NCBI GenBank assembly: GCA_003249785.1
Contig: QKIB01000044.1
Span: 1-47,719, forward strand
Source: Acholeplasmatales bacterium
Lineage (GTDB): Bacteria; Bacillota_I; Bacilli_A; Acholeplasmatales; Acholeplasmataceae
DNA length: 47,719 nucleotides
Reading direction: 5' to 3'
Below, in pieces: positions 1 to 47,719 of this stretch (position 1 is the stretch's first letter; each line of letters begins with the position of its first letter). The position numbers were made by a program, and so were the translations under genes. Under the pieces are notes generated by a model that was not told the DNA's origin, searched no databases, and saw only the letters and a list, made by a program, of their open reading frames with translations.

Positions 1-1
1 T

Positions 2-709
2 ACTAAACCCGTCTTCTTTAATTGGTTCAATTTCAAATTTGCATCTTATGAAATCATGACCGTGACGATTGAAGTTCCTTCATCATGGATTCTAAGTTAT
101 AACTTCTCAAGTGATACTGGCGATATTATTTATACTGAGGGACCAAGTGATGCCAACAGTATAGCAATTGACACTAGTACAGGTAAAGTTCAGATTGATC
201 AGGTCAATATGACATCATTAAATATCCATTTAGAAACAGGAAATGCCATTTTATCAAATCTTGAGTTATCTGGAAATCTACAGAATAATAGTTCAACTGG
301 TTCCATTTCACTCAATCATGTTGATGCTCAAACGATTGTCCTAGATACAGAAACTGGAAGAATCACCGTTGATTATGCGACAGCGTCAGTATTCACTGCT
401 GGAACGAGCACAGGTAGAATCCAGATTTCTCATACAGATGTGATTGGAGCACTGACAGCGACAACTTCAACAGGTCATATGGTCTTAACAGATTCGACGG
501 CATCATCATTTGATCTAGCGACCGATACAGGAGGTGTTGAATTCAATCAATCTACGCCTATGGATTTAAGATATGATTTGAGTACAAGCACCGGTGATAT
601 TACTGTCAATGGTAATGATCAAGGCAACAAACATCAAACGAGCACAGGGACGATCTTATTGAAAATCACAACAAGCACTGGCGATATTACGATTAGTGTA
701 CAAGTTTAA
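2..709 (+). CDS. DUF4097-type beta-helix surface/adhesin-like protein, 5' partial
   Basis: The frame is open from the window edge, so the true start lies upstream. An ATG at 56 is internal and has no ribosome binding site. The visible part is about 235 residues made of a repeating unit of 19-21 residues, each centred on a [ST]-T-G turn; counted from the ATG at 56, the glycines fall at 22, 43, 62, 82, 101, 120, 140, 159 and 180. This is the signature of the right-handed beta-helix of DUF4097 (putative adhesin) proteins. Members often carry an N-terminal membrane anchor or a SHOCT/DUF1700 partner, which is not visible here. The precise function is unknown. A strong terminator overlaps the stop codon, so this is the last gene of its operon. 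Confidence 0.75.
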   Translation, partial: TKPVFFNWFNFKFASYEIMTVTIEVPSSWILSYNFSSDTGDIIYTEGPSDANSIAIDTSTGKVQIDQVNMTSLNIHLETGNAILSNLELSGNLQNNSSTGSISLNHVDAQTIVLDTETGRITVDYATASVFTAGTSTGRIQISHTDVIGALTATTSTGHMVLTDSTASSFDLATDTGGVEFNQSTPMDLRYDLSTSTGDITVNGNDQGNKHQTSTGTILLKITTSTGDITISVQV

Positions 710-725
710 TCTTGTGCACTTTTTT
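696..725 (+). terminator. Intrinsic terminator of the DUF4097 gene
   Basis: A 9-bp stem (696-704 with 711-719, one G-U pair) has a 6-nt loop and is followed by six T. The 5' arm lies inside the last codons of the gene. Confidence 0.85.
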
Positions 726-776
726 ATTTATAAAATAAAATATGATTCATACTTGCTTTATTCCCCTTCTAATTTG

Positions 777-785
777 TGCTACAAT
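777..785 (+). promoter_or_regulatory. Extended -10 promoter for the pepV operon
   Basis: TG-C-TACAAT is an extended -10 element (TGN plus -10 hexamer). No good -35 is seen at 17 bp. Transcription would start near 792, giving a very short leader. Confidence 0.55.
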
Positions 786-805
786 GAAAAGAGGAGATGA
801 TATTT

Positions 806-2185
806 ATGTCGATAAATTTTAAAGATGAAGTTTTAAAAAGAAAAGATGATATAATCAATGATTTGACTCGTTTGATCAAGATCAATTCAGAATTGACAAC
901 ATTTGATCCCAATCGTAAAAATGCTCCCTTTGGAGAAGGTATTAAAGAAGCATTGGATATGATGCTTTCCTTAGGTGAGAAAGATGGTTTCAAAACTGTC
1001 AATCTTGATGGATATGCTGGGCATATCGAATATGGAGAACAAAAAGATTTTGTTGGTATGATTGGACATTTGGATGTCGTACCTGCTGGTAATGACTGGA
1101 CCTATGAACCATATGGCGCTGAAATTCATCATGGTAGAATGTATGGACGTGGAACTGAAGATGACAAGGGACCAACAATAGCTGCATATTATGCGTTAAA
1201 GATTCTTAAAGAACTGAACGTACCTTTATCCAAACGTATCAAGCTGATTCTCGGAAATGATGAAGAAACATCATGGAGATGTATGCGTCATTATTTCAGT
1301 GTTTATCCTGAAGCACCAGTTTCCGGATTTATTCCAGATGCTGATTTTCCACTCATCTATGCTGAAAAAGGCATATCAAGAATTTTAGTTCAGGGACAAT
1401 TGGATTCAGAAGTTTTACTTTCAGTCAGTGGCGGATTCAGAGACAATATGGTTCCAGATTATGCATCTGCTGAACTCAATCCTGTTAAAGATTTTGAAAA
1501 ATCATTCAAGGTATTCTTGAAGAAAAAAGAGTATGAAGGTCATATCGATCATAAAAATGGACATCTCATCGTTAAAGTAGTAGGTAAGAGTGCACATGGT
1601 TCTACACCACAATACGGTGAAAATGCCATTGATCGTCTCTTTGAATTCTTGATTGAAGAAAAGATTGATCATCCTTTGGTACACCTTGTTGAAAAATATC
1701 TGATTCATGATATCCATGGTACAAAACTCGGTGTGGATTATCATGATGAAGAAATGGGTTATTTGACCAATAATCTTGGTGTCATTTCATCAGAAAATGG
1801 AACGTATACGATTCGCTTGAATCTCAGATATCCAAATGGAGTCGACTTCGATAATGTTGTTTCAGAAATCGCAAAAGCTGTTTCAGAATTTGGTGCAACA
1901 GTTAAAGTGGATTCACATCAGAAATTGTTATATAAGGATCCAAAATCTCCTTTGGTTCAAACATTGATGAATGTCTATATCAAGCACACAGGAGACAAGA
2001 AGGCGAAACCCATCAATATTGGTGGAGGTACGTTTGCAAGAGCGATGCCCAATTGTGTAGCTTTTGGACCTCATTTTTTGGATAAGCCAACCTATATTCA
2101 CCAAAAGAATGAATTCATCGATCTTGATGATCTCTTGATGGCAACAGCCATTTACACAGAAGCACTTTACGAACTTTCAAAATAA
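806..2185 (+). CDS. pepV: M20-family dipeptidase PepV (Sapep)
   Basis: This is a cytoplasmic metal-dependent dipeptidase that cleaves dipeptides from imported peptides, of the PepV/Sapep type in the M20 family. At 459 aa it matches the family size. Metal and catalytic motifs are visible: GHLDVV around residue 88, GTEDDKGP around 120, NDEETSW around 151-157, and a C-terminal IHQKNEF. A lid-domain insertion lies between the two halves of the catalytic domain. I chose the ATG at 806 because GAGGAG at 791-796 is 9 nt upstream; the in-frame ATG at 797 abuts that site and is too close. It is first in an operon with thyA, which begins 11 nt after the stop. Confidence 0.9.
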
Positions 2186-2196
2186 CGGAGGACTTC

Positions 2197-3063
2197 ATGA
2201 AAGCGTATCTCGATTTATGTCAGCATGTCATGAACCATGGCAGTTTTAAGATGGATCGCACCGGAACAGGAACCAAAAGTGTTTTTGGTTATCAAATGCG
2301 ATACGACTTGAGCGAAGGCTTTCCTTTGCTGACAACAAAAAAAGTTCATCTTAAATCAATCATTCATGAACTTTTATGGTTCATCAAAGGAGATACCAAC
2401 ATCAAATATCTCGTGGATCATGATGTTCGGATTTGGAATGAATGGCCGTATAAAGCCTTCACAACAAGCAAAGACTATCAGAATGAAACCATGGATGATT
2501 ACGTAAACAAAATCAAAACAGATCCTGAGTTTGCCAAAAAACATGGTGAATTGGGACCTGTTTATGGTGCTCAATGGCGTAACTTCAATGGGGTGGATCA
2601 ACTTAGCTATATCCTAAATGAAATCCATAACAATCCAGATTCAAGACGAATGATCTTGAGTGCTTGGAATCCTGCTGAAATCAAGGACATGGCACTACCT
2701 CCTTGTCATACGCTCATTCAGTTTTATGTTAGAGATGGAAAGCTTTCTCTTCAACTTTATCAACGTAGTGCCGATATTTTCTTAGGCGTACCATTCAATA
2801 TTGCATCATATGCTTTGTTGCTTATGATGGTTGCTCAAGTGACACACTTGAAACCTGGTGAATTTGTTCATACTTTAGGGGATGCGCATATCTATCAAAA
2901 CCATTTTGAACAAATTGAATTGCAGTTATCAAGAACACCAAGAGCATTACCTCAAATGAAAATCAACCCTGAAATTACTTCATTATTCGATTTTAAATTT
3001 GAAGATTTTGAACTCGTGAACTATGATCCATATCCTGCAATCAAAGGCAAGGTGGCTGTATGA
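2197..3063 (+). CDS. thyA: Thymidylate synthase
   Basis: It methylates dUMP to dTMP using 5,10-methylene-tetrahydrofolate, leaving dihydrofolate. It has 288 aa. The catalytic cysteine is Cys170 in ALPPCH, preceded by the phosphate-binding [11 protein letters not shown]. The N-terminal RTGTGT motif is present. Length is between the E. coli form (264) and the L. casei form with a long insert (316); a partial insert is visible around residues 85-118. The Shine-Dalgarno is GGAGG 6 nt before the ATG. The gene overlaps folA by ATGA, the usual translational coupling of these two enzymes. dCMP deaminase at 23.1 kb can supply its substrate dUMP. Confidence 0.97.
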
Positions 3064-3533
3064 TTTCGATGATTTGGGCGATGGACGAAAATTGGTTGAT
3101 TGGTAAAGACAATCTTTTGCCATGGCATTATCCTAAGGATCTTGCCTACTTCAAAAGTCACACAAAAGAGTGTGCTGTTCTGATGGGTGATATGACGTAT
3201 CAATCCTTGAAATCCTATTATGTTAAAAAACCTATGCCATTTAAAAAAGTTTATGTTGCCAACATCAATGATGCATCATATCCTGATGCAACTCATGTAA
3301 AAGATTTGTTTACTTTCCTAAAGGAAACTAGTGAAGATGTCATGGTGATTGGTGGAAAAACAATTTATCAACTTGCATTGCCTTATGCAGACCGTCTCTA
3401 TATTACGTATATACTTAAGACTCATGAAGGCAATGTTTATTTCCCAAGATTTAATCTTGGAGCATTTAGACTGTTGACTTATCAGATCGAGGATGGTCTC
3501 ATTTTCTCGGTTTATGAAAGGATCACATCATGA
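3060..3533 (+). CDS. folA: Dihydrofolate reductase
   Basis: It reduces the dihydrofolate made by ThyA back to tetrahydrofolate with NADPH. It has 157 aa, the normal size. Visible features are the N-terminal strand with WAMD, the substrate-binding Asp27 in PKDLAYFK, and the NADPH-binding VIGGKTIY. It starts in a 4-nt ATGA overlap with thyA and ends in another with plsC, so the three are translationally coupled. Confidence 0.95.
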
Positions 3534-4321
3534 TTTCTGCTTTATTTTTAATTTTTTGGTTTTCAACAACATATTTTCTGACCGTGTGGGTAGGTAATCT
3601 CTATTTGATTCCTGTCTGGTTCATTCTGTCCTATTTTGCAGGGTTGATTGGCATTGTACTCTTTCTATTCATTAATTTACCCATCATGAAATGGACAAAA
3701 GTAACTAATCCATATAAGACTTATGTGACACGATCTGTTGCAGCTTGTATGAATCATTTCGTCTTAAGACTCAACATCAGTGTCGAAGGACTTGAACATG
3801 TGCCAAAAACAGGTCGATTGACCATTTATGCCAACCACAAATCTTATGCTGATCCTTTTATCATCATGGAAATCATGAAGCATCCAGCAACGTTTACACC
3901 TAAACTCAGCATCTTTTCAATTCCATTGATTGGAACATGGTTAAAGTACCTTGGGGCATTCCCTATCGATCGGTCATCTAATCGGAATACTGCTAAAAGT
4001 ATGGTAGATGCCATCAAAGTGGTCAAAGACGGTATGGGCATGATTATTTTCCCTGAAGGTGGTATCAAGGATCGTAACGAAGAAAAGATGGTTGCTATGA
4101 GAGCTGGTGCTTATCGTGTAGCGATGAAAGCTGGTGCGGATATGCTTCCTATCAGTTTACAAGGAACAACCAATATCAAATATCGAGCACCTTTCAGATC
4201 GACAAAGATTAAGGTAATTATTCATCCTATCGTCAAATATGACGATGTGAAAGAACTAGCAACTGCTGATATTGCTGATAAAATGTTTCATATCATCAAT
4301 AATCATTTAGAAAATGTTTAA
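3530..4321 (+). CDS. plsC: 1-acyl-sn-glycerol-3-phosphate acyltransferase (PlsC family)
   Basis: It acylates lysophosphatidic acid to phosphatidic acid in membrane lipid synthesis. It has 263 aa. Two hydrophobic segments lie near residues 3-25 and 28-52. The acyltransferase motif NHKSYAD (HX4D) is followed by the substrate motif FPEGG. It acts at the cytoplasmic face of the membrane. It is the last gene of the pepV-thyA-folA-plsC operon, overlapping folA by ATGA and followed by a terminator. Specificity for LPA over other lysolipids is inferred from family membership only. Confidence 0.9.
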   Translation: MISALFLIFWFSTTYFLTVWVGNLYLIPVWFILSYFAGLIGIVLFLFINLPIMKWTKVTNPYKTYVTRSVAACMNHFVLRLNISVEGLEHVPKTGRLTIYANHKSYADPFIIMEIMKHPATFTPKLSIFSIPLIGTWLKYLGAFPIDRSSNRNTAKSMVDAIKVVKDGMGMIIFPEGGIKDRNEEKMVAMRAGAYRVAMKAGADMLPISLQGTTNIKYRAPFRSTKIKVIIHPIVKYDDVKELATADIADKMFHIINNHLENV

Positions 4322-4332
4322 TCTAAAACAGT

Positions 4333-4358
4333 CCTCTTGGAAACAAGAGGTTTTTTTT
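4333..4358 (+). terminator. Terminator of the pepV-plsC operon
   Basis: A 7-bp stem (CCTCTTG / CAAGAGG) with a GAAA tetraloop is followed by eight T. Confidence 0.92.
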
Positions 4359-4366
4359 ATGTATCC

Positions 4367-4395
4367 TTGGAGATTCGCTAATTTTCAGGTATAAT
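4367..4395 (+). promoter_or_regulatory. Promoter of the DUF1576 gene
   Basis: The -10 is a perfect TATAAT (4390-4395). The -35 is TTGGAG (4367-4372) with 17-bp spacing. The leader is about 70 nt. Confidence 0.65.
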
Positions 4396-4475
4396 ATGAG
4401 GTACAAGAAGAAAAATGCTGCTATGCCATCCTTTGTATCTTTCCAATGATGAATTCAATTGAAAGGAAATAAATC

Positions 4476-5762
4476 ATGACACAACACATTCTAAGTTTTA
4501 TGAAACGCAATCTTGCTATTATGCTTTTGTTAGTTGGACTTCTGGTCATTATGATTGTTGAACCTTTACCGACACTTTTAAGTAGGTATAGGCAAATTTT
4601 AACAAGCAGTTCAGTTTTATTATCTGACTATCTTTATATTGGTGGCTTAGGGGCTACATTGTTCAATGTGCTTTTGACCATTTTGGTCAACATGCTCATC
4701 CTCAAGTGGATGAAGGTCGAAGTCACCGGACCTATTTTTGCCTGCTTACTCACGATAGCGGGTTTTGCTTTTTTTGGGAAGAACCTTTATAATGCTCTGC
4801 CTTTGTATTTAGGTGTTTACCTTTATTGCAAAGCAACCAGAGCTGACTGCAAAGATCATATATTGGTCTTTTTGCTTTCTTCAGGGATTTCACCTGTGAT
4901 CAGTTTCATGGCATTTGGTGCTGGATTTCCTATCTATATCGGATTACCTATTGGGATTATGATCGGGATTGCAATAGGATTTATATTGCCAGCATTTAAT
5001 ATTGATTCGATGAAATTCCACCAAGGTTATAATTTGTATAATACTGGATTTTCGATGGGCGTTATCTCTATGATCTTAACTGGTATACTCACATCTTTTG
5101 GATTGACAATCACCAGAGGTGAGAACCTAAGCCATGATTATCATGAGATTTTGCTTATCGCTATTTTAGTGATTTCAGTTTTAGCGATTGCGGTAGCGTT
5201 TGTGATGAATAAGCATGTTTTGAAGAAATATCCTAAACTCCTTAATGACTCAGGCAGATTATTATCTGATTTTACGGGTAAGTATGGGTTAGATGTTGGT
5301 TTCTTGAATGTAGGTGTCATGGGATTGATCAGTGCATTGATTATCTATGTTGCAAAGATAGAAATCAATGGACCAGTGATGGGTGCTGTGCTCACGATTT
5401 TAGGATTTTCCGTCTTTGGAAAGCATCCATTGAATGCACTACCTGTGATTGTTGGAGCAATATTGGCTATTGAGCTCACCCCTCTGGATTGGACGATAGG
5501 ATCGACACTTTCTGTATTGTTTGTTACTGGACTTGCGCCTCTTGCAGGTCAGTTCGGCATTATCGCTGGATTAATTGCAGGCTTTTTACATGTGCTCATT
5601 ACACCACTTGCATTGAATTTCCAAGGCGGATTCGATTTATACAACAATGGCTTTGCTGCGGGGTTTGTCGCTGCACTTTTATCACCGATTTATGGTGTTT
5701 TATTCAAATCTAGAGACAATAGTGTGAAATGGAATAGGCTATTTCCAATTAAGACAGAATAA
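4476..5762 (+). CDS. DUF1576-family multi-pass membrane protein with internal duplication
   Basis: This 428-aa integral membrane protein has about 10-12 hydrophobic segments and resembles the DUF1576 family of clostridia; its function is not established. The two halves look like a tandem duplication. GPIFACLLTIAGFAFFGK (85-102) matches GPVMGAVLTILGFSVFGK (299-316), NALP recurs at 106 and 320, and LYNTGF (187) matches LYNNGF (388). This resembles transporters built from two repeats with conserved polar motifs inside the membrane. The start is supported by GAAAGGA 9 nt upstream. It has its own promoter and a terminator shared with the convergent phosphatase gene. The substrate cannot be inferred. 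Confidence 0.75.
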   Translation: MTQHILSFMKRNLAIMLLLVGLLVIMIVEPLPTLLSRYRQILTSSSVLLSDYLYIGGLGATLFNVLLTILVNMLILKWMKVEVTGPIFACLLTIAGFAFFGKNLYNALPLYLGVYLYCKATRADCKDHILVFLLSSGISPVISFMAFGAGFPIYIGLPIGIMIGIAIGFILPAFNIDSMKFHQGYNLYNTGFSMGVISMILTGILTSFGLTITRGENLSHDYHEILLIAILVISVLAIAVAFVMNKHVLKKYPKLLNDSGRLLSDFTGKYGLDVGFLNVGVMGLISALIIYVAKIEINGPVMGAVLTILGFSVFGKHPLNALPVIVGAILAIELTPLDWTIGSTLSVLFVTGLAPLAGQFGIIAGLIAGFLHVLITPLALNFQGGFDLYNNGFAAGFVAALLSPIYGVLFKSRDNSVKWNRLFPIKTE

Positions 5763-5781
5763 AAAAAAGGCAAAGCCTTTT
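5761..5781. terminator. Bidirectional terminator between convergent genes
   Basis: A 7-bp stem AAAAGGC / GCCTTTT has a 3-nt loop. On the minus strand it is followed by a long T run, so it mainly ends the histidine phosphatase gene. It follows the DUF1576 stop directly on the plus strand. Confidence 0.75.
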
Positions 5782-6340
5782 ATGTGATAATCATTTTGAT
5801 TTGTTCTTTATTGACTTCAAAATAGAATATATCAGTATTTTGGATGAAGTCTGTGAATGCATAATGTGAAGGATCAACAATGATTCTTAGTGCTTTAATC
5901 ACATGGGAATGAGCAACGAGCAATACCTTTTGATCACCTAGATCTTCTTGAAGTTTGAAAACTGCTTTTTTGACACGCTTGATTAATTTATGATCATCTT
6001 CATAACCCTCATGACTATAACCTTCAGCTCTGGTTTGTGGCATGGCAATTTCAACAGGACATCCATCAAGTTTTGCAAAATCACGTTCTATGAAGGATGG
6101 TTCAATACGAATCGGATGTTTGTACTTCAGTTTCTTTGCAATAATATAAGCAGTTTCTAATGAACGAGATAAAGGCGAGGATGCGATTACATCAAAACGC
6201 TCGCTTTTTTCATATAACAATTTAGCAAGTATTTTAGCCTGAACTTTTCCTGTTTCATTCAAGGGTATATTGACTCTACCTTGAACGATTCCGTGGAGAT
6301 TATAATATGTTTGGCCATGTCTAACAACTGCAAGTATCAT
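5780..6340 (-). CDS. Histidine phosphatase superfamily (phosphoglycerate-mutase-like) protein
   Basis: This 186-aa cytoplasmic enzyme of the branch-1 histidine phosphatase fold has the N-terminal RHGQT motif (catalytic His), then SSPLSRSLETA, and a second catalytic His in VAHSHVI, where VSHGGVI is more usual. Members are cofactor-dependent phosphoglycerate mutases, cobalamin or sugar-phosphate phosphatases. At this size a phosphatase is more likely than glycolytic mutase; the substrate is unknown. AGAGGG lies 5 nt before the ATG. It is monocistronic and divergent from pdp. Confidence 0.8.
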   Translation of the reverse strand: MILAVVRHGQTYYNLHGIVQGRVNIPLNETGKVQAKILAKLLYEKSERFDVIASSPLSRSLETAYIIAKKLKYKHPIRIEPSFIERDFAKLDGCPVEIAMPQTRAEGYSHEGYEDDHKLIKRVKKAVFKLQEDLGDQKVLLVAHSHVIKALRIIVDPSHYAFTDFIQNTDIFYFEVNKEQIKMIIT

Positions 6341-6362
6341 GATATCCCTCTTTCACCACCTC

Positions 6363-6395
6363 ATTATAACATAATGAGCGACATTATGATAAAAT
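6363..6395. promoter_or_regulatory. Divergent promoter region with a palindrome
   Basis: A minus-strand TATAAT (plus 6363-6368) serves the phosphatase gene. A plus-strand TAAAAT (6390-6395) may serve pdp. Between them lies a 6-bp inverted repeat ATAATG-5-CATTAT (6371-6387), a possible operator. Confidence 0.4.
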
Positions 6396-6415
6396 AGATT
6401 TAAGGAGGCGAGATT

Positions 6416-7711
6416 ATGCACATCGTAGATTTAATCGCCAAAAAACGAGATGGTTATCCATTAACCAAAGAAGAAATAGAATTCATCATTCAAGGGTATA
6501 CCAAAGGTAAGATTCCTGATTATCAAATCAGTGCATTACTGATGGCTATCTATTTTGAAAACATGAATGATGAAGAATCCACATATCTGGCACTCGCTAT
6601 GCGTGATTCTGGAGATTCAATTGATTTAAGTGAGATTCCTGGCATCAAGGTTGATAAACACTCCACCGGTGGTGTTGGTGACAAAGTCACGTTGGTCTTA
6701 GGACCTCTTTTGGCAAGTCTAGGCGTCAAATTCGCCAAAATGAGCGGACGTGGACTCGGACATACCGGAGGAACGATTGACAAATTAGAAAGTATTCCTG
6801 GTTATCAAGTTGTTCTTGAGGCAGAAGATTTTATCGAACAAGTCAAAAAAATAGGGATTGCAATTGTCGGGCAAAGTGGAGATGTCGCACCTGCTGACAA
6901 GAAACTTTATGCACTGCGTGATGTTACAGCAACTGTAGAATGTATTCCTCTGATTGCAAGCAGCATCATGTCTAAAAAACTAGCAAGTGGTGCTGATGCT
7001 ATCGTTTTAGATGTCAAAGTCGGACATGGCGCATTCATGAAAACTGAAGCAGATGCTGTCAAACTTGCAAAATTGATGGTTGAAATCGGTAAATTAGCAG
7101 GTAAGAAAGTGACCGCTCTACTGACAGGTATGGATGAACCACTCGGTCATAAGATCGGCAATGCACTTGAAGTTTATGAAGCCATTGAAACGTTAAATGG
7201 AGAAGGTCCTAAAGATCTTGTTGATGTAACTGTCGAAATTGGGGCACATTTACTTTTAGATGCACAAATTGAAACTGATTTTGAAGTGGCAAAAGTTAAA
7301 CTTCAAGAAGCGTTGCAAAACGGAACTGCTTATGAAAAATTCCTAGAACTCGTTGAAGCTCAAGGTGGTGATTTGGATCGTTTAGATGATCCAAGTTTAT
7401 TGTTGTCAAAAAATACAGTTGAAGTGCTTTCTGAAAAAGAAGGATATGTCATGGACATCAATGCACTGGATATCGGAAAAGCAGCCATGAGATTGGGTGC
7501 TGGACGTGAAACCAAAGAAGATACGATCGATCTTGATGTTGGTCTTGATTTACATAAAAAGATCGGCTCTTATGTTAAGAAGGGTGAAAGCATAGCTACG
7601 CTCTATGTTAGAGAAAAAGGTATTGATGAAGCGAAGTCTCTGATTTTAAATGCCATATCCATAGGCAATCAGGAAAAGCATATCGTTTTGATCAAACAAA
7701 CCATTAAGTGA
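6416..7711 (+). CDS. pdp: Pyrimidine-nucleoside phosphorylase
   Basis: It splits thymidine, uridine or deoxyuridine with phosphate into base and (deoxy)ribose-1-phosphate. It has 431 aa. Family signatures are KHSTGGVGDK (phosphate binding, residues ~82-91), the glycine-rich SGRGLGHTGGT, and a C-terminal PYNP domain. Pyrimidine specificity rather than strict thymidine specificity is the usual assignment for Firmicutes members of this length. AAGGAGG precedes the ATG. DeoB at 44.6 kb can process its product, so salvage genes are dispersed in this window. Confidence 0.93.
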   Translation: MHIVDLIAKKRDGYPLTKEEIEFIIQGYTKGKIPDYQISALLMAIYFENMNDEESTYLALAMRDSGDSIDLSEIPGIKVDKHSTGGVGDKVTLVLGPLLASLGVKFAKMSGRGLGHTGGTIDKLESIPGYQVVLEAEDFIEQVKKIGIAIVGQSGDVAPADKKLYALRDVTATVECIPLIASSIMSKKLASGADAIVLDVKVGHGAFMKTEADAVKLAKLMVEIGKLAGKKVTALLTGMDEPLGHKIGNALEVYEAIETLNGEGPKDLVDVTVEIGAHLLLDAQIETDFEVAKVKLQEALQNGTAYEKFLELVEAQGGDLDRLDDPSLLLSKNTVEVLSEKEGYVMDINALDIGKAAMRLGAGRETKEDTIDLDVGLDLHKKIGSYVKKGESIATLYVREKGIDEAKSLILNAISIGNQEKHIVLIKQTIK

Positions 7712-7715
7712 ACCG

Positions 7716-8825
7716 ATGATGATCTTAAAACCAAATTACAGAAACTCAATCCTCAATGTTTCAACAACCATTCTGAAACATTATCATGCACAAAGCAATT
7801 TTGTGTCTATTCCAGTCTTAGAAGAAGCACTCAAAGATAATCCAAAACATGTTGTTTTGGTTCTTTTGGATGGAATGGGGATCAATATCATCAATCAATT
7901 TCTGAAACCTGATGATTTCTTGAGAAAAAACGTCAAACAAGTGATTACTTCAGTCTTTCCACCCACCACGGTTGCAGCAACCAATAGTGTTTTATCCGGA
8001 TTACCTCCAATTTCTACAGGATATGTCGGATGGGTTCAGTATTTTAAGAATGAAAAAACAAATGCAATTGTCTTTTTGAATGAAGATTTCTATGATAAAT
8101 CCGTTAAGTATGATAAAGTCTTAAGAGATACATACTTAAAGTACCCTACCATTTATGAAAGGATTCAAAGACATAGTCCTGATGTGAAGACTTATGAACT
8201 ATTTCCAGCTTTCAGATCTGATGGTTATGAATCTTTAGATAAGCAAATAGAACGGGTGTTGGAAATTACGGCACTCGATGAACAGAGTTTCACCTATGTC
8301 TATTGGACGGAACCGGATTTAACTCAGCATGATTATGGAATCGATGCAGAAGAAACCAAAGCCAAACTGATCGAATTGAACAAGTCCATGACTAACTTAT
8401 CAAAAAAAATAAATCAAGATACAGTCATGATCGTCATAGCAGATCATGGATTAACCAATGTTGAAGGTATTGATTTATTTGATGATAAAGCCTTAATGTC
8501 ATTACTCAGAAGAAAACCATCCATGGAACCTAGAGCGACAAGCTTCTTTATTAAAAAGTTCAAGAAAGATAAATTCTTACGACTTTTCCATGATAAATAT
8601 GGAGAGTACTTTCAGTTGATGACCAGAGAAGAACTCATTGATTCCAGACTCATGGGATCCGGATATCAACATGAACTTCTTGAATCTTTTATCGGTGATT
8701 ATGTCGCAATCTCAATTTCAAATAAAATGTTCAATTTCAAAGAACACTCAAGATTTAAAGGGCATCATGCAGGACTTACTCAAGATGAGATGGAAGTCCC
8801 ATTGATCATTTATAAAAAAGAATAA
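7716..8825 (+). CDS. Alkaline-phosphatase-superfamily phosphodiesterase/nucleotide pyrophosphatase-like protein
   Basis: It has 369 aa and no obvious signal peptide. The metalloenzyme core motifs are present: VLLDGMG (metal Asp), the nucleophile region TVAATNSVLSG (Thr candidate), YWTEPDLTQHDYG (Asp/His metal ligands), and IADHG followed by a C-terminal GHHAG. This fits type I phosphodiesterase/nucleotide pyrophosphatase relatives. The start follows pdp by 4 nt with only a weak AAGTGA site, so it probably depends on coupling to pdp. The substrate is unknown; the context suggests nucleotide or sugar-phosphate turnover. Confidence 0.78.
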   Translation: MMILKPNYRNSILNVSTTILKHYHAQSNFVSIPVLEEALKDNPKHVVLVLLDGMGINIINQFLKPDDFLRKNVKQVITSVFPPTTVAATNSVLSGLPPISTGYVGWVQYFKNEKTNAIVFLNEDFYDKSVKYDKVLRDTYLKYPTIYERIQRHSPDVKTYELFPAFRSDGYESLDKQIERVLEITALDEQSFTYVYWTEPDLTQHDYGIDAEETKAKLIELNKSMTNLSKKINQDTVMIVIADHGLTNVEGIDLFDDKALMSLLRRKPSMEPRATSFFIKKFKKDKFLRLFHDKYGEYFQLMTREELIDSRLMGSGYQHELLESFIGDYVAISISNKMFNFKEHSRFKGHHAGLTQDEMEVPLIIYKKE

Positions 8826-8849
8826 GACGACATTTCGTCTTATTTTTTT
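8821..8849 (+). terminator. Terminator of the pdp operon
   Basis: A perfect 10-bp stem (8821-8830 / 8835-8844) has a CATT loop and a T run. It overlaps the stop codon of the upstream gene. Confidence 0.92.
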
Positions 8850-8854
8850 GCAAA

Positions 8855-8883
8855 GAAAAAAGGCTTAGCTAAGCCAAGCCTTT
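8855..8883 (-). terminator. Terminator of the stomatin/NfeD operon
   Basis: An 8-bp stem AAAGGCTT / AAGCCTTT (8859-8866 with 8876-8883) gives a T run when read on the minus strand. It lies just after the stomatin stop. Confidence 0.85.
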
Positions 8884-8891
8884 GCATTTTT

Positions 8892-9836
8892 TTATTTAGA
8901 TGGTTTGTTTTCTTTTGCGATTTCAGCAGCCATCAAAACTGTTGATGCGATATCGGTGATATCTGTAGGAACAACAATCTTTGTAGCCTGTCCGTTTGCA
9001 ACTTGAGCAAGTGCTTCAAGTGACTTAAGTGTCAAGACTGCTTGGTCAGCAGCAGCATCCTTAATCAATTTAATACCAAGTGCTTCAGCTTCCTTGATCT
9101 TGAAGATTGCGCTTGCTTCACCTTCTGCGTTTAGAATCTTTTGCTTCTTGGCAGCTTCAGCTCTAAGCAATACAGCTTCAGCTTCCCCTTCAGCTTCTAG
9201 AATCTTGGAACGCTTTTCACCTTCAGCAATCAGAATGGTCTGACGCTTTTCACGTTCTGCACGCATTTGTTTTTCCATCGAGTCACGAATGTCTTTTGGT
9301 GGAACAATGTTCTTTACTTCAACACGGTTGACTTTAATACCCCATGGGTCAGTTGCTTCATCAAGAATGACTCTCATCTTGGTGTTGATTAAGTCTCTGG
9401 ATGTCAATGTTTGGTCAAGGTCGAGTTCGCCGATGATGTTACGTAATGTCGTAGCTGAGATGTTTTCAATTGCCATCATTGGGTTTTCTACACCATAGGT
9501 GTAAGCTTTTGGATCGGTGATAGCAAAGAAGATGATAGTGTCGATTTGCATCGTAACGTTATCTTTGGTAATAACAGGTTGTGGATCGAAATCCTTAACT
9601 TGTTCCTTAAGGGATACGGTTCTAACAACACGGTCTAAAATTGGAACTAAGAAATGGATACCAACACCCCAAGTTGTGTAATAACCACCAAGACGTTCAA
9701 TAATGACCTTTTTGGTCTGAGTGACCAATCTGAAACTTGATGCAATGACGATTAACAAAATTGCAACAACAATGATGATTGTAATCTGTCCTGCTGTCAA
9801 AGCGATCGGACTAAGTAATGACTCAAATAATTTCAT
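8892..9836 (-). CDS. SPFH/Band 7 stomatin-like membrane scaffold protein (QmcA-like)
   Basis: It has 314 aa: an N-terminal membrane anchor (~residues 18-37), an SPFH/Band 7 domain (~38-190), a charged Glu/Ala-rich coiled coil of AEGE/AEAE repeats (~190-255), and a short hydrophobic tail. Family members oligomerise into cage-like assemblies that organise membrane microdomains and proteases. The NfeD gene immediately upstream in the same operon is the classic partner of stomatin-type SPFH proteins. AGAGG precedes the start. It is the last gene of the operon and is followed by a strong terminator. Confidence 0.9.
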   Translation of the reverse strand: MKLFESLLSPIALTAGQITIIIVVAILLIVIASSFRLVTQTKKVIIERLGGYYTTWGVGIHFLVPILDRVVRTVSLKEQVKDFDPQPVITKDNVTMQIDTIIFFAITDPKAYTYGVENPMMAIENISATTLRNIIGELDLDQTLTSRDLINTKMRVILDEATDPWGIKVNRVEVKNIVPPKDIRDSMEKQMRAEREKRQTILIAEGEKRSKILEAEGEAEAVLLRAEAAKKQKILNAEGEASAIFKIKEAEALGIKLIKDAAADQAVLTLKSLEALAQVANGQATKIVVPTDITDIASTVLMAAEIAKENKPSK

Positions 9837-9864
9837 ATCTTTACCTCTTTCTATTTATATATTT

Positions 9865-10296
9865 TTATTCTTCAACTTTTTCTAAAATAAGTTTGTTACC
9901 TTCAACATCAAGTACTCTGACTTTTTCGCCAACTTCAATGACTTGACTCGAAATGGCAGACCATTCACGGTTATTGACCTTGGCAGCTCCAATCACAAGG
10001 GGTTCGATCTTCTGTACACAAACACCGATGGAACCAATATATGTATCTACATTGGTCTTGATTTCATTTGTTTTGAAGTATTTCATGACGAGTGGTCGAG
10101 TGAAGAGTAGTGTGACTGCAGCAACCACCACGAACAGAATGACCTGAAGTGCAAATGTATTTGGGAAAATCAATGCGATGATAAAACTTGGAATCGCAGC
10201 GATTGCAAACCAAACACTCACCAAATTTGCTGTAGCAAATTCAATAAACAGGGCACTTAGAAAAATCCCTAACCACATCCATTGCATCCAATCCAT
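9865..10296 (-). CDS. nfeD: NfeD-family membrane protein (short form)
   Basis: It has 143 aa with two or three hydrophobic segments (about residues 5-70), then a C-terminal OB-fold domain containing the typical IGSIGVC and a final LDVEGNKLIL. It lacks the ClpP-like protease domain of long NfeD (1510-type) proteins, so it is the short form. Such proteins pair with SPFH proteins in membrane microdomains. GGAGG lies at the end of the preceding gene and the start is 1 nt from that gene's stop, so the two are translationally coupled. Confidence 0.88.
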   Translation of the reverse strand: MDWMQWMWLGIFLSALFIEFATANLVSVWFAIAAIPSFIIALIFPNTFALQVILFVVVAAVTLLFTRPLVMKYFKTNEIKTNVDTYIGSIGVCVQKIEPLVIGAAKVNNREWSAISSQVIEVGEKVRVLDVEGNKLILEKVEE

Positions 10297-10297
10297 C

Positions 10298-10672
10298 CTA
10301 TAATTCCTCCTTCATATCGATGACAAGTATTTGTTCTTTCTTGTCCCAATTTGCCTTGAATTTGTGTGTTTCAAACTCAAGGTTTAGATTTAGCCATTCG
10401 TCGACTTCCTCTAAAAATGCCTTGTTGGTCACGCGGCTGTAAGATGTACGAACTGTAATTCGATACTTTTTGTTTTCAGCAATATCGTGACGTAGCGCAT
10501 CGGCTTTACTCAGTGGTTTGACCACGATGAGTTTGTTCGCCTTGTCTAAACCCAACATGACACTATAGGCGGTTTCGAAAAATGTTGTAGCTGGTTTATT
10601 CAACGTGATGTTTCCAGCTGCAAAAGTCACAATGCAATCTTTTGGTTTTTCGTTAAACCAAGTAATTTCCAT
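10298..10672 (-). CDS. Hypothetical protein in the NfeD/stomatin operon
   Basis: It has 124 aa and I do not recognise it. It is soluble, without signal peptide or membrane segment, mixed alpha/beta, and acidic at the C-terminus. The ATG at 10672 was chosen because AGGAG is 8 nt upstream; an upstream in-frame GTG at 10681 abuts the same site. It is first in the operon under a good promoter and its 3' end contains the ribosome binding site of nfeD, so it is co-made with NfeD and the stomatin. A role in that system is inference from position only. Confidence 0.75.
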   Translation of the reverse strand: MEITWFNEKPKDCIVTFAAGNITLNKPATTFFETAYSVMLGLDKANKLIVVKPLSKADALRHDIAENKKYRITVRTSYSRVTNKAFLEEVDEWLNLNLEFETHKFKANWDKKEQILVIDMKEEL

Positions 10673-10695
10673 AGATATCACTCCTTACACTTCTT

Positions 10696-10723
10696 ATTAT
10701 ACACCGAATTATTTGAAATGCAA
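10696..10723 (-). promoter_or_regulatory. Promoter of the unknown-nfeD-stomatin operon
   Basis: On the minus strand TATAAT (plus 10696-10701) is preceded by TTGCAT (plus 10718-10723) with a 16-bp spacer. The start codon follows about 24 bp downstream of the -10. Confidence 0.65.
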
Positions 10724-10749
10724 GAAATATTACTAAAAATTATTAAATG

Positions 10750-11193
10750 TTATTTATCACATATTTCAATGACTTCGATTCCATAAGATACCGCTGCTTC
10801 ACTAATCATTAGTTCGTGTTCTTTATCTAATCTCTCTGCATCCTGCATGGATTCTGCTATATATGCTTTGAAATTACCAATAGAGTCTAAAGCAGCATAA
10901 GCGAATAATTTTGGATCTGTTATTTTATACGTTATTGTCATATCAAAATGTGTCCCATTTTCATTAGAAAAGAATGATGTATTGAATTTACTTTCTTCAA
11001 GAGAAACAACTTGAAGGACACGATCAATAATAGGAACAGTAAAATAGAATCCAGGTTGATCGATCAGCTTATAAAAACGGCCAAGTCTTTCAATAATATA
11101 GGCTTTGTTAGGTTGAATGATTCTTATGTTTGGAACAAGTAACAAAACCAGAAGAAAGATCAAGACAAGAACTGCTTTAAGAATATCTGACAT
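10750..11193 (-). CDS. Short SPFH-domain protein lacking the coiled-coil tail
   Basis: It has 147 aa: an N-terminal hydrophobic anchor (~residues 5-23), then the first three quarters of an SPFH/Band 7 domain (ERLGRFYKL, PGFYFTVPIIDRV). It ends at SYGIEVIEICDK, the point where full-length relatives continue into a long coiled coil. It is about half the length of the neighbouring stomatin. The sequence after the stop is only a short AT-rich spacer, so there is no frameshifted remainder. It may be a natural minimal SPFH protein or a truncated paralogue. GAGG 8 nt before the ATG suggests it is still translated. Confidence 0.7.
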   Translation of the reverse strand: MSDILKAVLVLIFLLVLLLVPNIRIIQPNKAYIIERLGRFYKLIDQPGFYFTVPIIDRVLQVVSLEESKFNTSFFSNENGTHFDMTITYKITDPKLFAYAALDSIGNFKAYIAESMQDAERLDKEHELMISEAAVSYGIEVIEICDK

Positions 11194-11221
11194 TGTGTTG
11201 CCTCTTTTCTATGTAGGGTCG

Positions 11222-11250
11222 TTGATAAATCGGTTTAAAAGTGGTATGAT
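11222..11250 (+). promoter_or_regulatory. Promoter of the thiT riboswitch transcript
   Basis: TTGATA (11222-11227), 17-bp spacer, TATGAT (11245-11250). Both hexamers match consensus at five of six positions. Confidence 0.85.
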
Positions 11251-11255
11251 ATGAT

Positions 11256-11344
11256 TGATCACTACGGGGAGCTCAATGCTGAGAGGACGAAAGTCGACCC
11301 GCGAACCTGATCTGGATGATACCAGCGGAGGGATAGGCGATATG
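11256..11344 (+). ncRNA. TPP (thiamine pyrophosphate) riboswitch
   Basis: The aptamer is recognisable from GGGGAGCTC, CTGAGAGGAC, the highly conserved AACCTGATCTGGAT, and ATACCAGCGGAGGGA. These are the two helical arms of a THI element in the right order. It lies just downstream of a strong promoter and ahead of a thiamine transporter. Bound TPP should favour the terminator at 11361-11393 and shut off thiT. The exact P1 ends are uncertain by a few bases. Confidence 0.95.
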
Positions 11345-11360
11345 AATACATATAACCTTC

Positions 11361-11393
11361 AATTTCTTTGGTATTCCATAGAAATTTTTTTAT
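11361..11393 (+). terminator. Riboswitch-controlled terminator
   Basis: A stem AATTTCT / AGAAATT (11361-11367 / 11380-11386) with inner TGG/CCA pairs is followed by a T run. It sits between the TPP aptamer and thiT, as expected for transcription attenuation. Confidence 0.8.
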
Positions 11394-11412
11394 TTCTTAG
11401 GAGGAAAAGAAA

Positions 11413-11982
11413 ATGCAAAAGAGTTTGGAATTGAAAAAACTCACAATGAGTAGTGCTTTTGTTGCTATTGCATTCGCAATAGAACTAGTTATTCGTTTTG
11501 TTTTACCGATGTTCAATATGCCATTTGGCGGGAACTTTATCGGATTATCGATGTTGCCACTTGTTTTAATCGGTTATTTTTACGGATTGAAATATGGCAT
11601 CATTTCTGGATTCGTTTATGGGGTGTTTGAAATCATACTAGCACCGAGTGGTTACATTGTGGGATGGTCATTCTTACTAGATTATCTTCTAGGATTTACC
11701 GCATATGGACTTACAGGATTTTTTATGGGTAAATTAGGTAGCATTAAATGGACAATCTTAGGTATAGGACTAGCAGGATTTGTTAGATATTTATCTGTAT
11801 CGCTTGCTGGTGTTATCTTTTGGAGTACAACCGCAGATTTCAATGCTTGGGTTTATTCCTTCATTACGTATAATTTGGGATATACATTTTCTACAACTGT
11901 GATTACTATACTGATTGCTGTACTTATTCGCAAGCGTATGGTGGATCTCAATGCGAATTATTTAGGTCTCAAAACAGCTTAG
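11413..11982 (+). CDS. thiT: Thiamine ECF transporter S component ThiT
   Basis: This is the substrate-binding membrane subunit of an energy-coupling-factor transporter that imports thiamine with the shared EcfA/A'/T module, which is not in this window. It has 189 aa and six hydrophobic segments. It resembles ThiT, including the N-terminal AFVAIAFAIELVI helix and a GGNFIGLSMLPLVLIGYFYG segment. The TPP riboswitch upstream independently supports thiamine as substrate. AGGAGG precedes the ATG. The 3' end overlaps the convergent recU gene by 14 bp. Confidence 0.93.
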   Translation: MQKSLELKKLTMSSAFVAIAFAIELVIRFVLPMFNMPFGGNFIGLSMLPLVLIGYFYGLKYGIISGFVYGVFEIILAPSGYIVGWSFLLDYLLGFTAYGLTGFFMGKLGSIKWTILGIGLAGFVRYLSVSLAGVIFWSTTADFNAWVYSFITYNLGYTFSTTVITILIAVLIRKRMVDLNANYLGLKTA

Positions 11983-12544
11983 TCTTAACAATCTTTAAAT
12001 AGTCAAGTCGTGGTTGATACCCAAATGGAATGAGATAAGCTTGCTCTTGAAAAGCAGAATAAGGGATGGATTTTCGTCCCTTTTCTTCGTCATGCTGAAG
12101 ATCCCAAAAGGCAAACAAGACCTTTGCGGGCAATAGGTAATATTCATTATATTTTTTGAAATGCACAATCAAAAAAGCTATCCCTTGTTGCTGATTAACT
12201 TGTTTGAGATGTTCAATCTGATGTTCATGCACGTTTTTTAATGGCATTGAAGTTTTAGAATTGGTCTCTTTAGCATCGAAATCAATGTATTTTCCTTGAT
12301 AGATGCCGTTAAAGTCGGTTGTTGAAGGAGTTTTATAATAAGCTTCTGTGATTTTAGCTTTGTTTCGAGCAGGATAGCTGACATTCACAACCTGAATTGG
12401 TGTCGGCTTTTTATGAATCACAGCAATCCCATGATTGAGATAGTATGTGTTGGTTGCTTCTATGTCAGATTCAAGGGTCATACCTAGGTTGGCATAGTTC
12501 GTTGTTTTCACTTGTGTTTTTCTCTTAATTGGGTAATTGATCAT
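11969..12544 (-). CDS. recU: Holliday junction resolvase RecU
   Basis: It cleaves Holliday junctions in recombination repair and chromosome segregation, replacing RuvC in Firmicutes and Mollicutes. It has 191 aa. Nuclease core motifs are visible: TTDFNGIYQGKYIDFDAKET (catalytic acidic residues and Lys), then PLKNVHEHQIEHLKQV and GRKSIPY. AGGTGA lies 7 nt upstream of the ATG. In Bacillus recU is next to ponA; here it sits alone between thiT and rnj. Confidence 0.93.
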   Translation of the reverse strand: MINYPIKRKTQVKTTNYANLGMTLESDIEATNTYYLNHGIAVIHKKPTPIQVVNVSYPARNKAKITEAYYKTPSTTDFNGIYQGKYIDFDAKETNSKTSMPLKNVHEHQIEHLKQVNQQQGIAFLIVHFKKYNEYYLLPAKVLFAFWDLQHDEEKGRKSIPYSAFQEQAYLIPFGYQPRLDYLKIVKTKLF

Positions 12545-12562
12545 GTTTATTCACCTATAAAC

Positions 12563-12571
12563 ATCATAACA
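12563..12571 (-). promoter_or_regulatory. Extended -10 promoter for recU
   Basis: On the minus strand TG-T-TATGAT, about 19 bp before the start codon. There is no convincing -35. Confidence 0.45.
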
Positions 12572-12590
12572 TAGTTTCAGTTCAAAATCA

Positions 12591-12618
12591 TTGTTATCTG
12601 ATAAAAATATGGTATAAT
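12591..12618 (+). promoter_or_regulatory. Promoter of rnj
   Basis: TTGTTA (12591-12596), 16-bp spacer, TATAAT (12613-12618). Transcription should start near 12625, which rules out the GTG at 12626 as a normal start. Confidence 0.75.
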
Positions 12619-12655
12619 AATCATAGTGAAAAACGTTACTGAAGGAAGTGATAGT

Positions 12656-14329
12656 TTGAGTGAAATTCGTTTTTTTGCTTTAGGCGGATTAGGCGAGAAC
12701 GGGAAGAATATGTATGCTGTCGAAGTTGATCGACAACTCTTCATCCTTGATGCCGGGATTAAATATCCAAGTTCCGAATTTTATGGGGTTGATGAAATCA
12801 TCCCAGATTATAAAATATTAATTCGTGCGAAAGACCGTATACGCGGTATTTTCCTTACGCACGCTCATGAGGACCATATCAGTGCTTTACCTCATATCTT
12901 AAAGGATCTTAATGTCCCTGTTTATGCAACCAATTTTACGATGCAAGTCGTTTCCGATATGTTGAAGGATGAGGGATATAATCTAGAAGAATTAACGTTG
13001 AACCGGATTTCTCAAAACAGCATCATCAAATTTGGTAATGTCAGAGTGACGTTTTTCAATACAACCCATTCTATTCCAGAATCCGTAGGGATTGCTATCC
13101 ACACGATTGATGGTGTTGTCGTATATACCAGTGACTTTACTTTCGATCAGTCTGGTGATTTGATGTATCAAACCGATTTCAGAAAGATTAATGAACTTGG
13201 AGAAAAACATGTTTTGGCATTGATTACAGAATCCTTAGGATCCACTTTAGAGCTTAATGGCGGTGTTAACAACACATTAATGCATAAACTGAATAGTGTT
13301 TATGCAAATGCAGACGGACGCATTATCGTGTCATTGTTCTCATCGGATTTGAGAAAGATCCAACGCATTATCGACATTTCATTAGCCCATCATAAACGGA
13401 TTGCGATAATAGGAAGAAGAGCACAACGCATCGTTGATATCGCGATTGAAGATGGCTATTTGAACATCCCCAAAGAATCTCTCATCAATTTAAGATATAT
13501 CGATGAAAAAAACAAGAATGATGATGCAGATATCGTTGCTTTGGTTACAGGAAACAGACATGAACCTTTCTTCATGCTACAAAGAATGTGCAAGAAATCT
13601 GACAGGTTGATTCATATCACTGAAGAAGATACTGTGATCTTGATGACCCCTCCAGTACCTGGTACTGAAAAAATGGCAGCCCGTACGCTTGATGTGCTTT
13701 ATCGAAGTGATGCACAAGTACAGATGATTGACAAACGCTTGTTGACATCAGCACATGCAACTGCGGATGAACTCAAGATGATGATGAATCTCTTGAAACC
13801 TAAATACATCATTCCAGTGATTGGTGAATATCGACATCAATATGGCGTCAAACGTTTGGCACATGAAATCGGTTATATCGATGATGATGTCTTCTTACTC
13901 GATAATGGTGACGTATTGACCATTAAAGATCAAGAAGCCTATGTATCAAAAAATGACATCAGCGTCGGGGAAATCCTGATCGATGGTACAGCTGTCGGTG
14001 ATGTCAATGACTTTGTCATGAAGGATAGAGAGTTGCTAGCAGAAGACGGGGCATTACTCATTGTAGCGCATGTTAATCCAAAGACGAAATCGATTCTTGG
14101 TGATGTTCAGATTGTAACAAAGGGATTTGTTTACATTCAAGAGTCAGAGCCACTCCTTGACAAAGTCAAGGAAATGTTCTTTGAAGTCAGTCAGAAACAT
14201 TTGGAAGGCAAATATATCAATTGGAATGAATACAAACGAGATGTTAGAAATGAAATCAATCGTTTCATCTATCAACAAACCAGAAGAAGCCCGATTACGA
14301 TTCCTGTCATCATCTCAACTGAAGTCTAA
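12656..14329 (+). CDS. rnj: Ribonuclease J
   Basis: This metallo-beta-lactamase/beta-CASP ribonuclease has 5'-exonuclease and endonuclease activity in mRNA decay and rRNA maturation. It has 557 aa, close to B. subtilis RNase J1 (555). Motif 2 is THAHEDH at residues 68-74. A beta-CASP domain follows, then a C-terminal domain. I chose the TTG at 12656 (MSEIRFFALGG) because GAAGGAAG lies about 7 nt upstream and it matches the usual N-terminus. A more upstream GTG would sit at the predicted transcription start. Only one RNase J appears in this window, so the J1/J2 assignment is open. Confidence 0.93.
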   Translation: MSEIRFFALGGLGENGKNMYAVEVDRQLFILDAGIKYPSSEFYGVDEIIPDYKILIRAKDRIRGIFLTHAHEDHISALPHILKDLNVPVYATNFTMQVVSDMLKDEGYNLEELTLNRISQNSIIKFGNVRVTFFNTTHSIPESVGIAIHTIDGVVVYTSDFTFDQSGDLMYQTDFRKINELGEKHVLALITESLGSTLELNGGVNNTLMHKLNSVYANADGRIIVSLFSSDLRKIQRIIDISLAHHKRIAIIGRRAQRIVDIAIEDGYLNIPKESLINLRYIDEKNKNDDADIVALVTGNRHEPFFMLQRMCKKSDRLIHITEEDTVILMTPPVPGTEKMAARTLDVLYRSDAQVQMIDKRLLTSAHATADELKMMMNLLKPKYIIPVIGEYRHQYGVKRLAHEIGYIDDDVFLLDNGDVLTIKDQEAYVSKNDISVGEILIDGTAVGDVNDFVMKDRELLAEDGALLIVAHVNPKTKSILGDVQIVTKGFVYIQESEPLLDKVKEMFFEVSQKHLEGKYINWNEYKRDVRNEINRFIYQQTRRSPITIPVIISTEV

Positions 14330-14333
14330 TAAA

Positions 14334-14369
14334 AACACTCGAACGATAATCGTTTGAGTGTTCTTTTTT
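14334..14369. terminator. Bidirectional terminator between rnj and rarA
   Basis: A 13-bp stem (14334-14346 / 14350-14362, one G-U pair) has a TAA loop. There are A and T runs on the two sides, serving both convergent genes. Confidence 0.9.
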
Positions 14370-15600
14370 ATCTTCTCTTGTTTTTGATTTTATCGAGAAT
14401 TTTCAACCGATCAGCAAGCGCCTTTTCATAACTAGACTCTTCTTTAGGATGATAATATGTTTTATTTTTGATTAAGTCAGGTAAATACGTTTGGTCATTG
14501 ATGGAGTCTTTGTCGTTGTGAGGATAATGATAGATCTCTGGGTTGAGCTTGATCTTTCTGTTGCTTGCTTGATCCGGGACTGTTCCAGTATCATTTTCCT
14601 GATAATCTGCTAAAGCATCATCAATCGCAGAGATTGCTGTATTTGATTTTGGAGAAATTGCCATATCGATGACGATGGCACCTAAAATGATTCTAGCTTC
14701 TGGTAGCCCAACTTTGATGGCTGCATCAGATGCATTTAGAACTTTACCACCCATCATTGGATTGGCGAGTCCGATATCTTCATAAGCGATGACTAAAAGT
14801 CTTCTAATGATGGATTGAAGATCTCCTAAGGTAATCAATCTTGCAAGATAGTGAACCGATGCATCAACATCAGAACCACGAATCGATTTTTGCAATGCAC
14901 TCAATAGATCATAAAAGTGATCTTCATGATCATCCAGGTCATGATTGATCTTTCCTGCAACACGATAGACAATTTGAGCAGTAAGTAGATCACCATCATT
15001 TAAAATGAGGGATGCACTTTCGAGAATATTCAGTGCAGTTCTGATTTCATGATTGGAGTATCTGATGATGGCTGAAACAGCATTTTTCTCAATTCTGATA
15101 TCCACATCCAGAGCTTTCAAACCATTCATGATGGCTTTTTCCATGGCTTCTTGATCAAGAGATTTCACCTCATAGAGGTGACATCTTGAGCGAATCGCCA
15201 TGTTGATGGATTGATAAGGATTTAAAGTTGTGAGTCCAATGACGGTTGCATTGCCATTTTCCATAAAGGGTAAAAGATAATCCTGGATATCAGTTTTCAT
15301 CCGATGGATTTCATCGATGACAATCAAAATATCATGGTATGATGTTGTGTCAATGATACTCTTTAATTTGGCTTTGGTATCTGTGGAGGCATTAAAAAAA
15401 TATGTATCCACACCTGATTGTTCTGCAAACAGTTGAGCAATGGTTGTTTTTCCAGTTCCTGGAGGTCCGTATAGGATAAAGGATAAAAGTTTCTTTTTTT
15501 CAAGCATTGCAATCAAAACACCATCCTTACCAACAAGATGGTCTTGACCGAAAACATCTTCAAATTTCTGAGGTCTCATACGGTATGCTAGTGGCTTCAT
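14368..15600 (-). CDS. rarA: Replication-associated recombination protein RarA (AAA+ ATPase)
   Basis: This AAA+ ATPase of the MgsA/WRNIP1 family acts at stalled replication forks. It has 410 aa. Walker A is YGPPGTGKTT and Walker B is IVIDEIHRM (Asp-Glu). The clamp-loader-like fold is followed by the C-terminal MgsA domain (HYLARLITLGDL, LPEARIILG). The start at 15600 gives MKPLAYRMRP, the typical N-terminus, with GGGTGA 6 nt upstream; ATG 15603 and GTG 15609 are alternatives. It is divergent from apt, with overlapping promoters. Confidence 0.92.
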   Translation of the reverse strand: MKPLAYRMRPQKFEDVFGQDHLVGKDGVLIAMLEKKKLLSFILYGPPGTGKTTIAQLFAEQSGVDTYFFNASTDTKAKLKSIIDTTSYHDILIVIDEIHRMKTDIQDYLLPFMENGNATVIGLTTLNPYQSINMAIRSRCHLYEVKSLDQEAMEKAIMNGLKALDVDIRIEKNAVSAIIRYSNHEIRTALNILESASLILNDGDLLTAQIVYRVAGKINHDLDDHEDHFYDLLSALQKSIRGSDVDASVHYLARLITLGDLQSIIRRLLVIAYEDIGLANPMMGGKVLNASDAAIKVGLPEARIILGAIVIDMAISPKSNTAISAIDDALADYQENDTGTVPDQASNRKIKLNPEIYHYPHNDKDSINDQTYLPDLIKNKTYYHPKEESSYEKALADRLKILDKIKNKRR

Positions 15601-15617
15601 CATTTTCACCCGATTAC

Positions 15618-15626
15618 ATTATAGCA
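15618..15626 (-). promoter_or_regulatory. Extended -10 promoter for rarA
   Basis: On the minus strand TG-C-TATAAT, a perfect -10 with a TG extension, about 18 bp before the start codon. Confidence 0.6.
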
Positions 15627-15629
15627 TAC

Positions 15630-15658
15630 TTGCTTAAAACTATTAAATAGAGTAAAAT
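15630..15658 (+). promoter_or_regulatory. Promoter of apt-rel-dtd
   Basis: TTGCTT (15630-15635), 17-bp spacer, TAAAAT (15653-15658). A 7-bp hairpin GTCCTTT / AAAGGAC (15675-15694) lies in the leader before the GGAGG. Confidence 0.6.
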
Positions 15659-15712
15659 GATATGGTAATAGATGGTCCTTTTTTTATAAAGGACACAGAT
15701 GGAGGAAAGAAT

Positions 15713-16225
15713 ATGAATTTGAAAGATTTTATCGCAGATGTACCTGATTTTCCAATTGAAGGTATTCTGTTTCGAGATATCACACCATTGATGTCCAACG
15801 GTGAAGCATACAAGTATGCTGCTGATCAATTTACCAAGTTTGCTCAAGAAAAAGGTGCGACGTTGATTGTCGGACCTGAAGCAAGAGGTTTCATTTTTGG
15901 TTGTCCAGTTGCAACCAACATTGGAATTGGATTTGCCCCTGTGAGAAAACCCGGGAAGTTACCTAGAGAAGCAGTCAGCATTTCCTATGACTTAGAATAT
16001 GGTAAAAATGAACTTTGTATGCATGCAGATGCAGTCAAAAAAGGCGATAAAGTCTTAATCGTTGATGACTTGTTAGCAACAGGTGGTACTGTTGATGCGA
16101 CCATCAAACTGGTTGAAAAATTAGGCGGTACAGTTGTTGGCTTGGCATTCCTCATTGAACTTGCAGATTTAAATGGAAGAGACAAATTGAAAGGTTATGA
16201 CATATTAACATTAATTACCTACTAG
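15713..16225 (+). CDS. apt: Adenine phosphoribosyltransferase
   Basis: It converts adenine plus PRPP to AMP (purine salvage). It has 170 aa, the standard length. The PRPP-binding motif is [13 protein letters not shown] (114-126), with the adenine-specific GPEARGF around 54-60. I chose the ATG at 15713 because GGAGG lies 8 nt upstream; the reading frame is open upstream to 15662 but without a site. It is followed by rel after 10 nt, the same apt-relA order as in B. subtilis. Confidence 0.96.
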
Positions 16226-16235
16226 GAGTGAAGTT

Positions 16236-18413
16236 ATGCAAGATCCTTTGTTCTTATCACTTGTTGAATCTTTTGATTCTTATATTAGAAGAGAATCAGA
16301 TATCGTGCTGATTGAAAAAGCATATGTTTTAGCACGCGATAAACATGAAGGACAAATGCGTAAAAGTGGTGAACCTTACATTACACATCCTGTTGCAGTT
16401 GCCAAGATTCTTTCTGAACTAAAAGCGGGACCTGCAACATTGATTGCAGCTCTTTTACATGACACTGTTGAAGATACATCATTGACATTGAAAGAAGTTG
16501 AGCAGACATTTGGTAAAGATATTGCCTTGTTGGTGGATGGTGTCACCAAGATTGGTAAATTATCGTTCAATACCCAAGCAAGTCAAGCAGATAATCATCA
16601 AAAGATGCTTCTTGCTATGGCTAAGGACATTAGAGTAGTTTTGATAAAGATCGCAGATCGACTGCATAATGTAAGAACTTTAGACTCGATGACACCAGAA
16701 AAGCAGTATAAAATTGCAACAGAAACCTTGGAAATTTATGCCCCATTGTCTCATCGATTAGGGATTTTCAGAATCAAAGCTGAACTTGAAGACAGATCTT
16801 TGCGCTATACGGATCCACCGATGTATTATCGTGTATCCAATATGATTCAAGCGAAACGTACTGAGCGTGAAGCTTCGATTGATAATGTCATTTCCAATAT
16901 TACAGAATTATTCTCAATGAGCGATTTACATGACTTTGAAATCAAAGGAAGAATCAAAAACATTTATAGTATCTATAAAAAAATGGTTCGTGACAATCGC
17001 GCCTTTGAAGATATTTATGATTTATTAGCGGTGAGAATCATCGTTGATCGCATCGAAACATGCTACCAAGCATTAGGTATTATCCATGCGAACTTCACAC
17101 CGATTCCACGCAGATTCAAAGATTATATTGCTGTGCCAAAACCCAATATGTATCAATCCTTGCATACGACAGTTCTTTCGGAAGATGGCACGCTTTTTGA
17201 AGTCCAAATTAGAACTTCAGAAATGGACCAGATTGCTGAATACGGGATTGCAGCTCATTGGGCATATAAAGAAAATAAGACCTATTCTAAAGAGCGCGAA
17301 CAATTTGAAATTGCTCAGAAACTCAAATGGTATGGTGAACTCTTAAAAATGAGTGAAGATGCAGATGAAACCGAAGGTGGAGCTGAAGAATTTGTCGGAA
17401 CCATCAAAGGTGATATTCTGGATGCAAACGTCTATGTCTTCACCCCAAAGGGTGAAGTTATTGAACTTCCTAAAGGATCTACACCCATTGATTTTGCCTA
17501 TCGAATCCATACCGATGTTGGGAACAAAATGGTCGGTGCCTTAGTTAATAATCGTATTGTTACCTTGGATTATGAGCTCAATACTGGCGATATTGTCAGT
17601 GTCAAAATCAATAAAAATTCTTATGGACCCAGTGAAGACTGGTTGAAAATTGCTAAGTCCGCACATGCTAAACATAAAATTAAGAGTTTCTTAAACAAGC
17701 AAAATAGAGATCAACTCATCATTCAGGGCAAAGAAATGCTTGAAAGAGAATTTACAGCTCAAAAAGTGAATGATACCATTGATGATCCATTCGTCAAGAA
17801 ACACTTTGAAAAGAACATGGTGATCAATGTTACCGATCTCTATCTTGAAATTGGTAAAGGCATCATCAGTCCAAAAACGGTTGTCTTAAAGTTGTTAGGT
17901 ACTGAAGTTGATAAAGACATCATGTTGCAGCGCCAGATGGAAAAGGCATCAAGACAGCTCACGACGCATAACGAAACAGGTGTCGTGATTGAAGGTTTAT
18001 CAAGTCCTCAGCTCAAACTGGCTAACTGTTGCCTTCCTATTCCTGGAGATCCAATTATTGGGTATGTCAGCAAGCAAAGCGGCATTGTCATTCATGCGAC
18101 ATTCTGTCCAAACTGCAAACAGTTTGAAGATAATAGGTTGATTGAAGCATTTTGGTCAGACAAGATTAATCGCAAATATCCCACATGGATTAAGGTCGTA
18201 GGAGCAAACAAACCCACGATGCTCACGGATGTTGTTTCTGCAATCAATGCACTTTCCGTATCGATTGCTGAAGTCAATGCGATGACAACCAATCATTTGG
18301 AAATGATCATAAGAATCAAGTTATTGATTGGTGACGCACAAGCACTTCAACAACTCATGATCAATCTAAGAAAGATTAGTGAAATATACAATGTCGAAAG
18401 GGATTTCAAATGA
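16236..18413 (+). CDS. rel: Bifunctional (p)ppGpp synthetase/hydrolase (RSH, Rel)
   Basis: It makes and degrades the alarmone (p)ppGpp. It has 725 aa with the full long-RSH layout. The HD hydrolase domain has LLHDTVEDT and ADRLHNVRTL. The synthetase domain has RRFKDYIAVPKPN and YQSLHT; RFKD is the RXKD signature of bifunctional enzymes. A TGS domain (VYVFTPKGE), a zinc-finger-like region (CCLPIPGD, CPNC) and a C-terminal ACT domain follow. AGGAGTG precedes the ATG. dtd begins in an ATGA overlap at its end. This is the normal Firmicutes rel-dtd arrangement. Confidence 0.96.
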   Translation: MQDPLFLSLVESFDSYIRRESDIVLIEKAYVLARDKHEGQMRKSGEPYITHPVAVAKILSELKAGPATLIAALLHDTVEDTSLTLKEVEQTFGKDIALLVDGVTKIGKLSFNTQASQADNHQKMLLAMAKDIRVVLIKIADRLHNVRTLDSMTPEKQYKIATETLEIYAPLSHRLGIFRIKAELEDRSLRYTDPPMYYRVSNMIQAKRTEREASIDNVISNITELFSMSDLHDFEIKGRIKNIYSIYKKMVRDNRAFEDIYDLLAVRIIVDRIETCYQALGIIHANFTPIPRRFKDYIAVPKPNMYQSLHTTVLSEDGTLFEVQIRTSEMDQIAEYGIAAHWAYKENKTYSKEREQFEIAQKLKWYGELLKMSEDADETEGGAEEFVGTIKGDILDANVYVFTPKGEVIELPKGSTPIDFAYRIHTDVGNKMVGALVNNRIVTLDYELNTGDIVSVKINKNSYGPSEDWLKIAKSAHAKHKIKSFLNKQNRDQLIIQGKEMLEREFTAQKVNDTIDDPFVKKHFEKNMVINVTDLYLEIGKGIISPKTVVLKLLGTEVDKDIMLQRQMEKASRQLTTHNETGVVIEGLSSPQLKLANCCLPIPGDPIIGYVSKQSGIVIHATFCPNCKQFEDNRLIEAFWSDKINRKYPTWIKVVGANKPTMLTDVVSAINALSVSIAEVNAMTTNHLEMIIRIKLLIGDAQALQQLMINLRKISEIYNVERDFK

Positions 18414-18844
18414 GATGCATTGTCCAAAGAGTCAAAAGTGCACATGTTTCAGTTGATGACAAAGTCATCGGTAAAATCAAACAAGGCTACTTGATTTATG
18501 TTGGTATTCATGTTGATGATACCGAGGATAACATCAAAAAAATGGCTCAAAAAGTGCATAATCTACGCATTTTCGAAGATGAAGATGGCAAAATGAATTG
18601 GAGTCTTGAACAAGCCTATGGTGAAATTTTAGCCATTTCTCAATTCACACTTTATGGAGATACCAAAGGCAATAATAGACCTTCCTTCATTCAAGCAGCA
18701 CGTCCTGAGAAAGCAGAAGCACTCTATGATCTCTTTGTTAACGAACTCAAAAAAGAGCATCATGTGGAACAAGGACTGTTTGGTGCTCATATGGAAATCA
18801 TGTCCATCAATGATGGACCTGTCAATATCCTCATTGAAATTTGA
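18410..18844 (+). CDS. dtd: D-aminoacyl-tRNA deacylase
   Basis: It removes D-amino acids (and Gly mischarged on tRNA-Ala) from tRNA. It has 144 aa, the family size. The conserved SQFTLYGD motif is present. The second active-site motif, usually NxGPxT, reads NDGPVN here, so Thr is replaced by Asn at residue 139; the reading frame was checked on the DNA. The gene overlaps rel by ATGA and is followed at once by the T-box promoter, whose -35 lies next to its stop codon. Confidence 0.93.
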   Translation: MRCIVQRVKSAHVSVDDKVIGKIKQGYLIYVGIHVDDTEDNIKKMAQKVHNLRIFEDEDGKMNWSLEQAYGEILAISQFTLYGDTKGNNRPSFIQAARPEKAEALYDLFVNELKKEHHVEQGLFGAHMEIMSINDGPVNILIEI

Positions 18845-18873
18845 TTGACAAAAGTTCATTTTTAAGATATCAT
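18845..18873 (+). promoter_or_regulatory. Promoter of the T-box operon
   Basis: A perfect -35 TTGACA (18845-18850), 17-bp spacer, and TATCAT (18868-18873). Confidence 0.88.
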
Positions 18874-18879
18874 GAAAAT

Positions 18880-19073
18880 GTAATTGAATCGTCTATGACA
18901 AAGGAAGGATTCCGTGATTTAAACCAAGCGAAGGCAGATAGTGAAAGTGCCTGATAATCAGGAGTTGTGACACCTTTTGAGACTAATAACGATTGTTGAG
19001 GGCTAGAAAATTCTAGAACTAAGGTGGTACCGCGTACATTGATTACGTCCTTAGATTTTTTAAGGACGTTTTT
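18880..19073 (+). ncRNA. T-box leader, probably tRNA-Asp responsive
   Basis: The T-box core AAGGTGGTACCGCG is at 19021-19034. Stem I is closed by AATCGT (~18886) and ACGATT (~18989). On its 3' strand the candidate specifier is GAC (18969-18971, Asp), followed by A-CC. A His codon CAC overlaps it at 18971-18973. The antiterminator can form between CTAAGG (19019-19024) and CCTTAG (19049-19054), competing with the terminator. The tRNA-end-binding bulge reads UGGU. This pairs with A or, by wobble, the G discriminator typical of tRNA-Asp, and less well with the C typical of tRNA-His. It fits control of the downstream hisS-aspS genes. Confidence 0.92.
19045..19073 (+). terminator. T-box terminator
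   Basis: A perfect 9-bp stem ACGTCCTTA / TAAGGACGT has a 7-nt loop and a T run. It shares CCTTAG with the antiterminator. Confidence 0.93.
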
Positions 19074-19090
19074 ATTTTATTGGAGGCACA

Positions 19091-19681
19091 ATGAAAAAAG
19101 CGTATCAAAGGATGCCTGTGGTCGATCTTGGAGATTATATACTAAGAACTATCAAAAAACAGGATTATCATGACATGTTTGATTATGGCAGAGATCCACT
19201 GGTTACACAAAATCTCAATTGGGGTCCATTCGTTTCTGAGGGTGAGGCAAAAAACTCAATCCTGCACATCTTTTTCCCTCGAATCAAGGAAGGATTACCC
19301 ATCGGGTATGCCATCATCGACAAGAAAAAGTCGAAAATGATCGGAACCATTGATTTTCATAGTAAAATAAAAGGTGGGAACGGCGCTGAAATCGGTTATG
19401 TCATTCATAGAGATTACTGGAATCAAGGGATCATGACACGAGCTTTGAGAAAAGTTATTGAGATTGGATTCGATTATCTCAAGTATGATGTCATCGTCAT
19501 CAAACATCTTAAAGCGAACGTAGCAAGTCGAAAAGTTATCGAAAAATCAGGGTTTAAGTTAATCAGAACCGAACCCTACTATTTTGAAAAACCAAAAAGT
19601 ATCTTATCAGATGAATTGCTCATTTACGAGCTCAAAAAGGAGGACTATCATGTCAATCAACAAAGTCAAAGGAACCTATGA
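19091..19681 (+). CDS. GNAT-family N-acetyltransferase (RimJ/RimL-like)
   Basis: It has 196 aa. The GNAT fold is recognisable from EIGYVIHRDYWNQGIMTRAL (acetyl-CoA-binding motif A) and the late N-x-A-S-R-K-V-IEKSGF motif. Close relatives acetylate protein N-termini, antibiotics or small amines; the substrate here is unknown. It is the first gene after the T-box terminator and its last 32 bp overlap the start of hisS, whose ribosome binding site is inside it. It is therefore expressed under amino-acid-starvation control together with the synthetases, which is unusual for a GNAT. Confidence 0.85.
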   Translation: MKKAYQRMPVVDLGDYILRTIKKQDYHDMFDYGRDPLVTQNLNWGPFVSEGEAKNSILHIFFPRIKEGLPIGYAIIDKKKSKMIGTIDFHSKIKGGNGAEIGYVIHRDYWNQGIMTRALRKVIEIGFDYLKYDVIVIKHLKANVASRKVIEKSGFKLIRTEPYYFEKPKSILSDELLIYELKKEDYHVNQQSQRNL

Positions 19682-20918
19682 TGTTTTACCAAGCGAATCT
19701 TACCTATGGCAAGCGCTTGAACAAAAAATCAGAGACATTCTAGGGGTTTACAATATCAAGGAAATGAGAACACCCATCATGGAATACAGTGATGTTTTTC
19801 ACCGGAATTCCGAACTATCCGATATGGTGACCAAAGAAACTTATGATTTTGATGATCGTGGTGATCGTCGTCTGACTTTAAGACCCGAAGGAACTGCCGG
19901 TATTATTCGAAGCTATGTTGAAAATAAGCTCTATGCGAGTCAAGAACTTGAAAAAGTTTATTATATCGGACCTAATTTCCGTTATGAAAGACCACAAAAA
20001 GGCAGATATCGTCAATTCTACCAATTCGGTGTTGAAGCCATCGGGACAATCAATCCTGCACTAGATGCTGAAATGATCATTTTAGCCTATGATTTCATCA
20101 AGAGACTGGGACTTAAAGGTGTTCGTGTCAGAATTAATAGCTTAGGTGATGAAACATCTAGAGCAAATTATCAGGAAGCATTGAAAAACTATTTCATGCC
20201 ACATAAAGATGAACTATGTGATGACTGTCAGATTCGTATTGATAAGAATCCATTGAGAATTTTAGATTGCAAGATTGATCAGAATCATCACGCAGTCAAA
20301 AATGCTCCAACACCACAAGATTACTTAAGTGTGGAATCCCGAGCTTATTTCAAAGAAGTGCTTGAACATCTCAATGCAGCTAAAATCAGTTATGAGATTG
20401 CACCAAAACTCGTCCGAGGTTTGGATTACTATAGTCATACAGTCTTTGAAATTGAAGCGGATATTGAAGGATTTGGTGCTCAAAATGTTTTAGGTGGCGG
20501 TGGACGCTATCAAAAACTGGTATCAGAACTTGGTGGACCAGATCTTGGTGGTATTGGCTTTGCATTCGGAATGGAAAGACTCTTGCTTGCTTTGGAAGCT
20601 GAGAATGTTGATTTCGCCAAGGAGAAGGACCTAGATGCGTATGTCATCGTCTTTACCGATGAACTCAAGAAAGTAGCCACATCTATGCTCTATGAGCTTA
20701 GACTCGCGAATTTGGTTGCAGATACAAATTATACCGGAAAAGCCTTTAAAGGCCAATTGAAACAAGCATTAAGAAATCATGCCAAGTACCTCATTATCCT
20801 GGGAGAAGATGAATATCAAAAAGGCATGGTTGCTGTGAAAAATACTGAAACAGAACAACAAGAAGAGGTCTTGATTTCTAAAGTCAAGAAATATCTTGTT
20901 GAAAAATTGGAGAAATAA
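19650..20918 (+). CDS. hisS: Histidyl-tRNA synthetase
   Basis: Class II synthetase charging tRNA-His. It has 422 aa. Motif 2 region FRYERPQKGRYRQF, the histidine-A motif GLDYYSHTVFE, and motif 3 GGIGFAFGMERLLLAL are visible, with a C-terminal anticodon-binding domain. The ATG at 19650 has AAAGGAGG 7 nt upstream and gives the typical MSINKVKGTYDVLP start; upstream codons of the same frame lie inside the GNAT gene. aspS follows after 1 nt. Confidence 0.96.
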   Translation: MSINKVKGTYDVLPSESYLWQALEQKIRDILGVYNIKEMRTPIMEYSDVFHRNSELSDMVTKETYDFDDRGDRRLTLRPEGTAGIIRSYVENKLYASQELEKVYYIGPNFRYERPQKGRYRQFYQFGVEAIGTINPALDAEMIILAYDFIKRLGLKGVRVRINSLGDETSRANYQEALKNYFMPHKDELCDDCQIRIDKNPLRILDCKIDQNHHAVKNAPTPQDYLSVESRAYFKEVLEHLNAAKISYEIAPKLVRGLDYYSHTVFEIEADIEGFGAQNVLGGGGRYQKLVSELGGPDLGGIGFAFGMERLLLALEAENVDFAKEKDLDAYVIVFTDELKKVATSMLYELRLANLVADTNYTGKAFKGQLKQALRNHAKYLIILGEDEYQKGMVAVKNTETEQQEEVLISKVKKYLVEKLEK

Positions 20919-20919
20919 C

Positions 20920-22638
20920 ATGAAATACACACATCATAACAATGAACTCAATATGAAACATCTTAAAGAACATGTCTATTTGAAAGGGTGGGCCGCTAAA
21001 AACAGAAATTTAGGCGGTTTAATCTTTATCGATTTAAGAGACCGTTTTGGCATCACGCAGTTGGTTGTCAAACCTGAAAATCCATTCTATGAAACTGCGC
21101 TTAAAATCAAGAATGAATATGTGATTGAAGCCAAAGGTGTTGTCATTGAAAGAGAAAGCAAAAACATGAATATTGCCACTGGCGAAATAGAAGTCGAAGT
21201 CGAGAAATTGACGATTTTAAGCGTTGCAGAAACACCACCAATCATTGTTTCTAATGACACAGATGCACTTGAAGAAACACGCTTGAAGTATCGTTACCTG
21301 GATTTAAGAAGACCTGTCATGCAGAATTTCATGATAAAAAGACATGAAATCACGCAGGCGATTCGTTCCGTGTTGGTTGAAGAAGGATTCTATGAAATGG
21401 AAACCCCTATTTTAGGAAAATCAACACCTGAAGGTGCAAGAGATTATTTGGTGCCTTCCAGATTGTATCCTGGAACTTTTTATGCGCTGCCTCAATCTCC
21501 ACAAATTTATAAACAACTTTTTATGGTTGCTGGATTTGAAAAATATTTTCAAATTGCCAGATGTTTTAGAGATGAAGACTTAAGAGCAGATAGACAACCA
21601 GAATTTACGCAAATCGATATTGAAGCATCCTTTGTTGAACCCAATGATGTTCAGACTTTGGTTGAGAAAGTCATGGTTCAAACCTTTAAAAAAGTGCTCA
21701 ATGTTGAAATTGAATCACCTTTTGTCAAGATGTCTTATCAGGAAGCGATGGAAAAGTATGGGTCCGATAAACCTGATATGCGGTATGAATTACTAATTCA
21801 GGATTATCAACATGTCTTTGAGTCAATCTCAATTCCACTTTTTGAAAACAAACCATCCATCCGTGGTCTTGTCTTAGAAAATGGTAGTGGTTTATCAAGA
21901 AAGAAATTGGATGCTTTAACAGGCGTAGTCAAGAAAAATCATGGTGAAGCACTTGTTTACCTGAAAAAATTAGAAGGCATTGTTACAGGAAGCATAGCAA
22001 AATTCATGACAGAAGAACAACTAGAGTCTCTTAAACTCAATGAAGGTGCAATCTTATTTTTAGTTCCTGGTGAGTTTGAAGATGTATCTTCCGCACTAGG
22101 TGCATTAAGAATCGAACTTGCTAATGAATTCAATTTGATTCCTGAACAAAGTTATAAGTTCTTGTGGGTTGTCGATTGGCCACTCTTAGAATACAGCGAA
22201 GAAGAACAAAGATTTTATGCAAAACATCATCCGTTTACAGCACCTGAAGATCCAAAAGTTCTCAAAGAAAATCCAAAAGCAGCTATGGCAAAAGCTTATG
22301 ACATTGTTTTAAATGGGTATGAAATTGGCGGTGGATCGATTCGTATCCACAATCAGGATGTTCAAAAATTGATGTTTGATACGCTTGGGTTATCCAAAGA
22401 AGATATCCAAAACCGTTTTGGATTCTTTGTCGATGCCCTTAAATATGGAACGCCACCTCATGGAGGACTTGCATTGGGATTGGACCGTGTCGTGATGCTC
22501 ATGACAGGTACTGCCAACATCAAAGATGTTGTCGCCTTCCCTAAGACTCAAAGTGCAAAAGATATTATGATGCAAGCACCTAGTGATGTCGATCAGATTC
22601 AATTGGAAGAATTACAAATAAAGGTGGGAAAATCATGA
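20920..22638 (+). CDS. aspS: Aspartyl-tRNA synthetase
   Basis: Class II synthetase for tRNA-Asp. It has 572 aa, the bacterial type with an N-terminal OB anticodon domain (WAAKNRNLGGLIFIDLRDR), motif 2 FRDEDLRADRQPEFTQID, a GAD insertion domain in the middle, and motif 3 GGLALGLDRVVML. The ATG at 20920 has GGAG 7 nt upstream. Whether it is discriminating or also charges tRNA-Asn cannot be decided from the sequence by eye. It overlaps msrA by ATGA. Confidence 0.96.
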   Translation: MKYTHHNNELNMKHLKEHVYLKGWAAKNRNLGGLIFIDLRDRFGITQLVVKPENPFYETALKIKNEYVIEAKGVVIERESKNMNIATGEIEVEVEKLTILSVAETPPIIVSNDTDALEETRLKYRYLDLRRPVMQNFMIKRHEITQAIRSVLVEEGFYEMETPILGKSTPEGARDYLVPSRLYPGTFYALPQSPQIYKQLFMVAGFEKYFQIARCFRDEDLRADRQPEFTQIDIEASFVEPNDVQTLVEKVMVQTFKKVLNVEIESPFVKMSYQEAMEKYGSDKPDMRYELLIQDYQHVFESISIPLFENKPSIRGLVLENGSGLSRKKLDALTGVVKKNHGEALVYLKKLEGIVTGSIAKFMTEEQLESLKLNEGAILFLVPGEFEDVSSALGALRIELANEFNLIPEQSYKFLWVVDWPLLEYSEEEQRFYAKHHPFTAPEDPKVLKENPKAAMAKAYDIVLNGYEIGGGSIRIHNQDVQKLMFDTLGLSKEDIQNRFGFFVDALKYGTPPHGGLALGLDRVVMLMTGTANIKDVVAFPKTQSAKDIMMQAPSDVDQIQLEELQIKVGKS

Positions 22639-23132
22639 AAAGTATCGTCTTAGCCGGTGGTTGTTTTTGGGGTGTGGATGCTTATTTTAGCCAACTAAAA
22701 GGTGTTGTTGAAACATCTGTAGGTTATGTTGATGGCAATATGAGACATCCCAGCTACGAACAAGTTTGTAATGGTGTAGCAAGACATGCTGAAGCTTGTC
22801 AAGTTTTTTATGATGAACAAGTGATTTCTCTTGAACAAATCCTGGATCAATTTTTTAGAATCATCAACCCATATGCCTTGAATAAACAAGGTCACGATAT
22901 AGGTAAACAATATCGAAGTGGAATCTATTTGGATGATCCAAAAGATGAAGATGCCGTCAAGACTTTCATGGAAAAGATGTTTGGTGACGATCTTAAAAGA
23001 GTTGCTACACAAGTCAAGATGAATCATGACTATGATTTAGCAGAACCTTATCATCAAGACTATTTGAAAAAAAATCCTTCTGGATATTGCCATGTCAATC
23101 TTGGATTGGCAACCAAGGAGGAAAAGAAATGA
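22635..23132 (+). CDS. msrA: Peptide-methionine (S)-S-oxide reductase MsrA
   Basis: It repairs oxidised methionine (S-sulfoxide) in proteins. It has 165 aa. The N-terminal active site GGCFWG holds the nucleophilic Cys, followed by VGYVDG, RHAEACQVFYD (catalytic Glu), and a C-terminal AEPYHQDYLKKN. It overlaps aspS by ATGA and the next gene by 4 nt. Thioredoxin at 29.7 kb is the usual reductant. Confidence 0.94.
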   Translation: MKSIVLAGGCFWGVDAYFSQLKGVVETSVGYVDGNMRHPSYEQVCNGVARHAEACQVFYDEQVISLEQILDQFFRIINPYALNKQGHDIGKQYRSGIYLDDPKDEDAVKTFMEKMFGDDLKRVATQVKMNHDYDLAEPYHQDYLKKNPSGYCHVNLGLATKEEKK

Positions 23133-23614
23133 TGCGAAAAGACTATATCTCTTGGGATGCATATTTCATGGGCGTTGCAAAGTTATCTGCTTTACGAAGT
23201 AAAGATCCCAGCACTCAAGTTGGTGCATGTATCATTAATCATGACAGACGCATTGTTGGCATCGGCTATAATGGACTTCCAAGAGGATGTGAAGATGATC
23301 AGTTTCCATGGGGTAGCGAAGGCACATTCACAGAAACCAAGTATCCTTATGTTGTGCATGCAGAAGCGAATGCTATCTTGAATGCGACAACCAATCTTAA
23401 GGATGCTTCGATTTACGTCACGCTTTTTCCATGCAATGAGTGTACCAAACTGATCATTCAAAGTGGAATCAAAGAAATTGTTTACGAATCCAATAAATAT
23501 CAAGATTCAAAGGAACATCAAGCAGCAATCAAAATGCTGAAAGCATCAGGTGTTCAATACCGAAAGATAGAAGTTGGTGAATTGAAATATGATCAAACTA
23601 ATCAAGCAGTATAA
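23129..23614 (+). CDS. comEB: dCMP deaminase (ComEB family)
   Basis: It deaminates dCMP to dUMP, the ThyA substrate. It has 161 aa. The zinc site is VHAEANAIL (His, catalytic Glu) and PCNEC. The start at 23129 has AAGGAGG 7 nt upstream (M-M-R-K-D-Y), with 23132 as a neighbouring alternative. The longer upstream frame lies in msrA. It overlaps the protease gene by 26 bp. Confidence 0.93.
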   Translation: MMRKDYISWDAYFMGVAKLSALRSKDPSTQVGACIINHDRRIVGIGYNGLPRGCEDDQFPWGSEGTFTETKYPYVVHAEANAILNATTNLKDASIYVTLFPCNECTKLIIQSGIKEIVYESNKYQDSKEHQAAIKMLKASGVQYRKIEVGELKYDQTNQAV

Positions 23615-24584
23615 AAAACTCCTCATTGTTCTGTTTTTCCCTTATATCTATCTTCTTTTTGTGCTGGTTGCACCAACACATCAGGCAGTGGTTGCACCAG
23701 GCGGATTGACAGAAGTCAGGGCAGTCATTGCTATTGAAGATACAGAAATGCTTGAAAATTTTAATACCATTTATGTATATTCCTATTACCCAATCACACC
23801 TTTTCAATCATGGGTAATGGCATCTGATCAAACGATGGATGTCTATACGATGACTGCAAGACAGACAGATACCAGTATGAAAGATGATTATTTGCAGGGG
23901 CAAATCACTAAATATGTATCCTTTAAAACATCAATCATCAAAGCGTATGAACTTGCAAGTCAAACGGATGCTTCCATCAGTATCACAAGTCATTACGAAG
24001 GACTCTATGTCTATTATCGTCCGTCAAGAATGACTGAGCTAGAGATAGGTGACCAGATTGTTGCAGTGAATGGACATTACTTTAATGAATACAGCCATGA
24101 AGACTTTCTTGCGTTAGCAAGTGCTTCCAATGCAACATTCACTGTCAAGAGAACCATCGGAGATCAAATCGAGTTTATTGATATTCATTATATCCAACAA
24201 GAAGGCGAACCAAGTATGGTTTTTTACCCGGATTATGTCATTGACTCGGCATCCCCAAGCTTCACATTTCCAGGAATGGATGTCCTCCTTGGTGGACCAA
24301 GTGGTGGCTTGCTTCAAACACTTAGTATTTATGCAAGTTTAGTAAATATAAACATTGGTGATTTGAAAATTGCCGGTACTGGAACCATTGAAATGGATGG
24401 AACCGTGGGTAGAATTGGTGGAATCACCCAAAAAATGTACACTGCAATTTACAATAATGTCGATGTATTTTTCATTCCAACTTCACATTTATCGGAGATT
24501 CCAAGTTTGAATTATCCCTTCACGATTGTTCCGGTTGATACTGTAGAACAGGCGGTTAATTGGCTCAATGAACACTTTAATTGA
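23589..24584 (+). CDS. PDZ and Lon-like serine protease (YlbL/SepM family)
   Basis: It has 331 aa: an N-terminal transmembrane anchor (~residues 11-30), an extracytoplasmic region, a PDZ-like domain (~130-200: LEIGDQIVAVNG), and a C-terminal S16 Lon-type protease domain. The catalytic dyad is Ser238 in GGPSGG and Lys282 in GGITQKM, spaced 44 residues as in Lon. Relatives process secreted or membrane proteins (SepM trims a competence peptide; YlbL acts on a checkpoint inhibitor). It begins inside the dCMP deaminase gene with a weak GGTGA site. Confidence 0.85.
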   Translation: MIKLIKQYKKLLIVLFFPYIYLLFVLVAPTHQAVVAPGGLTEVRAVIAIEDTEMLENFNTIYVYSYYPITPFQSWVMASDQTMDVYTMTARQTDTSMKDDYLQGQITKYVSFKTSIIKAYELASQTDASISITSHYEGLYVYYRPSRMTELEIGDQIVAVNGHYFNEYSHEDFLALASASNATFTVKRTIGDQIEFIDIHYIQQEGEPSMVFYPDYVIDSASPSFTFPGMDVLLGGPSGGLLQTLSIYASLVNINIGDLKIAGTGTIEMDGTVGRIGGITQKMYTAIYNNVDVFFIPTSHLSEIPSLNYPFTIVPVDTVEQAVNWLNEHFN

Positions 24585-24954
24585 TCGTGTCTTTAAGTTT
24601 TTTCGCAGATTTGCAAAGCTCATCAAACTGATTGATAAGAAGACATCAATGAAATACGTTGTTAAATCAGTATTAGGTGCACTCCTTATTTCTCTTTTGA
24701 TCCTACTTATCCCCATCTTAGTGATTGTTAATATGTTTATATATACTAAACTTACGTTTATTTTATCGATTTTGTTGATATTCGTTATTATGGGATGGAC
24801 TTTCTTGTATTATTACTTCTATTATCGTCTACTTAGACTTTATTGTCCTTCTTTGGAAGATGTGAATACAAAGATTCCACAATATACTGAAAGTACAATC
24901 GTTTCATTGTTCTTTATGATTTTAGGTATTGTTGTTTTAACGGTTATATTTTAG
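24568..24954 (+). CDS. Small three-helix membrane protein of unknown function
   Basis: It has 128 aa and I do not recognise it. It has a basic N-terminus (about residues 1-30), then hydrophobic segments near 33-58, 62-86 and 108-128. It begins 17 bp inside the Lon-like protease gene and ends 9 nt before lspA, so it belongs to the same envelope-related block. The ribosome binding site at 24568 is weak; a later ATG near 24649 has no better site. It could be a partner of the protease, but that is inference from position. Confidence 0.65.
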   Translation: MNTLIDRVFKFFRRFAKLIKLIDKKTSMKYVVKSVLGALLISLLILLIPILVIVNMFIYTKLTFILSILLIFVIMGWTFLYYYFYYRLLRLYCPSLEDVNTKIPQYTESTIVSLFFMILGIVVLTVIF

Positions 24955-24963
24955 GAGGTTTTT

Positions 24964-25503
24964 ATGCGTATCGGTGCAGTCATCATCATCTTATCTATTC
25001 TGATTGACCAAGTTACAAAACAATTAGCACATGCTTACATACCAGCAATTGTTGCGAATACAAATACAGATATAGTACTTATTCCTCATTTGCTTCAACT
25101 TAACTATTATGAAAATGTTGGAGCATCACTAGGCATTTTTACAGGCGCTCAATTGTTATTCATGATTGTTACAATTATTGCTTTAGGAATATTTGGATAT
25201 CTGTTTTTGCAATCTGATTTTAAAGATAAAAAAGTTTATAGTATATCTATTGCACTATTTATCGGTGGAACTTTAGGAAATGCTATTGATCGAGCACTTT
25301 ACGGTAAAGTGATTGATTTCATGCATTTTCCATTTTTGACACCTGTGATGAATACAATTGGACTTTCTAATTTCTATAATAATTTTGCTGATATGTTTTT
25401 AACTGCAGCAATTATCTTATTTGCAATCGATTTATTCATTTTTGAAGGTAAGAGAAAAAAGAAGGAGCAAGCTCATGCCAGCGCTGATCAAAGTCCGTCC
25501 TGA
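24964..25503 (+). CDS. lspA: Lipoprotein signal peptidase (signal peptidase II)
   Basis: This aspartic membrane protease removes signal peptides from prolipoproteins. It has 179 aa and four hydrophobic segments. The conserved boxes are present: IDQVTKQLA, NYYENVGASLGIF, GTLGNAIDR (catalytic Asp) and NFADMF (second Asp). A basic C-terminal tail (KRKKKEQ) follows. AGGAGG lies 6 nt before the ATG. The 3' end overlaps the rluD-type gene, as in B. subtilis lspA-ylyB. Confidence 0.95.
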   Translation: MRIGAVIIILSILIDQVTKQLAHAYIPAIVANTNTDIVLIPHLLQLNYYENVGASLGIFTGAQLLFMIVTIIALGIFGYLFLQSDFKDKKVYSISIALFIGGTLGNAIDRALYGKVIDFMHFPFLTPVMNTIGLSNFYNNFADMFLTAAIILFAIDLFIFEGKRKKKEQAHASADQSPS

Positions 25504-26392
25504 ACATGTCGGTCTTCGTCTTGATCAGTTCCTATTGGAACATTACTATAAGGATCAAAGTAGAAGCTATGTTCAAAATGCCATTAAGGAAGGTTATGTC
25601 CTTCTTAATGGACAAAAAGTTAAAACCGGACACAGTCTGAAAATCGATGATGAAATTCATATTGAACACATAGAAACCAAAGCATTGGACCTGGATCCAG
25701 TTGATCTGAAACTTGATGTTGTCTATGAAGATGATGATTTGCTTGTCATCAACAAACCTCAAGGATTGGTTGTGCATCCTGCATCTAGTTATCACGAACC
25801 AACATTAGTTCATGGGTTACTTCATCAAATTGATGAACTGAGTTCAATTAATGGGATTGCCAGACCTGGTATTGTCCATCGAATTGATAAGGATACATCA
25901 GGTTTACTTGTTGTAGCCAAAAATGATCAAACACATCAAAAACTCAGTGAGGACTTGGCAAAACATCAAATCAAAAGAGAATATATAGCTCTGGTTTATG
26001 GCAACTTTGTTGAAAATGAAGGGACTATAGATGCGCCAATAGGTAGACACCCAAAGCATCGTTTGAAAATGGCTGTTGTTGCATCAGGAAAACCAGCAAA
26101 GACTCATTTCAAAGTCTTGGATCGTTTTGGAAAATATAGCCTCATCTCATGTGAATTAGAAACTGGAAGAACACATCAGATTCGGGTACATATGGCTTAT
26201 ATCAATCATCCGATTGTTGGCGATCCTTTGTATGGACCGAAGGATGTTATTGGCTCTACAGGGCAGTTTTTGCATGCACAAAAATTGACTTTTTTTCATC
26301 CGATAAAAAAAGAGCATATGACTTTTACAGCCGATATGCCTGATACGTTTAAAGCTTTTCTAGATCAACTTATTCAAGATTCTGTTTTGTGA
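25475..26392 (+). CDS. rluD: RluA-family rRNA pseudouridine synthase
   Basis: It isomerises uridine in 23S rRNA. It has 305 aa with an N-terminal S4 RNA-binding domain (~residues 12-75: LRLDQFLLEHY) and the catalytic domain with PGIVHRIDKDTSGLLVVAK (catalytic Asp). The ATG at 25475 has AAGGAG 8 nt upstream, inside lspA. RluD is the closest label, but the modified positions are uncertain. It corresponds to B. subtilis YlyB. Its last 23 bp overlap the convergent rnhC gene and no terminator lies between. Confidence 0.9.
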   Translation: MPALIKVRPEHVGLRLDQFLLEHYYKDQSRSYVQNAIKEGYVLLNGQKVKTGHSLKIDDEIHIEHIETKALDLDPVDLKLDVVYEDDDLLVINKPQGLVVHPASSYHEPTLVHGLLHQIDELSSINGIARPGIVHRIDKDTSGLLVVAKNDQTHQKLSEDLAKHQIKREYIALVYGNFVENEGTIDAPIGRHPKHRLKMAVVASGKPAKTHFKVLDRFGKYSLISCELETGRTHQIRVHMAYINHPIVGDPLYGPKDVIGSTGQFLHAQKLTFFHPIKKEHMTFTADMPDTFKAFLDQLIQDSVL

Positions 26393-27227
26393 CATTTTTG
26401 AAATTCATTTTGGTAACCAAAGACAAGATTTTGATGCCTTTACTGTCATAAATGGTTTTAATCATGTCATCAGCTTCTTTGCTTGCTCCTTTGGGTAGCG
26501 TCACATCGAGTTTTTTACTGTATTCATCCATTTTGACCAAAAAGGCATATCTAGCGATGATGGATGCAGCAGCAACACTTAAGTGAATTTGCTCCGCTCT
26601 GACATGAAAATCAATGTCACGATAAATTAGGGTTTCGTCTTTAATATAATTAAAGTATAATTGAGGGGTACAGAATTGATCGACGATGACCGGCACCTGT
26701 GTTTTCAATTTACCTGATGTCTTGATGATGGCTTGATTGTGTAGCAAAGCTTTGATTTTATTTAAGTTGTAACCTTGTTCTACAAGGTCATTATATTTTC
26801 TTGGTGGAAGAATCAGTAAAGAATGAACAAGTTTTTTAGCGATTTTGGGAGCTAGAGCGATGATTTGACGGTCACTCATGTTCTTGGAGTCTCTGACATT
26901 GAGACCTTCCAAATATTCAATGTCGTTCACTGAAGCGTAAAGTGCACAGACAACGATTGGACCGAACACATCGCCAGTACCGACTTCATCAGATCCAATG
27001 GCAGCATAATCTTTACGGTTCAAATGACTTTTAATGGACACTAATTCATGTGTTACTTCTCTACCCTGAAGCAAAACTTTACCTGTTTTATATCCGAGAA
27101 TATCAATTCCATTATGCTCGGCATGAAAAAGCAAATAAGGATTTTCATCGTTTATTTGGTGATATTGATAAACCTTATTCAGTTTTTCTAATTCCTGATC
27201 ATTTACAGATATGGTGTAATGCTTCAT
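26370..27227 (-). CDS. rnhC: Ribonuclease HIII
   Basis: It cleaves RNA in RNA:DNA hybrids. It has 285 aa with an N-terminal substrate-binding (TBP-like, DUF3378) domain and a C-terminal RNase H domain. The active-site start AAIGSDEVGTGDVFGP contains the first Asp-Glu pair, and ERLN-type sequence follows (LEGLNVRDSKNM). The ATG is preceded by GGAGAA. It is divergent from mutS2. In B. subtilis rnhC also lies close to mutS2. Confidence 0.93.
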   Translation of the reverse strand: MKHYTISVNDQELEKLNKVYQYHQINDENPYLLFHAEHNGIDILGYKTGKVLLQGREVTHELVSIKSHLNRKDYAAIGSDEVGTGDVFGPIVVCALYASVNDIEYLEGLNVRDSKNMSDRQIIALAPKIAKKLVHSLLILPPRKYNDLVEQGYNLNKIKALLHNQAIIKTSGKLKTQVPVIVDQFCTPQLYFNYIKDETLIYRDIDFHVRAEQIHLSVAAASIIARYAFLVKMDEYSKKLDVTLPKGASKEADDMIKTIYDSKGIKILSLVTKMNFKNVTKQNLE

Positions 27228-27249
27228 TGAATTCTCCTATACTGTATTC

Positions 27250-27258
27250 ATTATACCA
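27250..27258 (-). promoter_or_regulatory. Extended -10 promoter for rnhC
   Basis: On the minus strand TG-G-TATAAT, about 23 bp before the rnhC start. No clear -35 is seen. Confidence 0.5.
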
Positions 27259-27283
27259 TATTTTTACAAAAAAGGCGGCTCTT

Positions 27284-29605
27284 ATGCGATTTATGACGAA
27301 AACATTAGAATTGAATCAAATCCTGGAAATGGTTGCTAAAAAGGCAAAATGCGATACGATCAGAAATGATATTTTAAGCATGCAACCCATGACTGATCTG
27401 GGATCAATCGAACAAGCGCTCATAGAGACTTTGGATATGACAACCTTGATTTTAAGATCTGGTAGTTTGCCTATTCTAGAAGATTATGATATCCATCAAC
27501 TCCTGAGTTATGCAACGATGGAACGCTCATTCTCCATTCAAGAAATCCTATATATTCGTTTGTTTTTAATCATGGAAAGAGACATTATTCGCTATATCAA
27601 GGAACTTGATAAATTGAAAATAGCAACCAATGCACTTGGGAAATATTTTCAAGCAATGCATTCTCATCATGCCTTGCTTTCCTATGTTCAGTCTAAAATT
27701 GATGAGGATGGACAAATTCTAGATGATGCAACACCTGAGTTGCTTCATATCAGAAGAGACCTATTGAGATATGACAAGCAACTTCAAGATAAACTTCAAA
27801 AATTGCTTGGTGAATATACTCTTTACCTCAACGAAAGTGTTGTTGTTCTTAGAAATAATCGGTTTTGTATTCCTGTCAAGGATACGTTCAAGAACAAGAT
27901 TAAAGGGATTATCCATGATGTTTCATCCAGTCATCAAACGGTTTACATTGAACCTGAAGCAACACGACAAATCACTGCTCAGATCGAACAACTCAAAGTC
28001 GATGAAGAAAAGGAAATCCAAAAGATCGTCGCTTTATTAAGCGAAGAAGTGCATGCAAGTCATGAAAGCTTAAAAGACAATCTTGATTTGTTTTTGACTT
28101 TGGATTTTATTTCCGCTAAAGCACAGTATGCCATTGAAATCAATGGAACTAAACCCGATATCAATGATGAAGGTCATGTTTCACTAATCAAGGCTAAACA
28201 TCCTTTACTTGATCAAAAGACGGCTGTTCCAATTACTTTAGAATTATCAAAAGAACTCAAGACATTACTCATAACCGGACCCAATACAGGTGGTAAAACA
28301 GTCGCGCTAAAGACCGTTGGCTTACTGACATTAATGACACAATGCGGAATGCTCATTCCAGTGAGTGAGGCATCAAAAGTTGCAATCTTTGACCAAGTGT
28401 TTGCTGACATCGGTGATGAGCAATCCATCATGCAATCCCTATCGACATTCTCATCACATTTAACAAAAATCATTTCAATGATTGAAAATGTCCATGACAA
28501 TACACTGGTTTTACTCGATGAACTTGGAAGCGGAACTGATCCAAATGAAGGTGTATCACTAGCAATTGCAATCTTGAATGCTTTTAAGGTTTATGATATT
28601 CGAATGATGGTGACAACCCATTATTCGGAACTAAAGAGTTATGCCTATGAAGAATCCAATATGGGTACTGCAAGTGTTGCATTTGACAAAAAGACACTTA
28701 AACCACTTTATTACTTGCAGATGGGAACAACAGGATCCTCTCATGCTTTTCTGATTGCTCGTAGATTGGGACTCAAAGAATCAGTGGTTTCTGACGCTGA
28801 AACGATTTATCAAGGCAGACAAACCGATTTGGCTAAAGTGATGGAAAAACTGAATGATGAACTGCTTTATATCGAGAAACAAAAAGAAGATCTAGCGTCT
28901 GAGATAACAGACAACAGAAAAGCGAAACTAGATCTGCAGATGGCAAAAGAGAAGTTGCTGTCTGAACAAGATAAGATCATTGAATCCATTAAAGCTAAAG
29001 AAGAGAAAAAATGGAATGACCTCAAAGATGAAGTCAGAGTAATCATTTCCGACCTTCAAAACAGAAAAGAACTTTCCAAACCAGAAGTTGCTCAGCTCAA
29101 ATTCCAATTGAATCAAAAAGCAGAGAATGAACGTTTGCAGCTTTTTGAAGATCAACTCAATGTTGGAGATCAAGTCTTTATTCTACCTTATCAACAATAT
29201 GGTCGTATTAAATCCATCAAAAACGATCAGTATGATGTTGTCTTTGGAAAATTTGAACTGTTGTTCAATGCTGTTGATCTAAGAAAAGAAGAACCAAAAA
29301 AAGATCCAAAAAAAATGGAGAGAAAAGTTTCTGCAAATATAGGATCAACGCCTGAAAGACAAGCCAAATTCGAACTTGACTTAAGAGGATATCGGTTTGA
29401 GGAAGTCAGAGAAGCGATGGATCAAGCCATTGATCGAGCTTTACTCTCCGGACTTTCCACCATGCGGATCATTCACGGCTTTGGAAGTGGTGCAGTTAGA
29501 AAAGCTGTCTATGATTACATTAAGTCTTCACCTTACATCAAAGGACACCGTTATGGTGGTGAAGGTGAAGGGTTAAATGGCGTAACTATTATTACTCTAA
29601 AATAG
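27284..29605 (+). CDS. mutS2: MutS2/RqcU (MutS-family ATPase with Smr domain)
   Basis: Family members suppress recombination and, in B. subtilis, act on collided ribosomes. It has 773 aa: N-terminal lever/clamp helices, an ABC-type ATPase with Walker A GPNTGGKT and Walker B LVLLDELGSGTDP, a long coiled coil (~residues 515-640), a KOW-like segment, and a C-terminal Smr nuclease domain (LDLRGYR, HGFGSG). The ATG at 27284 follows AAGGCGG by 6 nt and gives the expected N-terminus. The open frame to 27050 overlaps rnhC and is not coding. Confidence 0.93.
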   Translation: MRFMTKTLELNQILEMVAKKAKCDTIRNDILSMQPMTDLGSIEQALIETLDMTTLILRSGSLPILEDYDIHQLLSYATMERSFSIQEILYIRLFLIMERDIIRYIKELDKLKIATNALGKYFQAMHSHHALLSYVQSKIDEDGQILDDATPELLHIRRDLLRYDKQLQDKLQKLLGEYTLYLNESVVVLRNNRFCIPVKDTFKNKIKGIIHDVSSSHQTVYIEPEATRQITAQIEQLKVDEEKEIQKIVALLSEEVHASHESLKDNLDLFLTLDFISAKAQYAIEINGTKPDINDEGHVSLIKAKHPLLDQKTAVPITLELSKELKTLLITGPNTGGKTVALKTVGLLTLMTQCGMLIPVSEASKVAIFDQVFADIGDEQSIMQSLSTFSSHLTKIISMIENVHDNTLVLLDELGSGTDPNEGVSLAIAILNAFKVYDIRMMVTTHYSELKSYAYEESNMGTASVAFDKKTLKPLYYLQMGTTGSSHAFLIARRLGLKESVVSDAETIYQGRQTDLAKVMEKLNDELLYIEKQKEDLASEITDNRKAKLDLQMAKEKLLSEQDKIIESIKAKEEKKWNDLKDEVRVIISDLQNRKELSKPEVAQLKFQLNQKAENERLQLFEDQLNVGDQVFILPYQQYGRIKSIKNDQYDVVFGKFELLFNAVDLRKEEPKKDPKKMERKVSANIGSTPERQAKFELDLRGYRFEEVREAMDQAIDRALLSGLSTMRIIHGFGSGAVRKAVYDYIKSSPYIKGHRYGGEGEGLNGVTIITLK

Positions 29606-29615
29606 TGTAAACCGC

Positions 29616-29644
29616 TTGAAAAATCATGCATTTTAGCATATAAT
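29616..29644 (+). promoter_or_regulatory. Promoter of trxA
   Basis: TTGAAA (29616-29621), 17-bp spacer, perfect TATAAT (29639-29644), about 37 bp before the ATG. Confidence 0.85.
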
Positions 29645-29681
29645 GAAAATGATAAAATTATAAAGGAATGAGGAAAATTTA

Positions 29682-29990
29682 ATGATTGATTATCAAGGAC
29701 AACCTTATCAAGATGTGATTGGCCAACAAGGCTTAGTCGTCGTACAGTATTTTGCAACTTGGTGTGGACCATGTAAAATGTTAAAACCAGTTTTAGAAGC
29801 GTTAAGCACTGAAATGACAGATTCTAAATTCTTCAGAGTGGATATTGACCTATTCAGAAGTCAAGCAATTGAAGCTGGTATTCGTAGTGTTCCAACCGTT
29901 GTTTTATACAAAGACGGTGAAGAAGTCGATCGTCAAAGCGGTTATCAACCAAAAGAAAGAGTCGCTGCTTGGATCAACCAATTCAGATAA
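29682..29990 (+). CDS. trxA: Thioredoxin
   Basis: This small dithiol reductant has 102 aa with the active site WCGPCK (Cys28, Cys31), the cis-proline RSVPT, and a final amphipathic helix. It is the likely electron donor for MsrA. It has its own promoter and terminator. GAGGAAAA precedes the ATG. Confidence 0.96.
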   Translation: MIDYQGQPYQDVIGQQGLVVVQYFATWCGPCKMLKPVLEALSTEMTDSKFFRVDIDLFRSQAIEAGIRSVPTVVLYKDGEEVDRQSGYQPKERVAAWINQFR

Positions 29991-29992
29991 TT

Positions 29993-30014
29993 AAAGCACG
30001 TCAGTGCTTTTTTT
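29993..30014 (+). terminator. Terminator of trxA
   Basis: A 7-bp stem AAAGCAC / GTGCTTT with a GTCA loop is followed by a T run. Confidence 0.9.
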
Positions 30015-30030
30015 ATTGCCTAAAATAGCG

Positions 30031-30036
30031 TATAAT
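30031..30036 (+). promoter_or_regulatory. -10 element for truB-ribF-darA
   Basis: Perfect TATAAT 17 bp before the truB ATG. The -35 is poor because the preceding sequence is the T run of the trxA terminator. Confidence 0.45.
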
Positions 30037-30052
30037 ATGAGATGGTGATTAT

Positions 30053-30901
30053 ATGGACGGTTTTTTATGGATAGACAAACCAACAGGCATCACATCACAT
30101 GATGTTGTCTTTAAGATCAAGAAAAAATTGCACATTGACAAAATAGGACATACCGGTACTTTGGATCCTTTTGCCAGTGGGCTTTTAATCTTATGTGTTG
30201 GTAAAGCAACCAAATTAGCCCATCTATTTTCAAACATGGATAAAACCTATGAAGGAACCATTGTCTTCGGTAAACATTATGATACATTTGATACGACAGG
30301 CGTTCTTTTAGAATCAAGTGAATTTTCACACAATGAACATGAAATCTCTTTAGCAATGCAAAAAATGATTGGATCTTATCAGCAGTTACCACCAATGTAT
30401 TCAGCAATCAAAGTGGGTGGAAGAAAACTTTATGATCTTGCCAGAGAAGGTAAAGAAATCGAAAGAGAAAAGCGATTAGTTGAAATCAAAGATTTCAAAG
30501 TCATCAAACAAAATGATAATCAAACCTATCAATTTTTCGCCTCTGTTTCTAAGGGAACTTACATCAGAACACTTGCGGTTGATTTGGCAGAGAACTTATC
30601 AAGTTATGCCGCATTAAGTGAATTAAGACGACTATCGGTTGGACCTTATAATGTTCATTATGCCAAAACGATAGAAAATGCCTCAAAAAATGATATCATA
30701 ACAGTAGAACAGTTTTTTGAGAATACCCAAAAGCTAGTCTTAAATGACTATATGATCAAACTTGTTAAAAATGGTGTCTATCTTGATGACAGACAACTTA
30801 TCACTGATCAACCATTTGTTGTCTATGACGAACATGAAAACATGGTTGCTTATTATGAAGTCAAAAGCAAAAATCTGTATAAGCCAGTTTTAGTTTTGTA
30901 G
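30053..30901 (+). CDS. truB: tRNA pseudouridine(55) synthase TruB
   Basis: It makes pseudouridine 55 in the T loop of tRNAs. It has 282 aa. Motif I is LWIDKPTGITSHDVV, the catalytic Asp is in HTGTLDPFASG, and GTYIRTLAVDLA is the late conserved motif. ribF follows after 8 nt, the usual Firmicutes truB-ribF pairing. Confidence 0.95.
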   Translation: MDGFLWIDKPTGITSHDVVFKIKKKLHIDKIGHTGTLDPFASGLLILCVGKATKLAHLFSNMDKTYEGTIVFGKHYDTFDTTGVLLESSEFSHNEHEISLAMQKMIGSYQQLPPMYSAIKVGGRKLYDLAREGKEIEREKRLVEIKDFKVIKQNDNQTYQFFASVSKGTYIRTLAVDLAENLSSYAALSELRRLSVGPYNVHYAKTIENASKNDIITVEQFFENTQKLVLNDYMIKLVKNGVYLDDRQLITDQPFVVYDEHENMVAYYEVKSKNLYKPVLVL

Positions 30902-30909
30902 GAGCAGTT

Positions 30910-31815
30910 ATGAAGATTATTTCAGCAAATTACAAGTTAATTCAAAACGATGATCCCATTACCATCACTATGGGTAATTTTGATGGACTCCATTTGGGGC
31001 ATCAAGAATTGATTAAGCGTGTTGTATCTTATACAGATACAAAGCATGCTGTTTTGACGTTTGATCCTCATCCATCCTCCGTTCTCCGAAAACAGCCGTT
31101 TCGAACACTAACACAGCGTAATGATAAGATTGAACTTTTTTCCAGATACAAACTTGATTTCGTCTATATCGTCGATTTCAATCAAGAATTCTCATTACTC
31201 AATGTCTCTGAGTTCATTGAGTTTCTCAAACGAATCAATGTCAAACGTATGGTCATCGGTAGAGATGCAAGATTTGCATATCGAGGCGAAGGCACCATCA
31301 ATGATTTACGGAAGTATTTCATTGTAGATATTGTCGAAGATATGCTTTTCAACAATACGAGAGTCTCAACAACTTATGTCAAGGATTTCTTATATGCTGG
31401 TGATCTAGAATCAGCGCGTCGACTCCTCAACCGTCATTATCAGATTAAAGGGCACGTCGTTCATGGCAATCACATTGGTCACAAACTCGGATTTCCAACC
31501 GCAAACATTGATTACGACCATTATTTCTTGCCTGAAAGTGGTGTGTACTATGTTCGGGTTTTCTATCGTGGCAAATGGTATCATGCCATGGCAAATATCG
31601 GAAACAATCCGACATTGAATTTCACATTTGAAAAAAGATTGGAAATCTATATTCTTGATTTTAATCAAAATATCTATGGCAAGGAACTGATTATCGTCTT
31701 TTTCCAATACTTAAGAAATGAGATGAAATTCAAGAATAAGAAAGAACTGATTGCTCAGCTTAAAAATGATGAAATTCAGGTTAGAGAATTAGCAAAAAAT
31801 AAAACTATGGTATAA
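30910..31815 (+). CDS. ribF: Bifunctional riboflavin kinase/FAD synthetase
   Basis: It makes FMN from riboflavin and then FAD. It has 301 aa. The N-terminal FAD synthetase (nucleotidyltransferase) has TMGNFDGLHLGHQ. The C-terminal flavokinase has GHKLGFPTANI and the conserved MANIGNNPT. GGAG precedes the ATG. It is second in the truB-ribF-darA operon. Confidence 0.95.
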   Translation: MKIISANYKLIQNDDPITITMGNFDGLHLGHQELIKRVVSYTDTKHAVLTFDPHPSSVLRKQPFRTLTQRNDKIELFSRYKLDFVYIVDFNQEFSLLNVSEFIEFLKRINVKRMVIGRDARFAYRGEGTINDLRKYFIVDIVEDMLFNNTRVSTTYVKDFLYAGDLESARRLLNRHYQIKGHVVHGNHIGHKLGFPTANIDYDHYFLPESGVYYVRVFYRGKWYHAMANIGNNPTLNFTFEKRLEIYILDFNQNIYGKELIIVFFQYLRNEMKFKNKKELIAQLKNDEIQVRELAKNKTMV

Positions 31816-31835
31816 TTATGATGTGAGGTGGTTAT

Positions 31836-32159
31836 ATGAAACTAATACTTGCGATTGTATCGAATGATGATGCGAATAAGGTTCAAAAAGCGTTAGTCAA
31901 AGAAAGATTCTTTTCAACTCGTCTTGCGACAACCGGCGGGTTTTTGAGAGCTGGTAATGTGACTTTCCTCATTGGTGTCAACGATGAGAAAGTACCACAA
32001 GCTTTGGAAATTATCGAAGCACACAGCAAGAAGCGAACAAAACTTGTTCCTAATACCATCGTTAACGAGTTTGGATCATTTTCCGCATTACCAATTGAAG
32101 TTGAGGTCGGAGGGGCAACCGTGTTTGTTGTCAACGTCGACCAATTTGTGAAAATATAG
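31836..32159 (+). CDS. darA: Cyclic-di-AMP receptor DarA (PstA)
   Basis: This PII-like trimeric protein binds c-di-AMP. It has 107 aa. The family-specific RLATTGGFLRAGNVTFLIGV segment forms the ligand pocket and identifies DarA/PstA (YaaQ, DUF970). Its output is not well understood. In B. subtilis it is near tmk and holB; here it ends the truB-ribF operon. The 20-nt gap holds GAGGTGG before the ATG. Its presence implies a diadenylate cyclase elsewhere in the genome. Confidence 0.92.
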   Translation: MKLILAIVSNDDANKVQKALVKERFFSTRLATTGGFLRAGNVTFLIGVNDEKVPQALEIIEAHSKKRTKLVPNTIVNEFGSFSALPIEVEVGGATVFVVNVDQFVKI

Positions 32160-32187
32160 TTGCATTTTATAAAAAAAATGCTACAAT
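32160..32187 (+). promoter_or_regulatory. Promoter of rpsO
   Basis: TTGCAT (32160-32165), 16-bp spacer, TG-C-TACAAT extended -10 (hexamer 32182-32187). The -35 starts on the base after the darA stop. Confidence 0.72.
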
Positions 32188-32190
32188 ATA

Positions 32191-32250
32191 AAAGGCGGTA
32201 ACAAAGATAGTGGAACGCCAACCCTACCTTTAGTTATTCGAGAAAGGAAA
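32191..32250 (+). promoter_or_regulatory. Possible S15 autoregulatory leader of rpsO
   Basis: Two stem-loops can form: GGCG / CGCC (32194-32197 / 32216-32219), and CCTTT / AAAGG (32227-32231 / 32243-32247). The second arm includes the Shine-Dalgarno, so it could hide it. S15 is known to autoregulate in several bacteria by different leader folds; this one is inferred only from fold and position. Confidence 0.4.
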
Positions 32251-32255
32251 CAGAT

Positions 32256-32525
32256 ATGGCATTATCAAAGGCAAAAAAGACAGAAATCATGACAGCTTAT
32301 GCGACTAAAGAAGGCGACACTGGGTCTCCAGAAGTTCAAATTGCAGTTCTGACTCAACAGATCAACGATTTAAATGAACACCTTCAACAGCATATTCATG
32401 ATTTTCATTCCCGTCGTGGTCTATATATGATGATCGGGAAAAGACGTCGCTTGTTAAAGTACTTGCGTACAAAAGACGTAGATCGTTATCAAGCTTTGAT
32501 TCAAAAACTTGGATTACGTCGTTAA
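32256..32525 (+). CDS. rpsO: 30S ribosomal protein S15
   Basis: Primary 16S rRNA-binding protein of 89 aa. Characteristic features are [14 protein letters not shown], the [18 protein letters not shown] helix, and the [12 protein letters not shown] motif. AAAGGAAA precedes the ATG. It is followed by a strong terminator and then pnp, the nearly universal rpsO-pnp order. Confidence 0.97.
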
Positions 32526-32553
32526 AAGGATTGCTAAGGCAATCTTTTTTTTT
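32526..32553 (+). terminator. Terminator of rpsO
   Basis: Stem GATTGC / GCAATC (32529-32534 / 32539-32544), extended by flanking A-T and G-U pairs, with a TAAG loop and nine T. Confidence 0.88.
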
Positions 32554-32559
32554 ATTTGC

Positions 32560-32588
32560 TATACAAATACCTAAAATTGTGGTATGAT
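32560..32588 (+). promoter_or_regulatory. Promoter of pnp
   Basis: TG-G-TATGAT extended -10 (hexamer 32583-32588) with a weak -35 TATACA (32560-32565) at 17 bp. The leader is about 50 nt. Confidence 0.55.
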
Positions 32589-32641
32589 GATTAAGGTTAA
32601 AAAAATATAGAAGACATATAAAATGAAGGAGATTTTATATC

Positions 32642-34774
32642 ATGCAAAAGAAAGTTTACGAGATGACACTTGGCGGTAGAGTGCTACGTGTTGAAATCGG
32701 GGAAATGGCAAAACAAGCATCAGGTGCTGCACTCATTTCCTATGGTGACTCTACAGTATTAAGTGTTGTAACAGCTAAAAATGAAGCTTCTACTCAAGAT
32801 TTCTTCCCTTTAATGGTTATATATCAGGAAAAGCTTTATGCAGCAGGCAAAATCCCTGGAGGATTTTTAAGAAGAGAAGGCAGACCTTCAGAACATGAAA
32901 CATTGACATCACGTTTAATAGACAGACCACTTCGTCCATTGTTCCCTGATGGATTCAAGAATGAAGTTCAAGTGATTAATACGGTTTTATCAAGTGATCC
33001 AGAATGTACAACAGAAATGGCTTCCATGTTTGGTTCATCACTCGTTTTGGGCATCTCTGATATTCCATTCAATGGTCCGATTGCAGGCGTTCAAGTGGGT
33101 CGTGTTGATGGTGAATTCATCATTAATCCAACGCCAGATCAACTCACAAATAGTGACATTGATCTAACGGTTGCAGGTACGAAGAAGGCGATCAACATGG
33201 TTGAAGCTGGAGCAAAACAAGTCAATGAAGAAGACATGCTAAAAGCAATCATGTTCGGTCATAAAGTGATTAAAGAACTCGTTGAATTCCAAGAAAAGAT
33301 TGAAGCGGATTTCAACACACCAAAAATGGCATTTGATGATTTTGCAATCAGTCAAGAACTTAAAGATGCAGTTCATGCTTATGCAGAAGATCGTTTAATT
33401 AAAGCAGTATCCATTTTCGACAAACTTGAAAGATATCATGCCATTGACGCAATCTCAGAAGAAACCATCGAACATTTTGAAAAGACTTCTTTCTTCAAGA
33501 CCATCGACGGCGTCAAAGTATTTGATGAAAAAGCTCAAAAAGAATATTTGAAGCAAGTGAAACAAGTCGTTGATCATATTGTCACAGCAGAAGTTAGAAG
33601 ACTGATTACACAAGATAAGGTGAGACCTGATGGACGAAAAGTTGATGAAATCAGACCTTTATCATCACGTGTTGATGTTTTACAAAGAACCCATGGATCT
33701 GCGTTATTCACTAGAGGTCAAACTCAAGCACTAGGTGTCGTCACTTTAGGTGCCTTAGGTGAAAATCAGATTATTGATGGTCTAGGACTTGAAGACACAA
33801 AACGATTCATGCTTCACTACAATTTTCCACCATTTTCAGTCGGTGAAACCGGTCGTTATGGCTTTGTAGGTAGAAGAGAAGTCGGACATGGCGCGCTTGG
33901 TGAAAGAGCATTATTACAAGTTCTTCCTACGGAAGAAGAATTTCCATATACCATTCGTGTGGTTTCAGAAATTCTGGAATCCAACGGATCGAGTTCACAA
34001 GCAACCATTTGTGCTGGAACCATGGCTTTAATGGCTGCAGGTGTTCCGATCAAAGCACCAGTTGCAGGGATTGCAATGGGATTGATCATGGAAGGCGAAC
34101 ATTATACCATCCTCTCAGATATTCAAGGTATGGAAGACCATGAAGGCGATATGGACTTCAAGGTTGCTGGAACGAAAGATGGTATTACAGCATTACAGAT
34201 GGATATCAAGATTTCAGGTATCACTGAAGCAATTCTCAAAGAAGCATTGGAACAAGCACGACTCAGTCGCTTACACATCTTAAATCATATGCTGGAAACC
34301 ATTCCTGAAGTTCGTGATGATTTATCTAAGTATGCACCAAAAGTCAAGTTAATCATGATCAATCCTGACAAGATTAGAGATGTCATCGGTGCAGGTGGAA
34401 AGATCATTACCAAGATCATCGAAGAAAACAATGGCGTCAAGATTGATATTGATCAAGATGGTAAAGTTGTCTTGATGCATATGGAAACCCAATGGATTGA
34501 AAGTGCAGCACAACGCATTCTTGATCTCGTACGTGAAGCTAAAGTCGGTGAAATCTACGAAGGTAAAGTCACACGCATTGAAAAATTCGGATGTTTCGTC
34601 GAATTATGGCCAGGAACTGAAGGACTTGTCCACATTTCCAGACTTGCAAAAGAACGTGTCGAAAAAGTTGAATCTGTCGTATCACTCGGAGATCAAATCT
34701 TAGTGAAGTGCATTGGCATTGATGATAAGGGTAGAATTGATTTGTCCAGAAAAGATGCATTAATCAATAAATAA
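32642..34774 (+). CDS. pnp: Polyribonucleotide nucleotidyltransferase (PNPase)
   Basis: Phosphorolytic 3'-5' exoribonuclease of RNA decay, working with RNase J. It has 710 aa: two RNase PH domains (the first with [12 protein letters not shown], the second with [19 protein letters not shown]), a linker helix domain, a KH domain ([12 protein letters not shown]) and an S1 domain ([20 protein letters not shown]). GGAG lies before the ATG at the end of its leader. It is monocistronic between two terminators. Confidence 0.97.
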
Positions 34775-34780
34775 GATTTA

Positions 34781-34809
34781 AAATGGAGTTCGAGAACTCC
34801 ATTTTTTTT
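34781..34809 (+). terminator. Terminator of pnp
   Basis: A perfect 10-bp stem AAATGGAGTT / AACTCCATTT has a CGAG loop and is followed by a T run. Confidence 0.92.
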
Positions 34810-34862
34810 ATGAAATGACGGCATGATGCTAAGATTAATCCGTATGTTTCTTTCTCCAATTG

Positions 34863-34871
34863 TGTTATACT
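34863..34871 (+). promoter_or_regulatory. Extended -10 promoter for rplY
   Basis: TG-T-TATACT about 37 bp before the ATG. The -35 is weak. Confidence 0.5.
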
Positions 34872-34907
34872 ATAGGTAAAGCAACATACATATAAAAGGA
34901 GAACATT

Positions 34908-35504
34908 ATGAAATTAGAGTTAAGAACTGAAAAACTTCGTAAAGTGCGGGCAGCGCACAAAATTCCTGGTGTTATGTTTGGTAAATCGATTGAATCAACA
35001 TCCATTCAGGTGGAAGAAAAAGCATTCAAAGATGCTTTGAAAACTTATGGTAAAAGCATGACATTTGAAGCAACCCTAGATGGAAAGAAACATCAGGTCT
35101 ACATTCAAAATGTCAGTACGCAAGTTTTAAAACCAGATGAAGTCATCCATTTTGATTTACATCGTGTCTCAGAGACTGAAACCATCTCTGCTGTTTTGCA
35201 TATTGTCTTAGTAGGCAAGGAAGTTTTCTTCGACAGTGGACTTTTTATTCATGAAGAATTAAGTGAAGTACACGCTGAATTCAAACCTGGTCATGGGATC
35301 TCCAAGATTACTGTTGATGTTTCAGAGCTCAAAGAAGGAGATATCATTCGTGTCAAGGACTTGAATGTACCTGAAGATGTCAAGATCAAGGCTGATCCTG
35401 AACATGTCGTTCTAGAAATCAGAGAAGTCAAGGTTGTTCCAGAAGAAACTGAAGAAGAAGACGAAGAAGTTGTTGAAACTGAAGAAGCAGCTGACGAAGA
35501 ATAA
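34908..35504 (+). CDS. rplY: 50S ribosomal protein L25 / general stress protein Ctc
   Basis: 5S rRNA-binding protein of the long TL5/Ctc form. It has 198 aa: an N-terminal L25 domain (~1-90: KIPGVMFGK, FDLHRV), a C-terminal beta domain (~95-175: VDVSELKEGDIIRVKDL), and a strongly acidic tail from about residue 176 rich in Glu and Asp. GGAG precedes the ATG. rnpB follows 43 nt after the stop. Confidence 0.94.
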   Translation: MKLELRTEKLRKVRAAHKIPGVMFGKSIESTSIQVEEKAFKDALKTYGKSMTFEATLDGKKHQVYIQNVSTQVLKPDEVIHFDLHRVSETETISAVLHIVLVGKEVFFDSGLFIHEELSEVHAEFKPGHGISKITVDVSELKEGDIIRVKDLNVPEDVKIKADPEHVVLEIREVKVVPEETEEEDEEVVETEEAADEE

Positions 35505-35532
35505 ATAGATTGAGACTACTGATTTAAATTTG

Positions 35533-35541
35533 TGATATAAT
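35533..35541 (+). promoter_or_regulatory. Promoter of rnpB
   Basis: TG-A-TATAAT extended -10 (hexamer 35536-35541), 7 bp before the predicted RNA 5' end. The best -35 (TTGAGA, 35510-35515) has a long 20-bp spacer. Confidence 0.65.
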
Positions 35542-35547
35542 AACATA

Positions 35548-35887
35548 GTCAATGCAAGTGATCGAGCCTGCCTAAGCAGGTTAGGAAAGTCCATGCTAGC
35601 ACATCCTGAGATGGATGTAGTGTTTGTGCCTAAGGAAATCATAACTTAGGGTACGTCAAACGTAACGGCGATCAATGGTCTAAGGGAAACTATGATCTAG
35701 ACGTAACGTGCCACAGAAACGAGTTGTTCAGAAATGAACAAATGAAACGCGGTAAACCCCTCAAGCTAGCAACCCAAAATTTGGTAGGGGCACGTATCAA
35801 GACCAAATGAAGTTGAGATACGCTACTTTGTAGAGATAAATGGTCACACCCTAAAAGGGGAACAGAACATGGCTTATGAACATTGAC
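35548..35887 (+). ncRNA. rnpB: RNase P RNA, type B (Bacillus type)
   Basis: Catalytic RNA of RNase P, which matures tRNA 5' ends. The ends pair (GTCAATG at 35548 with CATTGAC at 35881) to form P1. Conserved core pieces appear in order: GGAAAGTCCATGC, CTGAGATGGATGTAGTG, GTGCCTAAGGAAATCATA, GTGCCACAGAAACGAG, AACGCGGTAAACCCC, GGTAGGGGCAC, and the closing ACAGAACATGGCTTATG. The order and the sequence after CTGAGATG match the B. subtilis type B fold. This accounts for the 425-bp gap between rplY and the hydrolase. Confidence 0.97.
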
Positions 35888-35892
35888 AAAAT

Positions 35893-35917
35893 AAAGGTCC
35901 CGGTTGGGACCTTTTCT
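35893..35917 (+). terminator. Terminator of rnpB
   Basis: A 9-bp stem (35893-35901 / 35906-35914) with a GGTT loop is followed by a TTCTCT tail. It ends only about 12 nt before the next start codon. Confidence 0.85.
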
Positions 35918-35929
35918 CTAGGAGATTTT

Positions 35930-36583
35930 ATGGAAATTAAAGTGAATGGCATCACCTTATATTATGAAATCATTGGCAAAGGAAAACCTCTTGTTTTTCT
36001 CCATGGGAACGGTGAAGATCATCACACATTTGATGCCTTAACCGAGTCATTAAAATCCTCATATACTTGTTATCTTGTCGATAGTAGAAATCATGGAAAA
36101 TCAATGAAGGATTGTCCACTACATTATGAGGATATGGCAGAAGATATCTTTCAATTCATACAAAACCTTAAGATTGATAAACCAGCATTATTTGGGTTTA
36201 GCGATGGAGCGATTATCGGTATGCTCATTGCATCCAAACATCCTGGATTGTTTTCAAAACTGATCCTTGCTGGAGGTAGCTTAAACCCCCAAGGTGTTAA
36301 AATCGGTTTCTATAGACACATGAAAAGAGCTTTTGAGAAAAACCATCATCCAATGATTGAACTCATGCTAAATGAACCACAAATTACTGAAGATGAGCTA
36401 TCAAAAATCGATTGTCCAACGTTAGTCATTGCTGGTGCTTACGATCTAATCAAAAGACAACATACATATCAAATTAAAAGACAGATCAAAAATGCGAAAC
36501 TCATAATCATTCCTGGTCACACACACGAATCTTATATTATGCATACAGATTACCTCAAAGAAATCATTCAATCCTTTGTATAA
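35930..36583 (+). CDS. Alpha/beta hydrolase fold protein
   Basis: It has 217 aa. It has the oxyanion-hole HGNG motif (LVFLHGNGEDHHTF), nucleophile elbow GFSDG (G-x-S-x-G), an acidic residue in AGAYD, and the catalytic His in PGHTHES. It is cytoplasmic; the substrate is unknown. The ATG at 35930 has TAGGAG 6 nt upstream; an in-frame ATG at 35876 lies inside rnpB and is rejected. No separate promoter is seen between the rnpB terminator and the start, so expression may depend on read-through. Confidence 0.85.
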   Translation: MEIKVNGITLYYEIIGKGKPLVFLHGNGEDHHTFDALTESLKSSYTCYLVDSRNHGKSMKDCPLHYEDMAEDIFQFIQNLKIDKPALFGFSDGAIIGMLIASKHPGLFSKLILAGGSLNPQGVKIGFYRHMKRAFEKNHHPMIELMLNEPQITEDELSKIDCPTLVIAGAYDLIKRQHTYQIKRQIKNAKLIIIPGHTHESYIMHTDYLKEIIQSFV

Positions 36584-36585
36584 AA

Positions 36586-36605
36586 AAAATCCCATTTGGG
36601 ATTTT
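36586..36605. terminator. Bidirectional terminator, hydrolase / exchanger
   Basis: An 8-bp stem AAAATCCC / GGGATTTT with an ATTT loop lies between A and T runs and serves both convergent genes. Confidence 0.82.
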
Positions 36606-36609
36606 ATTT

Positions 36610-37605
36610 TTAGAGGATACCTAATGCGCGCATGATGATATAGGCAATATAACTGAAATAGATAGCGACTAGAATCCAGCCTTCAAATCGCGAGATTTTT
36701 TGTTTGGTGATACTGAATAAGATCATCACTGCTGTAATTCCAATTAAGATGATAGAATCCGTCAAGACATCACTATTAACACCTAAAGGTGTTACAATTC
36801 CAGATAAACCAACGATTAGTAATGTATTGAATACATTGGATCCAACGACATTACCAAGTGCAATCTCGTTTTCACCTTTCTTTGCAGCCATCACTGAAGT
36901 CACAAGTTCCGGCAAGGAAGTACCTAACGAAACGATACTTAAACCAACAAGAGTAGTTGCCTTAGTTACAGTCATACTGAAAGCTTTAACCAAGACTTCA
37001 GTCGCAATGTATTCTGCACCTGAAGTAACAAGGTAACCACCTAAAGAGACACCAGCTAAGCCAAGAATCAGCAAGAGAATGGCTTTTTTGGTATCTACAA
37101 AATGGATATCTTCATCGAGTTCATCTGCTTTATGACCACGAAACATCATGACCATATAGAAGGCAAAGAATCCAAGTAAGATGAGTGCTTCCCACCAAAC
37201 GATTGCTGCATCACTTTGAAATAAATAAGCAACTGCAGCAAAGACTACTGTAATGAGAATCAAGAATGGGAATTCTCGTTTATTCATCGATTTCTTGACC
37301 GCAATTGGAAGCATAATCGCACTAAACCCTAGAATCAATGTCAAATTGGCGATGTCTGATCCAACGATATTTCCTAAAGCAATATCAGCTGTTGTGCCAA
37401 GAGCACGCGCCTGAAGGGCAGCAGCAAAAGTAACCGCAAGTTCCGGTAAGCTCGTCCCGAATGCGACCAATGTCAATCCGATGATGAGTGGTGATATATT
37501 GAACTTTTTCGCTATAGAAGCTGATGAGACTACAAAAAAGTCGGCACCTTTGATTAAAAGAAAAAAGCCAAAGATGGTGATAAAAATGTTAAATACAATG
37601 AGCAT
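36610..37605 (-). CDS. Calcium/sodium antiporter (CaCA family, YrbG-like)
   Basis: It has 331 aa and about 10 transmembrane helices. The two alpha repeats that form the ion pathway are clear. The first has GTSLPELAVTF and GNIVGSDIANL; the second has GTSLPELVTSVM and GNVVGSNVFNTL. This places it in the YrbG/K+-dependent-exchanger-like branch; the Ca2+ direction and coupling ion are inferred. It has a long leader of about 135 nt with folded elements and is divergent from the CNNM gene pair. GAAAGGAT precedes the ATG. Confidence 0.9.
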   Translation of the reverse strand: MLIVFNIFITIFGFFLLIKGADFFVVSSASIAKKFNISPLIIGLTLVAFGTSLPELAVTFAAALQARALGTTADIALGNIVGSDIANLTLILGFSAIMLPIAVKKSMNKREFPFLILITVVFAAVAYLFQSDAAIVWWEALILLGFFAFYMVMMFRGHKADELDEDIHFVDTKKAILLLILGLAGVSLGGYLVTSGAEYIATEVLVKAFSMTVTKATTLVGLSIVSLGTSLPELVTSVMAAKKGENEIALGNVVGSNVFNTLLIVGLSGIVTPLGVNSDVLTDSIILIGITAVMILFSITKQKISRFEGWILVAIYFSYIAYIIMRALGIL

Positions 37606-37746
37606 GATGTCTTATCCTTTCTCATAGAGCAGTCTCTTAAGATTCCATACAAATCAACATATGTTGATCAAGTTTCACATATAGCATAATCACATCAAAT
37701 TCAAGAACAAAAAATGTCTTCGAATTCTGTTTTCACCTATGCATCC
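37606..37746 (-). promoter_or_regulatory. Long structured 5' leader of the exchanger gene
   Basis: On the minus strand, between the promoter and the start codon, lie an imperfect 12-bp hairpin (plus ~37696-37724, AATTC/GAATT arms with a T-rich loop) and a perfect 16-bp palindrome ATCAACAT/ATGTTGAT (37653-37668). No open frame or terminator is seen. A regulatory role is possible but unproven. Confidence 0.4.
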
Positions 37747-37775
37747 ATTGTAGCATATTCGAAGGGTTCATTCAA
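37747..37775 (-). promoter_or_regulatory. Promoter of the exchanger gene
   Basis: On the minus strand TTGAAT (plus 37770-37775), 17-bp spacer, TG-C-TACAAT (hexamer plus 37747-37752). This predicts a leader of about 135 nt. Confidence 0.75.
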
Positions 37776-37820
37776 GTGAATTTAAAGGGATCTTAAATCA
37801 TATGTTCAGAGCATCAATTA

Positions 37821-37849
37821 TTGACTTTTTTAGGTAAAAATAGTATCAT
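37821..37849 (+). promoter_or_regulatory. Promoter of the CNNM gene pair
   Basis: TTGACT (37821-37826), 17-bp spacer, TATCAT (37844-37849). Each hexamer differs from consensus at one position. Confidence 0.85.
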
Positions 37850-37855
37850 ATATCT

Positions 37856-37935
37856 ATCACATCGTGATGGAGGGCATTATAACCGAAATGGAAGACAGCA
37901 GTAGTAGGATCGAAGATCCAACATATCCGAAAAAC
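37856..37935 (+). ncRNA. Riboswitch-like structured leader upstream of CNNM genes (unclassified)
   Basis: About 80 nt between a strong promoter and an intrinsic terminator hold hairpins ATCAC/GTGAT (37856-37868) and GGATC-GAA-GATCC (37907-37919). Between them is a conserved-looking single-stranded stretch containing GGAGGGC, ATAACCG and AGACAGCAG. The layout, aptamer-sized RNA then terminator then Shine-Dalgarno, is that of a transcription-attenuating riboswitch. I could not match it to the M-box, yybP-ykoY, fluoride, NiCo or ydaO consensus. The downstream genes suggest a divalent ion. Confidence 0.45.
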
Positions 37936-37975
37936 AAAGACAACAAATATCATGCTTTTTTTGGTGTCTTTTTTT
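37936..37975 (+). terminator. Leader terminator upstream of the CNNM genes
   Basis: A 12-bp stem with one mismatch (37936-37947 / 37960-37971) has a 12-nt loop followed by four T. It lies about 22 nt before the start codon and precedes AAAGGAGG, so it must be bypassed for expression. Confidence 0.7.
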
Positions 37976-37997
37976 GTTATTTAAAGGAGGATAAATC

Positions 37998-39305
37998 ATG
38001 TTAGTTTCTATCATCATCATGATTGTTCTCATTTTGTTATCTGGAATCTTTGCAGCTTCAGATGTTGCACTTGTTGCCGTCAGTGACAGCAAAATCAGTC
38101 AAGACGCAAGCAAAGGCAATATCAAAGCATTACGAATTCAGAAATTCACAAGTTCTGACAAGTTGTATCTTTCCTCATTACAAATGTTTATCACTTTGAT
38201 TGCACTTGTCAATGGAGCGATTGCAGTAGATACTTTTTCATCAATGGTCAGCACATGGTTCAATCAATCACTCAGTATCCTGAAGCCTCTGGTCGTTGTT
38301 ATATGTGCATTGATTCTTTTGGTTTTCCAAGTCGTCTTTGGTCAGAAAATTCCAAGAAGACTTGCAAACAAGCATTCAGAAAAAATAGCGTATGCAACCA
38401 TTGGGTTTGTTTCTATAATGACAACTATCTTATTCCCAATCGCATGGATTTTGGATGTGGTGTCTAATTTTGTCGGTCGACTATTTGGACTTGTTCCAAA
38501 TGACAGTGAACGTAAAATGACGGAAGAAGAAATCAGAACCATCGTTGAAGCAAGTGGTAAAATCGGGAATATTGATGAAGAAGAAAGCGAAATGATTCAA
38601 AATATCTTTGACTTCAGCGATACAAGCGTTGATGAAATCATGACGCATAGAACTGAAATCTCCGCAATTAATGTGCGGTCGACCAAAGCTCAAGTGTTGG
38701 ATCATATTAAGGATGAAAAATTCACGAGATATCCTGTTTATGAAGGCGATATCGATCATATCATTGGCACACTTCATGTCAAGGATTTATTGAAATATAT
38801 TGATAACAGTGATGAAAAATTTTCACTTAAAACATTAATTAGACCACCCTATTTCATTCCAGATTCTAAGAAAACTAGTGAACTATTTAAAGAAATGCAA
38901 AAACAAAAGAATCATTTGGTTGTTGTTCTTGATGAATATGGCGGAACAGCTGGTATCGTTACGATGGAAGATTTGATTGAAGAAATCGTCGGAAACATTT
39001 TTGATGAATATGATGAAGTTGACGATGAAATCAAGAAAATTGATGATCATACATATGAAATTCAAGGGTTATGCAACATCAATGATGTAGAAGACCAGAT
39101 TCAAGCGGGATTACCTATTGAAGATTATGATACGCTTGGAGGATTTATCTTAGGACAACTTGGACGTTTTCCAAACGATGATGAAGCTATTGAATTCACT
39201 TTTAATGGATTCACATATAAAGTACTCGAAACTGAAGATAAGATTATTTCAAAAGTGCAGGTAACATTACCACAAGAAAACGAAGCATCTTCAGAAGAAG
39301 AATAA
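37998..39305 (+). CDS. CNNM/CorC-family (HlyC-like) transporter, divergent paralogue
   Basis: It has 435 aa: an N-terminal CNNM (DUF21) membrane domain (~1-165), two CBS domains (~185-320: FTRYPVYEGDIDHIIGTLHVKDLL, DEYGGTAGIVTMEDLIEEIVG), a CorC_HlyC domain (~335-420) and an acidic tail. Relatives are Mg2+ (or cobalt) exporters. In the membrane domain several conserved polar residues differ from the neighbouring paralogue. FxSxxE reads FAASD, IGNNIVN reads LIALVN, and GELTPK reads GQKIPR. The ion specificity may therefore be altered. AAAGGAGG precedes the ATG. Confidence 0.88.
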   Translation: MLVSIIIMIVLILLSGIFAASDVALVAVSDSKISQDASKGNIKALRIQKFTSSDKLYLSSLQMFITLIALVNGAIAVDTFSSMVSTWFNQSLSILKPLVVVICALILLVFQVVFGQKIPRRLANKHSEKIAYATIGFVSIMTTILFPIAWILDVVSNFVGRLFGLVPNDSERKMTEEEIRTIVEASGKIGNIDEEESEMIQNIFDFSDTSVDEIMTHRTEISAINVRSTKAQVLDHIKDEKFTRYPVYEGDIDHIIGTLHVKDLLKYIDNSDEKFSLKTLIRPPYFIPDSKKTSELFKEMQKQKNHLVVVLDEYGGTAGIVTMEDLIEEIVGNIFDEYDEVDDEIKKIDDHTYEIQGLCNINDVEDQIQAGLPIEDYDTLGGFILGQLGRFPNDDEAIEFTFNGFTYKVLETEDKIISKVQVTLPQENEASSEEE

Positions 39306-39315
39306 GGAACTATTC

Positions 39316-40572
39316 ATGGATCAATCTGATATTATTACATTAATCATATTACTCATTTTCATCATCCTATCCGCCTTTTTCTCATCAGCAGAGATGGCTT
39401 TTTCCTCTATGAATCCAATCAAAATCAAGCATAGCATCCAAAATGGACACAAACGTGCGCAGCACACTTTGGATTTATCTTTGAAATTTGAAAAACTATT
39501 AACGACCATCTTGATAGGCAATAATATTGTCAACATTGCATCCGCATCAGTTGCAACTGTTTTGTTCGTCAAATATTGGGGCGATCAAGGGGTCATGATC
39601 TCAACCGCTGTCATGACAACACTTGTTTTGATTTTTGGGGAACTGACACCTAAGACTTTAGCAAAGAAAATTCCTGAAAAATATGCGATTGCGATTACAC
39701 CAATTTTGAGATTCTTTATCTTGATTTTGACACCACTTAATTATATTTTCAGTTTTTGGCAAAATCTCTTAAACAGATGGTTCAAATTTGATAAAGCACC
39801 AGCAATCACCGAAGAAGAGTTATTAACCTATGTCAGTGAAGTTCAACAAGAAGGCGGCATCAATGAAAACGAGGGTGAATTAATTCGTAGTGTCATCGAT
39901 TTCGATGATCTTAAAGTAGAAGAAATATTCACACCACGTGTTCAAGTCATCGCTGTTTCTCTCACTGAAGAGATTAAGAAGATTATTCATACATTCAGAC
40001 ATACTGGATACTCCAGATTGCCTGTCTATGAAGAAAATATCGATCACATCGTTGGTGTGATCAATCATAAGGATTTCTATAACTTAGTTGTCTTAGAACA
40101 TGAACCTTTAGAAAACATCATCATGCCTCCGGTTTATGTGACGCAATATATGAAAGTTTCCAATTTGCTCGAACTCTTGCGCACGAACAAATCACATATG
40201 GCGATTGTCAAAGATGAATTTGGTGGTACTTTAGGTGTCGTTTCTATGGAAGACATTTTAGAAGAACTAGTTGGTGATATCTGGGATGAACACGACGAAG
40301 TCATTGAACAGATTGTTCAGATTGATGACAACACTTACCGAATCAAAGGGAATGCAGATCTGGATGATGTGTTTGAAATCCTTGAAATCGATGAAGAATT
40401 GGATTTTGCAACCGTGAACGGTTGGGTCCTCGAAGAATTGGGTAAGATCCCAAACGTTGGGGATGAATTCACTTATGAAAACTTGAAAGTCAGAGTAACT
40501 GCCGCTGATTTGAAAAAAGTGTTAGAAGTTCTGATTGAAGTTATTCCTCAAGTCATTGAAGAAGATTTTTAA
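39316..40572 (+). CDS. CNNM/CorC-family (HlyC-like) Mg2+ transporter, canonical paralogue
   Basis: It has 418 aa with the same order of domains as the preceding gene: a CNNM domain with canonical FFSSAEMAF, IGNNIVN and FGELTPK motifs, a CBS pair (YSRLPVYEENIDHIVG, DEFGGTLGVVSMEDILEELVG) and a CorC_HlyC domain. It probably exports Mg2+ or protects against divalent ions; the older hemolysin label is historical. It begins 10 nt after its paralogue and is followed by a terminator, so the two are one transcript. Confidence 0.9.
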   Translation: MDQSDIITLIILLIFIILSAFFSSAEMAFSSMNPIKIKHSIQNGHKRAQHTLDLSLKFEKLLTTILIGNNIVNIASASVATVLFVKYWGDQGVMISTAVMTTLVLIFGELTPKTLAKKIPEKYAIAITPILRFFILILTPLNYIFSFWQNLLNRWFKFDKAPAITEEELLTYVSEVQQEGGINENEGELIRSVIDFDDLKVEEIFTPRVQVIAVSLTEEIKKIIHTFRHTGYSRLPVYEENIDHIVGVINHKDFYNLVVLEHEPLENIIMPPVYVTQYMKVSNLLELLRTNKSHMAIVKDEFGGTLGVVSMEDILEELVGDIWDEHDEVIEQIVQIDDNTYRIKGNADLDDVFEILEIDEELDFATVNGWVLEELGKIPNVGDEFTYENLKVRVTAADLKKVLEVLIEVIPQVIEEDF

Positions 40573-40595
40573 GAGCTGAAAAGCTCTTTTCTTTT
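40571..40595 (+). terminator. Terminator of the CNNM pair
   Basis: A 7-bp stem AAGAGCT / AGCTCTT with a GAAA loop and a T-rich tail overlaps the stop codon. Confidence 0.85.
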
Positions 40596-40649
40596 GATTG
40601 TAATGAAATAATGAGATGGAAGTGAACATTTCTATAGAATTCATCACAT

Positions 40650-40683
40650 AACTCTTTAAAAAAGAGTTCATTGATGATACAAT
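40650..40683 (+). promoter_or_regulatory. lepA promoter with inverted repeat over the -35
   Basis: TG-A-TACAAT extended -10 (hexamer 40678-40683). An 8-bp perfect inverted repeat AACTCTTT-AAA-AAAGAGTT (40650-40668) covers the -35 position, a possible operator. Confidence 0.5.
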
Positions 40684-40708
40684 AATTAAGCGGAAGGATA
40701 TGTGTGAT

Positions 40709-42532
40709 ATGAACAAAAGTGCACTGAATGATAGACAAAAGAAAATAAGAAACTTCTCGATTATTGCCCATATTGACCATGGAAAATCGACATTGGCAGA
40801 TCGACTACTTCAAAAAACCAATACTGTCAGTGATCGTGAAATGAAAGAACAACTTTTGGATTCGATGGATCTTGAAAGAGAACGCGGCATTACGATTAAA
40901 CTTAACGCTGTTGAAATGAATTACGTTGCGAAAAATGGTGAAGAATATGTCATGCATCTCATCGATACCCCAGGTCATGTGGATTTCACTTATGAAGTTT
41001 CAAGATCTCTTGCAGCATGTGAAGGAGCTGTTTTAGTTGTCGATGCGGCACAAGGCATTGAAGCGCAGACATTAGCTAATGTCTATTTGGCAATTGATAA
41101 CAATCTGGAAATTATACCAGTCATTAATAAGATAGATTTACCTTCTGCAGAACCTGAAAAAGTTATCAAAGAAATTGAAGATATTATTGGAATCCCAGCA
41201 CAAGATGCTGTCTTAGCTTCAGCTAAAGAAGGTTTAGGTATTGAAGAGATTCTTGAAAGAATTGTCAAAGACGTTCCTGCACCAAATGGAGATGCCAATG
41301 CGCCACTTCAAGCCTTGGTATTCGATTCTTTATTTGATGCGTATAAAGGTGTCATTCCTTATGTACGCGTCGTCAACGGTACAATCAAGAAGGGTGATAT
41401 GATCGAATTCATGGCTTCCAAAGCAAAATATGAAGTCATTGAAGTTGGCGTACATACACCTAAAATTGTGAAAAGAGATGTCCTTGGACCTGGTGATGTT
41501 GGTTACCTGACTGCAGCTATAAGAGATATCAATACTGTACGTGTCGGAGACACCATTACCTATGCAAATCATAAGGCAGAACAAGCGCTCCCAGGATATA
41601 GAAAAATGAATTCAGTCGTATTCTGTGGTCTCTATCCGATCGATACCGATCAGTTCAATGACCTCAAGGATGCACTTGATAAATTGAAGCTTAACGATGC
41701 ATCGCTAGTCTACGAGCCAGAAACATCACAAGCTCTTGGATTTGGCTTTAGAACGGGATTTTTAGGATTGCTCCATATGGAGATAGTTCAAGAAAGAATT
41801 CGTCGTGAGTTCAATATTGAACTGATTGCAACAGCACCATCTGTTATCTATCATATCTATTTAACAGACGGTTCAATGATTGCCATTGACAATCCGTCTC
41901 GATTGCCTGACCCACAAAAAATAGACTATATTGAAGAGCCTTATGTGAAGGCATCCATCATGTCGCCAAAAGAATATGTTGGAGCTATCATGGACATCTC
42001 ACAGAAAAAAAGAGGCATCTTTGGTGATATGAAATATATAGATGCGAATCGTGTGCACATTACTTATGAATTACCATTATCAGAAATCGTTTATGATTTT
42101 TTTGATAAATTGAAATCTTCAACTAAAGGTTATGCCTCATTTGATTATGAGATGTCTGGCTATAAGCCATCCAAACTTCAGAAAATGGATATCCTTTTAA
42201 ATGGTGATGTCATTGATGCTTTATCACTGATTGTTCATAAAGACTTTGCTTATTATAGAGGAAAAGCAATTTGTGATAAAATGGTTGAACTGATCCCAAG
42301 ACAGATGTTTGAAATTCCTGTGCAAGCAGCATTAGGTAACAAGATCATAGCTAGAACAACTATTAAGGCAATGAGAAAAGATGTTCTGGCAAAATGTTAT
42401 GGTGGAGATGTTAGCAGAAAAAAGAAACTTCTTGCTAAACAAAAAGAAGGTAAGAAGAAAATGAAATCTATAGGTCGTGTTGATGTTCCACAAGAAGCAT
42501 TTATGGCGATACTTGCAAATAGTGATGAGTAA
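40709..42532 (+). CDS. lepA: Elongation factor 4 (LepA)
   Basis: Translational GTPase that acts on stalled or misassembled ribosomes. It has 607 aa. G motifs are AHIDHGKST (G1), DTPGHVDF (G3) and NKIDLPSA (G4). The EF-G-like domains and the LepA-specific C-terminal domain with [20 protein letters not shown] follow. I prefer the ATG at 40709 because AAGGA (40694-40698) is 10 nt away; the ATG at 40700 has only 1 nt spacing. Confidence 0.95.
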
Positions 42533-42551
42533 ATTCTCATCACTATTCTTT
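42519..42551 (+). terminator. Terminator of lepA
   Basis: An 11-bp perfect stem (42519-42529 / 42536-42546) formed around the lepA stop codon is followed by a T-rich tail. Confidence 0.85.
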
Positions 42552-42571
42552 ATTATGTAAACCAATTAGTG

Positions 42572-42577
42572 TATAAT
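42572..42577 (+). promoter_or_regulatory. -10 element for hemW-xerD-deoB
   Basis: Perfect TATAAT. Transcription should start near 42584, just at the Shine-Dalgarno AAGGAAG, so the ATG at 42569 is outside the transcript. The -35 is weak. Confidence 0.55.
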
Positions 42578-42598
42578 ATGTTTAAGGAAGTGATGCGT

Positions 42599-43690
42599 TT
42601 GAAAGGTCTTTATGTGCATATCCCATTTTGTGAATCGATCTGTCATTACTGTGATTTTGTGAAAGCTATACCAAAAAATCAACAGGCGATCGAATCTTAT
42701 TTGGATGCGCTGATTAAAGAAATAAATACATATCAACATCACTTTGCATCGATTGAAACCATCTATATTGGTGGTGGGACACCTTCAATGCTTTCAGTCA
42801 GTCAGTTGGATAAATTGTTAACTGCTCTTGATTTAATTCATCCTATTGAATATACAATCGAAGTCAACCCTGAAAGTTATACAAAAGAAAAAGGGATTCT
42901 ATTTAAGAAACATGGCATTAACCGAGTCAGTTTAGGTGTTCAAACATTCAATCAGAACTTACTTTCTTATTTGAATCGTAAGCATACAAATCAAGACGTA
43001 TTTGATGTTGTCAATCATCTGAAAGAAATCGGCATTCTAAAAATCAGTGTCGATTTGATCTATGCGATACCTAATCAAACGATGGAAAATTTGAAATGTG
43101 ATTTGGATCAGATCAATCAGCTAGATATCACACATGTCTCATGTTATTCATTGATTCTTGAAGAAAAAACATATTTTTATCACTTGTATCTTAAAGGACA
43201 ATTCGAACAAATGGATGAAGATACTGAAGCGCAAATGTATGGATTTGTCATTTCAGAACTGAAGAAACAAGGCTTTGAACATTATGAGATTTCAAATTTT
43301 GCAAAAAATCAAGACTATTCGAAACACAATTTGATCTATTGGACTTTAGGAGAATATATTGGTGTTGGTCTTGGTGCTCATGGATTGATTGATGGTTATA
43401 GAACTTATAACCACCGAATCATGTCTAAGTATTTAATTGAACCACAAAGTGAAAAGACTTTTCAAGATCCGGATATCCTTTTACAAGATGAACTCATTTT
43501 TGGATTACGCAAAATCAAAGGCATCGATATGAAAGAATTGAACCAAAAATATAAAGTTAATCTCATGACCAGATATCCTCAAATTCAAGAAAAGATTGAG
43601 ATCGGATTATTGAAAATCGAAGGAGAAAGACTGATGCTAACTGAAAAGGGTCTGTTTTTAGGGAATCAAGTCTTTATGATATTCATATGA
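42599..43690 (+). CDS. hemW: Radical SAM protein HemW (coproporphyrinogen oxidase-like, heme chaperone)
   Basis: It has 363 aa. The radical SAM cluster motif CESICHYC (CxxxCxxC) follows the LYVHIPFC signature, then GGGTPS and the C-terminal HemN domain. The motif lacks the extra features of true HemN, so a HemW (YggW) heme-chaperone type is likelier. The start is uncertain. TTG at 42599 has AAGGAAG 8 nt upstream; ATG at 42593 has only 2 nt spacing; ATG at 42569 lies upstream of the -10. xerD overlaps its stop by ATGA. Confidence 0.88.
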   Translation: MKGLYVHIPFCESICHYCDFVKAIPKNQQAIESYLDALIKEINTYQHHFASIETIYIGGGTPSMLSVSQLDKLLTALDLIHPIEYTIEVNPESYTKEKGILFKKHGINRVSLGVQTFNQNLLSYLNRKHTNQDVFDVVNHLKEIGILKISVDLIYAIPNQTMENLKCDLDQINQLDITHVSCYSLILEEKTYFYHLYLKGQFEQMDEDTEAQMYGFVISELKKQGFEHYEISNFAKNQDYSKHNLIYWTLGEYIGVGLGAHGLIDGYRTYNHRIMSKYLIEPQSEKTFQDPDILLQDELIFGLRKIKGIDMKELNQKYKVNLMTRYPQIQEKIEIGLLKIEGERLMLTEKGLFLGNQVFMIFI

Positions 43691-44586
43691 AATATTTAAT
43701 TAAAGACTTTGAGTATTATCTTAAAAATGAAAAGGGTTCAAGTCCGAATACCGTTCAGTCCTATTTGGTTGACTTGAACCAATATCGTACATTTTTGGAA
43801 AAATATCATCAGATTACCAAGCCACAACATATTGAAAAAAAACACATCGAAGGTTTTCTGAAAAGTCTGAAAAGACATATTTCTTCGAAGAGTCTTGCGA
43901 GAAAACTGACGGCAATTAAAAGCTTCCATCATTTCCTTTTGTTGGAAAAGGAAGTGAGCAGTGATGTTGCTAAAGGCTTTGCTGCACCTAAAATTGAAAA
44001 AAGTTTACCTAAGGTTTTATCTATTGATGAAGTCGTCTCTATTTTGGAACAGGTCGATAAAACCAAACCATTGGGGCTAAGAAATGCGGCACTTCTGGAA
44101 CTCATTTATGGATCAGGACTCAGGGTAAGTGAACTTCTAGATATTCATATGGAAGACATTCACTTAAATCAAAGTTATGTGATTGTTCGAGGAAAAGGCA
44201 ATAAAGAACGAATGGTTCCTATATCTGATATGTCAACCATTGCACTAAGAAATTACATTGTCAAAGCTCGTGAAGTACTCATGAAAAACAAGCCGTCAAC
44301 GTATCTATTCATCAACAATGAAGGTAATCAATTGTCTCGACAAGGCTTCTTTAAAATCCTGAAAAAACTGTCAAATGATGCACATGTTGAAACGGAATGT
44401 TCGCCACATACATTAAGGCATTCGTTTGCTACACACCTTTTGGAAAATGGAATGGATTTAAGAACACTACAGTCACTTTTGGGACATGAGGATATTTCAA
44501 CAACACAGATTTACACACACATAAGTCAAAAAAGAATCAAGGAAATATATAAGAACGCGCATCCGCGCGCAAAGGAGGAATCATAA
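43687..44586 (+). CDS. xerD: Tyrosine recombinase XerD/XerC
   Basis: It resolves chromosome dimers at dif. It has 299 aa: an N-terminal SAM-like core-binding domain and a C-terminal catalytic domain with GSGLRVSEL (Arg), GKGNKER (Lys), [15 protein letters not shown] (His, Arg), LGHEDIS (His) and the nucleophile in TQIYTHIS (Tyr). The overlap with hemW by ATGA and with deoB by 1 nt suggest one transcript. B. subtilis also has xerD next to drm (deoB), which supports XerD over XerC. There is no mobile-element context, so it is housekeeping. Confidence 0.92.
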
Positions 44587-45761
44587 TGTTTCAAAGAATT
44601 TTTCTAATTGTTCTTGATAGTTTAGGTATTGGAGAAGCACCTGATGCAAAAGATTATAATGATGTTGGTGCAAACACCATTGGTCATATTGCTGAACGCA
44701 TGGACCTCAATATTCCTAATCTTGAAGCATTTGGATATGGCAATATCGCACCCATTAGAAACGTAAAATCAGTGGATCATCCGAAAGCTTTTTATACGAA
44801 AATGGAAGAAGCTTCACTAGGAAAAGATACAATGACAGGACACTGGGAAATGATGGGGCTTTATATAACGAAACCATTTCAGACATTTACAGATACTGGC
44901 TTTCCAAAAGAACTCATTGACGAATTAGAGAAAAAAACCGGTAGAAAAGTCGTTGGAAATATCTCGGCATCTGGTACTGAAATCATTAAGGATCTCGGAG
45001 AGCATCATATGAAAACTGGAGATCTGATTGTCTATACTTCCGCAGATTCAGTTCTCCAAATTGCAATGCATGAAGACATTATACCAATTGAAGAACAATA
45101 TAGAATTTGCGAAATCGCTCGTGACATCACAATGAAACCAGAATGGAAAGTTGGACGTGTCATCGCTAGACCATTCATTGGTGCAAACAAAGACGACTTT
45201 TCAAGAACACCCAATCGTCATGATTATGCACTGAAACCTGAAAGTAAAACAACATTAAATTATCTAAGTGATGCTGGTTATGATGTGATTGCATTAGGTA
45301 AAATCAATGATATTTTTGATGGGTATGGTATCAATCAATTCAGTAAAACAAAGTCGAATGATGATGGAATGAGACAGATCACAGAGACAGCGAAAAAGAA
45401 TTTTAAGGGTTTGTGTTTTCTCAATCTCGTAGATTTTGATGCACTTTATGGACACCGTAGAAATCCCATTGGATATGGTCAAGCGATCGAGACCTTTGAT
45501 CGACAATTGCCAGATCTACTCAAAGAATTGAATGATGATGATCTGTTGATATTAACTGCTGATCACGGAAATGATCCGATTCATCATGGCACTGATCATA
45601 CCAGAGAATACGTTCCGCTACTTGTATATTCAAAGCGATTCATTGAAGGAAAAGAGCTGCCATTAATGAAGACATTTTCTGATTTAGGTTATACCATCAA
45701 CGATAACTTCAAGACTGCTAAACCTAAATTCGGAACATCATTCTTGAAGTATCTTGAATAA
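44586..45761 (+). CDS. deoB: Phosphopentomutase
   Basis: It interconverts (deoxy)ribose-1-phosphate and -5-phosphate, downstream of nucleoside phosphorylases. It has 391 aa in the alkaline phosphatase superfamily. Metal and nucleophile motifs are [24 protein letters not shown] (phosphorylated Thr), TADHGNDP and [21 protein letters not shown] lies in the end of xerD. It ends the hemW-xerD-deoB operon. Confidence 0.95.
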
Positions 45762-45770
45762 ATAAAACAT

Positions 45771-45808
45771 AATAAAACCATCCATAAAGTGGATGGTTTT
45801 ATTTTTTA
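45771..45808. terminator. Bidirectional terminator after deoB
   Basis: A 14-bp stem (45771-45784 / 45790-45803) with a 5-nt loop and a T run. It is also positioned to end the convergent membrane-protein gene. Confidence 0.9.
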
Positions 45809-45852
45809 CATAACAGATGAAAACGTGAGTAAGAACCACTGAATAATGTGTT

Positions 45853-46536
45853 TTAGATGAGTTTAATATGACGTTCTAATAGTGATTTTAAAAGTATCAA
45901 GATGAATGAAATTACACAGATAATAAGTGTTAGTAACAAAAGATTTAAGAAGAAAAATAGCGTTGAATCCTGGTTATAAATGGAAGGATCTAGAAACGGA
46001 TAGACATAGGATGCACCTTCAAGATCGACCATCACTCTTTCGAGCATTGGTCCAAAAATAGGATGGATCCAGGTATAGACAGAAACGACATAAATAATGG
46101 GATGAATGAACAAAATCCATATGTCTATTAGATGAAATAAATCATCTATAAAAATGAAATAAAACAGGAGATAATAAATGGGTATAATCGTGTGCAATAA
46201 CTGTTGAATAAACCCAAGAGAATTCATATACTGTGTTAAGAAAAGATGAAAGAATAAACCAGTGATTGTGATATCCAATAGCCCAATAAATGCTAGAATT
46301 TCAAACCATCTTTTCTCAGATTTTTTCATAAGGAAAGAAGTCATGATAATAAAGATGATGATGTTGCTTTGGGTGGTGAAATAAAAGATGGTAACAAGAA
46401 ATCGATCCAATGGATGAACATCGATAAAAACACGACCAAGTAAAAGTGCCATAGCAAGAAGTGATAAAGAAAATCCGATAATGGAAAAAGAAGAGATGAA
46501 CAAGCGACTGTTTCTCATGGCCGTAATGGTTTTCAT
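45853..46536 (-). CDS. Pr6Pr-like integral membrane protein
   Basis: It has 227 aa and about six hydrophobic segments. The YFTTQSNI segment, the HTIIPIYYLLFYFIF segment and a late YPFLDP resemble the Pr6Pr family of membrane proteins, whose function is unknown. I chose the ATG at 46536 with GGGGGT 4 nt upstream; a TTG at 46548 overlaps that site. It follows the asparaginase gene by 19 nt on the same strand and probably shares its transcript. Confidence 0.7.
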   Translation of the reverse strand: MKTITAMRNSRLFISSFSIIGFSLSLLAMALLLGRVFIDVHPLDRFLVTIFYFTTQSNIIIFIIMTSFLMKKSEKRWFEILAFIGLLDITITGLFFHLFLTQYMNSLGFIQQLLHTIIPIYYLLFYFIFIDDLFHLIDIWILFIHPIIYVVSVYTWIHPIFGPMLERVMVDLEGASYVYPFLDPSIYNQDSTLFFFLNLLLLTLIICVISFILILLKSLLERHIKLI

Positions 46537-46555
46537 TTTTACCCCCAAAACTTAT

Positions 46556-47533
46556 TTAAAAAAATGAACGAATGTTTATAAGATCAGAACTTGAGTTTAA
46601 AGCAAACATTAATTTGATTCGAGCTTTTTGACTGTTTAAGTTTTCTGCAAAAATAACACCAAGGTTCTGAAGATGATGTCCACCACCAACATACCCATAA
46701 GTATCAAGCACTCTACCCATTGGGCATCGTGACGTCAAGACAATAGGAATGTTTTTCGAGATAGCAAGTTCAATGCCCTCGGTCATAGAAGGCGGAACGT
46801 TACCTCGACCAAGAGCTTCGATGACAATTCCTTGGACACCATGATCAATTAGTAAGTTTAGTAAAAGTGAACTTGAGCCAGAATAAGCTTTAACGATTTC
46901 AACAGACTTATCAAATGAATTAGGTTTAATTGAAATCTGTTTATGATGTGCATCATGGTAGTACAAAACATTCTCCTCATCAACAATACCGAGTGGTCCA
47001 AACTCCATAGACTTAAAAGTATCTAGTGCAAGCGTGTGAGTTTTAGTCACTTCAGAGGCTGCATTAATTTCATCATTGAGAACGACTAAGACACCTTTTC
47101 CAATCGAATCTTCAGATAAAGCCACACGAATTGAGGAGACTAAATTACTTAACCCATCATACCCAAGCTCTGAAAAACTGCGCATAGAACCAGTGAAAAC
47201 TACTGGTTTTTTTGTTTCTAAAAATAGATCTAAGAAGTAAGCAGATTCTTCAAGTGTGTCGGTTCCATGCGTAATGACTATCCCATCAATCTCTGAATTA
47301 CTGATGTATTGATCCGTGATTTTCGCCAAATCAAACATGTCTTGAGGTGTAACTGATGGAGATGGTTTGAGCGAAAAATGATAGGATCTAAGGTTTACCC
47401 CTGAAATCTGGGTAGCTAGGCTACTAAGTAATTCAGATTGATTATCCGTCATATCAGCTTTATTTGTGGCATCCTGACGTTGCATGGATATAGTACCGCC
47501 TGTAAATATGATTAAAACAGTCTTATTTTTCAT
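46556..47533 (-). CDS. ansA: Type I L-asparaginase
   Basis: It hydrolyses asparagine to aspartate and ammonia. It has 325 aa and no signal peptide, hence cytoplasmic type I. The first catalytic Thr is in FTGGTIS, and the second Thr and Asp are in HGTDTLEES, both canonical. The C-terminal domain follows (SRCPMGRV, GGHHLQNLG). On the minus strand the ATG has GGTGA 5 nt upstream and an AT-rich promoter with TG-A-TACAAT (plus ~47549-47557). Confidence 0.93.
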   Translation of the reverse strand: MKNKTVLIIFTGGTISMQRQDATNKADMTDNQSELLSSLATQISGVNLRSYHFSLKPSPSVTPQDMFDLAKITDQYISNSEIDGIVITHGTDTLEESAYFLDLFLETKKPVVFTGSMRSFSELGYDGLSNLVSSIRVALSEDSIGKGVLVVLNDEINAASEVTKTHTLALDTFKSMEFGPLGIVDEENVLYYHDAHHKQISIKPNSFDKSVEIVKAYSGSSSLLLNLLIDHGVQGIVIEALGRGNVPPSMTEGIELAISKNIPIVLTSRCPMGRVLDTYGYVGGGHHLQNLGVIFAENLNSQKARIKLMFALNSSSDLINIRSFF

Positions 47534-47659
47534 ATGATCACCAATTATATTGTATCATATTACGTACTTTATAGGATATGAGAAATACAAGATAAAGTTT
47601 CGTCGGTTTTCGATAGTTCACACGTTATAAGCGGACTAGAAGCCGAAGTTTAAGAGAAT

Positions 47660-47685
47660 CCACATTAACAACATATCCACATAAA
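47660..47685. other. Two DnaA-box-like sequences at the window end
   Basis: ATATCCACA (47673-47681) matches the DnaA box TTATNCACA at eight of nine positions, and GAATCCACA (47656-47664) at seven. They are 17 nt apart on the same strand in non-coding sequence that runs off the window. The rest of 47534-47719 holds no gene I can see. Confidence 0.3.
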
Positions 47686-47719
47686 ACCCACCGACCGCAC
47701 AGTAAAGGTGTTAATATAT

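Follow-up and report, generated by a model that had tools for sequence, protein, structure and literature searches.

A conserved leader ORF overlapping cnnm1 in Acholeplasmataceae: candidate leader-peptide attenuation resembling MgtL in its working

In the MgtL leader of Escherichia coli and Salmonella, low Mg2+ favours dissociation of the ribosome at an EPDP sequence, by which transcription termination ahead of mgtA is altered (PMC11282234). The leader YoaL, which overlaps mgpA, has been reported to promote translation of that gene, and CorC (YbeX) to carry an N-terminal ribosome-destabilising sequence, corC expression being increased in high Mg2+ (PMC12421838, citing Chadani 2021). Members of the CNNM/CorB family have been linked to Mg2+ or polyamine export (PMC6711546 and PMC12421838), and in S. 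aureus the loss of the CNNM relative MpfA raises internal Mg2+ (PMC6711546).

The locus described here is a short upstream ORF (uORF) in the leader of a CNNM gene, cnnm1. It is like MgtL/mgtA in that early acidic and proline residues could destabilise the ribosome, and in that premature transcription termination would be controlled ahead of an Mg2+ transport gene (PMC11282234). It is unlike MgtL/mgtA in that the controlled gene is of the exporter type (CNNM) instead of an importer, the terminator is of the intrinsic type instead of Rho-dependent, the leader overlaps the start of the gene, the motif is SSSR-I-DDP and not EPDP, and the expected output is opposite. The likeness is one of working, and common descent is not implied. 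Acidic and proline residues were found in the first codons, whereas no EPDP, no DPDP and no acidic run of at least three residues was found in the window peptide; because the destabilising motif is missing, the uORF is likened to the MgtL type and not classed as a member.

Further likenesses were found with other systems. The YoaL leader of Salmonella and E. coli also overlaps the beginning of a gene for Mg2+ tolerance with a CorC domain (mgpA, yoaE), but the membrane domain of MgpA is TerC and not CNNM, and no terminator is reported in the available text (PMC12421838); the likeness lies in the arrangement. In CorC (YbeX), a destabilising N-terminal coding sequence has been proposed to permit expression only at higher Mg2+ (PMC12421838); there it lies within the protein, whereas here it would lie in a separate upstream ORF. 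The short ORF mgtQ of Salmonella, with acidic Asp2 and Glu5, likewise controls a Mg2+ transporter gene (mgtB) by translation abortion, but it is intergenic, works through a stem-loop that hides a ribosome site, and switches the importer on upon abortion (PMC8092293). The uORFC-13-1 motif of Acholeplasma, a leader ORF candidate from the same bacterial family, is located upstream of aroF, and the available main text of its description contains no CorC, hemolysin or magnesium (PMC8632094). The M-box Mg2+ riboswitch (RF00380) is a leader attenuator at Mg2+ transport genes as well; it was not found by Rfam in the window, was found in 3 of 41 genomes of the family, and in none of the five genus members searched.

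The window is the complete stretch of DNA that was analysed (47,719 nucleotides; contig QKIB01000044.1 of an Acholeplasmatales bacterium). On its plus strand, cnnm1 (37998-39305, 435 aa) is followed by a second such gene, cnnm2 (39316-40572, 418 aa). A CNNM domain, a CBS pair and a CorC_HlyC domain were assigned by Pfam, as in the CNNM/CorB family, and the closest solved sequences to CNNM1 were 7m1u/7m1t and CorC 4hg0. A calcium/sodium antiporter gene is located divergently upstream of the leader and occupies the same place in most relatives. A bidirectional terminator-like hairpin (36586-36605) lies between this gene and a convergent hydrolase gene. The only Rfam matches of the window are both away from the leader: a bacterial class B RNase P RNA (35550-35880, plus strand) and a TPP riboswitch (11255-11350, plus strand). 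The latter scored just over the gathering threshold and precedes an ORF (11413-11982) for a 189-aa membrane protein which, judged by eye only, looks like a thiamine-type transporter.

In the original prediction, the leader had been described as an attenuator before a CNNM gene pair, and this we consider right. The near-consensus promoter named there is present at 37821-37849 (plus strand; 10 of 12 consensus matches) and the site is conserved in aligned relatives, in which the parts TTGACTTTT and GTATnATA are retained. It is of the sigma-70 type, with the -35 element TTGACT at 37821-37826, a 17-nt spacer and the -10 element TATCAT at 37844-37849. Promoter-like sites are not commoner in the region than expected (19 vs. 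22.3 in shuffled sequences). The leader block was conserved in relatives, and both hairpins that had been proposed were present. The first, ATCAC-atc-GTGAT (37856-37868, plus strand), was recognised from sequence and predicted fold. It lies close to where the transcript probably begins, directly 5' of the Shine-Dalgarno sequence of the uORF, and was found in many, not all, relatives. The second, GGATC-gaa-GATCC (37907-37919, plus strand), falls inside codons 7-11 of the uORF; it is probably a by-product of these codons, and it may place an extra constraint on codon choice.

The uORF (37888-38004, plus strand; 38 codons), which had been overlooked, encodes the leader peptide MEDSSSRIEDPTYPKNKDNKYHAFFGVFFCYLKEDKSC. 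The peptide begins with MEDSSSRIEDPTYP and later contains FFGVFFC; the frame runs through the terminator into the start codon of cnnm1, which the stop codon overlaps and which lies in the -1 frame relative to the uORF. A Shine-Dalgarno sequence, GGAGG (37869-37873, plus strand), is located 14 nt from the ATG. A gap of about 11-16 nt was found in nearly all leaders and is conserved across genera; it is unusually long compared with the 2-10 nt of 21 other genes of the window. The strong Shine-Dalgarno sequence that had been predicted for cnnm1 is present within the uORF (37983-37990, plus strand), ahead of the cnnm1 ATG at 37998. An earlier ATG at GGAGG (-131) was rejected as start because its frame and stops are not conserved.

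A conserved short ORF with a ribosome-binding site is thus present in the leader, and comparison of the sequences gives good support to its being a real gene. The nucleotide core conserved in aligned relatives is ATG GAA GAN NNN AGY AGY AGG ATC GAV GAT CCN, preceded by GGAGG. At the peptide level, the N-terminal pattern consists of acidic residues at positions 2-3, a Ser-rich part and R-[IV]-[DE]-D-P. Codons 12-23 stay open in the uORF frame despite a highly variable sequence: stops were found there in 0 of 33 distinct leaders, compared with 12 and 22 leaders in the other frames. Substitutions were most conservative in the uORF frame, both upon random relocation of substitutions (z 5.6 vs. 3.4 and 3.1) and upon permutation of columns (p 0.01 vs. 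0.27 and 0.19). Pairwise differences in codons 1-14 were about twice as frequent at the third position (1121) as at the first and second (605 and 525). Since many of the changes are Asp/Glu exchanges in codons 3 and 9, the raw synonymous/non-synonymous ratio is unremarkable by itself. Relatedness among the leader sequences is disregarded in these tests.

Among close relatives, no variation was seen in Ser5, Arg7 or Pro11, Ser5 and Arg7 being as fixed as the acidic residues; codon 7 is AGG in 26 of 26 leaders and CGG in leader L086. The C-terminal two thirds of the peptide vary freely, and the length ranges from about 20 to 42 residues across versions. Most versions have acidic residues at positions 2-3, and many have DP or EP near position 10. 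No entry of Pfam or NCBIfam matched the peptide. Control by serine codons was rejected because residue 4 is variable and other genera do not retain the serine run.

A degenerate DNA pattern of the uORF core was scanned over 84,980 genomes, resulting in 45 loci. In 33 of these, cnnm1 follows; the records are labelled Acholeplasmataceae, Acholeplasma, Peloplasma, Tenericutes, Mycoplasmatota or Bacillota. Of the remaining loci, e.g. MEEEWSRIDDPVRLYLKEIG, most are embedded in unrelated, longer frames, and cnnm1 follows none of them. No match to the uORF was found in viral sequences. A profile of the peptide, run through 296 genomes of the class, recovered family members and one genome of the sister family (G040; E 4e-6). 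The peptide of this sister-family leader (L040), MKDSSCRISDDTYPDQIRSNDGAFLYVFF, keeps the pattern MKDSSCRISDDTYP with different codons (AGA, ATA, TCA, GAC) and has no GGATC/GATCC hairpin; therefore, selection acts on the peptide. On contig C15 of this genome, the match to cnnm1 is split over two frames interrupted by stops (L040/L161/L165), either because the gene is broken or through an error of assembly; the leader before it retains the peptide pattern. In another genome (G007, leader L010), the cnnm1 match falls into two unequal pieces, the N-terminal part with 47% identity and the rest with 66%.

Diverged versions of the uORF were found in other genera: MEEHSQRTADIF, MEEYSHRKTEKN, MDDTSSGQRTIEEPLDW, MEDNSCGQRTIDEPGED, MEDSSSGQRTTLSDDPHEG, MDESSNGQRYQIVNW, MDEGSSCMDTVPEY, MEDGSSCSSRVPEDL, MEDSNPRSSKGSVPIG, MEDSHTSNKEEPGP, MEISEPSSIPTSV, MEVSQRIDDPTYP, MDDSDSIKLFKIDK and MENDDLTENLNN, the last of which was read by eye. 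Further versions from the sister family are MEESNRLIEDPT and MEDFPSYRCAKK. The DP motif is missing from the distant versions MEEHSQRTADIF and MEDFPSYRCAKK; Ser5 and Arg7 do not occur in all genera, and the acidic residues at 2-3 are mostly retained. By our own tally, no readable cnnm1 leader of the Acholeplasmataceae lacks the uORF (14 genera, about 54 genomes). Three genera of the sister family have it too, and some others of that family are without it (g21; CNNMs starting with MELP). It is always located directly upstream of cnnm1, mostly in the -1 frame relation, with its stop within a few bases of the cnnm1 start codon.

The intrinsic terminator of the original prediction held as a plus-strand hairpin with following T's, supported by pairing in relatives; it is, however, weak and A+U-rich. 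The feature extends over 37936-37975 within the uORF, and the hairpin (37936-37971) has the arms AAAGACA-a-CAAA and TTTG-g-TGTCTTT. It was not listed by the pattern scan because its loop exceeds the limit of that scan. Hardly any variation was found in the 3' arm and T-tract, GGTGTCTTTTTTTG, in contrast to the variable 27-nt spacer before them. Pairing of this spacer to the 3' arm was stronger than in shuffled sequences (mean -8.35 vs. -5.34 kcal/mol over 33 distinct leaders; z of the mean -8.6), and its fold energy was below the mean of its own dinucleotide shuffles in 33 of 33 leaders. The 5' arm is usually AAAGAY (codons 17-18); where this is lost (L003, L012, L014, L017, L022, L026 and L086), GAYGC (codons 22-23) or a shifted AAGACA substitutes for it. 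The hairpin is retained in 32 of 33 close relatives, the exception being L023, whose predicted hairpin does not include the 3' arm. Terminator arms thus lie inside or just after the uORF, except in several genera with short uORFs of about 20 codons, in which the T-tract is missing and the overlapping uORF is kept. The overlap with cnnm1 is therefore the shared feature and the terminator a second layer.

The N-termini of the CNNM proteins were compared as well. In CNNM1 proteins preceded by the uORF, the first 12 residues contain on average 0.09 acidic residues (none in 51 of 56), compared with 1.33 in other CNNMs from a sample of the order and class (at least one in 44 of 48); for this difference the Mann-Whitney p is 8e-17, with relatedness left out of account, starts set by rule and paralogues among the second group. 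Starts of other families such as MDPEPS, MEFEPG, MDVDPES and MEDPSPS (L185, L186, L188 and L200), rich in acidic residues and proline, resemble the start of MgtL. The contrast is suggestive, not proof, of an acidic module having moved from the CNNM protein to the leader ORF. Alternatively, acidic residues at the outside N-terminus of ordinary CNNMs may have a topological role.

On the ORF, its conservation at the peptide level, the terminator hairpin and the overlap, which the sequences support, we base a scheme in which translation would control termination and re-initiation. The ribosome would start at 37888 and translate M-E-D-S-S-S-R-I-E-D-P at an early stage, when the exit tunnel holds almost no nascent chain. 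Continued translation would carry it behind RNA polymerase across the 5' arm of the terminator and block the hairpin; at the stop codon, which overlaps the start of cnnm1, it could re-initiate, and the exporter would be on. If the acidic, Pro-containing nascent chain causes the ribosome to fall off, the 5' arm (codons 17-18) would be free, the terminator would form, coupling would be lost and the exporter would be off. Loss of the ribosome at codons 3-11 would leave the 5' arm (37936 onwards) uncovered, since with codon 11 in the P site the leading edge is estimated near 37933 from the generally known ribosome footprint. The exporter of Mg2+ (or another polycation) would be permitted only when Mg2+ is ample, by the sensor principle of MgtL with the opposite outcome. 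We judge it an even question whether cnnm1-cnnm2 are controlled in this way, by MgtL-like drop-off at the acidic leader peptide acting through the terminator with Mg2+ as signal; for Mg2+ sensing through destabilisation by the peptide, which we infer, the chances are likewise about equal.

Several observations argue for drop-off governed by Mg2+: the frame open in all 33 leaders, the peptide kept in the sister family, the terminator conserved by pairing, the fixed position of the uORF directly 5' of cnnm1 with the stop usually at its start codon, acidic residues at 2-3 often followed by DP or EP, and the near absence of acidic N-terminal residues from CNNM1 proteins with a uORF, unlike other CNNMs. 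The M-box is absent from the genus members searched. Precedents exist in the EPDP of MgtL (PMC11282234) and in the reported cases of the CorC N-terminus and YoaL (PMC12421838). On the other hand, the acidic runs are short and interrupted by SSSR, and two acidic residues alone are described as insufficient (PMC11282234). A pure acidity model does not need invariant Ser5 and Arg7, the DP motif is missing from the two distant versions named above, and the Shine-Dalgarno gap is unusually long. CNNM1 is a putative Mg2+ exporter, and the CNNM relative PaeA exports polyamines (PMC12421838).

The same attenuator could instead respond to another signal, such as a polyamine, another cation or a ribosome-targeting inhibitor, with SSSR-I-DDP-xYP serving as an arrest or pausing peptide; pausing of the ribosome at about codons 13-14 would keep the arm of the terminator covered, so that the exporter is switched on. 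The invariance of Ser5, Arg7 and Pro11 in close relatives, more specific than acidity requires, and the export of polyamines by PaeA point in this direction. The conserved part, however, comprises just about 11-14 residues, which is short for a classical arrest peptide, and Ser5 and Arg7 are not shared by all genera whereas the acidic residues at 2-3 mostly are. We hold this for unlikely, though still worth weighing.

Somewhat less probable still is that the uORF encodes a functional small protein or couples translation constitutively to cnnm1 without sensing. Such a role would agree with the universal overlap with the cnnm1 start and the conserved N-terminus, but the C-terminal two thirds are free in sequence and length, and the terminator inside the uORF is kept by selection in most genera, which suggests regulation.

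The original prediction saw here an ion-responsive RNA, possibly of an undescribed riboswitch class. The ion signal is plausible; a ligand-binding riboswitch found no support. The proposed Infernal comparison with Rfam, at gathering threshold over the window and permissively over 37750-38050, gave no plausible match to a known class at the leader. The search for covarying pairs in relatives confirmed conservation of the leader and yielded no covarying aptamer helix: in a consensus structure of 33 leaders, two-sided compensatory change was found in no helix. The GGATC/GATCC stem has one-sided changes only, with two breaks that replace Ile by Leu or Phe, conservative changes at the protein level. 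The segments thought to be conserved joining regions of an aptamer are codons, and the whole leader RNA folds like its shuffles (z 0.09). Strong nucleotide conservation, including the AGG of codon 7, the GAT of codon 10 and the GGATC/GATCC hairpin, and a terminator downstream of the conserved block would suit an RNA that binds an ion or metabolite directly, but the block is a reading frame and the peptide pattern persists in L040, where the hairpin is missing, and in other genera whose RNA is very different. A new riboswitch class is therefore very improbable. Because neither Rfam nor covariation supports an aptamer and the peptide pattern outlives nucleotides and hairpin, the ribosome translating the leader peptide is the more likely sensor. 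Least probable of all is programmed slippage on the two T-runs of the uORF that would fuse the acidic peptide to CNNM1, which lies in the suitable -1 frame: it is largely refuted by a stop in the cnnm1 frame between T-tract and cnnm1 ATG in 30 of 33 leaders, and several genera have no T-tract.

By the tests performed, the system is not a riboswitch; it would be a case of leader-peptide attenuation, similar to MgtL in its working. As far as the searched literature shows, this real and conserved leader ORF is undescribed. The case illustrates that a conserved short ORF can be mistaken for an orphan riboswitch. More tentatively, with perhaps one chance in a few, the acidic, proline-containing N-terminus of many bacterial CNNM exporters may be a Mg2+ gauge that aborts translation at low Mg2+ and that was moved in Acholeplasmataceae to an overlapping, terminator-controlling ORF; in that case, feedback sensing through ribosome stability would be widespread for the export of ions, and not for import alone. 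If the drop-off scheme at cnnm1 is true, it would be an export-side mirror of MgtL, in which ribosome stability sets the level of an ion exporter. It would permit direct tests of Mg2+ sensing in Mollicutes and of nascent-chain destabilisation as a Mg2+ gauge beyond enterobacteria, in a system kept across the family, including small-genome members without a detectable M-box.
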